In this document: positions 1 through 64,000 of the stretch, piece by piece
How positions within the stretch are numbered: the stretch's first letter is position 1
Layout of the letters: every line of letters begins with the position of its first letter
Source of the DNA: Betaproteobacteria bacterium
Lineage (GTDB): Bacteria > Pseudomonadota > Gammaproteobacteria > Burkholderiales > SG8-41
Direction of reading: 5' to 3'
Length of the DNA: 64,000 nucleotides
Assembly (NCBI GenBank): GCA_025363575.1
Contig: JANYDM010000063.1
Location: 1 to 64,000 of the forward strand
Translations under genes and position numbers: made by a program
The notes under the pieces: model-generated
What the model saw: only the letters and a program-made list of their open reading frames with translations
Databases searched by the model: none
Told to the model about the DNA's origin: nothing

Positions 1-256
1 GTCTGTATCTGCTCGACAAAACGCCGGCGAGTAAACAGGGCCGGAGTCATTTAATGCCGGTGAGCGATGCAATCCGCCCGCCTTTTAATTGATGGCTTGC
101 CCTCTTTAACAATCGTGTGGATTTTAGAGGTTCAATACTCGGTGTTTTTAATATCGTTTGATTTATCAGCCCCGAGCTGCTGGGGTAACGCGATGCCTTT
201 CAGACCCACGGCGGCCGCTGCTTTCTCGACCTTTTGCCTCTCGTGAGGTGATCTCC
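1..256. other. Region without an assignable gene at window start
   Basis: No convincing gene is seen between the window edge and the stop of the Bug receptor gene. A reverse-strand ATG at 50 opens a frame (MTPALFTRRRFVEQIQ) that leaves the window at position 1. It could be the start of a neighbouring gene, but it has no clear ribosome binding site and only 16 codons are visible. Confidence 0.3.
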
Positions 257-1222
257 CTACTCCGGCTTGATGCCCACTTGCCTGATCAAAGCAGCGTACT
301 TGGCTGTTTCGACGCCTATAAATTTTGCAAATTCCTGCGGCGAGGTGCCGACCGGGTCGATTTCCGACTTCATCAACGCGGCCCGCGTGTCGGGGCGCTT
401 CAGAACTTCGAGTGTCTTCGCATTCACAAGATTGACGATCGCGGCGGGCGTGGCCGCCGGCATCAGGAACCCGTACCAGTTGCCCATTTCGTAACCGGGA
501 ATCCCGGATTCGATCATCGTCGGCACGTTGGGCGCGATCGCGGAACGCTGCCTGCCCGTTACTGCGAGCGCGCGCAGCCTGCCCGCCTGCACCTGCGTCC
601 ACGACAGGTACACGCTGGTGATCGTGAACGACACTTCCCCCGCTAGCACCGCGGTGAAATGCGCGGGCGATTTGTACGGCACGGACAGAAATGTGATGCC
701 GGCGTCGCCTTCGAGCAGCGCGCCGGCAAGATGCGTCGCGGAGCCGACGCCGGTATGCGAGAAGGAAAGTTGCCCTGGCGCTTTCTTCGCGAGCGCGATC
801 AGTTCCTTGACGTTCTTCGCGGGCACCGACGGATGCGCTACGAGCATGTAAGGCTGGGTGCCGACGAGCGCAACCGGCGCAAAATCCTTCGCGGAATCGT
901 ACGGCAGCTTCCTGAAGAGGCTGCCGTTGATCGCGAGCCCGCCCGTAGTGCCGAGATACATCGTGTAGCCGTCAGGTGGCGACTTGGCGGTGATCTCAGC
1001 GGCGATGATGCCGCTGGCGCCCGGCCGGTTGTCGTAAACGAACGGCTGCCCGAGTGCGGCGCCCAGCTTGTCGCCGACGATGCGCGCGACGACGTCAGTG
1101 CTGCCGCCCGCGCCGCCGGTGATTACAAAGCGGATGGGTTTTGTCGGGTAGTCCTGCGCGAAGGCAACCGCGGCGGCGAAGGCAATGGGACTTAACCAGT
1201 TGGCACAGCGCGTTGCGGGCAT
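257..1222 (-). CDS. Bug/TctC-family periplasmic solute receptor
   Basis: A 321-residue periplasmic binding protein of the Bug family, the extracytoplasmic receptors of tripartite tricarboxylate transporters that bind small carboxylates. Residues 1-22 form a signal peptide ending at AFAQ. The mature protein begins with the family's DYPTKPIRFV block, followed by GGSTDVVAR and the YDNRPGASG segment that shapes the carboxylate pocket. It is the last gene of a five-gene reverse-strand operon, 8 bases after a CoA-transferase. No TctA/TctB membrane genes lie nearby, as is common for Bug proteins. The ligand cannot be read from sequence; the neighbours suggest a branched di- or tricarboxylate. Confidence 0.9.
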   Translation of the reverse strand: MPATRCANWLSPIAFAAAVAFAQDYPTKPIRFVITGGAGGSTDVVARIVGDKLGAALGQPFVYDNRPGASGIIAAEITAKSPPDGYTMYLGTTGGLAINGSLFRKLPYDSAKDFAPVALVGTQPYMLVAHPSVPAKNVKELIALAKKAPGQLSFSHTGVGSATHLAGALLEGDAGITFLSVPYKSPAHFTAVLAGEVSFTITSVYLSWTQVQAGRLRALAVTGRQRSAIAPNVPTMIESGIPGYEMGNWYGFLMPAATPAAIVNLVNAKTLEVLKRPDTRAALMKSEIDPVGTSPQEFAKFIGVETAKYAALIRQVGIKPE

Positions 1223-1230
1223 TTTGAGGG

Positions 1231-2490
1231 CTATTGATCGCTCGGGTCGGTATTAAGCATCTTGTCCGAGCGCAATACGATTTTTTCCGCCTTCAGCGCC
1301 TCGATGGCTTTGGCGGAATAGCCGAGCGTCGCGAGTATCGCGTCGGTATGCGCGCCGAGGCCGCCGGGCTGCTCGCGCACTTTGAATTCCGCGGTGCGCC
1401 CCATCGTGATTGGCAGCTTCGGCACCTTGAACGGCTTGTCGCCGATCTTGAGGTGCATCCAATGGCCGCCTTCATTCATATGCTTCTCGTTGACAAGATC
1501 GAGCGGCGTGTTCACCGGCGAGAACGGCACCAGCGCTTTGTACAATCGCCCGGCGATGTCGTCGTACTCGAGCGTCACGACCGCCTCGGCCACGCGCTCG
1601 TTGATGCGTGGCTTGTGCGCGCCGCGCTTCTTGTTGCTGTTGAACTCGGTGGAGTCGCGCCAGTCGGCAAAGCCGAGCGCATCGCACAGTCCCGTCCAGT
1701 GCCGGTTGCCCGTCACCGCAATAAAAATATCGCGGCCGCTCTTGGTCGGAAACAGGCGATACACACCCCAGCCCATGTTGGCGCCCATGCCGCTTGAGCG
1801 CGAGCCGCGCGGCGGCGGGTTGACGCCGTTCATCTGCGCGCCGAATACGTACTGGCTGATCCAGAACACGATCGTCTCGTAGAGGCCCGCTTCTATGTTG
1901 TCGCCTTCGCCCGTGGTCTCGCGGCGATAAAGCGCGGCGAGGATGCCTATCACGCCGTAAGTCGCGGCGCCGATATCCGTGATGGACGCGCCCGCGCGCA
2001 TCGGCTGGCCCTGGGTCCCGGTCAGATAGGCAAGCCCGCCGCCCATCTGCGCGAGCTCGTCGAGAAACGGCCGGTCGCTGTACGGCCCGGGCAGAAAACC
2101 TTTGACCGAGCAATAGATGATGCGCGGATTGATCTTGCGCGCCCATTCGTAATCGAGACCGAGCCGCTTGATCGCGCCGGGCGCGAAATTGTCGAGCACG
2201 ACGTCCGCCTTCGCGACGAGCTCGCCGAAAATTTTCTTGCCGGCATCTTTGCGCAGGTCGAGCGCGAGATATTGCTTGTTGCGGTTGAACGAGTAAAAAG
2301 TCTGCCCCCCGTTCGACTGGCTGCGCGCCGTGTCGCCGCTCGCCGGGTGCTCGATCTTGATCACTTCCGCGCCGAGATCGCCGAGCATCACGCCGCCGGA
2401 CGGCCCGGCGACGATGTGGCTCAACTCGAGGACGCGCACGCCCTCGAGCGGCAGCTTTTGCTGCCGCGCAGCCTGCTTCGCTTCCGCCAT
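1231..2490 (-). CDS. CaiB/BaiF (family III) CoA-transferase
   Basis: A 419-residue class III CoA-transferase, which moves CoA between a CoA thioester donor and a free carboxylic acid. The N-terminus has the family block LPLEGVRVLELSHIVAGP, then LGDLGAEVIKIE. The catalytic Asp is expected at about residue 172 in GASITDIGAATYG, which is conserved. Length is normal for the family. The start lies 2 bases after the stop of the HMG-CoA-lyase-like gene, so the two are probably co-transcribed and coupled. Next to a lyase, its likely role is to activate a hydroxy-acid (for example a methylmalate) to the CoA ester that the lyase cleaves; that substrate is inferred only. Confidence 0.9.
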   Translation of the reverse strand: MAEAKQAARQQKLPLEGVRVLELSHIVAGPSGGVMLGDLGAEVIKIEHPASGDTARSQSNGGQTFYSFNRNKQYLALDLRKDAGKKIFGELVAKADVVLDNFAPGAIKRLGLDYEWARKINPRIIYCSVKGFLPGPYSDRPFLDELAQMGGGLAYLTGTQGQPMRAGASITDIGAATYGVIGILAALYRRETTGEGDNIEAGLYETIVFWISQYVFGAQMNGVNPPPRGSRSSGMGANMGWGVYRLFPTKSGRDIFIAVTGNRHWTGLCDALGFADWRDSTEFNSNKKRGAHKPRINERVAEAVVTLEYDDIAGRLYKALVPFSPVNTPLDLVNEKHMNEGGHWMHLKIGDKPFKVPKLPITMGRTAEFKVREQPGGLGAHTDAILATLGYSAKAIEALKAEKIVLRSDKMLNTDPSDQ

Positions 2491-2492
2491 GA

Positions 2493-3641
2493 TTACTTCG
2501 CTACGCGCAGCGGCGTCGGTACGGGCGTCTCCGTCGCGGACGCTTCAGGACGCTGCCAGCTCGTGATCGGCTTGGCCCACGGCGACGCGGCGCCGGCGTA
2601 CGCTTTCGGGCCGAGAATAAAATGTTTGGCCTGCGCGAGAGTCTCGATGCGCGGCATGTCCATCGCATAGAGTTTGTCGAAGTGCGGCCGCGGGCCCGCC
2701 TTGGAGACGAATCCATAGAGCGGATGACCGACGACTTCTTCCGCCATCCACACGACTTCGATCAGCTTGTAGAGATCGACGCCGGTATGAATTCCCATCT
2801 CTTCGAACATATGCATTACGTCTTCGGTCGCTATCATCATCGCGGCCTGGCCCATTCCGCAATACGGGCAGCCTGCCATGCCACCGATCGCCGTTTGCAG
2901 GCGCATCGTGTCGTTGCTGTCGAGCACGCGCAACGCAGCGTAAATCGACGCCAGTGCGACTCCGCGCGCATTGTGCAGATGCAGATTAAAGTCGGTAATC
3001 GTGGGCCACCGTTTCTTGATCTCGACGATCGTACGCTCGACCTGGTGCGGCATGTTCCAGCCCGTCGCATCCGAAAATCCGACCCGCTTCACCGGCAGCC
3101 CTGCTTCGTTCCACGCCTGCACCATGCGATCGAGCATGGCCATCAGCTTTTCGGTCGGCACTTCGCCGGTCCAGTTGGAGCCGAAGCAATTGCTGACATT
3201 CATGCCGCCTTCTTTGGCGCCTTTGGAAATGGCCTTCTCTATCATCTTCGGCCACGCCGCGATTTGCTGCGCCTGCGTGCGATTGGTGTTGCGCTGCGCA
3301 AACACGTCGCACATGTCGACGCGCGTCGAATACTCGTGCGCTTTGGGCGATAGCGGCGGCGTGAATTCAGCCGCGCGGTCCATGCCCTTCTCGTTCAATG
3401 CCGTATACGTATAGCGCACGCCCGGTTTCGGCGTGAACGCGCGCACGAGATCGTCCATGCAGGCCATCTGCGGCGTCCACTTCGGGCTCACGAACGAGCC
3501 GACAGCGATTTCCTTGAGGCCTGTTTCCGACAATGCGTTGAGCAGGCGCACTTTCGCTTCGAGCGGAATATCGGGGTTCTCGATCTGCAACCCGTCGCGC
3601 ATGCCTTCTTCGGTATGGATGATTTTGGGATAGCCGCTCAT
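2493..3641 (-). CDS. HMG-CoA lyase-like aldolase (DRE-TIM family)
   Basis: A 382-residue member of the HMG-CoA lyase/isopropylmalate synthase TIM-barrel family. The N-terminal catalytic segment is EEGMRDGLQ (Arg15, Asp16), the metal-binding HxH motif is NLHLHNARG, and the loop with the catalytic Cys is GMAGCPYCGMG. Typical HMG-CoA lyases are about 300 residues, so the roughly 80-residue excess, mostly C-terminal, is unusual. I chose the ATG at 3641 because MSGYPKIIHTEEG starts just before the conserved segment; an in-frame ATG at 3665 would overlap the upstream stop. Its neighbours are a two-subunit hydratase and a CoA-transferase, which argues for cleavage of a hydroxyacyl-CoA made by them rather than leucine catabolism, since no other leucine-degradation gene is present. 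Confidence 0.85.
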   Translation of the reverse strand: MSGYPKIIHTEEGMRDGLQIENPDIPLEAKVRLLNALSETGLKEIAVGSFVSPKWTPQMACMDDLVRAFTPKPGVRYTYTALNEKGMDRAAEFTPPLSPKAHEYSTRVDMCDVFAQRNTNRTQAQQIAAWPKMIEKAISKGAKEGGMNVSNCFGSNWTGEVPTEKLMAMLDRMVQAWNEAGLPVKRVGFSDATGWNMPHQVERTIVEIKKRWPTITDFNLHLHNARGVALASIYAALRVLDSNDTMRLQTAIGGMAGCPYCGMGQAAMMIATEDVMHMFEEMGIHTGVDLYKLIEVVWMAEEVVGHPLYGFVSKAGPRPHFDKLYAMDMPRIETLAQAKHFILGPKAYAGAASPWAKPITSWQRPEASATETPVPTPLRVAK

Positions 3642-3661
3642 GGTGTGCACCTTTGTCGGGT

Positions 3662-4177
3662 TCAAGTGGATGAATTCTGGGTTTGAGGCTCAATGATACC
3701 TTTCAACTCGAGCAGCGGGTAAATGCCCCCCGCCTGCAGGAGGTCCAGCAGCTTCTCCGGCAGCACCTTCGCCGTCAACGACTTGCCGGTCGTTATGTTG
3801 CGCACCGCGCCGCCGGCGAAATCGACTTCTGCCACATCGCCTTCAGAGAAAAGATTCGACACGCCCGGACATTCCATCGCCGGAAACGCATAATTTACGC
3901 AGTTGCGGAAAAAAAGGCCGTTGATGGATTCCGCGAGCAGGCAGCTCAAGCCGAGGTTCTTCAGCGAGCGCGACGCCGGCCGGCTCGAGCCCATGCCGAA
4001 ATTCTTGCCGCCGATAATGATGTCGCCGGGCTTCACTTCATCGACCCAGCCCGGACGATTGGCCTTGAAGATCAGCTTCACCTGCTCGACCTGGCTCAGA
4101 TAGATCGAGCCGCTCGGCAGGATCAGGTCGGTGTTGATATTGGCTGGAAATTTCCAGACTCTTGCTGAGAACTTCAT
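3662..4177 (-). CDS. Aconitase/IPM-isomerase-type small subunit (LeuD-like)
   Basis: A 171-residue swivel-domain subunit of the isopropylmalate isomerase/homoaconitase family. It carries WKFPANINTDLILPSG at the N-terminus and GKNFGMGSSRPAS, the substrate-binding loop of the family. The ATG at 4177 gives a protein of the usual length; the frame is open further upstream, but that part only overlaps the large-subunit gene. It starts 38 bases after the large-subunit stop. The pair lacks leuA and leuB neighbours, so it is probably a catabolic hydratase or isomerase rather than leucine biosynthesis. Dimethylmaleate or citraconate hydratase activities are known for this family. Confidence 0.85.
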   Translation of the reverse strand: MKFSARVWKFPANINTDLILPSGSIYLSQVEQVKLIFKANRPGWVDEVKPGDIIIGGKNFGMGSSRPASRSLKNLGLSCLLAESINGLFFRNCVNYAFPAMECPGVSNLFSEGDVAEVDFAGGAVRNITTGKSLTAKVLPEKLLDLLQAGGIYPLLELKGIIEPQTQNSST

Positions 4178-4215
4178 ACTAATTCCAAATAACCGCCGAT
4201 AACCGCGGTTAACAT

Positions 4216-5469
4216 TCAGTTTAGAAACTCGCGCGGATCGGTGATGACGCCGCGAATAGCAGACGCCGCAACAGTCGCCGGCGAACCCATGAAGATACGC
4301 GCGCTGGCTTCGCCCATGCGGCCTTTGAAATTGCGCGTCGAAGCGGTGATGCACGTTTCGTTGGCGCCGAGGATACCCATGTGGGTGCCGCCGCAAGCAC
4401 CGCAGGTCGATGCCGTCACCACGGCGCCGGCGTTGACGAGCGTGGTGATGATGCCGGCTTCGCTGGCGGCGCGGTATACCGACTGCGAGGCGGGCGTAAC
4501 GATAAAGCGCACGCGCGGATCGACACGCCGGCCGCGCACGACCTCCGCCGCCAGCGCGAGATCTTCCAGGGTGCCGTTCGCGCACGAGCCGACGAAAGCC
4601 TGGTCGATGCGCGTGCCCGCCGCGGCCGCCACCGGCTGCGAGTTTTCGATCACGCTGTCGGGAAACGCGACGAGCGGCTGCAGGTCGGCGAGTTCGAATT
4701 TGCGCACGGCCTGATAGGTCGCATCGGCATCAGCATATACGCATTCGAATTCTTCCTTGGTACGCGCGCGCAGCCAGTCATTCATCACTTCGTCGGCATC
4801 GAAAATGGAAAAGTCCGCGGAGAGCTCGGTCGACATCGTGGTCAGCGTTTTGCGCGCGCTGATGGAAAGATCGGCCAGCGCGGGGCCGCCGTACTCGATG
4901 TTCGTATTCGTGTGGTCACCGTACTTGCCGGCAATCTGCAGGAACGCGTCTTTCATAGTGACGCCCTTGGCGAGCTTGCCCGAGAGTTCGTAGCGTATCG
5001 TTTCGCCAACGATAAACCACGTCTCGCCCATTGTTGCCGCGTAGACGACATCCGGTATGCCGACGCCTCGCGCAAGGCAGTTGAACACACCCGCACTGCC
5101 GGTATGCGAGTCGCTGCATACGAGCAATGAACCCGGCAGCGCGTAGCCGAAGTCCGCCACCAGCTGGTGACTGATACCCTGGTCGTAGCCGATGTCGTGA
5201 AAGCGCTTGATGCCGAATTGCTCGACGAATTGGCGCGCAGTCTGGTGGGAGGCGGCACCCGCCTTGTCCGGCGTCGGCGCGCGATGATCGAGCACGACGA
5301 TGACGCGCTCGGGGTGATCGAGGCGCTTCACCTTGCGCCAGCGGCCGGGGGCAAACATCGTATCGACGAGCACGACGGTATCCACACCCACCGTCACCAT
5401 GTCACCGGGGCTGACTTTGGCGCGGCCGGTCTTCTTCGCCAGGATTTTTTCGGTGAGCGTCATGCCCAT
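4216..5469 (-). CDS. Aconitase/IPM-isomerase-type large subunit (LeuC-like)
   Basis: A 417-residue catalytic subunit with a [4Fe-4S] cluster. Cluster cysteines are visible in FVGSCANGTLEDL and in the CGACGGTH segment, and the N-terminal MTLTEKILA and mid-protein SDSHTGSAG blocks are family signatures. The first gene of the operon, it is followed by the small subunit. Its length matches the short (about 420) archaeal-type large subunit and not the roughly 470-residue enterobacterial LeuC, as in many uncharacterised betaproteobacterial paralogues. Two ATGs (5469, 5463) are possible starts. Reversible hydration/dehydration of a hydroxy-dicarboxylate is expected; the substrate is unknown. Confidence 0.87.
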   Translation of the reverse strand: MGMTLTEKILAKKTGRAKVSPGDMVTVGVDTVVLVDTMFAPGRWRKVKRLDHPERVIVVLDHRAPTPDKAGAASHQTARQFVEQFGIKRFHDIGYDQGISHQLVADFGYALPGSLLVCSDSHTGSAGVFNCLARGVGIPDVVYAATMGETWFIVGETIRYELSGKLAKGVTMKDAFLQIAGKYGDHTNTNIEYGGPALADLSISARKTLTTMSTELSADFSIFDADEVMNDWLRARTKEEFECVYADADATYQAVRKFELADLQPLVAFPDSVIENSQPVAAAAGTRIDQAFVGSCANGTLEDLALAAEVVRGRRVDPRVRFIVTPASQSVYRAASEAGIITTLVNAGAVVTASTCGACGGTHMGILGANETCITASTRNFKGRMGEASARIFMGSPATVAASAIRGVITDPREFLN

Positions 5470-5580
5470 GGCACTGTTCCGGAGCGAAAGCTACGTCGGG
5501 GGGAGGGAGGGAAATTGTAATCTATTTGTGCGTGTGCCCGCTGTTTGCCAGACGCAGGACCAAAACCTGCAGTGCAAACG

Positions 5581-5988
5581 CTAGAAACGCCGAAAAAGTT
5601 TTTCGATCGAGCGCAGATAAGGCAGGCGCGGCGGAGCGAAGAGCCAACCCGCGGCGACGCCAACTGCATCCGCTGCCATGTCCGCGACTTCGAATGACCG
5701 GTAGCCGGTCCAGCGCTGAACGAATTCCAGGCCCACGCCGAGGGCGATAAAGCCGGCCGCGCTTTGCACGCGGCGAGCCGGCTGCTCATACAGATTCGCG
5801 AACCACGACATCAACGCGGCATACGCAAATACGTGCCCGAACTTGTCGCCCTCCTCGACGGGTATCTCGACGGGATGAGGTGTGAGCGAAAGATAAACGA
5901 CGAGCAGCACCAATGCCCAGCCCGCTGCCAGCCAGTAGCGGCGAAATAACAGCGCTGCGTCAGAGGGCGGGCCTGGAGGCGACGTCAA
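5581..5988 (-). CDS. VanZ-like membrane protein
   Basis: A 135-residue protein with about four hydrophobic segments, assigned to the VanZ-like family by its spacing of short helices and the motifs SLTPHP, GDKFGHVFAYAALM and FVQRWTGYRSFEVADMAADAVG. VanZ-like proteins are inner-membrane proteins of mostly unknown role; the name comes from a teicoplanin-resistance accessory gene, but resistance should not be inferred here. The longest frame starts at a TTG (5988) without a clear ribosome binding site, so the start is uncertain. It stands alone between the operon of the hydratase and the peroxidase gene. Confidence 0.75.
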   Translation of the reverse strand: MTSPPGPPSDAALLFRRYWLAAGWALVLLVVYLSLTPHPVEIPVEEGDKFGHVFAYAALMSWFANLYEQPARRVQSAAGFIALGVGLEFVQRWTGYRSFEVADMAADAVGVAAGWLFAPPRLPYLRSIEKLFRRF

Positions 5989-6107
5989 GCAGATCCGTCA
6001 ATGCGATTAAATACCGTGGCCTCATTGTACGCGCCGGCACCGGGCAAGGTTGGCGGGAATTGCCGGGCTGGCGGCTGCGCGCCGGCAAAATATGTCTGGC
6101 GCGCGCA

Positions 6108-7355
6108 TTATCGACAATTTGAAGTCCTGGACGTTCGCGTGACCGGCGCCACGGCGCGATTCTCCGTCAACGATTTGAGGAAAGCCACGACATCGTCGAT
6201 TTCCTGCGCCGACAGGTCCAGGGGCTTCAGCAGTTTGTCGACGGGCAGGGTCTGCGGCACGCCATCGCTATCGTATAAATGCGCCTGGTGCAGCAGACCG
6301 GGGTCCATGGCCGAATAATGCCTGACGACATCGCCCAGCGTGGCGAGATGGCCGTTGTGCATGTACGGCGCGGTCACCGCGACGTTGCGCAGCGAAGGGA
6401 TTCGGAACTGCTCATAGTTTTGCGGGCCGAGCGCCACATGGCGGGTTGCTACGGCGCTCGCGCGAACCGCATTGTCGTTGTACGGACCCGCCAGATTGAA
6501 GCGACTCGCCTGCAGCATCTTGATGCCCTGGTAACGCCCCCAGTCGACGCTGCCCAGCTTGCGCAACACCGGAATACCGATCTCGTGAAATTCGCCGTTG
6601 GTGAAATTCGGCCCGAAGTGACACAGGCTGCACCCGCCCTTGCCGATGAAAATACGCAGCCCGCGTTGCGCGTCCGGCGGATAGCGCGCCGCGGCACCGC
6701 GGTCGCCGCGCGCGAGCGCATCGCGAAAATCGTCGAACGATGTGCGTCCGCTGACGAGCGTTTCCTGATAAGCCGCCAGCGCCTTGGCCACATTGACGAG
6801 CACTGCTTCGTCATCTTCAGGCGCCGGTGCGCCGCCAAAGGCCCGTCGATAGCTGCAGCGCAGTTCGCTATCGCCGCGCAGCAGCCCGGCGATGTGGCGC
6901 TCGCCGGCCGCCAGCTCGCGGGCGTCGAGCAGCGGCCGCATGCTTTGCGCCCACAAGCTGTCATTCGCACCGTCCCAGCCGAACCAGCGGTTGTAGCGCA
7001 CATTAAGAAGGCTCGGCGTGTTGCGGTCGACTTCTTCCAGCCCCATGCCGAGCTTGCGGCCATCGGCGAAGTTTTTTTCCGGGAAGTGGCAACTCGCGCA
7101 CGACAGGCCGGCGCCGGCCGCGAGGCGCTGCTCGAAGAACAGCCGCTCGCCAAGCGCGATCGCATCGCGCCGGCCCGACGCCCGGTTGCTCGGGTCGCGT
7201 CCCCACGGCGGCGGCCACGGCCCGTGCTGCAGAATGCGGCGAAGCTCGGCCGGCGTGAAATCCAGCAACCGCGGGTCTGCGCCTGCCGGCGCGGGCCGCC
7301 AGGTCATGCATGCCGCAACCAAGCACGCGGCGAGAAAAATCCCTCGCACAATCAC
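6108..7355 (-). CDS. Di-heme cytochrome c peroxidase (MauG/CcpA family)
   Basis: A 415-residue periplasmic di-heme protein. It has a signal peptide (residues 1-26) and two heme c sites, CASCH at residues 86-90 and CSLCH at 242-246, spaced as in bacterial cytochrome c peroxidases and MauG. Such proteins reduce hydrogen peroxide or carry out high-valent iron oxidations using electrons from small cytochromes. The start codon overlaps the stop of the preceding YtkA-like gene by 4 bases, so the two are translationally coupled. The partner gene suggests a secreted, metal-related or maturation role rather than a classic peroxide-stress gene, but this is inference. Confidence 0.88.
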   Translation of the reverse strand: MIVRGIFLAACLVAACMTWRPAPAGADPRLLDFTPAELRRILQHGPWPPPWGRDPSNRASGRRDAIALGERLFFEQRLAAGAGLSCASCHFPEKNFADGRKLGMGLEEVDRNTPSLLNVRYNRWFGWDGANDSLWAQSMRPLLDARELAAGERHIAGLLRGDSELRCSYRRAFGGAPAPEDDEAVLVNVAKALAAYQETLVSGRTSFDDFRDALARGDRGAAARYPPDAQRGLRIFIGKGGCSLCHFGPNFTNGEFHEIGIPVLRKLGSVDWGRYQGIKMLQASRFNLAGPYNDNAVRASAVATRHVALGPQNYEQFRIPSLRNVAVTAPYMHNGHLATLGDVVRHYSAMDPGLLHQAHLYDSDGVPQTLPVDKLLKPLDLSAQEIDDVVAFLKSLTENRAVAPVTRTSRTSNCR

Positions 7356-7807
7356 TCGAGCACCAGGCTGCTCGCCAGCCGCTCAGTGCCGCCCGCGCTG
7401 TCGATGTCGAAAGTCAGCTCCCAGCGTCCGGGCATATGGAACATCAAACCTTCGGCGCGGAAGCGCGCGGCAGTTGCAGCTGCCGCGGATGACAAGCGCA
7501 GCACTGTCGGCCTGTAGTTCATGCCGTGCGCATGCTCCGGCATGGACGCGTCGACGACGACGCTCCGCACTCCCGGCGCCTGGTCTTTGACGCAAATAAC
7601 CAGCTCGATCGCAAATTGCCGGCCGACGGTTATTCTGGCCGGCTGCGTGCGATACGCAAGCCGGTAATCCCGCGCATCGAGGATTTGCGCGCCCCGCAAT
7701 TCGGCGCCGCACGCCGCCGCTGCGCATGTCTGCGCGCAGCTCATCGCAACGAGCGTCAATAGGGTCGCAAGTGGGCACCGCCTCCCGCCGTGCCGCACGA
7801 ACGTCAC
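7352..7807 (-). CDS. Secreted YtkA/FixH-like domain protein
   Basis: A protein of about 151 residues with an N-terminal signal peptide and a single beta-sandwich domain of the YtkA/FixH type, recognised by DASMPEHAHGMNYRP and GLMFHMPGRWELTFDID. I chose the GTG at 7807 because it overlaps the upstream stop (GTGA) and leaves a signal sequence ending near CAQTCAAAA; the frame is open further upstream. The 3' end overlaps the di-heme peroxidase start (ATGA), so the two products are probably made together. The histidines and methionines in the first motif could bind copper. Function is unproven. Confidence 0.7.
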   Translation of the reverse strand: MTFVRHGGRRCPLATLLTLVAMSCAQTCAAAACGAELRGAQILDARDYRLAYRTQPARITVGRQFAIELVICVKDQAPGVRSVVVDASMPEHAHGMNYRPTVLRLSSAAAATAARFRAEGLMFHMPGRWELTFDIDSAGGTERLASSLVLE

Positions 7808-8106
7808 AAGCCCAGAATGCGTCCGATTTCCGCGACGTACTGGCCGGTCTGGACGCTGTCGGCGACCGCCTCGTCTTTCAGCCGCTCGAACAGGCCGTGC
7901 ATGTCCTGCAGGCCTTCGCTCACCCAATGCGCGCGGCGCGCCGGCGAGTTGAGCACGTTCTTCAGGGTCTCGACTTCATCGCGCAAACGCTGCACGTCGG
8001 ACGAATTGTCGGTGACTTTCTGCAAGTCTTTCTCGAGCGCTGCGACGAGCTTCGCCGCCGCGTCAAAATTCACTTCGTGCCTGGCGCTGTCTTTTTCGAT
8101 GGTCAC
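7804..8106 (-). CDS. Small conserved coiled-coil protein, function unknown
   Basis: A 100-residue protein with a heptad-rich central part (KLVAALEKDLQKV, VQRLRDEVETLKNVL), suggesting an alpha-helical coiled coil, and no signal peptide or membrane segment. The GTG at 8106 is preceded by GAGG at a spacing of 5 bases and gives the natural N-terminus VTIEKDSARHEVNFD; the frame is open up to 8211 but that part looks noncoding. It overlaps the YtkA-like gene by 4 bases and so heads a three-gene operon with it and the peroxidase. I do not recognise a named family. Confidence 0.65.
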   Translation of the reverse strand: MTIEKDSARHEVNFDAAAKLVAALEKDLQKVTDNSSDVQRLRDEVETLKNVLNSPARRAHWVSEGLQDMHGLFERLKDEAVADSVQTGQYVAEIGRILGL

Positions 8107-8296
8107 GGCAACCTCATTGTTGATACTCCGCAACAGCATAGCGCCAAACAGCCCGCGCGAATATCGCCAGCGCAAAAAGGGTGGTGCGCGATTTTTTCCG
8201 GCGCGCGACACCGCCGGCGCAGTCTCATAGTACTATCCATCTTCAGGCTTGCACAATTAGGCCCGGCCACAAATCAATGCGGGGGGGAGAACGCTC

Positions 8297-8680
8297 ATGA
8301 AAACGAATCCTGTCTTAGGCGCAATACTGGCAACTCTGACAATCGCGCTGCTTGGCGCCTGCGGGTCGCCGCTGGCCCAGCCGCGCGGTCCGCGCGACGT
8401 CGCGCACATCTATTCGGGCGATGTCGTGTCATACAACTCGCAGGGCTCCAGATCCCGTGTGCAGGTAATCAATATCGACGGCAGGCCGATTGAGAATGGC
8501 TACGGTCCGCTCGAAATTCCGCCTGGCAACCATACTATCAATCTCAACTGCGACGGCGCTCCCCAGGCGCTCGACCTGATTGTCGCCCAAGGCGAGATCT
8601 ATCGATTCGTGGAGCGCACGACGGCCGGCGTGAAGGGATGCGTCGCACGCCTGTCGCGCGTACGCAGAGCCAACCCTTAG
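8297..8680 (+). CDS. Small putative lipoprotein, function unknown
   Basis: A 127-residue protein with a lipoprotein signal sequence: positive N-terminus MKTN, hydrophobic core and lipobox LLGAC with the acylated Cys at residue 22. A strong GGGGGGAGA ribosome binding site precedes the ATG. The mature part has EIPPGNHTINLNCDG, resembling the PEGA-like 'cost of making' beta segments seen in small envelope lipoproteins, and two further cysteines that could form a disulfide. It probably sits in the outer membrane. It is followed 43 bases later by nudC on the same strand. No specific role can be assigned. Confidence 0.7.
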   Translation: MKTNPVLGAILATLTIALLGACGSPLAQPRGPRDVAHIYSGDVVSYNSQGSRSRVQVINIDGRPIENGYGPLEIPPGNHTINLNCDGAPQALDLIVAQGEIYRFVERTTAGVKGCVARLSRVRRANP

Positions 8681-8723
8681 TCCTGGTTTTAACCGATCCC
8701 AAGTTTTCACCCGCAGGCAGCCC

Positions 8724-9560
8724 ATGGCAGATGAATATCAACCGCTGGTCAATCCGCCCTCTCAGCGCAAAGAACCGGCGATCTGGTTTGCGTTTCATCG
8801 CGGTGAACTGCTAGTTGCGAACGTCGATGGCCAAACGCAGTTGCCGCGCGGACGCGATATTTCGGACTTCGGAATAAAAGCGGTGCGCAGCCTCTACCTC
8901 GGCACCTATAGCGGGGAGCACTGCTACGTTGCCGAACTCGAGCACGCCAACGACCTGCCGCATGGCCATGCGATGCAGGGACTGCGCGCGATTTTCGGGA
9001 TGGTCGAGGAACCGCTCGCGGTGCTCGCCGGGCGCGCATTTCAGATTATGGAGTGGGACCGCAACCACCAGTTCTGCAGCCGCTGCGGCACGCCGACCGT
9101 GGCGCGCACGGAAGAGCGCGCGCGCGCCTGCCCCCAATGCCGCTTTACCGTCTATCCGCCGGTATCGCCGGCGATCATGATCCTGATCAAGCGCGGCCGC
9201 GAAGTGCTGCTCGGACGCAAAAAGGAATGGGCGCCCGGACGTTACAGCGCGCTCGCCGGCTTCGTCGAGCCCGGCGAAATGCTCGAAGACACGGTGCGGC
9301 GCGAGACCCGCGAAGAAGTCGGCGTCGAAGTCGAGAACATCCGCTACTTCGGCAGCCAGCCGTGGCCGTTCCCCCACTCGCTGATGGTCGCGTTTATCGC
9401 GGACTATGCGGGCGGCGAGATCCGGCCGGACGGCGTCGAAATCGAGGAGGCGCGTTTTTTTGACGCCGAACAATTGCCGCAATTGCCGCCCAGCATCAGT
9501 ATTTCGCGGCGTTTGATTACCACCGTGTGCGCGAAACTCGCGCGCGGCGAAGAAGTCTGA
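8724..9560 (+). CDS. nudC: NAD(+) diphosphatase / NAD-decapping hydrolase
   Basis: A 278-residue NudC. This enzyme hydrolyses NAD(H) to NMN(H) and AMP and removes NAD caps from RNA. The zinc ribbon is CSRCG...CPQC (about residues 118-137). The nudix box is GFVEPGEMLEDTVRRE then TREEVGVEVE (about residues 176-200). The NudC signature SQPWPFPHSLM follows it. Length is typical of proteobacterial NudC. The gene is convergent with dnaQ, with only 12 bases between the stops. Confidence 0.95.
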   Translation: MADEYQPLVNPPSQRKEPAIWFAFHRGELLVANVDGQTQLPRGRDISDFGIKAVRSLYLGTYSGEHCYVAELEHANDLPHGHAMQGLRAIFGMVEEPLAVLAGRAFQIMEWDRNHQFCSRCGTPTVARTEERARACPQCRFTVYPPVSPAIMILIKRGREVLLGRKKEWAPGRYSALAGFVEPGEMLEDTVRRETREEVGVEVENIRYFGSQPWPFPHSLMVAFIADYAGGEIRPDGVEIEEARFFDAEQLPQLPPSISISRRLITTVCAKLARGEEV

Positions 9561-9572
9561 CGGCCCGACGCG

Positions 9573-10286
9573 TTACGCCGCTTCAGCAGCTTCCAGTTTC
9601 TGCCACAAGCATGCGCCGCGGCTCGCCTTGTCGATCTCGGCAAGCTGCATTGCGTGCTCGGCGAGTTCTTCGCTGCTGGCGGCCAGCAAGACCAGCTCCA
9701 GCTTGCCGGTGGCGCGGCGCGTCGCGGCCTGCGCTTGCGGCGTCGGCGCAGCATCTATCATCAGGCTCTCCTGGCCGCGCGTCATCGCCAGATAAACTTC
9801 GGCGAGCAGGTTGGCGTCCAGCAACGCGCCATGCAGCGTGCGCGCGGAATTGTCTATCTGGTATCGCTCGCACAACGCATTGAGATTGTTTTTCTTGCCG
9901 GGATTCAGGTCGCGCGCCATGCGCAGCGTGTCGACGATCGAGGCGCAATGCTCCGCAACCGGCTTCAAATCGAGCAATCCGAATTCCGCGTCGAGAAACG
10001 CGCAGTCGAAGGCGGCGTTGTGAATGATGAGTTCAGCGTCGGCGACGAATTCGATCAGCTCTTTCACGATGTCGCCGAACTTCGGCTTGTCGCGCAAAAA
10101 TTCTTCCGTCAGCCCGTGGACCTCGAGCGCACCTTCCTCACTGGCGCGCCCCGGATTGACGTAACGGTGGAAATGATTACCCGTCGGCCGCCGGTCGACG
10201 ATCTCGACCGCCGCTATTTCGAGAATACGGTGGCCGAGCTTGGGATCAAGTCCGGTAGTTTCGGTATCGAGTATGATCTGCCGCAT
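9573..10286 (-). CDS. dnaQ: DNA polymerase III epsilon subunit, 3'-5' proofreading exonuclease
   Basis: A 237-residue DEDDh exonuclease. ExoI is ILDTETTGLDP at the N-terminus, ExoII is IIHNAAFDCAFLD, and ExoIII includes HGALLDANLLAEVYLAM. It proofreads replication as part of the polymerase III core with alpha and theta. The C-terminal tail after residue 185 is the flexible alpha-binding segment. It lies 17 bases downstream of rnhA on the same strand, the common rnhA-dnaQ pairing. Confidence 0.95.
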   Translation of the reverse strand: MRQIILDTETTGLDPKLGHRILEIAAVEIVDRRPTGNHFHRYVNPGRASEEGALEVHGLTEEFLRDKPKFGDIVKELIEFVADAELIIHNAAFDCAFLDAEFGLLDLKPVAEHCASIVDTLRMARDLNPGKKNNLNALCERYQIDNSARTLHGALLDANLLAEVYLAMTRGQESLMIDAAPTPQAQAATRRATGKLELVLLAASSEELAEHAMQLAEIDKASRGACLWQKLEAAEAA

Positions 10287-10303
10287 AATTTACGCCGGCC
10301 GAC

Positions 10304-10753
10304 TCACGCGCGCAGCGCGACAGATTCCACGCCTTTGTTCGCCAGCCCGTCGGCGCGTTCGTTGCCGTCGTGTCCCGCATGGCCCTTCACCCACAGCCAC
10401 TCGATGTCATGACCGCGGGCCAACTCGTCGAGCTGGCGCCATAAGTCTTCGTTCTTGACCGGCTTCTTATCGGCGGTCTTCCAGCCGCGCTTTTTCCACG
10501 CGTGTATCCACTCGGTGATGCCGAGCTGCACATACTTGGAATCGGTATGCAGCCTGACGCGACACTTGCGGTTCAACGCTTCGAGTGCGCGGATCACCGC
10601 GGTCAGTTCCATGCGGTTATTGGTCGTATGTTCTTCGCCGCCGCATAATTCGCGCGTGCGGTCGCCGTATTGCAGCAGCACCCCCCACCCGCCGATGCCG
10701 GGGTTACCCTTGCACGCGCCGTCGGTATAAACGTCGACCTCGCCACAGCTCAT
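10304..10753 (-). CDS. rnhA: Ribonuclease HI
   Basis: A 149-residue RNase HI that degrades the RNA strand of RNA-DNA hybrids. Catalytic residues are visible in [14 protein letters not shown] (first Asp), [14 protein letters not shown] (Glu), LHTDSKY (Asp) and [12 protein letters not shown] (His and Asp). I chose the ATG at 10753 since [12 protein letters not shown] is the normal N-terminus; the frame stays open upstream into the methyltransferase gene without homology. It sits between a methyltransferase gene (14-base gap) and dnaQ, all on the reverse strand. Confidence 0.95.
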
Positions 10754-10767
10754 GAATCGACGCGCAT

Positions 10768-11535
10768 CTAGGTTCGCATCCGCGTGGCTGCGCGCGCGGC
10801 GGCCGCCGTGTCGTTGTCCTGCGTTTTGGGCACCACTGACAGGTTGGGCCGGCGCACCGCTTCCTCGCGCCACTTCGGCAGAATGACACGCATCGCGCGC
10901 ACGCGCTTCACGACATGCAGAAAATAAACGCCGCCGGCGATCGGCCACCAGCGGTCGCCGGCCGCTTCCATGAAGCGAAAGCGCTGTATCCATTTGTCCT
11001 GCACGAATGGCGGCACATAGCAGCCCATTTTGCCCGCGGTGACCTCGAGTTCGAGCAGCGCGAGCCAGTCCTTGAGCCGCGGCAGCGTGATGAACTGGGC
11101 GTCCCACGGGTAAACGTCAGGCGCGCGATTCGCCAGGCGGCGCAGGCCCCACAGGCTCCACGGATTGAAACATGCGATCACCGCGTGGCCCTCGGGCATC
11201 AGCACGCGTTGCACCTCGCGCAGTATCTGATGCGGATTGACGCTGAACTCAAGCACGTGCGGCAGCACCAGCAAATCGACACTGTTGCTGGCGATCGGGA
11301 GATCGCGAAAGCGCGCGCGCAAGCCCGCGGGCGCGGCGCGCGCGACGCGACACTTGAACGGGATACGGCTCGCACGCAGAAAGTCGTGCTCGGGCAAGCC
11401 GAGTTGCAGCGCGTTATACCCGAACAAGTCGGCGACGGTTTCATCGACGTACTTGAGCTCGCACTCGAGCAGGTAGCGGCCGAGCGGCGTCGTCAGCCAG
11501 GCGGCCGGGGTCTGCATATCGGGAATCGTTGACAT
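10768..11535 (-). CDS. Class I SAM-dependent methyltransferase
   Basis: A 255-residue protein of the class I methyltransferase fold, of the type often found beside rnhA and gloB in betaproteobacteria. The SAM-binding region is degenerate at motif I, but the motif-II/III region [20 protein letters not shown] and the following [15 protein letters not shown] segment are characteristic. There is no signal peptide. It is divergent from gloB, with a 56-base gap, and the two may share a promoter region. Substrate is unknown. Confidence 0.85.
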
Positions 11536-11591
11536 GCCTGCAGTTTAAAACAAAGATACGGGCTCTGCACAAACTGAACAGGCGGCCTGCC

Positions 11592-12362
11592 ATGAATGAT
11601 TTAAGCGTTTACCCCGTGCGCGCGTTTCAGGACAACTACGTGTGGACGTTGCGCCGCGGCCCTTATGCCGCCGTCGTCGATCCCGGCGAGGCGCCGCCCG
11701 TGCTGTATTACCTGCGCACGCAAAAACTGCAGCTCACCGCCATCCTCAACACGCACCACCATGCCGATCATGTCGGCGGAAACGCGCAGCTGCTCGAGCA
11801 ATACAAGGTGCCCGTGTATGGCCCGTACGATGAGCGCATCCCGACCGTCAGCAACCGCGTGCGCGAGGGCGACCGCTTTACGCTGCCGGAGTTCGACATC
11901 GAGTTCGAGGTGTTCGAAATCCCGGCGCACACCCGCAGCCACATCGCGTTTTACGGCGACGGCATGCTGTACTGCGGCGACACGCTGTTCGCCTGCGGCT
12001 GCGGCCGCCTGTTCGAGGGCACGCCGGCGCAGATGCATGCATCGCTCGCCAAGCTCGCCTCGCTGCCGGCGGCGACGCGCGTCTACTGCGGACATGAATA
12101 TACGCTCGCCAACATCAAATTCGGCAAGGCCGTCGAGGCGGGCAACGCCGAACTCGCAAAATGGGAGCAGACCGCCGCTGCCCAGCGCGCCAAAGACGAG
12201 CCGACGCTGCCGTCAACACTTGCCCAGGAATTGCGTGCCAATCCTTTCATGCGCTGCGACCAGCCCGAAGTCATTGCGACCGCGAGCACACACGCCGGCA
12301 GGCCCCTGACCGACCCCGTCAGCGTGCTGGGCGAACTGCGCGAGTGGAAAAACAAGTTTTAG
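11592..12362 (+). CDS. gloB: Hydroxyacylglutathione hydrolase (glyoxalase II)
   Basis: A 256-residue metallo-beta-lactamase-fold thioesterase that hydrolyses S-lactoylglutathione to lactate and glutathione. The metal-binding motif NTHHHADHVGG is intact, as are GDTLFACGCGR and VYCGHEYT. The start is the ATG at 11592 (MNDLSVYPVRAFQDNYVW), matching the family N-terminus; an in-frame start 63 bases upstream would only add a non-homologous leader. The C-terminal glutathione-binding helix region is complete. Confidence 0.95.
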   Translation: MNDLSVYPVRAFQDNYVWTLRRGPYAAVVDPGEAPPVLYYLRTQKLQLTAILNTHHHADHVGGNAQLLEQYKVPVYGPYDERIPTVSNRVREGDRFTLPEFDIEFEVFEIPAHTRSHIAFYGDGMLYCGDTLFACGCGRLFEGTPAQMHASLAKLASLPAATRVYCGHEYTLANIKFGKAVEAGNAELAKWEQTAAAQRAKDEPTLPSTLAQELRANPFMRCDQPEVIATASTHAGRPLTDPVSVLGELREWKNKF

Positions 12363-12408
12363 TGCTTCAAATCACTCGCTTAGCATTGATTTTCCGCAGG
12401 AATTTACC

Positions 12409-12438
12409 TTGACTCGTGAGTGGGGGGTTAGGTAACAT
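12409..12438 (+). promoter_or_regulatory. Putative sigma-70 promoter of mltD
   Basis: TTGACT (12409-12414) and TAACAT (12433-12438) are separated by 18 bases. They lie 34 bases upstream of the mltD start, after the gloB stop. Confidence 0.45.
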
Positions 12439-12471
12439 GGCCGCGTTCAATCGAGACCAGATGGCCACCTG

Positions 12472-13902
12472 ATGCAGCCTCGAATCAGCGCTTTATTGTT
12501 TGCCGCCGGACTCTTGGTCCTCACCAATTCACCGCTGTCGTTCGCCGCTGACGCACCGCCCGGCGAGCCGCTCGTACTCAAGCAATCCGCGCTCGACGCC
12601 GCCCCCGCGGAGCGCGCCACACCCGCCGTCGCCGATGGCCTGCCGGCGGAACCGTCGGCGACTATCACGCCACCGCCCGCCGCCGCTCTCCCGCCCCTGA
12701 TGGATTTGACGAAAGCGCCGACCAGCGTGTGGCAGCGCATTCGCAACGGCTTCGGCCTGCCGGACATGACGAGCCCCCTCGTGCGCGACCAGGAGGAATG
12801 GTTTTCGCGCCGGCCCGAGTACATCGCGCGCACGGTCGCGCGCAGCAGCCGTTATCTCTATTACATCGTGGAGCAGGTCGAAAAACGCGGCATGCCGAGC
12901 GAAATTGCCCTGTTGCCCATTATCGAGAGCGCGTATAACCCGGTCGCCTATTCGCGCGCGCACGCCTCGGGCATCTGGCAGTTCATCCCGTCGACCGGCA
13001 AGTCGTACGGCCTGCACCAGAATTTCTGGTACGACGGCCGGCGCGACGTGATGGCGGCGACCAATGCAGCGCTCGACTACCTCGCGAAGCTCTACGAAAT
13101 GTTCGGCAGCTGGGACCTGGCGCTCGCGTCGTACAACTGGGGTGAAGGCGCGGTGTCGCGTGCAATCTCGAAGAATGCGGCCAGGGGCCTCGCCACCGAT
13201 TACCAAAGCCTGAACATGCCGAACGAGACGCGCAATTACATGCCCAAGCTGCAGGCGGTCAAGAACATCATCGCCAATCCCGGGCAGTACGGCATCGAGC
13301 TCGCGGAAGTACCCAATCAGCCGTATTTCGTCGCCGTCACGACGACCAGACATATCGACGTAAAACTCGCCGCCAAGTTTGCCGACATGCCGCTCGAAGA
13401 ATTCGTGTCGCTCAACCCGGGCAACAGCCGGGCGGTGATCAAGGCCGACGGCGAGCGCTCGCTGCTGTTCCCCGCCGACAAAGCCGATACCTTTCGCCTT
13501 AACATGCAGGCCAGCGATCAGCCGCTGGTGTCATGGCAGGCTTACAAACTGAAACCGGGCGAAACCATCGATCGCATCGCGGCCCGTTACGGCATGAACG
13601 GCACCCAACTCAAACAAGTCAACGGCATCACCGGCAAGCGCGGCATCGCCGCCGGCTCGACGCTGTTGGTGCCCTCGGGCGGCAGCGCGACGCCGTACCT
13701 GCCCGACCTGCCGGCGCCGGCGGTGGCCGCCGGCAAAGCGCCGAGAAAATCCGCGAAATACGCCGCGCGCAAAGGCGGCGCCTCGAAAGTCGCGCAAAAG
13801 CCGGGGCGCCGGCACACGCTGGCGAAAAAACCGGGCGCTGCCGGGAAAAGCGTCGCCGGCCATAGCACGAAGAAAATCGTGCTCGCGCAAAAACCGCGCT
13901 AG
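12472..13902 (+). CDS. mltD: Membrane-bound lytic murein transglycosylase D with LysM domain
   Basis: A 476-residue peptidoglycan-cleaving enzyme. It has a signal peptide (residues 1-26), a Pro/Ala-rich linker, then a lysozyme-like SLT domain in which ALLPIIESAYNP holds the catalytic Glu, followed by ASGIWQFIPSTGKSYGL and LASYNWGEGAV. One LysM domain (about residues 357-396) has the pattern YKLKPGETIDRIAARYGMNG. The C-terminal 75 residues are a Lys/Ala/Gly-rich basic tail, which could bind DNA or the wall. No lipobox Cys is obvious, so membrane attachment is uncertain. E. coli MltD has two LysM repeats; only one is clear here. Confidence 0.92.
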   Translation: MQPRISALLFAAGLLVLTNSPLSFAADAPPGEPLVLKQSALDAAPAERATPAVADGLPAEPSATITPPPAAALPPLMDLTKAPTSVWQRIRNGFGLPDMTSPLVRDQEEWFSRRPEYIARTVARSSRYLYYIVEQVEKRGMPSEIALLPIIESAYNPVAYSRAHASGIWQFIPSTGKSYGLHQNFWYDGRRDVMAATNAALDYLAKLYEMFGSWDLALASYNWGEGAVSRAISKNAARGLATDYQSLNMPNETRNYMPKLQAVKNIIANPGQYGIELAEVPNQPYFVAVTTTRHIDVKLAAKFADMPLEEFVSLNPGNSRAVIKADGERSLLFPADKADTFRLNMQASDQPLVSWQAYKLKPGETIDRIAARYGMNGTQLKQVNGITGKRGIAAGSTLLVPSGGSATPYLPDLPAPAVAAGKAPRKSAKYAARKGGASKVAQKPGRRHTLAKKPGAAGKSVAGHSTKKIVLAQKPR

Positions 13903-13918
13903 CCCGGGCAGCAGCCTC

Positions 13919-15637
13919 TCACCGCGACGGTAGCGTGCCGCGCCAGCCCTGCGGTATCGCCGACAATAGTTTCTTCGTGTAAGGATGCTGCGGGCGCAGG
14001 TAAATCTCGTCGGCGCCTGCAATTTCGACGACCTCTCCCTCGTTCATCACCATGATCTGGTCCGCCATGTACTTGACGACGGCCAGGTCGTGCGAAATGA
14101 AGATGTAGCTCATGCCGAGCTCGTCCTGCAGGTCCTGCAGCAGATTCAGCACCTGCGCCTGAACCGAAGCATCCAGCGCCGACACCGATTCATCACAGAT
14201 CAGAACGTCCGGCCGCAGCGTAAGGCAGCGCGCGATAGCAATGCGCTGGCGCTGCCCGCCCGAAAATTCATGCGGATATTTGGCGAACGACGACTCCGGC
14301 AACCCCACCTTGCCGAGCAGTTCGAATGCCATCTCGCGACGTTGGTCGTCGTCTGCGCCTATGCTATGTATCTGCAGCGGCTCCATCAGGATATGGCCGA
14401 TGGCAAAGCGCGGATTCAGCGACGCGTACGGGTTCTGGAACACGATCTGGATGCGGCGCTTGTACTCGAGCATTTCCTGTTGCGGCACGGTGAACAGGTC
14501 CCGGCCGCCGAACAGAACCTGGCCACTTGCTTCATCGTAAAGACGCAGCAGCGTAAGCGCCACCGTCGTCTTGCCCGACCCCGATTCACCGACGACGCCG
14601 AGCGTCTTGCCGCGGGCGAGCTTGAACGAAACATCTTTGACGGCGGAAAATGTTTTCCTGCCGAAGAGGCCGGTGCGCGTGTGGAAATTTTTGTTGAGAT
14701 GCCGTACCTCGAGCACGATGGGTTCGTCCCCGCGCAGACCGCGGCTGCGCTGCGGCGCATCGGCGCCGGCGACAGCGGCCCCGCCGAGAAAATCATCGAT
14801 CACAGGCAGGCGCTGCAGCCGCCGGGTCATTTGTGGCCGGCACAACAGCAGCGCGCGCGTATACGCGTCGCGCGGGCTCTCGAAAATCTGCCTGGCGTCG
14901 CCCTGCTCCCGGATTTCGCCGTCGCGCATGACGACGACGCGGTCGGCGATTTCGCCCACGACCGCAAGGTCATGCGTGATGAAAAGCACCGACATCTGCC
15001 GGCGCTTCTGCAGAGCGGCGATAAGGTCGAGGATCTGTTTCTGGACCGTCACGTCGAGCGCGGTCGTCGGCTCGTCGGCAATCAACAGCGCCGGCTCGCA
15101 AGCGATCGCCATCGCTATCATCACCCGCTGCTGCTGGCCGCCCGATAGCTGGAAAGGATAGGCATCGATGCGGGACGCAGGCTCCGGAATGCCGACTTCT
15201 TGCAGCAGCGCGATCGCGCGCGCCCGCGCCGCGCGCCTGTTGAGGCCGAGATGTTTGCGCACCACTTCCGCGAGCTGAAAGCCGACCGTAAACACCGGAT
15301 TCAGGGAACTCATCGGTTCCTGGAAAATCATCGAAATAGCGGCGCCCCGCAACTTGCGCATTTCGCGCGGCGCCAAGGCCAGCAGGTCACGGCCGCGGAA
15401 CAACACCTCGCTGCCGGCGTGCACGCGCGCGTTTTCTTTCGGCAGAAGGCCCAGCACCGCCAGCGCAGTGACGGATTTGCCGCTGCCGGATTCGCCGACC
15501 AGCGCGACTGTCGTATTGACGGGGACATCGAAGCTGACCCCCCTCACGGCGGCAAGGGCGGTCTCGCGGTCGACGCGAAAATCCACGCGCAGATCGCGCA
15601 CGCTCAATAGCGGCTGATGGTCTGTCATTTCGCTCAT
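13919..15637 (-). CDS. Peptide-type ABC transporter, dual ATP-binding protein
   Basis: A 572-residue fusion of two ABC ATPases (OppD-OppF type in one chain, as in YejF). Each half has Walker A ([24 protein letters not shown]), a signature ([16 protein letters not shown]) and a Walker B followed by Glu ([23 protein letters not shown]; the second is Asp-Glu-Ser instead of Asp-Glu-Pro). The start is the ATG at 15637 overlapping the permease stop by 4 bases; the open frame above it is a shadow of the permease. It is the last gene of the reverse-strand importer operon. Confidence 0.92.
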
Positions 15638-16689
15638 TTCAGGCGCGGGTCGAGCGCATCGCGCAACGCGTCCGTGAACAGACTGAACGCGGTGACCAGC
15701 GTCGCCATCGCCAGCGTCGCCGCGGCGAGCTGCCACCATTTGCCGAGGATGAGCTCGTTTTGCGCTTCGTTGAGCATGCTGCCCCACGACACGGTGTCGA
15801 CGCCCACGCCGAAGCCCAGAAAACTCAGGATCACCTCCGATTTTATGAAAAGCACCACGTGCAACGAAAGCTGCACGAGAATGACGTGGCTCACGTTCGG
15901 CAAAATGTGCACGAACATGCGGCGCAGATGGGAAGCGCCGATTGCGTCGGCGGCCTGGATGTATTCGCGCGCCTTGTGCTTGAGATACTCGGCGCGCACC
16001 AGCCGGAATATCCCCGGCCATCCGGTCAATCCCAGTATGAGCACCACCGTCAGCGTGCCTTTTTGATTAAGCACGGCCGCGATGGCAAGTATCAGCAAGA
16101 GATAGGGCACAGACGTGAAGACGTTGTAAAACCAGTTGAAGAAATCGTCGAGCGCGCGTCCGTAGTAGCCTGCGAAAGCGCCGGACACGGTGCCGATCAA
16201 TGTCGCCAGCACGGCAGCAGCGAGCCCGACGAATAGCGACGTCTGAGTGCCTTTGATTGCTTTCTTCAGTACGTCGCGGCCCCATTTGTCGCCGCCGAAC
16301 AGAAGCGTACGCGATTTTACGGTGATGCGCTCTGCGGCGCCTGGCGTCTGCCTGATTTCGTTCAGCGCGTCCGCCAGCGGATCGGCAATAGACGGAACTG
16401 CCGTCGGGTCGCCGCCCGCCGCGGGGGCTTCCGTTTGTCCGCCTGCTTGCGCGGCCGCGTCCTGCCCGCCGGTGAATACGGGTGGCGCGTAATTAACGCC
16501 GGCTTCCACGGACCAATCGCCGGCAACGAGCCCCAGGCCCGAGGCAATCATCAACGCGATGAAAAATATGACGATCGCCAAAGCGACCATGCCCACCCGA
16601 TCGCGCTTGAGGCGGCGCCATGCGAGCGTCCACACGCCGGCCGATTCTGCGTGCCGCGGACCGACGCCGGCAAAAACCGCGGCCGTCAT
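15634..16689 (-). CDS. Peptide-type ABC transporter permease (DppC/YejE type)
   Basis: A 351-residue inner-membrane permease. An N-terminal membrane segment (about residues 36-56) is followed by a periplasmic Ala/Gln/Pro-rich insert, then five more membrane segments. The EAA loop, which contacts the ATPase, is EYIQAADAIGASHLRRMFVHILPN. Its start overlaps the stop of the partner permease by 4 bases. The long periplasmic loop is the kind seen in YejE-like proteins. Confidence 0.9.
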   Translation of the reverse strand: MTAAVFAGVGPRHAESAGVWTLAWRRLKRDRVGMVALAIVIFFIALMIASGLGLVAGDWSVEAGVNYAPPVFTGGQDAAAQAGGQTEAPAAGGDPTAVPSIADPLADALNEIRQTPGAAERITVKSRTLLFGGDKWGRDVLKKAIKGTQTSLFVGLAAAVLATLIGTVSGAFAGYYGRALDDFFNWFYNVFTSVPYLLLILAIAAVLNQKGTLTVVLILGLTGWPGIFRLVRAEYLKHKAREYIQAADAIGASHLRRMFVHILPNVSHVILVQLSLHVVLFIKSEVILSFLGFGVGVDTVSWGSMLNEAQNELILGKWWQLAAATLAMATLVTAFSLFTDALRDALDPRLK

Positions 16690-17624
16690 TTAAGTTGCAC
16701 GCGCGGATCTGCCGCCCGGTACAGCAGGTCGGCGAGGAGGTTGACGAGCATGGTGGCTATCGCAACGTAGACTGTCACGGCTTTGATGACCGGGAAGTCG
16801 CTGCGCTCCACGGCGAGAATAACTTCACGGCCGATGCCGGGAATCGAAAAGAATCGCTCGATCAGGAAGGCGCCCACCAGCAGGCCCGGCAGCTGGATCA
16901 TGACGTTGGTGATGATAGGTATGGCCGCGTTGCGCAGCACGTGCACCCACATCACGCGCGATTCGCTCATCCCTTTGGCGCGTGCCGTGCGTACGTAGTC
17001 CTGGTTAATCTCGTCGAGAAAAAAACTGCGGTACAGCCGCGTGTCGGGCGCGACCGAAACGATAACGCCGACGATGATAGGCAGCAGGCTGAACCTGAGC
17101 AGGTTCTCGGCCAGGCCATTGCCCCAGCCCTGCACCGGGAACCAGCCGAGCTGATAGGCGAAGAAGTACTGCAGCACAATGATGTAGACGAGGATACTGA
17201 CCGACTGACCGACCGTGCAGCCGATCATGACCAAACGGTCGGTGAGCGATCCGCGCATGTACGCAACCAGCATCGCCGCCGCCATCGCCAGTATCGTCTC
17301 GATAACCAGCAACGGCAGCAGCACCGTGAGCGACGGGCCCAGCCGCGCGGTGAATATTTCCGACACGCGCTCGTTGGTGGCCCAACTCACGCCAAAATCG
17401 CCGCTGACGATTTGTTTGATGAAAATCCACAGTTGCACGTAATACGGCTGGTCGACCCCGAGCTGGCGCCGGATGTTTTCGATCTGCTCCGGATTCGAAA
17501 TCTTGCCCGCGAGCAGATACGCCGGATCGCCGCCGACCCAGTTGAACAGGCCGAAGACCAGCAGTACGACGCCGAGCAGCGTCGGCACCATTTGCCACAG
17601 GCGGCGGATTATGTAGGCAGGCAT
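16686..17624 (-). CDS. Peptide-type ABC transporter permease (DppB/YejB type)
   Basis: A 312-residue permease with the usual N-terminal membrane segment (YIIRRLWQMVPTLLGVV) and five following segments. The EAA loop is YVRTARAKGMSESRVMWVHVLRN. I chose the ATG at 17624 because MPAYIIRRL is the normal N-terminus and it lies 19 bases after the substrate-binding-protein stop; a start 42 bases further up would overlap that gene. It forms the heterodimeric channel with the DppC-type permease encoded next. Confidence 0.9.
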   Translation of the reverse strand: MPAYIIRRLWQMVPTLLGVVLLVFGLFNWVGGDPAYLLAGKISNPEQIENIRRQLGVDQPYYVQLWIFIKQIVSGDFGVSWATNERVSEIFTARLGPSLTVLLPLLVIETILAMAAAMLVAYMRGSLTDRLVMIGCTVGQSVSILVYIIVLQYFFAYQLGWFPVQGWGNGLAENLLRFSLLPIIVGVIVSVAPDTRLYRSFFLDEINQDYVRTARAKGMSESRVMWVHVLRNAAIPIITNVMIQLPGLLVGAFLIERFFSIPGIGREVILAVERSDFPVIKAVTVYVAIATMLVNLLADLLYRAADPRVQLK

Positions 17625-17643
17625 GCGCGCGTTCGTCTGTCCG

Positions 17644-19443
17644 TCAGTTCGTGCGCCGGGGAGCAAGATCCATGTACAGCCATTCGGCGTGCAGCACGGG
17701 GTGCTTCTTGAAGCCGATGACGTTTGGATGCACCAGAACGTTGCGATAGCGGCTGTCCCACAGCCGCCAGGCGGTGTCGACCTCCATCTGGCGCGTCATC
17801 TCGTGATACAGCCGGTCGCGCTCGGCGCCGTCGGGCAGCAGTTTCGATTGCTCATACAGCCGGTCGAACTGTGGCGATTGGTAGCAGGAGCCATTGCTCT
17901 GGCCAGTATGCGGCCCGTAGAGGAGCTGCATGAAATTATCGCCATCCGGATAGTCGGCAATCCACGCGGAGCCGCGCATCATGAGACGGCATTGTTTGTC
18001 GAGCTTGATGAGCTCGGCAAAGCGCTCCTTGCGAAAATCCACACGCACCCCGATCGCGTCGAGCGAGCGCTTGAAGAGTTCATCGAGCTGACGGTCGCGC
18101 TCGCGCGGTGTCGACCAGTACTGCACCAGCAGCGGTTTACCGTCGGGCAGCACCCTGTAGCCGTCAGGGCCCTTGCGGTAGCCGAAGCGGTCCAGCAATG
18201 CGTTGGCCGTGCGTGGATCATATTGGATGCTGCTGCGATATTGCGGGTCGTGGCCGGCCACGCCGGCCGGTATCGGATATTCAGCCCGCACCGCCTGGCC
18301 TTTGCGGATTACGCGAATATGATCGTCCATGCGGTAGGCCATGGCGATGGCGCGCCGTAGCGCGATCTTTTCCTTGCCAAAGCCGCCGAGCGGGTTCAGC
18401 TCGCCGCCGATTTTTTCCTGCGTATTGAAATGCATGTAGGTAATTTCCGGATCGACGCTGCGCATGAGCCGTATGCCGCGCCGCGCGAACTCCGGCTTGA
18501 GCATACCGTCGTCGGTCATAAACTTTGGCGCGACTTCCTCGAGCTGATATTCCATGTCGGTTTCAGCGCGCTCGAACGCGAGCCAGCGGCTCTGCGTTTC
18601 CTCCATGATGCTGGCCTCGATCGTGCCGATCAGCGGCAGCCGCTTGCCTTTCATGCGGGCTACGATTTCCGGGTCCAGCGGGTCGTCGCCCGCCACAAAA
18701 TCCCAGGTCAATCCACGGTAGCCCGGGTTCGCTTCGAGAATTATCTTCGACGAGCGCACGTACTTCTTCAGCAGGTAGGGGCCGGTGCCGACCGGATGCG
18801 AATTCGTATCATCGCCGTACTTGTCGATTGCTTCGCGCGCGACCGCGCCGGCCAGCGAGAACGCCATGAGGTGCGAAAAATTGAGATCCGGTTGCATGAG
18901 CCGGATGCGCAGCGTGTATCGATCGCGGATTTCCAGGCCCGGAATTCTCGCGTCGTAGTCGAAGCGTCCGCTTTTCTTCGCTTGCGCGGCGAGCGCGTCG
19001 AGCCCTGCGATCTTGCCTTCGAATATGAAGGCGTATGGCGAGCGGTTTTTCGGATCCAGAAAGCGTTTGATCGAATAGGCGTAGTCCTCCGCCGTGAGCT
19101 CGCGTTTTTTACCGGCGAACGCGGCGTCGTCCGCAAAATAAATGCCTTTCTTTAACCTGAATGTGTAGCTTTTACCGCCATCGGCAATCTCGGGCAGCGT
19201 TTCGGCGACGTTCGGCACCAGCTTCGCCGGCCGCGCCAGATAGTCGTAGGTCAGCAGCGGTTCGAATATCGATTCGATGATGGTGCTCGAATAGTGATCC
19301 GACACCTTGACCGGATCGAAACCGGTTTCGGCCACCTGAAAGGTGAAACGCAATACCTTCGAAAGGTCGGCGCCGTGCGCGGCGGTGAACACACCGCAGA
19401 TCAGCAGGAACTGCGCACAACGCCGCCACGGACCGCCATTCAT
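17644..19443 (-). CDS. Peptide-type ABC transporter substrate-binding protein (SBP family 5)
   Basis: A 599-residue periplasmic binding protein of the OppA/DppA family with a signal peptide (residues 1-24, ending at AAHGAD). Family blocks include GFDPVKVSDHYSSTIIESIF, YTFRLKKGIYFADD and HPVGTGPYLLKKY. It is the first gene of the reverse-strand importer operon and is divergent from a yejA-like gene across 128 bases (19444-19571), a likely shared control region. Ligand could be a peptide or another amphipathic small molecule. Confidence 0.9.
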   Translation of the reverse strand: MNGGPWRRCAQFLLICGVFTAAHGADLSKVLRFTFQVAETGFDPVKVSDHYSSTIIESIFEPLLTYDYLARPAKLVPNVAETLPEIADGGKSYTFRLKKGIYFADDAAFAGKKRELTAEDYAYSIKRFLDPKNRSPYAFIFEGKIAGLDALAAQAKKSGRFDYDARIPGLEIRDRYTLRIRLMQPDLNFSHLMAFSLAGAVAREAIDKYGDDTNSHPVGTGPYLLKKYVRSSKIILEANPGYRGLTWDFVAGDDPLDPEIVARMKGKRLPLIGTIEASIMEETQSRWLAFERAETDMEYQLEEVAPKFMTDDGMLKPEFARRGIRLMRSVDPEITYMHFNTQEKIGGELNPLGGFGKEKIALRRAIAMAYRMDDHIRVIRKGQAVRAEYPIPAGVAGHDPQYRSSIQYDPRTANALLDRFGYRKGPDGYRVLPDGKPLLVQYWSTPRERDRQLDELFKRSLDAIGVRVDFRKERFAELIKLDKQCRLMMRGSAWIADYPDGDNFMQLLYGPHTGQSNGSCYQSPQFDRLYEQSKLLPDGAERDRLYHEMTRQMEVDTAWRLWDSRYRNVLVHPNVIGFKKHPVLHAEWLYMDLAPRRTN

Positions 19444-19571
19444 CTTTGTTTCCAGCTCTCGAATTCGAGCAGTCTATATTAACTGCGCAATGGCCGTTGC
19501 GCCTCGAACGCCCGCGTCGACGCGCGGGCGATAATCGTGACGGACAGCGGCTCTTTCGCTAAACTCGCGCC

Positions 19572-21392
19572 ATGCCCGTAAAAATGAACTTCCGGCTGAT
19601 CTGCACGTTTTCAGCCGCGCTCGCGGCGTGCGCGTTTCCTGTTGCAGCCCTTGCGGTCCATGCGCTCTCGCTAGGCAGCACGCCGAAATATCCGGCGGGC
19701 TTTCAGAACTTCGAATGGGCGAATCCGCAGGCACCCAGGGGCGGCGAAATCAGCCTGGTGCCGCCGCTGCGCATCACGAATTTCGATAAGTACAATCCGT
19801 TCACGCTCAAGGGCACGGCGGCGCCCGGCATCTCGAGCCTCATGTTCGAAAGCCTGCTCACCGGCACCATGGATGAGCCGACTACCGCTTACGGACTTCT
19901 CGCGCAGGACGTCGAGGTCGGGGCCGATAAACTGTCCGCGACGTTCACCTTGAACCCGCTCGCCCGCTTTCACGACGGCACGCCGGTAATGGCGATCGAC
20001 GTGAAGTACAGCTTCGACACGCTGATCAGCAAACAGGCGGCGCCGCAGTACCGCGTGGCTTTCGGCGACGTCTCGAAGGTATCGGTCACAGCGCCGCGCA
20101 GCGTGCGCTTCGAATTCAAGCGCGCAAGCCTCGAGCTGCCGCTGCTGGTGGGCAGCATTCCGGTATTCAGCCGCGCATGGGGCGGCGGCAAGCCGTTCGA
20201 CCAGGTGGTGATGGATTATCCGATCGGCAGCGGTCCATACAAGATAGGCAAGGTCAACTTCGGCCGCGACATCACCTTTCAACGCGATCCCGATTACTGG
20301 GCGCGCGACCTGAACGTGCGGCGCGGGCTCTACAATTTCGACCGCGTCACCTATAAGATCTACAAGGACAATACCGCGCAGACGGAAGCATTCAAAGCCG
20401 GCGAGTTCGACTATATCGAGGTCTTCGGCGCACGCCTGTGGGCGCGCACCTTTACCGGCAAAAAATTCGATTCGGGCGAGCTCATCAAGAAAGAACTGCC
20501 GGCCAAGAACGCCGGAGACTTTCAGGCTTTCCTGATCAATACGCGCCGCGAGAAGTTCAAGGACCCGCGCGTGCGCCAGGCGCTGGGGCTCGCGTTCGAT
20601 TTCGAGTGGCTCAACCGGCAGCTCTTCTACAACACTTACACGCGCGTGCGCGGCTATTTCAACGCGAGCGATTTTGAAGCAAAAGGAATGCCCGGCGAGG
20701 ACGAGCTGGCGGTACTGAAACCGCTGCGCGGGAAGCTGCCGGAAAAAATATTCACCGAGGAGGTCCCGTTGCCGCCGTCCTCCGCGGCGCCCGGCAGCCT
20801 GCGCGCGAATCTCCTGAAAGCGAAACAACTGCTGGCCGAAGCGGGGTGGACGTACAAGAATGACGCTCTGCGCAACGCAAAGGGCGAAGCTTTTACAATC
20901 GAATACCTCTCCGGCGACAGTCGCGGCGAAATCGTGACCGCGCCTTACGCGCGCGCGCTGTCGAAGCTCGGCATAGAACTTGTTTTCCGCCGCGCGGATT
21001 TCGCGTTAATTCAGAAACGCCTGGACGTGTTCGATTTCGATTTCTTCACCGTGCGCGTTCCGGGCAGCGAATGGCCCGGCGCCGAGTTGCAAGACCGCCT
21101 CGGCTCGAAATCCGCCGATACGGAAGGCTCGAACAATCTCATGGGCTTGCGCGACCCGGCTGTCGACTACCTCGTCAATCTGGCCGTCTCGTCGGCGACA
21201 CGCACCGAGCATGTCGCGCGGCTGCGCGCGCTCGACCGCGTCTTGCGGCACGGCTATTACGTCGTCCCTCAGTATTACCGCAACGCGTCGCCTGTTTCCT
21301 ACCGCTCCGGCAAGTTCGAGCAGCCCGCGGTTGCGCCGGATTATTTCCGGCCCGAGGATTGGGTCATCGAAACGTGGTGGAGCAAGCGCTAG
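19572..21392 (+). CDS. yejA: YejA-like oligopeptide/microcin C-type substrate-binding protein
   Basis: A 606-residue SBP family 5 protein. Signal peptide residues 1-29. The opening of the mature protein (SLGSTPKYPAGFQNFEWANP, then PRGGEI) is the YejA hallmark, as are GTMDEPTTAYGLLA and the conserved INTRREKFKDPRVRQALGLA. In E. coli YejA captures oligopeptides, including the peptide-nucleotide antibiotic microcin C. ATG 19584 is an alternative start. It heads a four-gene operon yejA-yejB-yejE-yejF on the forward strand. Confidence 0.88.
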   Translation: MPVKMNFRLICTFSAALAACAFPVAALAVHALSLGSTPKYPAGFQNFEWANPQAPRGGEISLVPPLRITNFDKYNPFTLKGTAAPGISSLMFESLLTGTMDEPTTAYGLLAQDVEVGADKLSATFTLNPLARFHDGTPVMAIDVKYSFDTLISKQAAPQYRVAFGDVSKVSVTAPRSVRFEFKRASLELPLLVGSIPVFSRAWGGGKPFDQVVMDYPIGSGPYKIGKVNFGRDITFQRDPDYWARDLNVRRGLYNFDRVTYKIYKDNTAQTEAFKAGEFDYIEVFGARLWARTFTGKKFDSGELIKKELPAKNAGDFQAFLINTRREKFKDPRVRQALGLAFDFEWLNRQLFYNTYTRVRGYFNASDFEAKGMPGEDELAVLKPLRGKLPEKIFTEEVPLPPSSAAPGSLRANLLKAKQLLAEAGWTYKNDALRNAKGEAFTIEYLSGDSRGEIVTAPYARALSKLGIELVFRRADFALIQKRLDVFDFDFFTVRVPGSEWPGAELQDRLGSKSADTEGSNNLMGLRDPAVDYLVNLAVSSATRTEHVARLRALDRVLRHGYYVVPQYYRNASPVSYRSGKFEQPAVAPDYFRPEDWVIETWWSKR

Positions 21393-21401
21393 GAGCGGCT
21401 C

Positions 21402-22451
21402 ATGTGGTCATACATACTTAAACGGCTGCTCCTGATGATCCCGACGTTGTTCGGCATCCTGTTGATCACTTTCGCCATCATTCAATTCGTGCCGGGCGGG
21501 CCGGTCGAGCAGATGGTCGCGCAACTCAAAGGGCGCGACGCCGGCGGCGTGGGCGAAGGCCCTGCCGCCAGCCAGGGCGGCTACCGCGGCCGCCAAGGGG
21601 TGGACGCAGCGCGCGTCGAGGAGATCAAGAAGCTGTACGGTTTCGACAAGCCCGCGCATGAGCGTTTTCTGCAGATGCTGGGCCAGTTCGCGCGCTTCGA
21701 TCTGGGCAAGAGCTTTTTTCAGAGCAAGGACGTGTGGCAGCTCGTCAAGGAAAAGCTGCCGGTCTCCATCAGCCTCGGCTTGTGGACGTTCTTGCTCACC
21801 TACCTGATCTCTGTGCCGCTCGGCATCGCCAAAGCAGTGCGCGCCGGGACTCCGTTCGACACCGTCACGACGTTCATTGTGCTGCTTGGTTACGCGATTC
21901 CGAGCTTCGTACTGGGCGTGGTCCTGCTGGTCTATTTCGCGGGTGGCACGTTCATGCAATGGTTTCCGCTGCGCGGCATCACGTCATCCAACTGGGAGGA
22001 CCTCAGCACCTTCGCGAAAGTCACCGACTATCTGTGGCACATCGCGCTGCCTGTCACCGCCATGGTCGTGGGCGGCTTTGCCGTCATCACCATCATGACC
22101 AAGAATTCGGTGCTCGAGGAAATCCGCAAGCAGTACGTGCTGACTGCGCGCGCGAAGGGGCTCGCCGAGCGCGACGTCATGTGGCGGCACGTGTTCCGCA
22201 ACTCGCTGATTCCGATCATGACCGGCTTCCCGGCCGCGTTCGTAGGCGCATTCTTCGGCAGTTCGCTGCTCATCGAGACGCTGTTCTCGCTCGACGGTTT
22301 GGGCCTGCTTTCGTATGAATCGGTAATTCGCCGCGATTACCCCGTCGTGTTCGGCACGCTCTACATGTTTACGATCATCGGCCTGCTGACAACACTGCTG
22401 CGCGATCTGAGCTACCTGTGGGTCGATCCGCGCGTCAAATACTTCGACTGA
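21402..22451 (+). CDS. yejB: YejB-like ABC transporter permease
   Basis: A 349-residue inner-membrane permease. An AGGAG ribosome binding site precedes the ATG, 9 bases after the yejA stop. The N-terminal WSYILKRLLLMIPTLFGILL segment is followed by a hydrophilic YejB-type insert (residues 40-75, Gly/Arg-rich) that DppB proteins lack, and then five membrane segments. The EAA loop is YVLTARAKGLAERDVMWRH. Works with YejE as the channel. Confidence 0.92.
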   Translation: MWSYILKRLLLMIPTLFGILLITFAIIQFVPGGPVEQMVAQLKGRDAGGVGEGPAASQGGYRGRQGVDAARVEEIKKLYGFDKPAHERFLQMLGQFARFDLGKSFFQSKDVWQLVKEKLPVSISLGLWTFLLTYLISVPLGIAKAVRAGTPFDTVTTFIVLLGYAIPSFVLGVVLLVYFAGGTFMQWFPLRGITSSNWEDLSTFAKVTDYLWHIALPVTAMVVGGFAVITIMTKNSVLEEIRKQYVLTARAKGLAERDVMWRHVFRNSLIPIMTGFPAAFVGAFFGSSLLIETLFSLDGLGLLSYESVIRRDYPVVFGTLYMFTIIGLLTTLLRDLSYLWVDPRVKYFD

Positions 22452-22453
22452 GC

Positions 22454-23551
22454 ATGAGCTTGCCACTCGCCATCGTTACGCTCCCGCCGTCCGCTGCCGC
22501 GGACACCCCCCCGCGCGGCCTGAGTCCCGGCCTTCGCGCATGGCGGCGTTTTTGCAGCAACCGGCTGGGCTATTACAGCCTGCTCCTGTTCGCGGTCCTG
22601 TTCGGCCTGAGCCTGATCGCGGAGGTGCTGTCAAACGACAATCCGCTGGTGGTGCGCTATGACGGACATTGGTACTTCCCGGTCGTGCAGACGCTGCCCG
22701 AAACCATGTTTGGCGGAAATTTCCCCACGCCGACGGATTTCCTCGATCCCGACATTCGCGCCAATCTGGCCAAGCCGGGAAATTTCGCTCTCTACCCGCC
22801 GAATCCTTATCACTACAAGACCATCAACTACTTCGCAAAAAATCCGAACCCCTCGCGTCCCGATGCCGACAACTTTTTCGGCACGGACGACAAAGGGCGC
22901 GACATGCTGGCGCAACTCTTGTACGGCTTCCGCATCTCGGTCGTGTTCGCGCTGATCGTCACCGCGCTGTGCGCGGTCTTCGGCGTGCTGTACGGCGCAG
23001 TGCAGGGCTATTTCGCCGGCTGGACGGACATCGGCATGGAACGCTTCCACGAAATCTGGGGCGCGATGCCGACGCTCTACATGCTGATCATATTCTCGGC
23101 GCTGTTTTCGCCCAGCTTCTGGCTGCTGGTGATCCTGCTGTCGTTGTTCGGATGGATGGGAATCGCAAGCTACGTACGCGCGGAGTTTCTGAAAAACCGC
23201 ACGCTCGACTATGTGCGCGCCGCGCGCGCGCTCGGCCAGAGCAACCGCAAGATCATGTTCCGGCATATTTTGCCCAACAGCCTGACCCCGGTGGTCACGC
23301 TGATTCCGTTCGAAATGGCGGCGGCGATCGGCTCACTGACCAGCCTCGACTTTCTTGGTTTGGGCGTGCCGCCCGGCACCCCCAGCCTCGGCGAGCTCCT
23401 TAATCAGGGCAAGGAGAATCTCGATGCGTGGTGGATCTCGATGTCGACTTTCGGCGTGCTGGTGATCATGCTGCTGTTGCTGATTCTCATCGGCGACGCA
23501 TTGCGCGATGCGCTCGATCCACGCAAAGTCCTCGCGGGCGATACGCCATGA
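22454..23551 (+). CDS. yejE: YejE-like ABC transporter permease
   Basis: A 365-residue permease. The ATG at 22454 sits 2 bases after the yejB stop. The N-terminal membrane segment is followed by a long periplasmic loop typical of YejE (WYFPVVQTLPETMFGG, FAKNPNPSRPDADNFFGTDD). The EAA loop is YVRAARALGQSNRKIMFRHI. It ends in an ATGA overlap with yejF, which suggests coupled translation. Confidence 0.92.
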   Translation: MSLPLAIVTLPPSAAADTPPRGLSPGLRAWRRFCSNRLGYYSLLLFAVLFGLSLIAEVLSNDNPLVVRYDGHWYFPVVQTLPETMFGGNFPTPTDFLDPDIRANLAKPGNFALYPPNPYHYKTINYFAKNPNPSRPDADNFFGTDDKGRDMLAQLLYGFRISVVFALIVTALCAVFGVLYGAVQGYFAGWTDIGMERFHEIWGAMPTLYMLIIFSALFSPSFWLLVILLSLFGWMGIASYVRAEFLKNRTLDYVRAARALGQSNRKIMFRHILPNSLTPVVTLIPFEMAAAIGSLTSLDFLGLGVPPGTPSLGELLNQGKENLDAWWISMSTFGVLVIMLLLLILIGDALRDALDPRKVLAGDTP

Positions 23552-25110
23552 GCCTGCTCGAAGTGCAAGATCTCACGGTCGAGTTCGGCGCCAAGCGTGT
23601 CGTCGACCACGTGTCGTTCGCAGTCGAGGCAGGCGAAAAATTTGCGCTGGTCGGCGAGTCCGGCTCCGGAAAAACGGTTACAGCGCTTTCTCTGATGCGT
23701 CTCGTCGCGGACGCGCGTGTCGACGGCGAGATCACCTTCAACGGCAATAATGTCATGGCAATGCCGGAAGAGCCGCTGCGACAGATGCGCGGTCGCGACG
23801 TCGCGATGATCTTCCAGGAGCCGATGACGGCGCTCAACCCGATTTATTCCGTCGGCTGGCAAATCGTCGAAGCGATCCAGTTGCATGAGCCTTTGTCGAA
23901 CCAGGCTGCACACGCGCGCGCAATAGAACTGTTGCAGCGCACCGGCGTGCCGGAACCCGAGCGGCGTTTTCACAGCTATCCGCATCAGCTGTCGGGCGGA
24001 CAACGCCAGCGGGCGATGATCGCGATGGCGCTGGCGTGCCGCCCCAAGCTGCTGATCGCCGACGAGCCGACCACCGCGCTCGACGTGACGGTGCAGGCGC
24101 AGATCCTCGACCTGCTCGCTGAATTGCAGCGCGAGTTCGGCATGGCGGTGATCCTGATTACTCACGATCTGAATCTCGTCAGGCGCTTTGCCGGGCGCGT
24201 GGGCGTGATGCAAGGCGGCAAGCTGGTCGAAACCGGCACTACCGCTGCGATCTTCAGCGCGCCGCAGCATGAATACACGCGCTTGTTGCTCGCGAGCCGT
24301 CCGGCGCGCATTGCGGTGCCGCTTCCCCCAGACCCGCCCGTGCTGCTCGACGTCGACAAACTCAACTGCGTCTATCCCATCCGGCGCGGCTGGTTCGGGC
24401 ACGACGATTTCTACGCAGTGCGCGACGCCAGCTTGACTCTCAAGCGCGGCGAGACTGTCGGCATCGTCGGTGAATCGGGTTCAGGCAAGACGACGCTCGG
24501 GCTCGCGGTCCTGCGCCTGCAAGCGGCCACCGGCGTCATCACCTTCGATGGCACGCGGCTGGACGGGCGGCCGCAGCGCGCGCTGCGGCCGCTGCGCAAG
24601 CGCATGCAGGTAGTGTTCCAGGACCCCTTCTCGTCCCTGTCGCCGCGGCTGACGATAGAACAGATCGTCGGCGAGGGACTCGAAGTGCATCACCCCGAAC
24701 TGGATGACGACGCGCGGCGCAGACGCGTAATCGAGGGTCTGCAGGAAGTCGGGCTGGACGCGGGCATCCTGCAGCGTTATCCGCACGAATTTTCCGGGGG
24801 CCAGCGTCAGCGCATCGCGGTTGCGCGCGTCGCCGTATTGAAGCCCGATCTGCTGCTGCTCGATGAGCCGACGAGCTCGCTCGACGCAACAATACAGCGC
24901 CAGGTCCTGGCCCTGCTCTGCGACCTGCAGCAACGCCTGCACATGAGTTATCTGTTCATCAGCCACGATCTCGCGGTCATCCGCGCCGTTGCCCACCGCG
25001 TCATCGTCATGAAGGAAGGCCGCATCGTCGAGAGCGGCGAGACCGATACCGTGATGAACGCCCCCGCGCACGCGTACACGCGGGAACTGCTCGCCGCTGC
25101 ATCGTTGTAA
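23548..25110 (+). CDS. yejF: YejF-like ABC transporter dual ATP-binding protein
   Basis: A 520-residue chain with two ABC ATPase halves. Half one: Walker [13 protein letters not shown], signature LSGGQRQR, Walker [13 protein letters not shown]. Half two: Walker [13 protein letters not shown], signature FSGGQRQR, Walker [13 protein letters not shown]. Both catalytic Glu residues are present. Start chosen at 23548, which overlaps the yejE stop by 4 bases. Ends 3 bases before the convergent aminopeptidase gene stop. Confidence 0.93.
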
Positions 25111-25113
25111 CGA

Positions 25114-27768
25114 TCAGTGCTGAAATCTCTCCAGAAACGCCGCGACGCCCGCCTGCTGCGCCGCCTTGAACGCGACACACAGATCCACGCGCTCTAGCGC
25201 TTGCGCAAGATTGCGCGGGCCGCCCTCGACGTTCACCATGCGGGGCCTGAAAAATGCGGCCATCCCGTCGCGGTCGGCGACGGTGCACAGTTCGGCCGTC
25301 CACGACGGAAAGCGGGCCGTAAACTCGCGCGGCAGCCGCGCTTCCAGTGCAGCATAGTTTGCCCGCATGAAATCGAAAGCCTGCCGGCGGGTCGCGTCGT
25401 TGGCCAACGCAGCCTGCAGAATGGCGATCGCGTCGCGGCCCTCGAATGTGTCGGCCAAAATGATCTGCAGCGCGGCCTGTAAAATCGCGCCGTCGCGAAA
25501 ATGGCCAAGCGCCGTCAGCAGATAACCGCGTTCGCGGCGGTTGGTGGCTTGTTTCGCCGCGGCCGCCAGGCGCTCGAAGAGGACGCGATCGCCTCCGGCC
25601 GCTGCGGCTTTAAGCATGGGCTCCACGAGCAAGCCGTCGATGACAGAGTTGTCTTCAAGCCAACGCTGAGTCGCGGCACGCATTTCCGCACGCGCGGATT
25701 CATCCGCGCCGCGCAATGAGGAAAACCCGATCAGCGCCGCGCGCAACAGGTTGGTGTTGTCATCGTCCGCCGGACGAGGCCGGTAGCCGAGGCGGCGCAG
25801 CCGATTGCCATAGAATTGTTCAATAAGCTGCGCCCGCGCGGAACGCAGCCGCGGCGGCACGATATCGTCGCCAAGCATGCCAACGACATAGGTGCTGCTT
25901 TCAACGACCTCGCGGCGCTCATGCTGCGACAGACGCAATGCCAGCGCGAGCACGTCAGCCATCGGCTCCTCGCCGTTGCGCGCAAGTGCTGCCGCATTAT
26001 CGAGGAAGCCCACCTGCTCCGGGACCGCCAGCAACGGCGTCGCACGGGATAAGCTGGCTGTCAGGCCGGGGGCCAGGCGGCTGCGGTAGTAACCCGCAGC
26101 CGCCTGATCGGGCATGATCCAATCCGGGCAGCTTGCGATGCCAGCCAACGCCAGCGATGCACCGGCGCCGCCGACAAGGCTGCAGGCAGTCAATTCTTGA
26201 GCGCCCGCGCGATACCGCACGCATACCGGCACTTGCCAACGCGCAGCAATCCGCCCCGTCCTTCCGGGCCCGCGGAACGGATCTTGCGACAAGCGCAACT
26301 GCGGCGCCCCTTCACACCGGAGTGCAACCGTGATGAGCGGAATGCCTGCCTGTTCGATGAAACTTTCGAATGCAGGCGCCAGCTGCGGCTCGTCCCGCGC
26401 GAGCGCTGCGACAAAGTCGCGCGCAGTGGCATTGCCCCATGCGTGAAGGCCGAGGTAGCGGCGCACGCCGTCGCCAAATCGCTGCTCGCCCGTCCAGGCC
26501 TCAAACATTGCGAGCACGGAAGCGCCTTTCTGATAGGTTATGCGGTCGAATGCGTTGGCGAGATCGTTGCGGTTTTCGACCGGCTGGCGGATTCTGCGTG
26601 CAGTCGTCAGGATGTCAACGTCCATTGCCTGTGCACGCTCGGCGACGCGGTTCGCCTGCCATTGCCATTCGGGATAAAGCCGGTCGAGCACCTTGTTCGA
26701 CAGCCAGGTGGCAAACGATTCATTCAGCCACACATCGTCCCACCACGCCATCGTCACCAGATTGCCGAACCACTGATGCGCAAGTTCATGCGCGGCGATC
26801 GACGCGTAGCGCTGCTTGAATCGTATGGTCTCTTCCGCCGCGCCGGCGAGCATGATATTGCCCGCGTAAGTGATGAGCCCGGCGTTCTCCATCGCACCGA
26901 AACTCACGGTGGCCGGAATGACCAGGCTGTCGAGTTTCTCGAATGGATAGGCAGTGCCGATATAGTCTTCCAGCGCTTCAAGTATGCGCGGCGTAACGGC
27001 ACGCGCGTAGCGCGCTTCGTCCGCGCGGCCCTTGGGCACGATATAACGCAGCGCGGTGCGGTTCCTGCCGGCCCTGCCGCCGTCCACAAAATCAAAGGGG
27101 CCGACGGCAAACGCAACCAGATAAGTCGGCAGCGGCCTTGTCACTTCGAACGTGACGAGCTTGTACACGTCGTCAAGGACGGCCTCCGTGCGCACCGGCG
27201 TATTGGCGACTGCAGCGTGCTCGCGCCTGACTTTGAGCGCGATCTGCCACGGTGTTTTCCGGCCCGGCTCATCAAAGCACGGAAAAGCACGCCGCGCATG
27301 CATCGGCTCGAACTGCGTAAACACGTACCATTCGCCCGCTTCATTCTGCTTGAAGAGGCCGCGCGTCTCCTTGAGCGCAAAAGTCCCGCGGAAGCGCAGC
27401 GTCAGCGTCGCCGGCCCGGCTGGAATTTCATCCGCGAAAGCGAGCGCAATGAAGTCACGCGGCTCGCTGCGCGCCCGCGCCGGGTAATTGACGCCGCCGC
27501 TGGTCAATGACGCCGCGTCGATCGTGAGCCCGTCGCCATTGATCCACAAAAGGCGCGTGGCCGCCTTGACCTGCAGCTCGATGGCGACGGTCCCGGCATA
27601 TTCGTCTGCGGCGGGTGCGAGCGTCATTTCGAGCGAGTAACGCAGCGGCGTAACCTGATCGGGCAGACGCATTTGCGGTGGCTGCGCCGCAGCCGTCAGC
27701 GCGGCCGATGCGCAAGCCAGCAGCGCTGCCGCGAAGGCCAACATCGATTGCGATCGGATAGGAATCAT
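25114..27768 (-). CDS. M1-family zinc aminopeptidase (ERAP/PepN-like), exported
   Basis: An 884-residue M1 metallopeptidase with a signal peptide (about residues 1-28). The substrate N-terminus-binding motif is [11 protein letters not shown]. The zinc site is [10 protein letters not shown] plus the downstream Glu in [14 protein letters not shown]-terminal ERAP1-like helical domain fills residues about 500-884. It trims N-terminal residues from peptides, probably in the periplasm. The gene is convergent with yejF; a functional link between imported peptides and this peptidase is possible, but the signal peptide places the peptidase outside the cytoplasm. Confidence 0.9.
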
Positions 27769-27823
27769 CAGCCGTGCAGGTTACAACAACCGCGGCCGGC
27801 GGCGGCGGCGCGCGACGATACGC

Positions 27824-27829
27824 TATAAT
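27824..27829 (+). promoter_or_regulatory. Putative -10 element upstream of fabI
   Basis: A perfect TATAAT lies 34 bases before the fabI start. No recognisable -35 hexamer is seen at 17 bases upstream, where the sequence is GGC repeats. Confidence 0.4.
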
Positions 27830-27862
27830 CGCGCCTGCCCGCAATTGACGACAGGAGCCGTG

Positions 27863-28645
27863 ATGGGCTTTCTGCAGGATAAAAAAATTCTTGTTACCGG
27901 ATTGTTGAGCAACCGCTCGATCGCTTACGGCATCGCCCGTGCAATGCAGCGCGAAGGCGCAACACTCGCCTTCACCTATCAGGGCGAAGGCATCAAGGAC
28001 CGCGTGCTCAAGCTCGCCGCTGAGTTCAAAAGCGATATCGTGCTGCCGTGCGACGTGGCGAGCGATGAAGATATAAGCCAGCTGTTCGCCACGCTGGGTT
28101 CGCGCTGGGATGGCCTCGACGGCATGGTTCATTCCATTGCATTCGCACCGCGCGAGGCGCTCGCCGGCCAGTACCTCGACGGTCTGACACGCGAAGCCTT
28201 CCGCATCGCGCACGACGTAAGCTCGTACAGCTTCGCTGCGCTGGCAAAGGCCGCGCAGCCGATGATGCAGGGACGCAATGCGGCGCTGCTGACGCTGACC
28301 TACCTCGGCGCTGCAAGGTCCGTGCCGAACTACAACGTCATGGGCCTCGCCAAGGCCAGCCTCGAAGCCAATGTGCGCTATCTGGCGTACAACCTCGGGC
28401 CGCAGGGCATACGCGTCAATGGAATTTCAGCCGGGCCGATCAAGACGCTGGCCGCTGCCGGCATCAGCGGCTTCGGCAAGATACTCAAGTTCGTCGAAGA
28501 AACGGCGCCACTGCGCCGCAACGTCACTATCGACGAAGTCGGCAATGTGGCTGCCTTTCTGATGAGCGATCTCGCCAGCGGCGTCAGCGGCGAAATTACC
28601 TACGTGGATTGCGGCTTCAATACCACCGTGGCGGGAATGGCGTAG
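27863..28645 (+). CDS. fabI: Enoyl-[acyl-carrier-protein] reductase (NADH), FabI
   Basis: A 260-residue SDR-type enoyl-ACP reductase, the last step of each fatty acid elongation cycle. Family marks: [16 protein letters not shown] near the N-terminus, then [12 protein letters not shown] and the catalytic pair in [19 protein letters not shown] (Tyr and Lys spaced by six). An AGGAG site at 27853 sets the ATG at 27863. It is a triclosan/isoniazid-type target family. Convergent with ppiD. Confidence 0.95.
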
Positions 28646-28646
28646 T

Positions 28647-28720
28647 GCAGGATTGAGGACTGAGGATCGGGGATTGAGCGAGAAAACGGAGAAGCGGATT
28701 TAACTCAATCCTCAATTCTG
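28647..28720. repeat. GATTGAG-rich imperfect inverted repeat between fabI and ppiD
   Basis: The forward half has GGATTGAGGACTGAGGAT and GGGGATTGAG; the reverse half has CTCAATCCTCAATTCTG. The two sides pair imperfectly and lie between convergent stop codons, so the element may act as a bidirectional terminator or be a small dispersed repeat. Confidence 0.4.
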
Positions 28721-28722
28721 CT

Positions 28723-30618
28723 TTACTGCTGCTGCCCTTTTTTCTCCAACCGGTCCTGCTGCACCTTGACGTCGGACCTCGCCTTCAGGCTTGCTACGTA
28801 AGCATTGAGTTCTTCCTGAGCGAGCAGTTGATGTAGTTCTTCCCTGGCGGCCTTGCGCTTGGCCTCGTCCAGCGTCTCCGCGTTCACGACGCGTGTGATT
28901 TTCAGCAGCACGAACCCGCCTTGCGGATTCTCATAGCCCGCGTACGCAGGCAGTTTGATGCCGTCTGCCTTGAAGATTTCGGCAATCGCGGGCGCGGTGT
29001 AGCCCTGCGCATTGTCGCGGCTTATTACCTTCGGCGCGCTCCACGCTCCTTCTTCAGCGCCACCCTGCTTGAGCTTGGCCAGCAGTTCGCGGCCCTGCTT
29101 CGCGGCAAGCTCCGCCGCCTTTTCGCGCGTCAGGCGCTTGACGATTTCCGCGCTGACGTCCGCCAGCGGCCGTGTCGTCGCCGCTTTGTATTCGAGCACG
29201 CGTGCCGACACGAGGTTATTGTTGCCGACGTCGACGACTTCGGTATTGCGCTTGTTCTTGACGGCTTCTTCGCCGAACACGGCCTGCAGCAGCTTTGCGT
29301 TGTTAAGCAGCTTGGTCTCGCCGCCGCTGCGACTCATCCAGGCGCTCGTCTGTAGCGGCAGTTTCAGCGCGTCGGCGGCGGGCTTCAGGCTGTCGCCCTG
29401 CTCGAACACTTTGTTGTTCAGTTCTTCGGCGAGTTCGGCATATCGCTTGCCCGCCTTTTGCCTCTTCAGGTCGAGCTCGACCTGCTTCTTCACCTCGTCA
29501 AATCCATGCCGTTTCTCGCCGGTGAGTTTGATGATGTGAAAGCCGAACTGCGACTCGACGAGGCCGCTGATTTCGCCGACTTTCATGCCGAATGCGGCAT
29601 CGTCGAACGATTTCACCATCGCGCCGCGCGGAAACATGCCGAGATCGCCGCCTTTGGCCGCGGAGCCCGGGTCCTGCGAATTTTTCTTCGCGACATCCGC
29701 AAAGCTGGCCGGGTTTTGCTTGGCCTGCCTCAGCAATTGTTCCGCCTGCGCGCGCGCCGCCTGCTTCTGCTCGGCGCTCGCGTTGGCGTCCACCGTAATC
29801 AGAATGTGGCTCGCCTGACGTTCGTCGCCCTTCGCATACTGCTTGAGGTTCTGATCATAGAACTGCTTGACCTCGTCCGCGCCGACGTCGGTTTGTGCCG
29901 CGATCGCATCGAGCGACAGCAAGACGTATTCGAGGCGCGCCTGCTCGGGAACCTGAAACGCATTCTGGTTCGCTTCGTAATAGGCTTTCACCGCGGCATC
30001 GTCGATATTGACCTGCGCGGCGTATTTCTCCGGGTCGAGCGTGCTTTGGCTCACTTCGCGCTGCTGCGCGTTGATGCGCAGTAACCGCTCGGCAACCGAC
30101 TTCGGCGCGATCGCCGTCGCGAGATAGGCGCCATTGATCCGTTGCAGCATCAGATCGCGCCGCAAGCTTTGTTCGAACCCGGTTTCCGACAGATTCTGGC
30201 GCTTGAGCAATTCAACATAGCGGGCATGCGAAAATTTTCCGTCTTCCTGAAAGGCGGGCTGCTCGGCGATGACCTGCTGCAGCTGCTCATCGGAGACCAG
30301 CACGTTGCTGCGCAGCGCCTGATTGACGAGCAGGCGCTGGCGAATGAGCGCTTCCAGCACGGCAAAACGCAGCTCGGGGCTGTCGAGCATGGCGGGGTCG
30401 ACTCGATTGCCGACGAGTCGTTGCAGATAGTTCTGGCGCTCCTGCAGCGCGATCGAGAACTCCTGCTGAGTGACCGGCGTGCCGGCCACGGTCGCGACGT
30501 GATTGCCGACATCCGCGGCGCGGAAATAGGAATCGATGCCGAAAAAGGCGAACGGCAGAGCGATAGCTGCCAGCACGAGCTGCGCCAGCGTCTTATGTTT
30601 GTGTACAAGATCGAACAT
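28723..30618 (-). CDS. ppiD: Periplasmic chaperone/peptidyl-prolyl isomerase PpiD
   Basis: A 631-residue membrane-anchored SurA-N/parvulin protein. There is one N-terminal membrane segment (residues 13-30, [17 protein letters not shown]), a SurA-N chaperone region, one parvulin domain (ASHILITVD ... [20 protein letters not shown] ... [13 protein letters not shown]) and a long C-terminal helical region. PpiD works at the SecYEG exit site on newly exported proteins. It follows lon, hupB and two tRNA genes, the classic lon-hupB-ppiD order. Confidence 0.93.
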
Positions 30619-30692
30619 ATCAGTTCACCGCGCAAATGATCCAACAGCGCTCGACGCCTCGGGCGCATGGGACCCGGACGCGCCTTGCGCGC

Positions 30693-30722
30693 AAAAAAAA
30701 GGCGAACACAGTTCGCCTTTTT
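30693..30722 (-). terminator. Rho-independent terminator after tRNA-Asp (may work both ways)
   Basis: The stem GGCGAAC/GTTCGCC (30701-30707 with 30711-30717) has a 3-base loop. Read on the reverse strand it is followed by eight T. On the forward strand it is followed by five T. It separates the tRNA genes from ppiD. Confidence 0.75.
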
Positions 30723-30727
30723 GAGTC

Positions 30728-30804
30728 TGGCGGAGTGGACGGGACTCGAACCCGCGACCCCCGGCGTGACAGGCCGGTATTCTAACCAACTGAACTACCA
30801 CTCC
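30728..30804 (-). tRNA. tRNA-Asp (GUC)
   Basis: A 77-base cloverleaf on the reverse strand. The acceptor stem GGAGTGG pairs with CCACTCC, the anticodon is GTC within CCTGTCACG, the T-loop is GGTTCGAGTCC, and the CCA end is encoded. It lies 23 bases downstream of tRNA-Val. Confidence 0.97.
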
Positions 30805-30827
30805 AATGATGTTTCGCTTACAGACCC

Positions 30828-30903
30828 TGGTGGGTGCTGACGGGTTCGAACCGCCGACATTCGCCTTGTAAGGGCGACGCTCTACCAACTGAGCTAAGCA
30901 CCC
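30828..30903 (-). tRNA. tRNA-Val (UAC)
   Basis: A 76-base cloverleaf on the reverse strand. The acceptor stem GGGTGCT pairs with AGCACCC, the anticodon is TAC within CCTTACAAGG, the T-loop is GGTTCGAACCC, and the CCA end is encoded. Confidence 0.97.
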
Positions 30904-30942
30904 GTGACCTCGGGAAACGCCAAAAACGCCTGCTACGACGAA

Positions 30943-30977
30943 TTTGGGGTAGATGCGCGTCGCGCATCTACCCCAAA
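30943..30977. repeat. Perfect 17-bp inverted repeat between hupB and tRNA-Val
   Basis: Bases 30943-30959 are the exact reverse complement of 30961-30977 (arm TTTGGGGTAGATGCGCG) with a single base between the arms. The hairpin is 50 bases downstream of the hupB stop and 40 bases before tRNA-Val in the direction of transcription. There is no T-run after it, so it is not a standard terminator; it may stabilise the hupB mRNA 3' end or be a REP-like element. Confidence 0.85.
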
Positions 30978-31026
30978 GTGTAATCTGTGTATTCGCTTGA
31001 ACTACGCTTCAACTGCTGAGCGGGCG

Positions 31027-31299
31027 CTAGTTTACCGCATCTTTGAGTGCCTTGCCAGCGCTGAACTTGGGCACGCACGCGGCCTTGATCTTGATTTCCT
31101 CGCCGGTGCGCGGATTGCGTCCGGTGCGCGCCGCCCGCTTGCCGACCTTGAAAGTGCCGAAACCGACCAGCGTCACGCTCGAACCTTTTTTTAGCGCCCC
31201 CTTGATCGCCCCCAACGCCCCGTCGAGCGCCTTTTCGGCAGACGCTTTGGAGATATCGGCGGATTTGGCGACGGACTCGATCAACTCAGATTTATTCAC
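31027..31299 (-). CDS. hupB: DNA-binding protein HU-beta
   Basis: A 90-residue histone-like protein that bends DNA. The family block [21 protein letters not shown] holds the DNA-binding arm. I chose the GTG at 31299 because it gives [15 protein letters not shown] and the usual 90 residues, with AGGGGA six bases upstream; the open frame begins 6 codons earlier. It lies downstream of lon as in most proteobacteria. Confidence 0.95.
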
Positions 31300-31349
31300 G
31301 TAAATCCCCTTATTCAAATTTGCACAAAGCCGGCGCGAAACGCAGGCTG

Positions 31350-31389
31350 GAATAAAAGCCCGGCACGCGTTTTCACGCAGTGCCGGGCG
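31350..31389 (-). terminator. Rho-independent terminator after lon
   Basis: On the reverse strand a GCCCGGCAC/GTGCCGGGC stem (31358-31366 with 31380-31388), extended inward by TGCGT/ACGC pairing, is followed by TTTTATT. It lies between the lon stop and the hupB start, so hupB should also have its own promoter. Confidence 0.7.
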
Positions 31390-31512
31390 ACAGTTCTTGT
31401 AAGTGATTTATAGCAAGCGCGAAAACGCGGGTCAAGCCATAGCCAGCAAATATGCACGTTCATCGTAGGCGATGTGTGCAAATAGTCACACGGCAATATT
31501 TACACCAGCGTT

Positions 31513-33930
31513 TCAGTGCTTGATTGCGGGCGCGTTGCTTTGCTCCACTGCCGGCACCGGCGGCACTTCCGGCTTGTCGGCGAGCGCCTCCGGCTTGCGT
31601 TCGAGCGCCATCTCCAGCACTTGGTCGATCCATTTCACGGGATGAATGTCGAGCCGGTTCTTAATGTTGTCAGGTATTTCCGCGAGATCTTTAACGTTCT
31701 CCTGCGGGATGAGCACGGTCTTGATGCCGCCACGATGCGCCGCGAGAAGCTTTTCCTTGAGACCGCCGATCGGCAGGACTTCGCCGCGCAACGTGATTTC
31801 CCCCGTCATCGCGACATCGGCACGCACCGGAATACCCGTAAAACACGAGACCATCGCGGTGCAGATGCCGATACCGGCACTGGGCCCGTCTTTTGGCGTA
31901 GCACCTTCGGGCAAGTGTATGTGAATGTCATTTTTCTGATAGAAGTCTTCGGCGATGCCCAGCCTGCGCGAACGGCTGCGCACGACCGACAGTGCGGCCT
32001 GGATCGACTCCTGCATGACTTCGCCGAGCTTGCCGGTGGTGATCGTCTTGCCCTTGCCCGGCATGACCGAGCTCTCTATCGTCAGCAGCTCGCCGCCGAC
32101 CTCGGTCCACGCGAGACCCGTAACCTGGCCGACCTGGTTGTTCTTTTCAGCCAGGCCGAACGCGTAACGGCGCACGCCCAGGAATTTATCGAGGTTGCGC
32201 GAATTGACGGCGACCTTTTTCAGCGCAGATTCGCCCTTCTTGACCACCAGCATTTTCACGACCTTGCGGCAGATTTTGGACACTTCGCGCTCGAGGCTGC
32301 GCACGCCCGCCTCGCGCGAGTAGTAGCGGATTACGTCGCGCACTGCGCCGTCGGAAACCGTGAGCTCTTCGGACTTCAGCCCGTGGTTTTTCACCTGCTT
32401 CGGCAGCAGGTGGTGAATGGCGATGTGGACTTTTTCGTCCTCGGTGTAGCCCGACAAACGGATCACTTCCATGCGGTCAAGCAGCGCGGGCGGGATATTC
32501 AGCGTGTTGGCGGTCGCCACGAACATCACGTCCGACAGGTCGTACTCGACCTCGATGTAGTGATCGACGAACGTGTGGTTCTGCTCGGGATCGAGCACCT
32601 CGAGCAGCGCGCTCGCCGGGTCGCCGCGGAAATCCATGCCCATCTTGTCGACTTCGTCGAGCAGGAACAGCGGATTGCGCACCGCGACCTTGGTCATGTT
32701 CTGCAGAATCTTGCCCGGCATCGAACCGATATAAGTACGGCGATGGCCGCGGATCTCCGCCTCATCGCGCACGCCGCCGAGCGACATGCGCACGAACTTG
32801 CGGTTGGTCGCGCGCGCGATCGACTGGCCAAGAGAGGTCTTGCCCACGCCCGGGGCGCCGACGAGGCACAGGATGGGCGCTTTCATCTTGTCGACGCGCT
32901 GCTGCACGGCAAGGTACTCGACGATGCGCTCCTTGACCTTCTCCAGGCCGTAATGGTCTTCATCGAGGACCGCTTCGGCTTTAGTCAGATCAGTGCTGAT
33001 CTTGCTTTTCTTCTTCCACGGCAGCGACACAATGGCGTCGATGTAGTTACGCACCACGGTGGCTTCCGCCGACATCGGCGACATCAGGCGCAGCTTTTTG
33101 AATTCGGTCTCGGCCTTCTTGCGTGCGTCCTTTGGCATGTGCGCGGACTTGATGCGCTTTTCCATGTCGTCCAGATCCGCTCCCTCTTCAAGCTCGCCGA
33201 GCTCTTTCTGGATCGCCTTGACCTGCTCGTTCAGGTAATACTCGCGCTGGCTTTTCTCCATCTGGCGCTTGACGCGGCCCCGGATGCGCTTCTCGACCTG
33301 CAGAATGTCGAGTTCGCCTTCGATCAGCGTCAGCAAGTGCTCGAGGCGCTTCTTGGCGGCGAACATTTCGAGCACTTCCTGCTTTTGCTCGAGCTTGAGC
33401 GGCAGATGCGCGGCGATCGTGTCGGCAAGCCGGCCCGGCTCGTCGATGCCCGACAGTGAGGTCAGGATTTCGGGCGGAATTTTCTTATTCAGCTTGACGT
33501 ACTGATCGAACTGCGCGACCAGCGTGCGGCGCATCGCCTCGACTTCGGCAGTTATCTCGTTGTCCGCAGCGATCGGCGTCGCCTCGACCGTAAAATGCGT
33601 CGTTGCGTCGACCACTTGATTGATATGCGCACGCTGGCTTCCTTCGACCAGCACTTTGACCGTGCCGTCGGGCAGTTTCAGCATTTGCAGGATATTGGCG
33701 ACCGTGCCGATCGAATACAGGTCTTCAGGCGCCGGCTCGTCCTTGGCCGCCGACTTCTGCGCGATCAGCACGATGCTCTTGCCCGCCTCCATCGCGGTCT
33801 CGAGCGCCTTGATCGATTTGGGACGCCCCACGAACAGGGGAATGACCATATGCGGAAATACCACCACGTCGCGCAAAGGCAAGAGCGGCAACTGCACCAT
33901 ATTCGTCACCTGGTCATTGGAAATGGACAT
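31513..33930 (-). CDS. lon: ATP-dependent protease Lon (endopeptidase La)
   Basis: An 805-residue LonA. The N-terminal substrate-binding domain starts [20 protein letters not shown], the AAA+ domain has Walker [12 protein letters not shown], and the C-terminal Ser/Lys protease domain has the catalytic Ser in PKDGPSAGI. It degrades damaged and regulatory proteins in the cytoplasm. Length is typical. It is the gene after clpX in the tig-clpP-clpX-lon block. Confidence 0.97.
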
Positions 33931-33978
33931 GTCGATCTACCTGAGTGATGTACAAGAAAAAAGCGATATAAAACAGTG

Positions 33979-34003
33979 TTGGGGCGACCCCCGGCAATGC
34001 AAG
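33979..34003 (-). promoter_or_regulatory. Putative heat-shock (sigma-32) promoter of lon
   Basis: On the reverse strand CTTGCAT (34003-33997) and CCCCAA (33984-33979) are separated by 12 bases. They resemble the sigma-32 pattern CTTGAA/CCCCAT and lie 49 bases upstream of the lon start. One base of each box departs from consensus. Confidence 0.4.
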
Positions 34004-34056
34004 CTGCGACGCCTCCCCGCGGTATTTGCCGGCGCGGGACAGGGTTCATGTACAGA

Positions 34057-35322
34057 TTATACCGAACCCGCTACCTTGGGTTGATCGGAATAGATGAGGA
34101 TAGGCCGCGTATCTGTGCCGATTGAACCTTCGTCGACGACAACCTTGATGACGTTGTCGAGCGATGGCAAGTCGAACATGGTATCGAGCAGTGTCTGTTC
34201 GAGTATGGAGCGCAGGCCGCGCGCGCCGGTCTTGCGTTCGAGCGCCTTGCGCGACACGGCTTTCAACGCCGCGTCACGCACCTCGAGCTCGACGCCCTCC
34301 ATCGAGAACATTTTCTGGTACTGCTTGAGCAAGGCGTTCTTGGGCTCGGTGAGGATCTGAATCAGCGCGACCTCGTCGAGCTCCTCAAGCGTGGCGACGA
34401 CCGGCAGCCGTCCGACGAACTCGGGAATCAGCCCGTACTTGATCAGGTCTTCCGGCTGCACGCTGCGCAGAATCTTGGTCGCATCCTTGCGGTTGTCGCG
34501 GCTTTTGACTTCCGCGCCAAAACCGATGCCGCCTTTTTCCGAGCGCGCGCGTATGACCTTGTCGAGACCGTCGAACGCGCCGCCGCAGATGAACAGGATA
34601 TTGGTAGTGTCGACCTGGACGAACTCCTGGTTAGGATGCTTGCGGCCGCCTTGCGGGGGCACCGAGGCGATCGTGCCTTCTATGAGCTTGAGCAGCGCCT
34701 GCTGCACGCCCTCGCCGGACACATCGCGCGTGATCGACGGGTTATCCGATTTGCGCGAAATCTTGTCGATTTCGTCGATGTAGACGATTCCGCGCTGCGC
34801 CTTCTCCACGTCGTAGTCGCATTTTTGCAGCAGCTTCTGAATGATGTTCTCGACGTCTTCGCCAACGTAACCGGCTTCGGTGAGCGTCGTCGCATCAGCC
34901 ATGACGAACGGCACGTTCAACAGGCGCGCGAGGGTCTGCGCGAGAAGCGTCTTGCCCGAGCCGGTCGGTCCGACCAGCAGGATGTTGCTCTTGGCCAGCT
35001 CGACGTCGTCGTTCTTGGTCAGGTTCTTCAGCCGCTTGTAATGATTGTAAACGGCGACCGACAGTATTTTCTTGGCGAGGTCCTGCCCAATCACGTACTG
35101 ATCGAGGATCTCGCGGATCTCGTGGGGAACCGGCAAATCGGATTTGGCGCCTTTCGTGCCGTGCTCGCCCTGCGTTTCCTCGCGAATGATGTCATTGCAC
35201 AATTCGATGCATTCATCGCAGATGAACACCGACGGGCCTGCGATGAGCTTGCGCACCTCGTGCTGGCTCTTGCCGCAGAACGAGCAATACAGCAGTTTTT
35301 CGCCGCCGATCTTGTCTGACAT
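34057..35322 (-). CDS. clpX: ClpXP protease ATPase subunit ClpX
   Basis: A 421-residue AAA+ unfoldase. The N-terminal zinc-binding domain has CSFCGK and [10 protein letters not shown], Walker A is [11 protein letters not shown], Walker B is YIDEIDK, and the pore and IGF loops (FIGFGAEV-like [11 protein letters not shown]) are present. It unfolds tagged substrates and feeds ClpP. The ATG at 35322 ([17 protein letters not shown]) is the family start; the open frame above it overlaps the clpP end. Confidence 0.97.
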
Positions 35323-35359
35323 ACGATGTTTTCCTCTTATAGGCCCGTATTGTAGGACA

Positions 35360-36001
35360 TTATTTCGCGGTTTCTGCCCGATTGACCAGCACTTTATCGA
35401 CCAGTCCGTAGTGGACCGACTGATCAGCTGACAAGAAGTTGTCGCGATCGGTGTCTTTCTCGATCGTCTCGATCTTCTGGCCGGTGTGCTTGGCCATGAT
35501 TTCATTGAGGCGGCCTTTGAGGAAAAGAATTTCCTTCGCGTGGATTTCTATGTCCGACGCCTGCCCCTGGAAGCCTCCCATCGGCTGGTGAATCATCACG
35601 CGTGAATTGGGCAGGCAAAAGCGCTTGCCTTTGGCGCCCGCCGTCAACAAGAGCGCGCCCATGCTGGCCGCCTGACCGACACACAAAGTTGAAACATCGG
35701 GCTTGATGAACTGCATCGTGTCGTAAATCGCGAGGCCCGCTGATACCGAGCCGCCCGGCGAGTTGATGTAGAACGAGATGTCTTTATCGGGATTGTCCGA
35801 CTCGAGAAAGAGCAGCTGCGCAACGATCACGTTGGCGGTGACTTCCGTAACCGGGCCGACCAGGAAAACGACGCGCTCTTTGAGCAGTCGCGAATAGATA
35901 TCGTACGCGCGCTCGCCGCGGCCGCTTTGCTCGATGACCATCGGAATCAGGCCCAGGCCCTGCGGTTCCATGCTGTTGCGCTGCCAGTCGGGTTGCATCA
36001 T
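35360..36001 (-). CDS. clpP: ATP-dependent Clp protease proteolytic subunit ClpP
   Basis: A 213-residue serine peptidase. The catalytic Ser is in [11 protein letters not shown], the His in [10 protein letters not shown] and the Asp in DTDRDNF. It forms the tetradecameric chamber with ClpX. The start ATG at 36001 (or the adjacent ATG at 35998) overlaps the trigger factor stop, so the two are coupled. Confidence 0.97.
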
Positions 36002-37305
36002 TTGCTCGTCCCCATCAAATCGTCCAATTCGGTCGCTGTGTCTTCAACTTGCGCGGTCGCCAGCGCCCAGGCCACCACGTTTTCCTCGACTACCATCGCT
36101 TCAACCTCACGCAAGCGCTCGGGTGACTGGTAGTACCACTTCACCACCTGCTCCGGCTGCTCATAGCTTTGCGCCTGCTCCTCCACCATGGCCCGCACCT
36201 GCTCGGGCCGGGCCTGCAAACTATGCGTCTTGACCACTTCCGCCAGGATCAAACCCAAAGCCACGCGGCGTTGCGCCTGCTGCTCGAAAATCTCGCGCGG
36301 CAGTTGCATGTCTTTCGACTTGACGCCGCGCGCCGTCAGGTCCTGCTGCGCCGCCGACTGCATGCGTTCGATCTCGAGTTCGACCAGCGACTTTGGCGCC
36401 TCGACTTTTGTCGTATCGATCAGCGCCTGCATGATCTGGTCTTTGACGCGGCCGCTGATGCGGCGTTTCACTTCGCGCTCCAGGTTTTCGCGCACCTCGC
36501 GGCGCATCGTGTCCAGGTTGCCGTCCGCAACGCCTAATGACTTTGCGAATTCGGCATCCACTGCCGGCAGTTTTGCGCCTGCAACCTGCTTTAACTTTAC
36601 GTCGAAAGTGGCGGTTTTTCCAGCCATTTCTTTTCCATGATAATCTTCCGGAAAGCGTAATTCAAATGTCTTGCCATCGCCGGCTTTCAAGCCGGCAAGC
36701 TGGTCCTCGAAATCCTTGAGCAGTCGGCCTTCGCCGAGCGTGAGCGAGAAGTCGTCGCCCTTGCCGCCCTCGAATGCTTCGCCGCCGATCTTTCCGGCAA
36801 AATCGATCGTTACTTTATCGCCCGTCTCCGCCGCTCGCGCCGCCGGCTCGTAAGTGGCGCGTTGCTTGCGCATGATTTCGAGCGTCTTGTCGACTTCGGC
36901 GTCGCTGACCTTGGTCTGCGGTCTCTTGATGACGACCTTGCTCATGTCGCTCGCGGTGACTTCCGGATAAATTTCGAAAGTCGCGCTGAATTCGACCTGC
37001 TCGACGCTGCCGAGTTCGCCTTTCGGCTCAAATCGCGGATAGCCCGCTACCTTCAGGTTCTGCTCGCGCACAGCGTCACCGAAACTTTTTTGCAGCTTGT
37101 CGCCGAGCACTTCGCGCCGCACTTGATCCTCGTACTGCTGGGCGACGACTTTCATCGGCACCTTGCCCGGACGAAAGCCGTGCATCTTGACGTTGCGCGC
37201 AAGCTGCTTTAGCCGCGTCTGCACTTCGCTGTTGATTTCATGGGAGGGCAGCGAAATGTTGATGCGCCGCTCGAGCTGATTGATGTTTTCCAGAGTTGCC
37301 GCCAT
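35998..37305 (-). CDS. tig: Trigger factor, ribosome-bound chaperone
   Basis: A 435-residue trigger factor. The N-terminal ribosome-binding signature is near [12 protein letters not shown], the FKBP-type PPIase domain includes [20 protein letters not shown], and the C-terminal helical arms follow. It receives nascent chains at the ribosome exit. It is the first gene of the tig-clpP-clpX block and sits 57 bases downstream of tRNA-Leu on the same strand. Confidence 0.96.
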
Positions 37306-37362
37306 TATTCTTTCCTGAGTTCCTGACTAACTTCGTTCGTGAATGGTTGTGTGAACCGGGTC

Positions 37363-37447
<85 letters not shown>

Positions 37448-37461
37448 AACACTTTGATTGT

Positions 37462-37467
37462 AATATA
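37462..37467 (-). promoter_or_regulatory. Putative -10 element of tRNA-Leu
   Basis: TATATT on the reverse strand ends 14 bases before the tRNA 5' end, within an AT-rich patch. No good -35 match was found. Confidence 0.3.
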
Positions 37468-37559
37468 ATTACCCTCGTCCGTCAGCTTCGAATACCGGCG
37501 AGGTGGCTAGCGCGAACCCGTTAAGCCGTTGTAATTCCGATCGTTTCCCGGGCCACTGC

Positions 37560-38372
37560 GTGACTATCGACCACTACGAAAATTTTCCTGTTGCGTCGGT
37601 GCTGATGCCCGCGCGTTTACGCCGGCCGGTAGAACTCATTTATCGCTTTGCCCGCACGGCGGATGATTTCGCGGACGAAGGCGACTTGCCCGATGCAGAG
37701 CGGCTCGCGCTGCTCGCGGGCTATGGCACCGAATTGCGCTTGATTGAGCGTGGCTCTCAGCCGAAAACCGCGCTTTTCCGCGATCTTGCGACAACGATCG
37801 CAGAGCACTGCCTGCCGCTGGCGTTGTTCCACGACCTCCTGTCGGCGTTTGCCCAGGACGTGACAACAAAACGCTACGCCGACCTGCCTGCAGTGCTCGA
37901 CTATTGCCGGCGCTCCGCCAATCCCGTCGGACGTCTCCTGCTGGTCTTGTATGGGGCCGATACGCCGCAAAACAACGCGTGGTCGGACAAGATCTGCTCA
38001 GCGCTGCAGATCATCAATTTTATGCAAGACATCGCAATCGACTATGCAAACGGGCGCGTCTATATGCCGCAGGACGACCTCGCCCGCTTTCACGTCGGCG
38101 AATCGCAGATAGCCGCGCAAGAAGTGAACGGCGCATGGCGCGCCTTCATGGCGTTCGAAGTTACGCGGACGCGACGCTTGCTGCTTGACGGCGCGCCCCT
38201 GGGCCGCGTTCTCAGGGGCCGCATCGGGCTCGAAATGCGCATGATTATTGCCGGCGGCGAACGCATTCTGCACAAGATCGAAAGCACCGGCTATGACGTA
38301 TTCCGCCGCCGCCCCGTGCTACGCTCCGTCGACTGGGTGTTGATGTTCGCCCGCACCTTCTCTCTCCGTTGA
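37560..38372 (+). CDS. hpnC: Squalene synthesis protein HpnC (hydroxysqualene synthase type)
   Basis: A 270-residue all-helical prenyl synthase. The first Asp-rich motif is RTADDFADEGD and the second is DIAIDYANGRVYMP. With HpnD and HpnE it turns two farnesyl diphosphates into squalene by way of presqualene diphosphate and hydroxysqualene, feeding hopanoid or carotenoid synthesis. I chose the GTG at 37560 because VTIDHYENFPVAS is the family N-terminus; another GTG at 37503 would add 19 unlike residues. It overlaps or abuts hpnD. Confidence 0.9.
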   Translation: MTIDHYENFPVASVLMPARLRRPVELIYRFARTADDFADEGDLPDAERLALLAGYGTELRLIERGSQPKTALFRDLATTIAEHCLPLALFHDLLSAFAQDVTTKRYADLPAVLDYCRRSANPVGRLLLVLYGADTPQNNAWSDKICSALQIINFMQDIAIDYANGRVYMPQDDLARFHVGESQIAAQEVNGAWRAFMAFEVTRTRRLLLDGAPLGRVLRGRIGLEMRMIIAGGERILHKIESTGYDVFRRRPVLRSVDWVLMFARTFSLR

Positions 38373-38386
38373 ACGCAGCCACAACC

Positions 38387-39220
38387 GTGACCCCCGACGA
38401 GTATTGCCAGCAGAAGGCATCGCAAAGCGGCTCGAGCTTTTACTACAGCTTTCTGTTCCTGCCGCCGCCGCGCCGGCGCGCGATCACCGCGCTGTATGCA
38501 TTCTGCCGCGAGGTAGACGACGTCGTCGATGAATGCACCGATCTGGATGTCGCCCGCACCAAGCTCGCGTGGTGGCGCACCGAAGTCGCGGCAATCTACG
38601 CGGGCCACGCGCGGCATCCGGTCGCGCTGGCCCTCGCAACCGTCATTACGTCGATCAAGCTGCCGCAGGAACGGCTGCAGGAAATCATCGATGGCATGGA
38701 AATGGATCTGACGCAGCACCGCTACGTCGATTTTGCGGCGCTGAAGCTTTATTGTTATCGCGTCGCCGGCGTCGTCGGCCTGCTGTCCGCCGAAATATTC
38801 GGCCATACCGATTCGCGCACCCTCGTCTACGCGGAAAATCTGGGCATCGCGTTCCAGCTCACCAATATCATCCGCGATGTTGGCGAAGATGCGCGCCGCG
38901 ACCGCATCTATCTGCCGCTCGACGAGCTGGCGCGTTTCAACGTGCCGGCCGCTGACATCATGCACGGACGCGCGACGCCGCAATTCCAGGAATTGATGGA
39001 ATTCCAGGTCGGCCGCGCGCTTGGGTATTATCGCGATGCCTTTGCGGCGCTGCCGGCGGACGACCGCAAGGCCCAACGCCCCGGCCTGGTGATGGCGGCG
39101 ATTTATCAGACGTTGCTCGCCGAAATCCGCGCCGACGGCATGCGCGTGCTGACACAGCGGACCTCGCTGACCCCGCTGCGCAAGCTGTGGATCGCGTGGC
39201 GCACGTGGATGAAGGGGTGA
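38387..39220 (+). CDS. hpnD: Presqualene diphosphate synthase HpnD
   Basis: A 277-residue prenyl synthase with Asp-rich motifs REVDDVVDE and RDVGEDARRDRIYLP and the family N-terminus TPDEYCQQKASQSGSSFYYS. It condenses two farnesyl diphosphates. The start is probably the GTG at 38387; a TTG at 38369, overlapping the hpnC stop, would add six residues. Neither has a strong ribosome binding site, consistent with coupling to hpnC. Confidence 0.9.
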   Translation: MTPDEYCQQKASQSGSSFYYSFLFLPPPRRRAITALYAFCREVDDVVDECTDLDVARTKLAWWRTEVAAIYAGHARHPVALALATVITSIKLPQERLQEIIDGMEMDLTQHRYVDFAALKLYCYRVAGVVGLLSAEIFGHTDSRTLVYAENLGIAFQLTNIIRDVGEDARRDRIYLPLDELARFNVPAADIMHGRATPQFQELMEFQVGRALGYYRDAFAALPADDRKAQRPGLVMAAIYQTLLAEIRADGMRVLTQRTSLTPLRKLWIAWRTWMKG

Positions 39221-39295
39221 CTTGCAACCCCGCACGGTAAAATCGACGGCTTGCGATTTTACAGATCGAGAATTTCTGCCGAGGAGTTGACTGCA

Positions 39296-40051
39296 ATGGA
39301 TCTGCAACTGAAGGGAAAAACCGCGCTCGTCACCGGCGCCAGCCAGGGCATAGGACGCGCGATCGCCAAGGGGCTCGCCGCCGAGGGCGTAAGAATTTGC
39401 ATCGCCGCACGCCGGCGCGAACTGCTCGACGCACTGGCGAAAGAAATAGTTGCCGCAGGCGGAGCGCAGCCGCAGATCGTGATAGTCGATGTCATGGAAG
39501 AAGGCTCGCCGCAGAAACTCGCGCAGGAAGCCATCAGGAGTCTCGGGCAGGTCGACGTGCTGATCAACTGCGCCGGCGGCAGCCGCCCCGCAATACCTGT
39601 CGATGCGCCCGAATCGGAATGGAGCGAAGTCATGACGCTCAACTTTGTGCGCGTGCGTCAGCTGACGCACGCAGTGCTGCCCGACATGATCGAGCACAAA
39701 TGGGGACGCATCGTCAATATCACCGGCAAATCGGAACCCGATGGATTGCTTGCCGCGACGCCCGCGAAAGCAGCGATGCATGGCTGGGCCAAGGGACTGT
39801 CGCGCGAAGTAGGTCCGCATGGCATCACCGTCAACTGCATTCCGCCCGGCCGCATCATGAGCGAGCAGATACGCCGCAAGTACACGCCGGAATTTCGCGC
39901 CCGGCAGTCGCAAGAAGAAATACCAATGGGTCGCTACGGCGAGCCGGAAGAACTCGCGTGCCTCGCAGTATTTCTCGCCTCGCCCATTGCCGGCTATATC
40001 ACTGGGGCTGTCATGCCGGTGGATGGCGGCTTGCGACGCTATGCATTCTGA
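39296..40051 (+). CDS. SDR-fold protein lacking the catalytic Tyr
   Basis: A 251-residue short-chain dehydrogenase/reductase fold. The cofactor motif TGASQGIG (residues 13-20) and NCAGG are intact, and the C-terminal PVDGG block is present. However, the YxxxK motif reads AATPAK, so the usual Tyr is Ala154 while Lys158 stays, and the catalytic Ser position is also changed (NITGKSEP). GAGGAG 10 bases upstream sets the ATG at 39296. It lies inside the hpn cluster, between hpnD and hpnE. It may be a non-classical reductase or a cofactor-binding accessory protein; the substrate is unknown. Confidence 0.85.
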   Translation: MDLQLKGKTALVTGASQGIGRAIAKGLAAEGVRICIAARRRELLDALAKEIVAAGGAQPQIVIVDVMEEGSPQKLAQEAIRSLGQVDVLINCAGGSRPAIPVDAPESEWSEVMTLNFVRVRQLTHAVLPDMIEHKWGRIVNITGKSEPDGLLAATPAKAAMHGWAKGLSREVGPHGITVNCIPPGRIMSEQIRRKYTPEFRARQSQEEIPMGRYGEPEELACLAVFLASPIAGYITGAVMPVDGGLRRYAF

Positions 40052-40259
40052 AAAAATGCCTGCGCGCAAACGTACCGCAGTCCGTGTGATGACAGCTCTT
40101 ATGACGGGACAGTACGCGACGGCTGCAGTTGCCTGGGCCCGGTTCATACGCGATACCGGATGGAAGCTCGATTAGCCGGATTGGAGGCAGTGTGGGTCCA
40201 CAATTGACTCGCGCTGTTTTGCCTTCTGTCATGCAGCTGCCTGCACAGGCAGTGTCCGG

Positions 40260-41549
40260 ATGACCCATGTCGCGGTAATCGGCGGCGGTTATGCCGGTAT
40301 GGCCGCCGCCGCGACGCTCGCCGGGGGCAACGTGCCCGTGACGGTATTCGAGGCCGCGCGGCAGCTCGGTGGACGTGCGCGCCGGGTCGACTACCGGGAC
40401 ATGGCCCTCGATAACGGGCTGCACATCCTGATCGGCGCGTACACCGAAACACTGCGTCTGATCGAACTTGTGAATCCCGCGCACGCCGCTGCGCTGCTGC
40501 GGCTGCCGCTCGACTGGCGCGTACAGGGAGAATTTCATCTGCGCGCGCCGCGCGTTCCGGCGCCGCTGCACCTCTTGATCGGACTACTGCGCGCCGAGGG
40601 CCTGAATGCGGCAGAGAAATTTGCGACTATTCGCATGCTCATTGCGTTACGTGCCTGCCGCTACACGCTGACGCACGACATCAGCGTCGAGCTTCTGCTC
40701 GAACGGCATCGGCAAAGCGAAACACTGCGACGCGTATTGTGGCGCCCGCTGTGCGTGGCGGCGCTGAATACGCCGCCCGCGATCGCGTCGGCACAGGTTT
40801 TCCTTAACGTGCTGCGCGATAGCCTGGATGCCACGCGCGCGGCCAGCGACCTGCTGCTGGCGCGGGTCGACCTGTCGGCGTTGTTCCCCGAGCCCGCCGC
40901 GGTCTACGTCGAGAAGCGGGGCGGCACGGTGCGACGCGCGCAACGCGTGACAGCAATCGACCAGTCAGGCAATGAATTCGAAATCGAAGCTGATGGTCAG
41001 CGCAGCCGCTTTACTCATGTCGTGTGCGCAATAGCACCGCACCAGGTCAATGCGTTCCTGATCGGCATCACGGCGCTCGCCGATATCGCCGGCACCATTG
41101 AGCGGCTGCGTTATCAGCCGATACACTCCGTATGGCTGCAATACCCGGCACCGGTAGCGCTGCCGTTTCCCATGTTGGGACTTACGCGCGGTCTTATCCA
41201 CTGGGTGTTCGATCGCGCAACGCTGTGCGGGCAGAGCGGGCTGGTTGGCGCCGTGATCAGCGCCACGGGCGAACATCAGGAGCTCACGCAGGAGGAGCTC
41301 GGCATGCGCGTGCACCGTGAGCTGCAGCAACAGGTCGGCGGCCTGCCCGCCCCACTGTGGACCCGTGTCATCGCCGAGAAGCGCGCGACCTTCGCCTGCA
41401 CTGCGGGCGTCAGGCGTCCGCCGCAAATTACCCCGCTCACGAATTTCTATCTCGCCGGCGACTACACAGCGAGCGACTATCCGGCGACTATCGAGTCGGC
41501 GATCAGGAGCGGCGTGACGTGCGCGCAGCAGATACTGCAACGTGCGTGA
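40260..41549 (+). CDS. hpnE: Hydroxysqualene dehydroxylase HpnE
   Basis: A 429-residue FAD-dependent amine-oxidase/phytoene-desaturase-type enzyme. The dinucleotide motif is VIGGGYAGMAAAATLA, followed by EAARQLGGRARR. The C-terminal FAD site is NFYLAGDYTASDYPATIESA. It reduces hydroxysqualene to squalene. It follows the SDR gene by 208 bases, which hold no other gene. Confidence 0.92.
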   Translation: MTHVAVIGGGYAGMAAAATLAGGNVPVTVFEAARQLGGRARRVDYRDMALDNGLHILIGAYTETLRLIELVNPAHAAALLRLPLDWRVQGEFHLRAPRVPAPLHLLIGLLRAEGLNAAEKFATIRMLIALRACRYTLTHDISVELLLERHRQSETLRRVLWRPLCVAALNTPPAIASAQVFLNVLRDSLDATRAASDLLLARVDLSALFPEPAAVYVEKRGGTVRRAQRVTAIDQSGNEFEIEADGQRSRFTHVVCAIAPHQVNAFLIGITALADIAGTIERLRYQPIHSVWLQYPAPVALPFPMLGLTRGLIHWVFDRATLCGQSGLVGAVISATGEHQELTQEELGMRVHRELQQQVGGLPAPLWTRVIAEKRATFACTAGVRRPPQITPLTNFYLAGDYTASDYPATIESAIRSGVTCAQQILQRA

Positions 41550-41618
41550 ACTTACGCGTGGTTGCAGCCGCGCCGCCGGTATAAAATTGCGAAAAATTTA
41601 CGAAGCAAGGAGCGCCAA

Positions 41619-43268
41619 GTGACAGAACGCGAAGCGATGGAGTACGACGTGGTGGTGGTCGGCGGCGGGCCGGCCGGCCTCGCGGCCGCGATCCGGCTCA
41701 AGCAGCTTGCGGCAAAACGCAATCACGAAATCGGCGTTTGCGTAATCGAAAAAGGTTCCGAGATCGGCGCGCACATTCTATCGGGCGCAGTGATGGATCC
41801 GCGCGCGATTTCCGAACTGTTCCCGGACTGGCAGGCGTTGAAGGCGCCGCTCAACGCGCCGGTGAGTGAAGACCGTTTTTTGTTCCTCACGGAGAAGTCG
41901 TCGTTCAAGGTGCCGAACTTCATGCTGCCGGGTTGTTTCCAGAATCACGGCAATTATGTGATCAGCCTGGGCAACGTGTGCCGCTGGCTCGGCCAGCAGG
42001 CGGAAAGCCTCGGCGTTGAAATTTTTCCGGGATTCGCCGCGGCCGAAGTGCTCTTTAACGACGACGGCAGCGTCAAAGGAGTCGCGACCGGCGATATGGG
42101 TGTCGGCAAGGACGGCAAACCCACCGACGCTTTCCAGCGCGGCATGGAGCTGCACGCGAAGTACACGTTTTTTGCCGAGGGTTGCCGCGGCCATCTCGGC
42201 AAGCAATTGCAGGCGCGCTACCACTTGCGCGACGGCGTCGATCCCCAGGTCTACGGCATAGGCCTCAAGGAATTGTGGGAGATCAAGCCGGAGAAGCACC
42301 AGACGGGGCTCGTCGTGCATACCGCCGGCTGGCCGCTCGACTCCGCAACCTACGGCGGCTCGTTTCTCTACCACATGGAAAACAATCTGGTCGCGATCGG
42401 CTATGTCGTCGGTCTCGGCTATACCAATCCGTATCTGAATCCCTACGAGGAATTCCAGCGTTACAAAACGCATCCCGACATCCGCACGTTCCTCGAAGGC
42501 GGCAAGCGCGTTGCCTACGGCGCGCGCGCAATCACGGCCGGTGGCTTGCAGGCGCTGCCGAAACTCGTATTCCCCGGCGGGTGCCTGGTCGGCGACGACG
42601 CGGGCTTTCTCAATGCATCGCGCATCAAGGGCAGCCATTGCGCGATCAAGTCCGGCATGCTCGCCGCGGAATCCGCATTCGAAGCGGTCGTCGCGGGACG
42701 CACTGCGGATGAACTCGCGAGCTACCCCACCTCATTCCGGCAAAGCTGGCTCTACGACGAGCTGCACCGCGCGCGCAATTTCAAGCCGTGGATGAGCAAG
42801 GGACTTTATACCGGCACGCTGATGGTGGGCGTCGATCAGGTCGTATTCGGGGGGCGTGCACCGTGGACACTGCATCACCAGCACGCCGACAATGAAACGC
42901 TGGTGAAGAAATCCGCCGCAACGCCTGTGGCGTATCCCAAGCCCGATGGCGTGCTCACTTTCGACCGGCTGTCGTCCGTATTTATTTCGAACACCAATCA
43001 CAGCGAAGACCAGCCCTGCCACCTGACGCTGAAAGATCCGTCAGTGCCGGTGAACGTGAACCTCGAGCTTTACGACGCGCCCGAGCAGCGTTATTGCCCG
43101 GCGGGCGTCTATGAAATCGTGCGCAACGACGACGGCACGCAGCCGCGCCTGCAGATCAACGCGCAGAACTGCGTGCATTGCAAGACCTGCGACATAAAAG
43201 ACCCGACGCAGAACATCGTGTGGGTTACGCCTGAAGGCGGCGGCGGCCCGAACTATCCGAACATGTAA
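41619..43268 (+). CDS. Electron transfer flavoprotein-ubiquinone oxidoreductase
   Basis: A 549-residue FAD and [4Fe-4S] membrane-associated enzyme that passes electrons from acyl-CoA dehydrogenases, via ETF, to ubiquinone. The FAD motif is VVVGGGPAGLAAAIRLKQ, and a membrane-facing helix is in the middle. The C-terminal cluster is CVHCKTCDIKDP, then IVWVTPEGGGGPNYPNM. The GTG at 41619 is chosen because AAGGAG lies six bases upstream; the frame is open from 41562. It fits an organism that oxidises fatty and branched acyl-CoAs. Confidence 0.95.
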   Translation: MTEREAMEYDVVVVGGGPAGLAAAIRLKQLAAKRNHEIGVCVIEKGSEIGAHILSGAVMDPRAISELFPDWQALKAPLNAPVSEDRFLFLTEKSSFKVPNFMLPGCFQNHGNYVISLGNVCRWLGQQAESLGVEIFPGFAAAEVLFNDDGSVKGVATGDMGVGKDGKPTDAFQRGMELHAKYTFFAEGCRGHLGKQLQARYHLRDGVDPQVYGIGLKELWEIKPEKHQTGLVVHTAGWPLDSATYGGSFLYHMENNLVAIGYVVGLGYTNPYLNPYEEFQRYKTHPDIRTFLEGGKRVAYGARAITAGGLQALPKLVFPGGCLVGDDAGFLNASRIKGSHCAIKSGMLAAESAFEAVVAGRTADELASYPTSFRQSWLYDELHRARNFKPWMSKGLYTGTLMVGVDQVVFGGRAPWTLHHQHADNETLVKKSAATPVAYPKPDGVLTFDRLSSVFISNTNHSEDQPCHLTLKDPSVPVNVNLELYDAPEQRYCPAGVYEIVRNDDGTQPRLQINAQNCVHCKTCDIKDPTQNIVWVTPEGGGGPNYPNM

Positions 43269-43288
43269 CGAGGCTGGGCGCGGCGCAG

Positions 43289-44269
43289 TTACGGCACGCC
43301 CAGCGCCGCGAGATTGCGCACGTCCACATTGCCGCCACTGATGATGATGCCGACCTTCTGGCCGCGCGCGGCCAGCTTCCCTTCGAACAGCGCCGCGGCG
43401 GCCAGCGCGCCGGTGGGCTCGACGACGATCTTCATGCGCTCCCACAGGTAATACATCGCCCTCAGCAGTTCGGCATCAGTGACCGTCAGCATGTCATCGA
43501 CGTACTGCAAGATCAGTGGAAACGTAAGTTTGCCCGCCGAACTCGTGCGCGCGCCGTCGGCGATGGTGTCGGGGTTGTGCACGGTCTGCAGAATCTTGGT
43601 TTGAAACGAACGCGTGACGTCGTCGCCTGCGGCCGGTTCGACGCCGCATACGCGAGTCCCCGGGGACAGGTGTTTGACCGCAATCGCGCAGCCCGCGGTA
43701 AGGCCGCCGCCGCCGCACGGCACCAGCAGATGGTCGAGCGGCCCGACCTCCTCAATCAATTCCATCGCGGCGGTGCCCTGCCCGGCGATGACGTGCGCGT
43801 GGTCGAATGGCGGAATCATGGTGAGACCGCGCGTCGCCGCCAGCGCGCTCGAAATCTTCTCGCGATCTTCCGTCGCGCGATTGTAGACGGCGACTTCAGC
43901 GCCGTATCCGCGCGTCGCAGCAAGTTTGACCGCCGGCGCATCGTCGGGCATCACGATGACGGCGGGCACGCCGAGCAGACGGCCGGCGAGCGCCACGGCT
44001 TGCGCATGATTGCCAGAAGAATAAGCGACGACGCCGCGCTCTTTTTGCTCTGCGCTTAAGTTGGACAGCGCGTTGTAGGCGCCGCGGAACTTGAAGGCGC
44101 CCATGCGCTGCAAGTTTTCGCATTTGAAGAAGACCTCTGCGCCGGTGCGTTCGTTGACGCTCTGCGAAACCAAAACGGGCGTGCGATGGGCAACGCCGCG
44201 CAAGGTGTTCGCGGCAGCAGCGATATCGCCGTAACTGACGGGGGCGGGTTTATGTTCGTGCTGGCTCAT
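43289..44269 (-). CDS. PLP-dependent threonine/serine dehydratase (ilvA/tdcB type, no regulatory domain)
   Basis: A 326-residue fold-type II PLP enzyme. The Schiff-base Lys is in GAFKFRGAYNAL, the phosphate loop is CGGGGLTAG, and a SSGNHAQAVA asparagine loop is present. It converts threonine (or serine) to 2-oxobutyrate (or pyruvate) and ammonia. There is no C-terminal ACT domain, so it is the short catabolic or racemase-like class. The gene is convergent with ETF-QO, 20 bases apart. Confidence 0.9.
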   Translation of the reverse strand: MSQHEHKPAPVSYGDIAAAANTLRGVAHRTPVLVSQSVNERTGAEVFFKCENLQRMGAFKFRGAYNALSNLSAEQKERGVVAYSSGNHAQAVALAGRLLGVPAVIVMPDDAPAVKLAATRGYGAEVAVYNRATEDREKISSALAATRGLTMIPPFDHAHVIAGQGTAAMELIEEVGPLDHLLVPCGGGGLTAGCAIAVKHLSPGTRVCGVEPAAGDDVTRSFQTKILQTVHNPDTIADGARTSSAGKLTFPLILQYVDDMLTVTDAELLRAMYYLWERMKIVVEPTGALAAAALFEGKLAARGQKVGIIISGGNVDVRNLAALGVP

Positions 44270-44566
44270 TGCTGTCCTCGGTCAAACCCGTGCTTTGGGC
44301 GGGTTACTTCAGAAGCCGGCATGGGGCGGCCAAAAACCGTCGCTGATTGTAGTGGTCGTCGGCGGAGTCGTCGCCAAATCGACGGCCGTTGTAGCCCCCT
44401 AGACCTGTTATTCGCACCTTGGGCTGCCATGTGCGGGTCTATATTTTTCACTATTAAACAGTAATTTACTTAAATAGTTGGACTGCCCGGTCTAATCTGC
44501 CGCTAGTTGGCCTGCAACTTGCAGATAGGTAGATGACTGGCGCAGCCAGCGGCTACGGAGACGAAC
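44270..44566. other. Divergent intergenic region between threonine dehydratase and a small gene
   Basis: About 297 bases without a coding signal. It must hold the divergent promoters of the two flanking genes; I see no confident -35/-10 pair. Confidence 0.4.
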
Positions 44567-44797
44567 ATGGTGATCTATATGGACGAGTACAGGACGGCAA
44601 AAGCGGCCCCGGCGGCGTGGCTCAAGAACGGCACGTACGGGGACGAGGCCATGCTGGCAAGCCGGCATCCGGTCGTCATCCAGCTCGTCAGCGAAAAGAC
44701 GCCGGCCGCGGCGAGTCCCGATTTGCCGGACGACATGCCGAACGCCGACGTCGACGAATTTCTGAAGCGTGTTTACGGACTTGCTTCACTGATTTAA
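44567..44797 (+). CDS. Small conserved protein of unknown function
   Basis: A 76-residue, mostly hydrophilic protein beginning MVIYMDEYRTAKAAPA. GGAG lies six bases upstream of the ATG. No signal peptide, membrane segment or recognised domain. It is followed by a strong terminator and is surrounded by long intergenic sequence, so it is probably monocistronic. The family is not recognised. Confidence 0.6.
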   Translation: MVIYMDEYRTAKAAPAAWLKNGTYGDEAMLASRHPVVIQLVSEKTPAAASPDLPDDMPNADVDEFLKRVYGLASLI

Positions 44798-44872
44798 GGC
44801 GCTGCCTCGCGGCAGCGGCGGCGATGCCGGGATCCCCTCCTCCCCCGGTGTTGCCGCAATTTTTTCAGCACC

Positions 44873-44902
44873 AAAAAGCCGCGTTCAACCGCGGCTTTTT
44901 TT
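44873..44902 (+). terminator. Rho-independent terminator (bidirectional)
   Basis: Stem GCCGCG/CGCGGC (44878-44883 with 44890-44895), six-base loop, then seven T on the forward strand; five A precede it, giving a T-run on the other strand too. It ends the small gene and also the molybdenum hydroxylase operon. Confidence 0.8.
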
Positions 44903-44920
44903 CGTCCCTGCTCATGTTCG

Positions 44921-47041
44921 TTATTCCGCCAGCGCCGCGATTACGCGTTCGCGCGTGATCGGCATGTCGCGCACACGCGCATCGAGCGCGGCAGCGACCG
45001 CATTGGCGATCGCGGCCGCCGTAGGGCCGGTCGCACCTTCGCCCGCACCGACCGGCGGCAGGTCCGGCCGGTTGATCAGCGTGACTTCGATTTCCGGCGC
45101 CTCGCTGAACTTCAATACCGGATAGTCGTCCCACGTGCGCGACGTGATCCGGTCGCGATCGAACCTGACTTCTTCCTTTAACGTCATGCTGGCGGACTGG
45201 ATGATGCCGCCCTCGATCTGGTTGATCACGCCATCGGGGTTAACCACCAGCCCGACATCGACCGCGGCCCAGGCGCGCGTGACGCGAGGCGCCGACTCGA
45301 TGTCGACTTCCACCACAACGGCGACAAAACAGCCGAGGTTCTTATAGCGCGCGAAGCCGATGCCGCGTCCGCGCGCGCCGCTCGCTGTCGCGGCGGAATT
45401 CCAACCGGATTTTTGCGCCACCATTTCGATCACCGCGCGCGCACGCGCATCTTTGAGGTGGCGCAGGCGGAACTGCACGGCGTCCATACCGGCGGCCAGC
45501 GCCAGTTCGTCCATGAACGATTCGATCGCGAATACGTTCGCATGCCCGCCCAGCGCGCGCAACGCGGATGCGCGCAGCGGAGAGTGCGTAACGAGGTGAT
45601 TGGTCACGCGCTGGCTCGGAAAATCGTAGAGCGGAATCGCGTTGCGGTGGCTGCCGCCCGGCGGCAGCGGCGGATTCGCCGGCGTCGCGGCCGGCTTGGC
45701 TTCCGCCAGATGCCATGCCGCGATCAGGTTCACGCCGTCGGCGCCGGCCGGGCGCGTGCTGTGCGGATAACTCCATACGTCGAGCTGCCAATCGACGATA
45801 TTGCCGCCGGCGTCGAGCGCGGCGCGCGTCTTCACGACCATGGCGGGACCGTACGGTTCCCAGGCGAATTCATCCTCGCGCATCCACTGCACTTGCACCG
45901 GCCGCCCCGCGACCGCGCGCGCCAGCAATGCGGCATCGAGCGCAACATCGTCGGCGCCATTGTGTCCGTAGCAGCCCGCACCTTCCGCATGCATCACCGT
46001 CAAGGCCTCGGCGGCGACGTTCAGCGCCTTGGCCATGTCCTTGCGCAGCGGATGAATGCCCTGGCTGTGCGTCCACACTTCGTAATGCCCGTTTTCGAAC
46101 TTGGCGACTGCGCACGATGGCCCCATCGAAGCGTGCGCGAGGTAGGGGCGCGTGTAAGTCGCCGTCAGTTCTTTCGCACCATTCTGCGCGGCCGGCACAG
46201 CGGACTTTTCGCTGATGACTTCAGAGTGCGCGGGCTGGGCCAGCAAATATTCGGCAGGCGTAACATCCGCCGGCAGAGTCTGGTCGTTGGTCCACTGAGC
46301 GCCGAGTGCAAGCCGGCGCGCGGCGCGCACCGCCTGTTCTTCGCGCACGGCCACCACGCCGAGGAAACTGCCATCGCGCACGATAGCAACCACACCGGGC
46401 ATCGCCTTCGCTTCGGCATCGTCGAGTGCGGAGAGGCGCGCTGCATACGCTGGCGGCCGCACGACGCGGCCGAACAGCATGCCCGGCAGTTCCATGTCCT
46501 GCACATAAGCCGGCTGACCCGTTATTTTGGCCGGCAGATCGCGACGCTGCACCGCGCTGCCTATATATCTATGCTCACCCGCCGATTTAGGCGCAGCCTG
46601 CGCCGTCGCCTCTCGCTTCAGCAAATCCGCGTCGGCCAGTTCCCAGTAGGTCACCGACTTGCCGCCGCCCCGGATGGTGCCGTCGTCGACAGTGATTTTC
46701 TCCAGCGACACACCGAGCTTTGCCGCGCCTCGCTGCAGAAGGAGCTCGCGCACTTCAGCGCACGCGTAACGCAGGGCGATTGCGCTTTCCTCGATGGACC
46801 GGCTGCCCGAGGTGATGCCTTCGTTCGGCCCACGCCCCGTCTGGGCGGTCTCGAGGCGGATGCGCTGTGGCGCGACGTCGAGCTCGTCCGCCACCACCTG
46901 CGTAATCGCCGTCAGGATGCCCTGGCCGATTTCGACTTTACCGGTGTAGACGGTGACAGTTGCATTGGCGTTGATGCGCAGCCAGCGTGCGAGCTCGCGC
47001 GTCGTCTCCAGACTGCCCGGCAGCTTGCGCGGCGCCGTCAC
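44921..47041 (-). CDS. Molybdenum hydroxylase large subunit (isoquinoline oxidoreductase beta / NicB type)
   Basis: A 706-residue molybdopterin-cytosine-dinucleotide-binding subunit of the xanthine dehydrogenase family. Signatures: TVYTGKVEIGQGILTA at the N-terminus, ALRALGGHANVFAIESFMDE in the middle, and GAGEGATGPTAAAIANAV with the active-site Glu near the C-terminus. It hydroxylates a heteroaromatic or aldehyde-like substrate. The GTG at 47041 overlaps the small subunit stop (GTGA) and is the family start; the open frame above it overlaps the small subunit. No separate FAD subunit is present, matching the two-subunit class that passes electrons to a cytochrome. Confidence 0.9.
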   Translation of the reverse strand: MTAPRKLPGSLETTRELARWLRINANATVTVYTGKVEIGQGILTAITQVVADELDVAPQRIRLETAQTGRGPNEGITSGSRSIEESAIALRYACAEVRELLLQRGAAKLGVSLEKITVDDGTIRGGGKSVTYWELADADLLKREATAQAAPKSAGEHRYIGSAVQRRDLPAKITGQPAYVQDMELPGMLFGRVVRPPAYAARLSALDDAEAKAMPGVVAIVRDGSFLGVVAVREEQAVRAARRLALGAQWTNDQTLPADVTPAEYLLAQPAHSEVISEKSAVPAAQNGAKELTATYTRPYLAHASMGPSCAVAKFENGHYEVWTHSQGIHPLRKDMAKALNVAAEALTVMHAEGAGCYGHNGADDVALDAALLARAVAGRPVQVQWMREDEFAWEPYGPAMVVKTRAALDAGGNIVDWQLDVWSYPHSTRPAGADGVNLIAAWHLAEAKPAATPANPPLPPGGSHRNAIPLYDFPSQRVTNHLVTHSPLRASALRALGGHANVFAIESFMDELALAAGMDAVQFRLRHLKDARARAVIEMVAQKSGWNSAATASGARGRGIGFARYKNLGCFVAVVVEVDIESAPRVTRAWAAVDVGLVVNPDGVINQIEGGIIQSASMTLKEEVRFDRDRITSRTWDDYPVLKFSEAPEIEVTLINRPDLPPVGAGEGATGPTAAAIANAVAAALDARVRDMPITRERVIAALAE

Positions 47042-47499
47042 GGCAGGGTTGCGGCGGCTTTGCGGATCGCGCGCAGGATGCGCGCATGCGTGCCGCAGCG
47101 GCAGATATTGCCGTCGAGTGCGGCGCGGATTTCCACGTCGTCCGGATGCGCGTTGCGCGCGAGCAACGCATACGCCGTCATAATGATGCCCGTGATGCAA
47201 TAGCCGCACTGCGCCGCCTGCTCGGCAATAAACGCGCTTTGCAATGCGTGCATTTTTCCGTCACGGCTTATGCCTTCGATGGTAGTGATTTGCCTGCCGG
47301 CGGCTGCGGCCAGCGGAATGTCGCAGGACTGCACGGCCTTGCCGTCGATGACCACCGTGCAGGCGCCGCACGCGCCGATTCCGCAGCCGAAGCGCGCACC
47401 CTTCAGTTTTAAATCGTTGCGCAGCGCGTAAAGCAGCGGCGTCTCGTCATCGGCATCCACGACATGCGTGCCGCCGTTGACTTCCAGATTAACCGGCAT
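47038..47499 (-). CDS. (2Fe-2S)-binding small subunit of molybdenum hydroxylase
   Basis: A 153-residue protein with two [2Fe-2S] clusters. The plant-type cluster is CGIGACGACTV and the second is QCGYC ... CRCG, as in NicA/IorA. It passes electrons from the molybdenum centre. It overlaps the large subunit gene, so the pair is translated together. Upstream lies a 32-codon relic of another such pair. Confidence 0.92.
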   Translation of the reverse strand: MPVNLEVNGGTHVVDADDETPLLYALRNDLKLKGARFGCGIGACGACTVVIDGKAVQSCDIPLAAAAGRQITTIEGISRDGKMHALQSAFIAEQAAQCGYCITGIIMTAYALLARNAHPDDVEIRAALDGNICRCGTHARILRAIRKAAATLP

Positions 47500-47514
47500 C
47501 GGCCCCGCCTCGCA

Positions 47515-47613
47515 TCATGCCAGCGCGGCTTTCACGCGCTCGCGCGTGAACGGCAGGTCGCGCATGCGCTTGCCTGTATGCGCGTTGCCGTTAACGCTGA
47601 AGCTGGTTGTCAT
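47515..47613 (-). pseudogene. Collapsed relic: small-subunit N-terminus fused to large-subunit C-terminus
   Basis: A 32-codon open frame with a strong ribosome binding site (GGAGGGAG) reads MTTSFSVNGNAHT followed by GKRMRDLPFTRERVKAALA. The first part matches the start of a (2Fe-2S) subunit (compare MPVNLEVNGGTH next door). The last part matches the end of a molybdopterin subunit (compare VRDMPITRERVIAALAE at the end of the flanking large subunit). It looks like a second hydroxylase pair that lost everything between. It may still be translated as a leader peptide. It precedes the intact pair by 15 bases. Confidence 0.7.
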
Positions 47614-47771
47614 ACTCCCTCCGCGCTAGTAGCCTGCACACGGCTGTCATGGCCGGAATTTCGAAAAAACATCGGCTTATACTGCCATTCCCGCGCGCCG
47701 GCCGCAAAGGTATTTTGCCGCCGGCAGATTAGGGCTATACTTTTCGTCCTTCCTGGATGGAGGGCCTGCCC

Positions 47772-47975
47772 ATGCAGACTGATATGGACACCCTGAAACA
47801 GCGCATCTACGAACTGAATGTCGAGCATCGCGACCTTGACGACGTGATCGCCAAATTAGGCGCCAAACCCGGCCAGGACCAGTTGCAATTACAGCGACTC
47901 AAGAAGAAAAAATTGCAGGTCAAAGACCAGATCTTCCATCTCGAACGCCAGCTGACGCCGGATATTTCTGCCTAG
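47772..47975 (+). CDS. DUF465/YdcH-family small coiled-coil protein
   Basis: A 67-residue helical protein: LKQRIYELNVEHRDLDDVI and LKKKKLQVKDQIFHLE, the DUF465 pattern (LxxxHxxLDxxI...LKKxKLxLKDxI). GGAGG eight bases upstream sets the ATG at 47772. The role is unknown. It stands between divergent and convergent neighbours. Confidence 0.85.
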   Translation: MQTDMDTLKQRIYELNVEHRDLDDVIAKLGAKPGQDQLQLQRLKKKKLQVKDQIFHLERQLTPDISA

Positions 47976-48022
47976 GCTCCGGCGTTGCGTCGCGATTTCG
48001 GCGCTGGTTCCTCGCCGAGCTC

Positions 48023-48523
48023 CTAGGACTTGCGTGCCTTGAGCGCAATCACAAGGGCAAACGCGCCCAGCAGAACGAACCACACGAGCGACCATTCGGC
48101 TATCGAAAGACCCAGCATGCGCCAGCCAACCTCGGCGCACTCGCCTGAACCGCGAAAAATTTTAGCGAAGGCCTCCACTAGCGGGAAGCGGTCGAGCATG
48201 TAACCCAGGCCGGGCCCGCATTCGGGCACTTTATCCTTGGGCAAATGCTGCAGCCATACGTGGCGCGTCGCAATGCCGGCGCCGACAACGCTGACGATCG
48301 TGAGCAGCCCGCTATACGCGTAAGCCCCCTTGTGTCCGGGGCCATGCAATGCGCCAATCAAAAACACCACCATCAATACGATGTAGACGATGCGCTGCAA
48401 TATGCACAACGGGCAGGGATTCTGATACTCGTAGTATTGCAAGTACAAGGCATAAGCTATCAGTCCGCCCGTAATCAGAAAGCCGAGCAAATAGCCGACG
48501 CGGGGTGTGAACCGCAGTTTCAT
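48023..48523 (-). CDS. dsbB: Disulfide bond formation protein B
   Basis: A 166-residue inner-membrane protein with four membrane segments that re-oxidises DsbA and passes electrons to ubiquinone. The quinone-side pair is in QNPCPLCILQR. The periplasmic Cys pair is in VPECGPG and GSGECAEVGW. The ATG at 48523 is preferred over a TTG one codon upstream. No dsbA is visible nearby. Confidence 0.93.
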   Translation of the reverse strand: MKLRFTPRVGYLLGFLITGGLIAYALYLQYYEYQNPCPLCILQRIVYIVLMVVFLIGALHGPGHKGAYAYSGLLTIVSVVGAGIATRHVWLQHLPKDKVPECGPGLGYMLDRFPLVEAFAKIFRGSGECAEVGWRMLGLSIAEWSLVWFVLLGAFALVIALKARKS

Positions 48524-48547
48524 CAAGATGTTTCCTTTGCTACAAAT

Positions 48548-49042
48548 TTAAACATACGCAATCAAGCGTCCGCACGCGATGATTGCTATCCACAAGATGA
48601 GCGACCCCGCGGCGTGCAGGCGCGAGCCCAGTGGCGCACGAACGCCACGCTCCCAGGTGGCGGCCGAGCGGAAGACGCCCAGGTGAAACGCCGCCGCATT
48701 GGTCAGTGCAAACATCAACAAGGTCAGCTTCAGTACGAAGGCGCGATTATCGACGAATTCACCGGCGTGCGCGGAAAACATCAGCAACCCGGTCGGCACG
48801 ATGACGAGCAGCGCCGCGCACGACCAGGGCAGCAAGTGGCGCGCAAGCTCTCGCACGGAGAGGCCGCGCGAAAAGCCGAGAACGCGCAGATCGAACATGA
48901 TCACCGACCCCACCAGAACAACGATGCCGCAGATATGCAGAATTTCGACGGCGGGATAAAGCCACAAATCGCCGCGCATGGCAGCGGCGGGTGCGCTCTG
49001 CTCGACTGCGCGCAGTATGCCGTCGCCGGGGGTCGGCGTCAT
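48548..49042 (-). CDS. Four-helix membrane protein, DUF6644-like
   Basis: A 164-residue hydrophobic protein with about four membrane segments. Features: WLYPAVEILHICGIVVLVGSV at the N-terminal segment, FDLRVLGFSR, and a His in the first segment that could bind heme. It is the second gene of a pair, its start sharing one base with the stop of the DUF6152-like secreted protein. Function is unknown; this pair recurs in proteobacteria. Confidence 0.65.
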   Translation of the reverse strand: MTPTPGDGILRAVEQSAPAAAMRGDLWLYPAVEILHICGIVVLVGSVIMFDLRVLGFSRGLSVRELARHLLPWSCAALLVIVPTGLLMFSAHAGEFVDNRAFVLKLTLLMFALTNAAAFHLGVFRSAATWERGVRAPLGSRLHAAGSLILWIAIIACGRLIAYV

Positions 49043-49389
49043 CAGCGCAATTCGGTGGTTTTGGCGTTCACCGTAATACGTTCGGCGCGCATTTCTTCCG
49101 GCTTGCCGCGGTTGGGATAGCCGACGACCGTGACAGTGGCGCCGGGCTTTAGATCGGCCGCAGCGAGACCGCGATATTCCATGCGCGAAGGCGGCGCCAG
49201 GACCACCAGCCAGGTCTTGCCTGGCGTTTCGAGTCTCACGTGGCCATGCGGATGCTCATAGCCGGACTCTTTGATGACGCCGGTCAGGTTGAGCGTCGTG
49301 GCGTTGTCGTACTCGCTCCAGCCGTGATGCGCGTAGGCAGCGCCCGTGACTGCGAATGAAAGAAGCAGCAGAATTGTCGATCGCTTCAT
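49042..49389 (-). CDS. Secreted DUF6152-family protein
   Basis: A 115-residue protein with a signal peptide (residues 1-20, ending AAYAHHGW). The mature start AHHGWSEYDN and the pattern LTGVIKESGYEHPHGHVRLE define the DUF6152 family, a small OB-like beta fold. His residues suggest possible metal contact. It is divergent from a Bug receptor gene across about 150 bases. Function is unknown. Confidence 0.75.
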   Translation of the reverse strand: MKRSTILLLLSFAVTGAAYAHHGWSEYDNATTLNLTGVIKESGYEHPHGHVRLETPGKTWLVVLAPPSRMEYRGLAAADLKPGATVTVVGYPNRGKPEEMRAERITVNAKTTELR

Positions 49390-49542
49390 GATGAGGCCTC
49401 ATATTGTGACAACTGCATACGGCCGTGCTGCGCATTTTAACATGCGGTGAATGCCGTGCTTGTTGCTGTGACATCCCGCCGCTACAATCCGCTTCGCCGC
49501 ATTGGCGCTGAGCATTTGCACTGATCAAACCCGCTCCGGACA

Positions 49543-50511
49543 ATGGCAAATACTTCAGACATGCGATGGTTTGCCGCGCTGTTTGCGTTGATCGCAAATG
49601 CAGCGATCGCGCAGTCGTTTCCCGATAAGCCGGTCACCATGATCGCGCCGTTCCCTGCGGGCGGCTCGGTCGACCTCGTCGCGCGCGCGGTTGCGCAGCA
49701 GATGAGCGAGATCTGGAAGCAGCCTGTCGTCGTCGCCAACCGGCCCGGCGCCGGCGGTAATATCGGCGCCGAAGCCGTCGCGCGCGCGGCACCGGACGGC
49801 TATACGCTGCTCATGGGCACCACCGCGCTCGCGAGCAGCCCTGCGCTGTATTCGAAGCTGGGCTACGATCTCATGCGCGATCTCGCGCCTGTTAGCCTGG
49901 TCGTAACGATGAGCAACGTTCTCGTCGTCCATCCTGCGCTGCCGGCGCGCTCGGTGCCAGAGTTACTGGCGCTGGCTAAAGCGCGCCCCGGCCTGCTGAA
50001 CTCTGCTTCAGCGGGCGTGGGCAGCTCAAACCATCTTGCGCTCGTGCTGTTCAACACCATAACCGGCGCCGGTATCGCCCACATCCCGTACAAAGGCGCG
50101 GCGCCGGCGGTGGCCGACGTGATGGGCGGCCATGTCGCGATGACTTTCGTGCCGATTGCCGCTGCCGTCGCGCCGGTAACGTCAGGCCGTTTACGCGCGC
50201 TCGGTGTAACCGGCACGGCGCGCTCACCGGCACTGCCCGGCGTGCCGACTATCCATGAGGCCGGCGTCACGGGTTACGCTGCGACATCCTGGAACGCGCT
50301 GCTCGCGCCAGGTGCGACGCCCCGCGACACCGTGGTCCGGGTCAATACCGTGGTAATGGAGAGCCTGCGCACGACGCGCGTCAAAGAAATTCTCGTCAGC
50401 GCGGGCGCCGACGCTGCCGGCGGCACGCCCGATCAGCTCGCGGGATTTCTGCGCGACGAAATGACGAAATGGGGCAAAGTTGTAAGAGACGCCGGCATCC
50501 AGCCGGAATAA
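49543..50511 (+). CDS. Bug/TctC-family periplasmic solute receptor
   Basis: A 322-residue receptor. Signal peptide through ANAAIAQS, then FPDKPVTMIAPFPAGGSVDLVAR and NRPGAGGNIGAEAVA. Unlike the first Bug gene of the window, it is not in a catabolic operon; arfB follows after 9 bases. An in-frame ATG at 49561 is an equally good start for the signal peptide. No permease genes are nearby; ligand unknown. Confidence 0.9.
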   Translation: MANTSDMRWFAALFALIANAAIAQSFPDKPVTMIAPFPAGGSVDLVARAVAQQMSEIWKQPVVVANRPGAGGNIGAEAVARAAPDGYTLLMGTTALASSPALYSKLGYDLMRDLAPVSLVVTMSNVLVVHPALPARSVPELLALAKARPGLLNSASAGVGSSNHLALVLFNTITGAGIAHIPYKGAAPAVADVMGGHVAMTFVPIAAAVAPVTSGRLRALGVTGTARSPALPGVPTIHEAGVTGYAATSWNALLAPGATPRDTVVRVNTVVMESLRTTRVKEILVSAGADAAGGTPDQLAGFLRDEMTKWGKVVRDAGIQPE

Positions 50512-50520
50512 ACTGCCCCC

Positions 50521-50946
50521 ATGCTCAAGATCACCTCCACGCTCAGCGTTGACGACGCCGACCTCACGGAGCAGTTCGTGCGCGCGTCAGGGCCCGGCGG
50601 ACAGAACGTCAACAAAGTCTCGACGGCCGTGCAACTGCGCTTTAACGTTTATGCATCGGCAGCGCTGCCGTGGGACGTGCGTGCGCGACTCGTCAAGATT
50701 GCGGGCAACCGGATGAACGCGGCGGGCGAGCTGATGATAACCGCCCAGCGTTTCCGCACGCAGGCGCAGAACCGCGCCGATGCGCGCGAACGCCTGGCCG
50801 AACTCATACGCGCGTCGCTGCATGCGCCAAAACCGCGCCGCAAGACGAAGCCCGGCGCGGGCGCCAAAAAGCGGCGCCTGGAATCCAAGCAAAGGATGGG
50901 CGCCTTGAAACGAGCACGTGCAAAAAACACGCAAGGTATGGAATAA
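50521..50946 (+). CDS. arfB: Alternative ribosome-rescue factor / peptidyl-tRNA hydrolase ArfB (YaeJ)
   Basis: A 141-residue release-factor-like protein. The catalytic GGQ is in SGPGGQNVNKVSTAVQLRF. The C-terminal tail is Lys/Arg-rich (KPRRKTKPGAGAKKRRLESK), which in ArfB enters the empty mRNA channel of stalled ribosomes. It frees peptides from non-stop complexes. Length is typical. Confidence 0.93.
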   Translation: MLKITSTLSVDDADLTEQFVRASGPGGQNVNKVSTAVQLRFNVYASAALPWDVRARLVKIAGNRMNAAGELMITAQRFRTQAQNRADARERLAELIRASLHAPKPRRKTKPGAGAKKRRLESKQRMGALKRARAKNTQGME

Positions 50947-51051
50947 TCGCGCCTGTCAGATGTTGGCTATCTTCAAGCCGGAGCTTCCCGCGCGCCGGTT
51001 CGACGGATCTGAAACGAGATGCGGGACGCATAATTAACGAGGGAGAAATGC

Positions 51052-51498
51052 ATGAAACTGGCAGTCTGCACCGCTGTGCTCGCGATGGTGATGTCCAACC
51101 TGGCCTCGGCCCAGGACGTCAAACCCGAAGACATCATCAAGTTCCGTCAAGGCGCCTACCGGGTCATCGGCTGGGAAATACGCCCCCTCGGATTGATGGT
51201 CAAAGGAGAGATGCCCTACAACAAAGACGTGTTTGCGCGCAATGCCGCCGTCATCGAGACCATGAGCCACGTCGTGCCCGAGGCGTTCGTCCCCGGCACC
51301 GACAAAGGCGAGACCCGTGCCAAGCCTGAGATCTGGAGCGATAACGCCAAGTTCAAGTCCGCGCTCGAGCGCTTTCAATCGGAAGCCGCCAAGATGAACG
51401 AAGTCGCCAAGACCGGCAACTTCGATGCGATCAAGGTGCAGTTCGGCTCGCTCGGCAAATCCTGCGGCAACTGCCACGACAGCTTCCGCATGAAATAG
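51052..51498 (+). CDS. Class II cytochrome c (cytochrome c')
   Basis: A 148-residue periplasmic cytochrome: signal peptide residues 1-20, a four-helix bundle and a C-terminal heme site CGNCHDSFRMK, the placement typical of cytochrome c'. A strong GAGGGAGA lies just upstream. Such proteins bind NO or shuttle electrons. It is convergent with a b-type cytochrome gene, the partner often found with it, though here the two are not in one operon. Confidence 0.9.
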   Translation: MKLAVCTAVLAMVMSNLASAQDVKPEDIIKFRQGAYRVIGWEIRPLGLMVKGEMPYNKDVFARNAAVIETMSHVVPEAFVPGTDKGETRAKPEIWSDNAKFKSALERFQSEAAKMNEVAKTGNFDAIKVQFGSLGKSCGNCHDSFRMK

Positions 51499-51521
51499 CC
51501 GGCGGCAGTTTCGCCAGCAGC

Positions 51522-51557
51522 ACGCCGCGCCGGCATATGGCGCGGCGTTTTTATTTT
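51522..51557 (+). terminator. Rho-independent terminator after cytochrome c'
   Basis: A 10-bp perfect stem ACGCCGCGCC/GGCGCGGCGT (51522-51531 with 51539-51548), 7-base loop, then TTTTTATTTT. It overlaps the 3' end of the convergent cytochrome b gene. Confidence 0.85.
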
Positions 51558-52246
51558 CGCACGATGAAAAACACAACGCACGCCGCGACGGCCACGACCG
51601 CAGCCGCAGTCCAGGTGCTCGCGTGACGTATGGCTTCAATCGATTCACCGGCTTGCCGCGTTTTATAACCGGTGAACATGGGCTTGATCAGATTGTCGCC
51701 TTTGTAAAACAAGTAAAAGAAAACTGCCGCTATATGCGCTGCGGCCAGCGCCAGCATCACGTAGAAGTTGTAATAGTGTACGGCCGTCAACAAATCACTC
51801 GTCTCCTTGGACACGAGTTTGTAGAGGGGCCCTTCCGTCACGATGTCGTCGTTCGCGAACAAGCCCGTGCCCGCTTGCAAAAGCAGGCAGGCGAGCAATA
51901 GCACGACATTCCAGCCGCCAAGCGGATTGTGGCCGAGATGCACGCCGGCACGCCGCTCGGGCAAGGTGCGCAGGTTGCGCAGGTAGGCAAACGCCGCGCC
52001 GGGGCCGCGCACAAATCCAGTAAAGCGCGCGCTGCTGCTGCCGATAAAGCCCCACATCAGGCGGAACAGGCAAAGCGTCAGGATCGCGTAACCCGACCAC
52101 ATGTGATATTGCATGACATTGCCGCCCTCCTTGCCGCTCCACCAGGAGAACAGGATCAGGGTCACCAGCGTCCAGTGAAAAATGCGCACCGGCAGGTCCC
52201 AGACTTCGACGCGCTGCACGGCGGCGGCACTCGGTATTTCGTTCAT
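51551..52246 (-). CDS. Cytochrome b561-type diheme membrane protein
   Basis: A 231-residue membrane protein with about five hydrophobic segments and the family start VEVWDLPVRIFHWTLV, whose His is a probable heme ligand; further His in YHMWSGYAIL, GHNPLGGWN and VHYYNFYVML. It transfers electrons across the inner membrane, probably from quinol to a periplasmic cytochrome c. The gene upstream on the same strand is a truncated relic, so this gene may have lost its original promoter. Confidence 0.88.
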   Translation of the reverse strand: MNEIPSAAAVQRVEVWDLPVRIFHWTLVTLILFSWWSGKEGGNVMQYHMWSGYAILTLCLFRLMWGFIGSSSARFTGFVRGPGAAFAYLRNLRTLPERRAGVHLGHNPLGGWNVVLLLACLLLQAGTGLFANDDIVTEGPLYKLVSKETSDLLTAVHYYNFYVMLALAAAHIAAVFFYLFYKGDNLIKPMFTGYKTRQAGESIEAIRHASTWTAAAVVAVAACVVFFIVRK

Positions 52247-52330
52247 AAGCTCTTCCCGGATCGTCGCGCCTTCGACCGCGCGGCCAGCAGCAGATTATAA
52301 GGTAAGCATTCTTCCTGTCGCGTACAGGCT

Positions 52331-52525
52331 TCAGCCCAAGTGATTTACCACTTCAAGCATAGCCGCCGCGTTAGTCACTCCGTTGAGTGTCACCGCCGCG
52401 AGCGAATTCTTCAGCATCACATAGTCGGTCTTTCCGTTACCGAGCAGCGGCAATTCCGAGACATGCTCGATGCGTCGGGCGACCGCAAGGTCCTGACTGT
52501 CTAGTGGTTTCGCATCAACTTTGCT
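52331..52525 (-). pseudogene. 3'-terminal relic of an AMP-binding acyl-CoA/acyl-ACP synthetase (Aas-like)
   Basis: A 65-codon reverse-strand open stretch with no start codon of its own ends at a TGA (52331-52333). It reads ...AVARRIEHVSELPLLGNGK, then TDYVMLKNSLA. LPLLGNGKTDY is the C-terminal catalytic Lys motif of the AMP-forming synthetase family; the Aas type has GKTDY. All upstream parts are missing: the frame closes at 52526-52528 where AT-richer sequence begins. It marks the left edge of the accessory segment. Confidence 0.75.
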
Positions 52526-52698
52526 TCAGCGCAGCAATTTAAAAAATATACTTGATCAATTGTCATCAGGTTTTGGACAGATGCTGGTGTGTTATCTGCA
52601 AATACCAGAATCGTCTTCGTCAATTAAAGCCTTTTTTGTTGGATGCTTTCCTGGCGTATAGTACAGTTCGTTATTCGATCATTACGTTGCACACAATT

Positions 52699-54216
52699 AT
52701 GACGAAACTGCGAGTGGTCCTGATAAAACCGAGCAAGTATGCCATTGACGGCTCGGTCGAGCGTTTTAAAAAGGGATTTTTACCTAACGCAACGCTCTAC
52801 CACATCGCAGCACTGACGCCCGCATGCATTGGCGACGCGCGGATTTCTGTTCACCTAGTTGACGAATACGTATGGCAGGATCTCGACTACCTGCGCTGGC
52901 TGGAAAAAGAGCCGGGAGAGATCACGCTCGTGGCACTGGTCGGCGTCCAGTCCCACCAATTTCATCGCGCGCTGGATATCGCGGCCTATGCGCATCATCA
53001 CGGCGTGAGCCATTGCGTGATAGGTGGACCGCACGTAATGACTTGCGACACCACCGCTCTTCAAGGACGAGGCGTAAGCTTTGCTTTAGCTGAAGCGGAA
53101 TTGATTTGGCGGCAAATTTTGGATGATGCTATTGCAGGGGAGTTGCAGCCGACCTATGGCAGCCATCAACGCTGGGCTGAGACGCTTCCAAACACCGTTA
53201 TCAATCCGCCAACCACGGACGAGCTTGCGCGATACACGGAACCGTTGCTGGGACTCTATCCGGTTCGTGGGTGTCCGTATAAGTGCAATTTCTGCTCCGT
53301 AATCAAGATTTCCGGTCGCCAAGTGCGCAGTCCCGATATTGAGAGCACGTTGGAAAGTTTGCGGCGCGCAAAGCACGGCGGGGTGGAAAAGATAATGTTT
53401 GTTTCCGACAACTTCAATAAATTTCCCGCCGTCAGGGATTTGCTACAGGCAATGATAGACGAGCAGCTGACTGTCCGTTTTTCTTGTCAGTGCGACACCC
53501 AGATCGCCAAAGACCCCGCTCTGGTAGCTCTCCTTGGTCGCGCGGGTTGTGGCGAAATGTTTGTAGGAGTCGAATCGTTTAACCGCAAGACATTGAAAAT
53601 GGCAGGCAAGCACCACAATCATCCAACGCAATATGCGGAGATTGTTAGCCTTTGTAACGAAGTCGGTATTCGCGCACACTTCTCAAGTATTCTCGGCTTT
53701 CCGGACGATAGTGAGGCCGAAATCCTGCATCATCTGGAAGTATTAAAAAGCCTGCATCCCCGCCAGGCGTCTTTTTTTATTTTGACTCCAATTCCCGGAA
53801 CCGAGCAGTACGACGAGTTCCGGAAAGCCGGGTTGATAACAGAGCGCAATCTGGATCGATTTGATTCAACTCGCCCAACTTGGTCACATCCTACATTGCC
53901 ACCTAAGCTCCTCGAAGAACTACTTTATAAGTGCTACATTAATTTTTACGGTTTTCTTCTTAAAAAACGAGGGCTGACTGATGAAGAACAACGTATGGCC
54001 GTTTACCACCGCTACACGGCCGCACAGCGAACCCATCCCATGTCAGGCGGAGTTACGAGGGTTTGGCTGGATAACGCCGCAGACTTTGCGGGCCTGCGGC
54101 GCGCAACGTTTGACATCGATCTCGTCCCACTACCCAACAGTCTTTCACTGTCTGGGAGAGAAGCCGCGCTCAATAACAGGATTAAGCTTCGGCGCGTAAC
54201 GTCCGCACTTGCGTAA
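52699..54216 (+). CDS. B12-binding-type radical SAM protein
   Basis: A 505-residue protein. Residues 1-150 resemble a cobalamin-binding Rossmann domain (LRVVLIKPSKY, LVALVGVQSHQFHRAL, HCVIGGPHVM). The radical SAM core follows, with cluster cysteines at 192, 196 and 199 in RGCPYKCNFCSV, then FVSDNFNKFP and GVESFNRKTLKM. The C-terminal 150 residues have no known domain. Such enzymes often methylate unreactive carbons or rearrange substrates. The ATG at 52699 is chosen (MTKLRVVLIKPS); a start 49 codons upstream adds a Cys-rich unlikely leader. The next genes are an ACP and a ketosynthase, so the substrate may be acyl or ACP-bound; unproven. Confidence 0.85.
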   Translation: MTKLRVVLIKPSKYAIDGSVERFKKGFLPNATLYHIAALTPACIGDARISVHLVDEYVWQDLDYLRWLEKEPGEITLVALVGVQSHQFHRALDIAAYAHHHGVSHCVIGGPHVMTCDTTALQGRGVSFALAEAELIWRQILDDAIAGELQPTYGSHQRWAETLPNTVINPPTTDELARYTEPLLGLYPVRGCPYKCNFCSVIKISGRQVRSPDIESTLESLRRAKHGGVEKIMFVSDNFNKFPAVRDLLQAMIDEQLTVRFSCQCDTQIAKDPALVALLGRAGCGEMFVGVESFNRKTLKMAGKHHNHPTQYAEIVSLCNEVGIRAHFSSILGFPDDSEAEILHHLEVLKSLHPRQASFFILTPIPGTEQYDEFRKAGLITERNLDRFDSTRPTWSHPTLPPKLLEELLYKCYINFYGFLLKKRGLTDEEQRMAVYHRYTAAQRTHPMSGGVTRVWLDNAADFAGLRRATFDIDLVPLPNSLSLSGREAALNNRIKLRRVTSALA

Positions 54217-54309
54217 GGCTATCCGCATCTCATTCGCCTCCCGAATCAATTAGGCTATCTTACGGCTACATTGTAGATAGTTACCTCAGTGGCTCTGGAC
54301 CAAAGAAAT

Positions 54310-54564
54310 ATGGAAAACGACGTACAACTGCGCGTGCTGCGAATCATCGCCGAGATTCTGGAAAAAAATGAACAGGAAATTTCACTTGATGCCTCTCTGG
54401 ATAAGGATCTAAATCTTGACTCGCTTAAGCAAATGACACTTTTCATACTTCTCGAAGACGAGTTTAATCGAACAATGCCACCGGACGATTTAATAGAGAT
54501 CGCCAGCGTCAAAGACATTATCGATTTCATAAATAGGAAACTGAAAGAACCTGCCCCGACATGA
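54310..54564 (+). CDS. Acyl carrier protein
   Basis: An 84-residue acidic four-helix carrier protein. The phosphopantetheine Ser is S38 in LNLDSLKQM (variant of the usual DSL motif). The ATG at 54310 is preferred over an in-frame GTG at 54289. Its stop overlaps the ketosynthase start by 4 bases, so the two are made together. It is not the general fatty-acid ACP, which would sit with fabD/fabG/fabF. It probably carries a specialised acyl chain for this locus. Confidence 0.85.
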   Translation: MENDVQLRVLRIIAEILEKNEQEISLDASLDKDLNLDSLKQMTLFILLEDEFNRTMPPDDLIEIASVKDIIDFINRKLKEPAPT

Positions 54565-55925
54565 GGCGTCGCGTCGTAATAACTGGCGCCGGGATTGTCA
54601 GTACTAATGGTATCGGCGTAGAAAAGTTTTGGCGTAACTGTCTCGATGCCAAAACAACGGTTGCACCAATCCCCGCACGTTGGAGTTCCTACGCTGCGCC
54701 GCGCTCGCGGATCTGGTCACCGCTTCCAGATTTCAATTCTGAATCGATGGGCATCGGGCGAGCCGAACAATTGCAGCTCGATCAAGTTACTGTACTTGCG
54801 CTGGTGGCAACTCGCGAGGCGCTGGAAAATGCCGGATTTGTGCCTGTGTCAGTAAATGGAAGCTCGCGAGTATTCAAATTGCCTGGCACGGATGACTCCC
54901 GGACGGGTGTATTTCTAGGGACAGGTTTAGGTGGAGCGAACACCTTTCTTCAGAACCATACCTATCATCTGCTTCATGGACCGCGGGCCGATCTATTGGA
55001 CTACGCTGAAAAACACGCCCCCGCGGGCGATCGCGAAAAATTACAAAATATTCTTTCACTGACTAACCACGGTCCCCGATTTAATCCATTCGAAGTTTCC
55101 ATGGTAATGCCGAATGCAAGCGCCGCGGCAATCGCAATTAGGTATTCGATCACCGGTCCTAATACGACGTATTGTGTCGCGTGCGCGTCAGGCACGATCG
55201 CTATTGGTAACGCCTATCGCGCAGTGCGAGAGGGTACCGTTGACGTTGCTATTAGTGGCGGATGCGAGTACTTCGGCGATGAGCATGGCCACATCTTTCA
55301 CAGTTTCGACGTGACAGGCGCCCTGCTAAGGGAGTGCGCCGATCCGACAACTGCCAATCGCCCTTTCGACGAAAAACGTTCGGGATTCCTGTTCGCGCAG
55401 GGTGGGGCCGCAATTCTCGTTCTGGAGGAACTGGAACATGCGAAGCGCCGGCGCGCAAACATCGTCGCTGAAGTCGGTGGATATTCTGAATCTTTCGACG
55501 CCTACTCGATGATGCGGCTCGCCCCGGGCGGGCAACAGATTGAAAACATGCTAAATATGGCGCTTGCCGATGCAAGTGTACATGCGCATGAAGTGGATTA
55601 CATCAACGCCCACGGTACAGGAACTGTCAATAACGATGAAACTGAAGCCGACGTAATTCAGCGCGTATTCGGCAAGTCAGTTCGGGTTAATTCCACTAAG
55701 TCTCTGGTCGGCCATGCAATTGGCGCGAGTGGGGCAATCGAAATACTTGTCACAGCGCTCTCGCTACGTGATCAGACAACGCATATCTGCAAAAATCTGG
55801 ACAACCCGTTACGTGACCTCAACTTTGTGCGATCGAGCGGCCCAATGCATTTGCGGGTCGGCCTTTCGCAGTCGTTTGCTTTCGGTGGACACAATGCAGC
55901 TGTAGTCTTAAGTCAATCGGCCTAA
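54561..55925 (+). CDS. Beta-ketoacyl-ACP synthase (FabF/KAS II type)
   Basis: A 454-residue thiolase-fold condensing enzyme. The catalytic triad is complete: Cys208 in TYCVACASGT, His351 in NAHGTGT and His385 in GHAIGASGA; Lys380 (NSTKSLVGH) is also kept. It is about 40 residues longer than FabF, mainly from an insertion-rich region at residues 40-115 (substrate/dimer side). It condenses malonyl-ACP with an acyl chain, probably on the ACP encoded just before it. No chain-length-factor, KR or dehydratase gene is present, so partners must come from elsewhere. Confidence 0.9.
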   Translation: MRRRVVITGAGIVSTNGIGVEKFWRNCLDAKTTVAPIPARWSSYAAPRSRIWSPLPDFNSESMGIGRAEQLQLDQVTVLALVATREALENAGFVPVSVNGSSRVFKLPGTDDSRTGVFLGTGLGGANTFLQNHTYHLLHGPRADLLDYAEKHAPAGDREKLQNILSLTNHGPRFNPFEVSMVMPNASAAAIAIRYSITGPNTTYCVACASGTIAIGNAYRAVREGTVDVAISGGCEYFGDEHGHIFHSFDVTGALLRECADPTTANRPFDEKRSGFLFAQGGAAILVLEELEHAKRRRANIVAEVGGYSESFDAYSMMRLAPGGQQIENMLNMALADASVHAHEVDYINAHGTGTVNNDETEADVIQRVFGKSVRVNSTKSLVGHAIGASGAIEILVTALSLRDQTTHICKNLDNPLRDLNFVRSSGPMHLRVGLSQSFAFGGHNAAVVLSQSA

Positions 55926-56171
55926 AATTAGCCATTGCATCAAGCGGCTACTGCCTACAACAGTAATGGTCCCGCCACCGAATTGAGTTGGCAATGTCAT
56001 CGCCATAGGCGTGGGGCTATATCCCTCCGCAGTTTTGACAAAGGCTGCCCCCCAGCGTAGCCTGATTGTCCCTAAAAACAGATAGATACACTATTTGGCG
56101 CATAGGCGCCGATGAATTAGCGCCATAAGGTAGTTTGTTGGCGCGCCGAATGTAGTTATTGGGAGGATGTG
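55926..56171. other. Intergenic region upstream of rpfG with repeated GGCGC motifs
   Basis: About 245 bases with no gene. Between 56094 and 56155 there are several GGCGC/GCGCC half-sites, partly palindromic (TTGGCGCATAGGCGCC, TTAGCGCCATAA, GGCGCGCC). They could be an operator near the rpfGC promoter. No certain -35/-10 pair was found. Confidence 0.35.
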
Positions 56172-57299
56172 ATGAAGACTTTGCCGCGGCCTATCTCACT
56201 CGTGCGTTCCATTACCGGCCAAACTGCCAGACAGAACACAGTCATGATCGTAGACGACCAGTCAACGGGGCGCGTGATTCTTGCCGAGATAGTACGCAAT
56301 ATTGACAGATTCGTTGACGCTGTCACTTTTGAAGACCCCGAGGCTGCGCTCGATTACGCACGCACGCACACAGTCGACATGGTAATCACGGACTACCAGA
56401 TGCCAAAAATGAACGGCGTTGGTCTGGTCCGGGAGTTGCGTAAGGTGTTCCGCGACGATTCCGTACCAATAGTGGTCATTACTGTCGACAAGTTGCCTGA
56501 AGTGCGATATCAGGCGCTCAATAGTGGCGCTATCGATTTCCTGACTCGCCCGATCGACCGAATTGAATACGGGCAGCGTTTCAAAAATCTACTGGCTTTG
56601 CGGCGCCACGAGATTGAGAACGCAAACCGGCGCAAATGGCTTGAGGAAAAAGTCCAAGCTGCAACTCAGGAACTTCGACGACGCGAAGTAGACACATTAT
56701 TCCGCTTGTCACGAGCGGCCGAATCGCGCGACCAAACCACTGGGCTACACCTTCCCCGGATGGCCAAATATTCCGCGCTGATCGCCAAAGGTTATGGCCT
56801 TTCCGTGCCCCAGCAGGAAGCTATCGAGTTGGCTGCGCCCATGCATGACCTGGGAAAAATAGGAATTCCCGATCGAATTTTGCAATCTGGAGGCAAATTG
56901 TCTTCCGAAGAGATGGCCGTCATGAGAACACATACTTCGATCGGGTATGACCTTTTGAAAGACAGTAGTTCGGAATATCTGCAAATGGGCGCGGTGATCG
57001 CGCTCGGCCATCATGAAAAATATGACGGGGGCGGTTATCCCAATGGCCTCAGAGGAGAGGCCATCCCACTGGAATCGCGCATAGTCGCAGTTGGCGATGT
57101 CTTTGACGCGCTTACCTCAATACGCCCCTATAAAAGTGCCTGGAAGCCCGATCAGGCCTTTGCATGGATGAGCGAACAAGCTGGCCGCCATTTCGACCCT
57201 GAACTCGTTGATGTGTTGATACGCTCGCGAGAGGAGGTTCTTGTCATCGCCGCCCAGTTTTCGGATCAAGCGCCCTCGTCGAATATATTGACTTCATGA
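56172..57299 (+). CDS. rpfG: RpfG-type response regulator: REC plus HD-GYP c-di-GMP phosphodiesterase
   Basis: A 375-residue two-domain regulator. The receiver domain (residues 24-135) has the acidic pair in MIVDDQ and the phospho-acceptor Asp74 in VITDYQMPKMNG. The HD-GYP domain (about residues 170-365) has HD at 225-226 in MHDLGKIGIPD and GYP at 288-290 in HHEKYDGGGYPNGLRG, so the active site looks intact. When phosphorylated it is expected to hydrolyse c-di-GMP. GGGAGG lies 5 bases before the ATG at 56172. It is followed 13 bases later by an RpfC-type kinase, as in the rpfGHC operon of Xanthomonas (rpfH absent). Confidence 0.93.
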   Translation: MKTLPRPISLVRSITGQTARQNTVMIVDDQSTGRVILAEIVRNIDRFVDAVTFEDPEAALDYARTHTVDMVITDYQMPKMNGVGLVRELRKVFRDDSVPIVVITVDKLPEVRYQALNSGAIDFLTRPIDRIEYGQRFKNLLALRRHEIENANRRKWLEEKVQAATQELRRREVDTLFRLSRAAESRDQTTGLHLPRMAKYSALIAKGYGLSVPQQEAIELAAPMHDLGKIGIPDRILQSGGKLSSEEMAVMRTHTSIGYDLLKDSSSEYLQMGAVIALGHHEKYDGGGYPNGLRGEAIPLESRIVAVGDVFDALTSIRPYKSAWKPDQAFAWMSEQAGRHFDPELVDVLIRSREEVLVIAAQFSDQAPSSNILTS

Positions 57300-57312
57300 G
57301 GATAATAAGCCT

Positions 57313-59829
57313 GTGGAGTTTTTAAGTTGGGCTAAAACGCGGCTCTCTGGCCGCAGCGACTCGGAACACGAGCAGGCAATGCTACGCTTGTTGCTCGGCC
57401 TATGCACAATCGCGTACCTGCAACATGCGGCAATTCAATATCCAAACGTTTGGCTATACGCGTCTGGAGCCTACGTGGCGGTTATGGTGCCGAGCCTGGT
57501 TGCCGGGCTAATCATCATCGCCTGTATTCTTGCTTGGCCACAACCCTCTACTACCAGGCGGGTAATCGGGAACATTGTCGACGTTGCGGTAATAACGTTT
57601 CTCATGATCCACGGCGGAGAATATACGGCGCCGTTTTTTGGCATCTACCTTTGGGTGACATTCGGCAACGGGTTTCGTTTCGGCTCTCGCTTTCTTGCAA
57701 GTTCGTTAGCGCTGAGTACTGTCGGCTTCGTGATAGTTCTCGCCACCAGCGACTATTGGGCACAAAACCGCCATCTCGGAGTCGGCCTGCTAATAGGCAT
57801 GATCGCCCTGTCGCTGTACGTATTGATGTTAATCAAACGATTGTATGAAGCGCTAGAACGCGCGGCGACGGCAAATCAGGCAAAGCGCGCCTTTGTCTCG
57901 TCCGTCTCACATGAATTACGAACACCGCTCAATGCCATCATCGGCATGAATGACCTGTTGCGAACAACCCCACTTAATGCCGAGCAATCCGAGATGACGA
58001 ACACCATGCACGGCGCATCCCGTGTAATGCTCTCGTTAATCGAAGACGTGCTCGATTTCTCCAAAATTGAGGCTGGCAAGCTTACTATTGAATCTGTCGA
58101 TTTCGACTTACATGCTTTGATTCAGAGCACAGTAATCATCTTCTCGCGCCAAGCAGCGATGAAGGGGTTAAAGCTGGGCGTATTCGTGATGCCTGACGTC
58201 ACGCCTACATTGAAAGGCGGCGCCCATCATCTCCAGCAGATATTAGTCAATCTGATCGGGAACGCAGTCAAATTCACCGAGCGCGGCGAAGTCCATCTTG
58301 CCATATCTGCACTTATTGACAGTCAGCAATCTATTCGTCTCCGATTTGCGGTGCGCGATACGGGTATTGGAATTCCGAAGCCTGACCAACAGCGGATTTT
58401 TGAATCATTCTCCCAAGCCGAATCACCAAGCGACCGCAAGCATCGGGGTACCGGGCTTGGGACAACTATCGCCAAGCAGCTCGTCGAATTAATGGGAGGC
58501 ACGATCGGGCTCGAGAGCGCACCCGGCGCCGGCAGCACTTTTTGGTTTGAGGTCTCTTTTGCCAAACAAAGCGCTGCGAGTGCGGAAAGCCAGGCGCGAT
58601 TCCGGGAAAGCCGCGCGTTGCTCGTGCAATTCCCCGACAAAGCGCGAAAGGAACTCGCGGCCGATCTAAAGCAGTGGGAAATGGAATCGAGCGTCGCCGA
58701 AAGTATCACCGTCGCAGCTGCACGTTTGAGCGAAGCTGCCGCACTGGGCCGTCCGTATCGTATTGTTTTGATATACGCCGATAATACAGACCTGAATATT
58801 GCACACGCCGCGTCCGAATTGCGTGAGCAAAATCTCAAGTCTCTTTCGCTTATCCTGTGTGCGCCGCGGCATGTAGCCCTACTTTGGGGCACGCGCTTAC
58901 CGGGAGAGTTTTCCTCAATCGTCGGTCTGCCTGCAGAAAAGCGCCTGCTTTATAACGCATTGCATTCAGTGCTGGCGAGCGAGGAAATGGCCGCGGGCGT
59001 CATTTCGCTTAGCGAGTACTATCAGCGCAAGGAACCCACCAGGTCTTACAGTATTCTCGTCGCCGACGACGATCATATCAATCGCACGGTAATATCCAAA
59101 CAGCTTGAAATGGCTGGGCACCGGGTGAAACTCGTTGTCGACGGCGAAAAAGCGCTGGATGAATTACAACAAAGCGACTATGACCTTGTTATCCTGGATT
59201 CGCACATGCCTGTGATGACGGGTCTCGAAGCTACCCGGCTAATTCGCGTGATGCAGGCCGGGCGTGCCGGCGTACCTATTATTATGTTCTCGGCAGATGC
59301 GACTCCCGAAACAATCGAAGAAGCACTCGATGCCGGTGTTAGTCTGTTTCTCCCAAAGCCGCTCGAAGCGAGCAGACTCTACGCTGCAATCGAGCAACTG
59401 GTTGACAAGGTTGCCAAAGATACATCCAAGGTCATACAGATATTCGGCGGGCAACAAGCCGCGCGCCCTCCGCTAGTTAACATCAACACCCTTCACGATC
59501 TCGAGCGTATGAGTCACGATACGCAGTTCGTTCACAACCTCGTAAAACTATTCGTCGAAGACAGCTTTCAATTAGTAGTCAAAATCGAAAAGTCGCTAGC
59601 AAATCGACGCCAGGAAGAGTTCCGGTCGCATATGCACGCGCTCAAAGGCTCGGCTCTCAACCTTGGTGCAGAGCGCCTATTCACTCATTGCTCCAAACTG
59701 GGAGCAACAAGCAACCGCCAATTAGACGAATCTTCGGCCGCTCTGGCGGCGGAAACTCGAGTGATAGTCACCGATACGCACGCGGCACTCAGTGATTACG
59801 TCAAAAACCGCAATAAAGCGACTCTATAG
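57313..59829 (+). CDS. rpfC: RpfC-type hybrid sensor histidine kinase
   Basis: An 838-residue inner-membrane kinase. Five or so membrane segments fill residues 25-175, the DSF-sensing input in RpfC. The HisKA domain has His200 in SSVSHELRTPLN, and the ATPase domain has N and G boxes (NLIGNAVKF; GTGLGTTIAKQL). A receiver has Asp629 in VILDSHMPVMTG and an HPt domain has His775 in HALKGSALN. Between ATPase and receiver, about residues 430-570 look like a second receiver that lost its Asp. The RpfC of Xanthomonas (about 726 residues) lacks that piece. The start is a GTG. It ends 4 bases from the convergent rpfF stop. Confidence 0.92.
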   Translation: MEFLSWAKTRLSGRSDSEHEQAMLRLLLGLCTIAYLQHAAIQYPNVWLYASGAYVAVMVPSLVAGLIIIACILAWPQPSTTRRVIGNIVDVAVITFLMIHGGEYTAPFFGIYLWVTFGNGFRFGSRFLASSLALSTVGFVIVLATSDYWAQNRHLGVGLLIGMIALSLYVLMLIKRLYEALERAATANQAKRAFVSSVSHELRTPLNAIIGMNDLLRTTPLNAEQSEMTNTMHGASRVMLSLIEDVLDFSKIEAGKLTIESVDFDLHALIQSTVIIFSRQAAMKGLKLGVFVMPDVTPTLKGGAHHLQQILVNLIGNAVKFTERGEVHLAISALIDSQQSIRLRFAVRDTGIGIPKPDQQRIFESFSQAESPSDRKHRGTGLGTTIAKQLVELMGGTIGLESAPGAGSTFWFEVSFAKQSAASAESQARFRESRALLVQFPDKARKELAADLKQWEMESSVAESITVAAARLSEAAALGRPYRIVLIYADNTDLNIAHAASELREQNLKSLSLILCAPRHVALLWGTRLPGEFSSIVGLPAEKRLLYNALHSVLASEEMAAGVISLSEYYQRKEPTRSYSILVADDDHINRTVISKQLEMAGHRVKLVVDGEKALDELQQSDYDLVILDSHMPVMTGLEATRLIRVMQAGRAGVPIIMFSADATPETIEEALDAGVSLFLPKPLEASRLYAAIEQLVDKVAKDTSKVIQIFGGQQAARPPLVNINTLHDLERMSHDTQFVHNLVKLFVEDSFQLVVKIEKSLANRRQEEFRSHMHALKGSALNLGAERLFTHCSKLGATSNRQLDESSAALAAETRVIVTDTHAALSDYVKNRNKATL

Positions 59830-59833
59830 ATTC

Positions 59834-60763
59834 CTATCGCGTCGCCGCCTGCATTTCGACGGTGTTGTCAGTGGGGGCTGTGACTGTATTCCGCTTCAAG
59901 CGATTTTGCGATTGCACTATTCGCGTCATCACCCGGAGATCCTTATCTTCAAGCCTAAGCGCGGCATCGACCCAAATAGTGGTTACCTTCATCAATTCCT
60001 CGTGCGTGATTGGAAATACCGCTTGTCGCGCCTGATAAGTCGCCATCACGCCATTACGGCGCTTCTGTGTCTTTCTAACGTAATCATATAAGGCCATTTC
60101 CCCTTGTCCCGCTTGAACCACAATGTCAACAATGCCCATTTCCTGCAACTTAGCAGCCGAATACAGATTACCGGACAGAATCATTTTTTCGGCCATTCGT
60201 GCACCAACGCGGCGTGTGAGTAGACTATAGGCTCCCATACCTGGAAACATATTAAATAGAATCTCCGGCAGGCCCATTTTTACCTGCTCTTCTGCAATGA
60301 TCACATCGTTTGCCAAAACACCTTCGAATCCGCCGCCTAATGCATCGCCTTGCACGAGAGCAATAGTAATTAGATTCGGGACATTATGATTGCGAACGCG
60401 CGAATAAAGGTTATCGATCGCAAGCGTGGCATAGCTCATCAGCGCATCGCGGTCCATCTGTGCGATGCATTGCATGAAGTATGCAAGGTCCCCGCCTAGA
60501 TTATAAATCCCCGGGATGCGGGAACCTGTCACGTAATAATGGACTGGACGTAATTGTCCCTCGCTGTATACACGCCCGCCGTTGCTTTCGAACAAGCGAT
60601 CATGCTTACGGATATCTTCGAGCAGTTTTAGAGTGGCGTTTGGCCCGCTTTGCGGACTATAAAATCCTCGTAGAATGGCGCATTCTGAGTCGATCTCCGT
60701 CTCAAATTCCGTTAGATTCAAACTGCGCTGTACTGCGAGATGCTGAACGGTTGCTGTCTGCAT
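59834..60763 (-). CDS. rpfF: RpfF-type DSF synthase (crotonase fold)
   Basis: A 309-residue enoyl-CoA-hydratase-fold enzyme that makes diffusible signal factors, cis-2-unsaturated fatty acids, from 3-hydroxyacyl-ACP by dehydration and thioester cleavage. The family signature VQGDALGGGFEG is present, with catalytic Glu147, and Glu167 in MGLPEILFNMFPGMGAYS, spaced 20 residues as in Xanthomonas RpfF (141 and 161). GAGGGGGGC just upstream sets the ATG at 60763. It is convergent with rpfC, the gene order of Xanthomonas. No rpfB-like ligase is in the window. Confidence 0.93.
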   Translation of the reverse strand: MQTATVQHLAVQRSLNLTEFETEIDSECAILRGFYSPQSGPNATLKLLEDIRKHDRLFESNGGRVYSEGQLRPVHYYVTGSRIPGIYNLGGDLAYFMQCIAQMDRDALMSYATLAIDNLYSRVRNHNVPNLITIALVQGDALGGGFEGVLANDVIIAEEQVKMGLPEILFNMFPGMGAYSLLTRRVGARMAEKMILSGNLYSAAKLQEMGIVDIVVQAGQGEMALYDYVRKTQKRRNGVMATYQARQAVFPITHEELMKVTTIWVDAALRLEDKDLRVMTRIVQSQNRLKRNTVTAPTDNTVEMQAATR

Positions 60764-60944
60764 GATGCCCCCCCTCAAAGTAAAGACACAGAAATGTCAG
60801 AAGCCGGACGTGCAATCCGCATGCGGCGGGCTGGCGCGCCCAGACTGGCTGATTTGAGTCTAGCCCAACCGTCGGCGCCAACGCAAAGTAATGTGAAATT
60901 GTTCTCACTTGCCAGGAAGACCAACTTCGCTGTTAAAGCCTGAA

Positions 60945-61236
60945 TCGCCGGTATCCACGGAGATATGCAAGGAGTTCGACTACCTGACGATTGACGGAGG
61001 CCTGATCGGCAGCCTGGCTGACAAATAGGGTGGCAATAGCCTTTTCGTCAAAGCCGTCAAAGTCGCCAGCGGCATGCAAAAACAGGTGATCGCGGAACAG
61101 ATGGAAACACCCGGCGCCCTCAAGCTATTGCAACAGATCGGCGCCCAATACGGTCAGGGGTATTTATTTCAAAAAACCGATCACGCTCGATCGTCGGAAC
61201 GACAACTACCCCGAGGAAATCGTCGGCGCAGCGTAA
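60945..61236 (+). pseudogene. Decayed EAL-domain (c-di-GMP phosphodiesterase) gene, C-terminal part
   Basis: A forward-strand relic reads CKEFDYLTIDGGLIGSLADK, a TAG (61026-61028), then NSLFVKAVKVASGMQKQVIAEQ and GALKLLQQIGAQYGQGYLF. These match the last third of an EAL domain (FDYLKIDGxFV, VKAIxxIAxxMGxxTIAE, LGxxYxQGYLF). A frameshift near 61168 moves the tail into a frame ending PEEIVGAA at a TAA (61234-61236). It lacks the N-terminus and the EAL motif itself. It is divergently adjacent to rpfF, the position of rpfR in Burkholderia, which also has an EAL domain. Confidence 0.75.
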
Positions 61237-61788
61237 TCAGGCCCGCAGCCAGTCGAGCCATGCCATGCCGGCTATTACCTTGACGTCGGTGATGCTGCCG
61301 TCGCGTATGCAACGCTTGACCTCGTCAATCGCCATCGGCACGACTTCGAGAAATTCGCCCTCGTCCAGCGCATGCCCGACGTATGTGAGCTCACGTGCGA
61401 GATACAGCTCGATACGTTCGTCAGAATAGCCGATGCATGGATGTACTGTGCTTAGGTGCCGCCACGTGCCCGCGGTATAGCCGCACTCCTCCAGCAGCTC
61501 GCGTTTTGCGGTCGCCAGCGGTTCCTCGCCCGGCTCGATCTTGCCCGCCGGCAATTCCAGGAAATGGCGCCCAAGCGGATAGCGAAACTGCCGCTCCATG
61601 ATTACCGTGTCGTCGTCGAGCAGCGGAATCATGATGACGGCCCCAGGATGCTGCACCCATTCACGGCGTGCGCTGGCGCCGTCGGGCAGCCTAACGCTGT
61701 CTTCGTGCACCTTCAGCATTTTGCCGTCATAGACAAGCTTGCCGCTGATGCGGCGCTCGGAAAAATCGGAGGCTGGCTTGTCCGCCAC
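61237..61788 (-). CDS. Nudix hydrolase, ADP-ribose pyrophosphatase type
   Basis: A 183-residue nudix protein. The nudix box is GKIEPGEEPLATAKREL then LEECGYTAG, with the upstream YPLGRHFLELPAG block of the ADP-ribose pyrophosphatase class. It cleaves ADP-ribose or similar sugar nucleotides. The start is a GTG at 61788, 9 bases after the nuoN stop. In betaproteobacteria this gene commonly follows nuoN. Confidence 0.9.
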   Translation of the reverse strand: MADKPASDFSERRISGKLVYDGKMLKVHEDSVRLPDGASARREWVQHPGAVIMIPLLDDDTVIMERQFRYPLGRHFLELPAGKIEPGEEPLATAKRELLEECGYTAGTWRHLSTVHPCIGYSDERIELYLARELTYVGHALDEGEFLEVVPMAIDEVKRCIRDGSITDVKVIAGMAWLDWLRA

Positions 61789-61797
61789 GCGGCGCGC

Positions 61798-63276
61798 TTA
61801 CTGCAGTGACAGCGCGATCGAGTACTCGCACAGCGCCATCAGCCCGCCCGGCAGAATTCCGAGCAGCAGCGTGGCGAGACCGTTCAGGCTCAGCACCCAA
61901 TGCATCCCCGCGGTCGGCTTGATTGGCGTGCGATCGACCGGCTCATCGAAATACATGAGCTTGACGATGCGCAGATAGTAGAACGCGCCAATTAGCGAGA
62001 AGATCACGGCGATAACGGCGAGCCACACGAAACCCGCATCGACCACCGCCCACAAAACCGACAATTTTGCATAGAAGCCGACGGCCGGAGGCAGGCCCGC
62101 CATCGAAAACATCAGCAGCAGCATGATGAATGCATACCAGGGATTGCGCGCATTTAGACCGCGAAAATCCTCGAGCTCGTCGGCTTCGAAGCCCTCGCGC
62201 GACATCAGCAATATCATTCCGAACGTGCCGAGGGCCATCAGCACGTAAACGACCACGTAGAACATCGCCGACGCGTAACCCTCGTTGGTGCCGGCGAGCA
62301 CGCCGAGCAGCAGAAACCCCATGTGCGAGATGGTCGAATACGCGAGCATGCGCTTGAGGTTGGTCTGCGCGATCGCCGTGATATTGCCGATCGCCATCGA
62401 AAGCACGGCCATGATGATCAGCATCCACTGCCACTGTCCGATCAGGAACTCCGCGCCCTCGCCGCCCAGGCCGCTGACCAGTACGCGCAGCATGAAGGCG
62501 AAGGCTGCAAGCTCAGGTGCCGAGCCGATGAACAGCGTAACCGCTGTCGGTGCGCCCTGGTAGACGTCGGGCACCCACATGTGAAACGGCACCGCACTCA
62601 ATTTGAAGCCGATGCCCGCGACGATGAACACCAACGCAAACAGCAAGATGGTACTGTCTGCCGACCCGTCTGCTATCACGGCCGCCATGCGCGTCAGCTC
62701 GAGCGTGCCGGTGGCGCCGTACAGCATCGACATCCCGTAGAGCAGCATGCCCGACGCCAGCGCGCCCAGCACGAAATATTTCATTGCCGCTTCGGTTGCG
62801 ATGGCCGAGTCGCGCTGCAGCGCGATCATCGCGTAAAGCGACAGGCTCAGCAGCTCCAGGCCCAGGTAGAGGGTCAGCAGGTGATTCGCTGACACCATCA
62901 CCATCATGCCGAGCATCGCGAACAATACGAGGACAAAAAATTCGCCGCGATACATGCCGCGCACGCGTATGTAGGCCTGCGAGTAAACGAGCACCACGGC
63001 AACGGTGATGTAGATGCCCAGCTTCAGCACGTTGGCCATCAGGTCGGAAACGAACAATCCGCTGAATGTGTAGACGACACTCGCTTCTGAATTCAAGGTG
63101 CTCCAGATGATCGAGGCCGTAAGGAGGAAACAGCCGAGCAGAGTCATCATCGTCAGCGCATAGGTCATCCAGCGCTTTTCATCGGGCACCAGCAAATCGA
63201 GCAGCAGGATCGCGCACGCCATGAAGAGCAAAAACACTTCGGCGTAGGCGTACGCGAATGGCGTGATGAATTCCAT
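61798..63276 (-). CDS. nuoN: NADH-quinone oxidoreductase subunit N
   Basis: A 492-residue antiporter-like membrane subunit of complex I with about 14 membrane segments. Family blocks: the Lys/Glu-bearing helix with [35 protein letters not shown], and [19 protein letters not shown]. It takes part in proton pumping. It follows nuoM by 2 bases and is the usual last gene of the nuo operon. Confidence 0.96.
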
Positions 63277-63278
63277 GA

Positions 63279-64000
63279 CTACGGTCCGATCAAGAGTTTG
63301 CGGCCCGGCTCCGCGAGCCGCAGAATTTCACTTACTGACTCGTGCAGAACGTCGCCGAGCGGAAACGGCCACAATCCCATTGCCAGCACGGCAACCGCCA
63401 GCACGCCCAGCACTAGCATCTCGCGCCGGTTCAGGTCCGTCAGTTCCTCCACGTGCGGATTGGCGACCGCGCCGAAGATCACGCGCTTGTACATCCACAG
63501 CGTATAGGCCGCACCGAAGATCAGCGTGCTGGCCGCGAAGAACGTGTACCAGAAACTGACCTGCATGGTCGCCAGTATGACCAGCCATTCGCCGACGAAA
63601 CCGCTGGTGCCGGGCAGCCCCGAGTTGGCCATTGCGAACAGCATGAAAAGCGCGGCGAACACCGGCATCTTGTTGGCGACCCCGCCGTAATCCGCGATCA
63701 GCCGCGAGTGCATGCGGTCGTACATGACGCCAACGCACAGGAACATCGCGCCCGAAATAAAGCCGTGCGAGATCATCTGCAGGATCGCGCCCTCGACGCC
63801 CTGCGCGCTGAAAATAAAGATCCCCAGCGTCACGAACCCCATATGGGAAATCGAGGAATACGCGATCAGCTTCTTCATGTCGGCCTGCACCAGCGCGACC
63901 AGTCCGATATAAACCACCGCTATCAGCGACAGCGCAATCACGAAACCGGACAGGGCGTGGCTCGCGTCCGGCACGATGGGCAGCGACAAACGCAGGAACC
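63279..64000 (-). CDS. nuoM: NADH-quinone oxidoreductase subunit M (3' part, cut by window end)
   Basis: At least 240 codons of the C-terminal half of NuoM; the frame continues past the window edge. It has [17 protein letters not shown], the Lys-bearing helix block shared with NuoL/NuoN, and the terminal [13 protein letters not shown] segment. It is directly upstream of nuoN. Confidence 0.95.

What the first reader, a model, noticed from the sequence alone, without database searches (positions are those of the whole stretch)
56172..60763. Complete Rpf/DSF quorum-sensing module (rpfG-rpfC convergent with rpfF) in an apparent betaproteobacterium
The sequence shows an RpfG-type REC/HD-GYP protein with intact Asp74, HD and GYP motifs. 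It also shows an RpfC-type kinase with His200, Asp629 and HPt His775, and an RpfF-type enzyme with both catalytic Glu residues. The gene order is that of Xanthomonas, with rpfH and rpfB missing. In Burkholderia the usual DSF receptor is the soluble RpfR, so a Xanthomonas-style two-component module here is notable. That the organism uses a DSF is inference.
Basis: partly seen in the sequence, partly recalled or inferred. Interest (0 to 1): 0.85.

Follow-up and report, generated by a model that had tools for sequence, protein, structure and literature searches.

The report
Bacterial signal module with dedicated fatty-acid genes
A known fatty-acid-based bacterial signalling system (RpfF makes the signal, RpfC and RpfG sense it) sits here next to its own ketosynthase, acyl carrier protein and radical-SAM enzyme, and relatives of the ketosynthase usually sit beside the same signal-making gene, which suggests that these bacteria may build a custom version of the signal.

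Summary
At 56172-60763 lie rpfG and rpfC, convergent with rpfF, with the stated residues present. RpfC also carries the five N-terminal residues reported as needed for DSF sensing in Xanthomonas (RxDSExxQ, residues 14-21).

The claimed surprise is not one. Convergent rpfC occurs at 61 of 80 RpfF loci from genomes, 34 of them with rpfG too. A 2015 review lists rpfF-rpfG-rpfC clusters in Thiobacillus and Methylobacillus.

This ketosynthase forms its own clade (100/100). In 18 genomes carrying it, an ACP adjoins it in 18, rpfF lies within 4 kb in 16, and rpfF occurs somewhere in 18. The window's ketosynthase groups with a Sulfuricaulis-containing clade, but its RpfF with mostly betaproteobacterial RpfFs.

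Best reading: a DSF system with a dedicated, transferable precursor-making cassette, perhaps giving a non-standard DSF. The core is ordinary; I found no description of the ketosynthase-linked variant in ten searches of an open-licence library.

The parts
52699..54216 (+). radical SAM protein (505 aa from ATG; alternative TTG start at 52552), CxxxCxxC motif, N-terminal Rossmann-like domain
   Evidence: Pfam PF04055 9e-19; AF2 model pLDDT 68, top folds AprD4, TsrM, MgmA
54289..54564 (+). acyl carrier protein gene, phosphopantetheine Ser45 (counted from the GTG); overlaps the ketosynthase gene by 4 nt
   Evidence: PF00550 1.7e-13; Ser45
54561..55925 (+). ketosynthase of an rpf-linked clade, 454 aa, Cys208, His351, Lys380, His385 present
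56172..57299 (+). rpfG: REC plus HD-GYP response regulator
57313..59829 (+). rpfC: hybrid kinase with hydrophobic input region, HisKA, HATPase, REC, HPt
57352..57375 (+). DSF-sensing motif RSDSEHEQ (RpfC residues 14-21), equivalent by spacing to Xcc Arg15, Asp17, Ser18, Glu19, Gln22
59834..60763 (-). rpfF: crotonase-family DSF synthase-like enzyme, Glu147 and Glu167
52400..61000 (.). low-GC block (about 0.49-0.55 in 1-kb steps) that roughly spans these six genes in a background of about 0.60

Best explanation
This is a DSF-type cell-cell signalling locus with its own precursor-making genes. The ketosynthase extends an acyl chain held on the neighbouring ACP; a housekeeping reductase would turn it into a 3-hydroxyacyl-ACP; the radical SAM enzyme may alter the chain (reaction undecided). 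RpfF then makes the cis-2 double bond and releases the free acid. RpfC senses that acid through its RxDSExxQ N-terminus and relays phosphate (His200, Asp629, His775) to RpfG Asp74, which turns on c-di-GMP breakdown. Shown here: the genes, the motifs, the linkage of ketosynthase and ACP to rpfF in the genomes examined, and the pairing of the cassette with different RpfF lineages. Inferred: the chemistry, the order of steps, the relay and the signal's structure.
For: Genes and motifs. RpfC sensor residues. In 18 genomes with the ketosynthase (re-found two of them), an ACP adjoins it in 18 of 18, rpfF is within 4 kb in 16 of 18, rpfC is in the fetched stretch in 15 of 18. Each ketosynthase-positive genome also has an RpfF match: 6 of 6 (67 of 369 genomes have RpfF), 5 of 5 (18 of 57) and 11 of 11 (15 of 36), hypergeometric p 3e-5, 2e-3 and 2e-6; the sets share four carriers and kinship is ignored. 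The ketosynthase clade is 100/100. The window's radical SAM, KS and ACP are 69, 66 and 51% identical to those of G497, and its KS sits with G497, G824 and G825, while its RpfF sits with mostly betaproteobacterial RpfFs. One low-GC block holds the six genes. RpfF acts on 3-hydroxyacyl-ACP (review passage), which a ketosynthase and ACP could supply after one reduction.
Against: No chemistry was tested. Most rpfF loci seen here do without it: no ketosynthase of this clade in the fetched flanks of the 80 loci, so it is not needed for DSF signalling as such. The radical SAM gene was found at only 3 of the 18 loci (one of the others is cut off upstream). 12 of 15 RpfCs at ketosynthase-linked loci lack the full sensor motif, so the linkage does not go with one sensor type. 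0 of 399 genomes of G001's order (G001 is a betaproteobacterial MAG; order not named by the tool) carry the ketosynthase, so it is rare there. In the window the cassette is not on rpfF's strand.
Confidence: 0.5

Rival explanations
1. The cassette is the output, not the input: the Rpf system makes an ordinary DSF and controls the neighbouring ACP-ketosynthase-radical SAM genes, which make some other lipid or metabolite.
For: In the window the cassette runs in the direction of rpfG-rpfC (246-nt gap) and not on rpfF's strand; the RpfC sensor has the canonical DSF residues.
Against: In G497, G824 and G825 rSAM, ACP, KS and rpfF follow each other on one strand, convergent with rpfC. At the other linked loci ACP, KS and, as a rule, rpfF and rpfC are what recurs, which seems too little for a separate product (inference); L100 and L102 share three more genes with each other.
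Confidence: 0.25
2. An ordinary RpfF-RpfC-RpfG module; the cassette is an unrelated neighbour that travelled along by chance.
For: The core module is common without it: 34 of 80 loci have convergent rpfC plus rpfG, none with a ketosynthase of this clade in the fetched flanks.
Against: 16 of 18 ketosynthase loci have rpfF within 4 kb, 18 of 18 carrier genomes have RpfF, and the cassette is paired with different RpfF lineages.
Confidence: 0.12
3. RpfF here serves the cassette as a biosynthetic dehydratase/thioesterase for a non-signal product, and RpfC-RpfG senses membrane or fatty-acid state.
For: RpfF scores 218.7 bits against NCBI's RpfF equivalog (cut-off 550) and 345.6 against the broad PRK08788 crotonase family (cut-off 177).
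Against: Of 35 RpfF-like genomes tested (of the 67 found) only 1 passes that cut-off, so the model is narrow; RpfC keeps the five DSF-sensing residues.
Confidence: 0.13

Closest known systems
RpfF/RpfC/RpfG DSF system of Xanthomonas campestris
   Same: Gene order rpfG-rpfC convergent with rpfF (order per review passage), domain make-up, catalytic residues, five sensor residues
   Different: No rpfH or rpfB seen at the locus; radical SAM, ACP and ketosynthase genes added; RpfF below NCBI's RpfF equivalog cut-off
rpfF-rpfG-rpfC clusters of Thiobacillus, Methylobacillus and others (PMC4504480, passages)
   Same: Same core module, betaproteobacteria included
   Different: No ketosynthase of this clade in the fetched flanks of the 80 RpfF loci, three named Thiobacillus loci (L055, L069, L077) among them
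RpfF/RpfR system of Burkholderia
   Same: RpfF-type synthase
   Different: The neighbouring receptor here is a hybrid membrane kinase, not a PAS-GGDEF-EAL protein
   Same: Radical SAM 69%, KS 66%, ACP 51% identical, rpfG and rpfC nearby
   Different: Cassette is on rpfF's strand there but precedes rpfG-rpfC here; RpfF 45% identical and in another part of the tree
FabF (beta-ketoacyl-ACP synthase II)
   Same: Family and catalytic residues
   Different: Separate clade; FabF equivalog cut-off not met: 333.6 against 493.75

Membership tests
RpfF (DSF synthase) | two catalytic glutamates of the crotonase fold | tested here: met
   Glu147 and Glu167, equivalent to Glu141/Glu161 of the passages
RpfF (DSF synthase) | closest solved relatives are of RpfF type, not ordinary enoyl-CoA hydratases | tested here: met
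   four chains at 4e-52 or better, two named RpfF; next chain 4e-16
RpfF, NCBI equivalog NF053515 | 550-bit curated cut-off | tested here: not met
   218.7 bits; 1 of 35 RpfF-like genomes tested passes it. Not filed as that equivalog
RpfF (DSF synthase) | makes a cis-2-unsaturated fatty acid from 3-hydroxyacyl-ACP | not testable with these tools
   no assay
RpfC (DSF receptor kinase) | HisKA-HATPase-REC-HPt with phosphorelay residues | tested here: met
   His200, Asp629, His775
RpfC (DSF receptor kinase) | N-terminal sensor residues Arg15, Asp17, Ser18, Glu19, Gln22 (PMC5391125, passages) | tested here: met
   residues 14, 16, 17, 18, 21
RpfC (DSF receptor kinase) | five transmembrane helices in the input domain | tested here: inconclusive
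   plain hydropathy lists five segments, two of them overlapping, between residues 46 and 178
RpfC (DSF receptor kinase) | input domain related to that of an RpfC beside an equivalog-level RpfF | tested here: met
   36%, alignment of 185 positions, E 8e-23, to the RpfC of G686
RpfG | REC plus HD-GYP with intact motifs | tested here: met
RpfF/RpfR (Burkholderia type) | PAS-GGDEF-EAL receptor beside rpfF | tested here: not met
   neighbour is RpfC; the rest of the genome is not held
FabF | NCBI FabF equivalog cut-off | tested here: not met
   333.6 against 493.75 bits
cobalamin-dependent radical SAM methyltransferase | cobalamin-binding domain and methyl transfer | tested here: inconclusive
   weak model; listed folds include cobalamin methylases (TsrM), the dehydratase AprD4 and the methylthiotransferases MiaB and RimO; no Pfam B12-binding hit

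The most novel reading that the evidence does not exclude
A transferable ACP-ketosynthase cassette, here with a radical SAM enzyme, has been attached more than once to DSF systems and makes a structurally new DSF-family signal whose chain is built at least partly outside general fatty-acid synthesis; at many related loci the RpfC sensor has changed with it.
Probability: 0.4. Interest if true: 0.75.

Novelty: new variant of a known kind. Interest (0 to 1): 0.5.

Why it matters
DSF signals are described as made by RpfF from 3-hydroxyacyl-ACPs of the general fatty-acid cycle (passages). A transferable ketosynthase-ACP pair tied to RpfF would be a dedicated supply line that could set signal identity, and would predict private DSF 'dialects' in Sulfuricaulis-like bacteria and other lineages. 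It gives a short list of genes to delete or express and a product to look for by mass spectrometry.

Tried and rejected
Rejected: 'Xanthomonas-style module in a betaproteobacterium is notable'. Rejected: RpfF as an ordinary hydratase, on scores; the tree held no ordinary hydratase. Rejected: the cassette ketosynthase as housekeeping FabF; the ten rows labelled FabF there are simply the best ketosynthase matches of ten other genomes, and one of them (L081, long branch) fell with L017 and L063 instead of with the other nine. The ketosynthases near rpfF in L017 and L063 are not of this clade. Promoter and terminator scans found fewer sites than shuffled sequence gives. Rfam gave only tRNAs. No RpfC tree was made. 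The RpfF tree is a quick one with long branches and its deep order is unsure. (0 of 399) scored at most four candidates a genome among those it listed; the same query rang. Organism names of PDB chains (Xanthomonas, Cronobacter) are recalled, not in the calls.

Literature: ten searches. 33, 34, 58 and 59 returned nothing; one (rpfF with ketosynthase) returned 3 papers: passages of two show no ketosynthase linked to rpfF, and the third, PMC11138164, was seen only in the listing. Passages were also seen of PMC4504480, PMC9040794, PMC4136832, PMC5391125, PMC9040811 and PMC9864630; other papers only as listings. No paper was read in full. Most subscription papers and all bioRxiv preprints are missing from the library.

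Full report
Observation. rpfG and rpfC are 13 nt apart, and the stops of rpfC and rpfF are 4 nt apart.

Identity. Four solved chains match RpfF at 4e-52 or better, two of them named RpfF; the next is at 4e-16. It passes NCBI's broad PRK08788 family (345.6 bits, cut-off 177) but not the RpfF equivalog (218.7, cut-off 550). I tested that equivalog on 35 of the 67 RpfF-positive genomes; 1 of 35 passes. The RpfC receiver's best solved match is the chain named RpfC. The RpfC input domain is 36% identical (E 8e-23) to that of G686, the genome that passes. Cai et al. 2017 (PMC5391125, passages; author name recalled) report Arg15, Asp17, Ser18, Glu19 and Gln22 of Xanthomonas RpfC as essential for sensing DSF; the window has all five in the same spacing (residues 14-21). 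With Ser or Thr at the Ser18 place, the motif is in 28 of 67 RpfC-like proteins from the 80-locus set (12 Ser, 16 Thr; 35 other, 4 partial). In the paper the S18T variant still worked.

How ordinary is the module? 61 of 80 have convergent rpfC with the input domain; 34 of these also have a long rpfG match on the same strand within 8 kb, as in the window; 9 have rpfC otherwise placed or cut off; 10 have none in the stretch, several of them near a contig end. Many are titled Betaproteobacteria or Burkholderiales MAGs.

What was missed. Upstream, on the same strand, lie a radical SAM gene (52699-54216), an ACP gene (54289-54564) and a ketosynthase gene (54561-55925, overlapping the ACP gene by 4 nt), then a 246-nt gap before rpfG. 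In 1-kb steps GC is 0.485-0.547 from about 52.5 to 61 kb against about 0.59-0.65 on either side; by gene it is 0.42 (ACP) to 0.53. The low-GC block roughly spans the six genes, so they look like one unit of distinct composition, perhaps acquired.

Linkage. The ketosynthase was sought in 399 genomes of G001's order (0 hits; G001 is a betaproteobacterial MAG), 369 genomes of G019's class (6), 57 of G497's order (5) and 36 of G506's order (11); (3 genomes) re-found two. That makes 18 distinct genomes. Neighbourhoods of all 18 were fetched and read: ACP adjoins in 18, rpfF within 4 kb in 16, rpfC in 15, rpfG in 4, radical SAM in 3. The two without rpfF nearby are on contigs of 8.4 and 4.1 kb; both genomes have RpfF on another contig. 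In the 8.4-kb one no rpfF lies in the 6.5 kb after the ketosynthase; its upstream side is cut off. Conversely RpfF is found in 67 of 369, 18 of 57 and 15 of 36 of the same groups, and every ketosynthase carrier is among them (hypergeometric p 3e-5, 2e-3, 2e-6). These p-values ignore kinship and the sets share four carriers; adjacency is the stronger evidence.

History. In the ketosynthase tree the 19 rpf-linked members (18 plus the window) and 11 database relatives form one clade at 100/100. The window's ketosynthase lies inside the group holding G497, G824 and G825. The window's RpfF instead sits in a mostly betaproteobacterial set of 33 rows (SH-aLRT 98) with Derxia and a Collimonas protein, away from the RpfFs of those three genomes; ketosynthase linkage needs at least three changes on that tree, two of them forced by well-supported branches. 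The cassette and the rpf module therefore seem to have different histories. In G497, G824 and G825 the order is rSAM-ACP-KS-rpfF, convergent with rpfC; in the window rSAM-ACP-KS-rpfG-rpfC, convergent with rpfF. The same partners in two arrangements argue for a functional tie.

Close relatives. The three protein tables (best 120 each) share several unusual longest-contig lengths: 18949 and 29209 in all three; 29343, 23273, 18600, 18524 and 17098 for RpfF and ketosynthase. Matched by eye, this only hints that close relatives carry the same pairing; I had no tool to fetch that DNA.

Radical SAM enzyme. The AF2 model is middling (pLDDT 68, pTM 0.64). Best folds are AprD4, TsrM and MgmA; AprD4 and TsrM align over both the N-terminal domain and the barrel but with rmsd 12-14 A, and MiaB and RimO follow closely. 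Methylation and other reactions remain open; no Pfam B12-binding domain was hit.

Mechanism and rivals. RpfF turns 3-hydroxyacyl-ACP into a cis-2 acid (review passage). A ketosynthase and an ACP next to it could supply that substrate; the reductase would be housekeeping FabG (inference). The main rival is that the cassette is a regulated output. Against it: at the 15 linked loci without the radical SAM gene, ACP, KS and, as a rule, rpfF and rpfC are what recurs, although L100 and L102 share three more genes. For it: in the window the cassette runs with rpfG-rpfC, not with rpfF. Of 15 RpfCs at linked loci 12 lack the full RxDSExxQ motif: six show LGELAQ, four a similar stretch, L148 keeps DTExxQ without the Arg, and L101 has none; the three loci with the radical SAM gene, and the window, keep it. 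That is consistent with different signals, but not proof.

Verdict. Confirmed observation, ordinary core, and a ketosynthase-linked variant of the DSF locus for which I found no description in ten searches of an open-licence library.

Noticed in passing
L017:14607-15842 and L063:6163-7419: Other FabF-like ketosynthases near rpf genes, outside the rpf-linked clade; possibly an independent pairing.
   Followed up: partly
L162:2589-5321: RpfC of the genome with an equivalog-level RpfF is 910 aa with two copies of the input domain, like a fused RpfH-RpfC.
   Followed up: no
L099, L100, L102, L149-L152, L154-L156: These ten RpfCs at ketosynthase-linked loci lack the RxDS sensor residues; six carry LGELAQ instead, perhaps a different ligand.
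   Followed up: partly
L097:5046-5705 and L145:4360-4920: A second RpfC-like match lies before the full RpfC in G497 and G824.
   Followed up: no
window 37503-41549: Two squalene-synthase-like proteins, an SDR and a desaturase-like protein, perhaps hopanoid genes, by eye.
   Followed up: no
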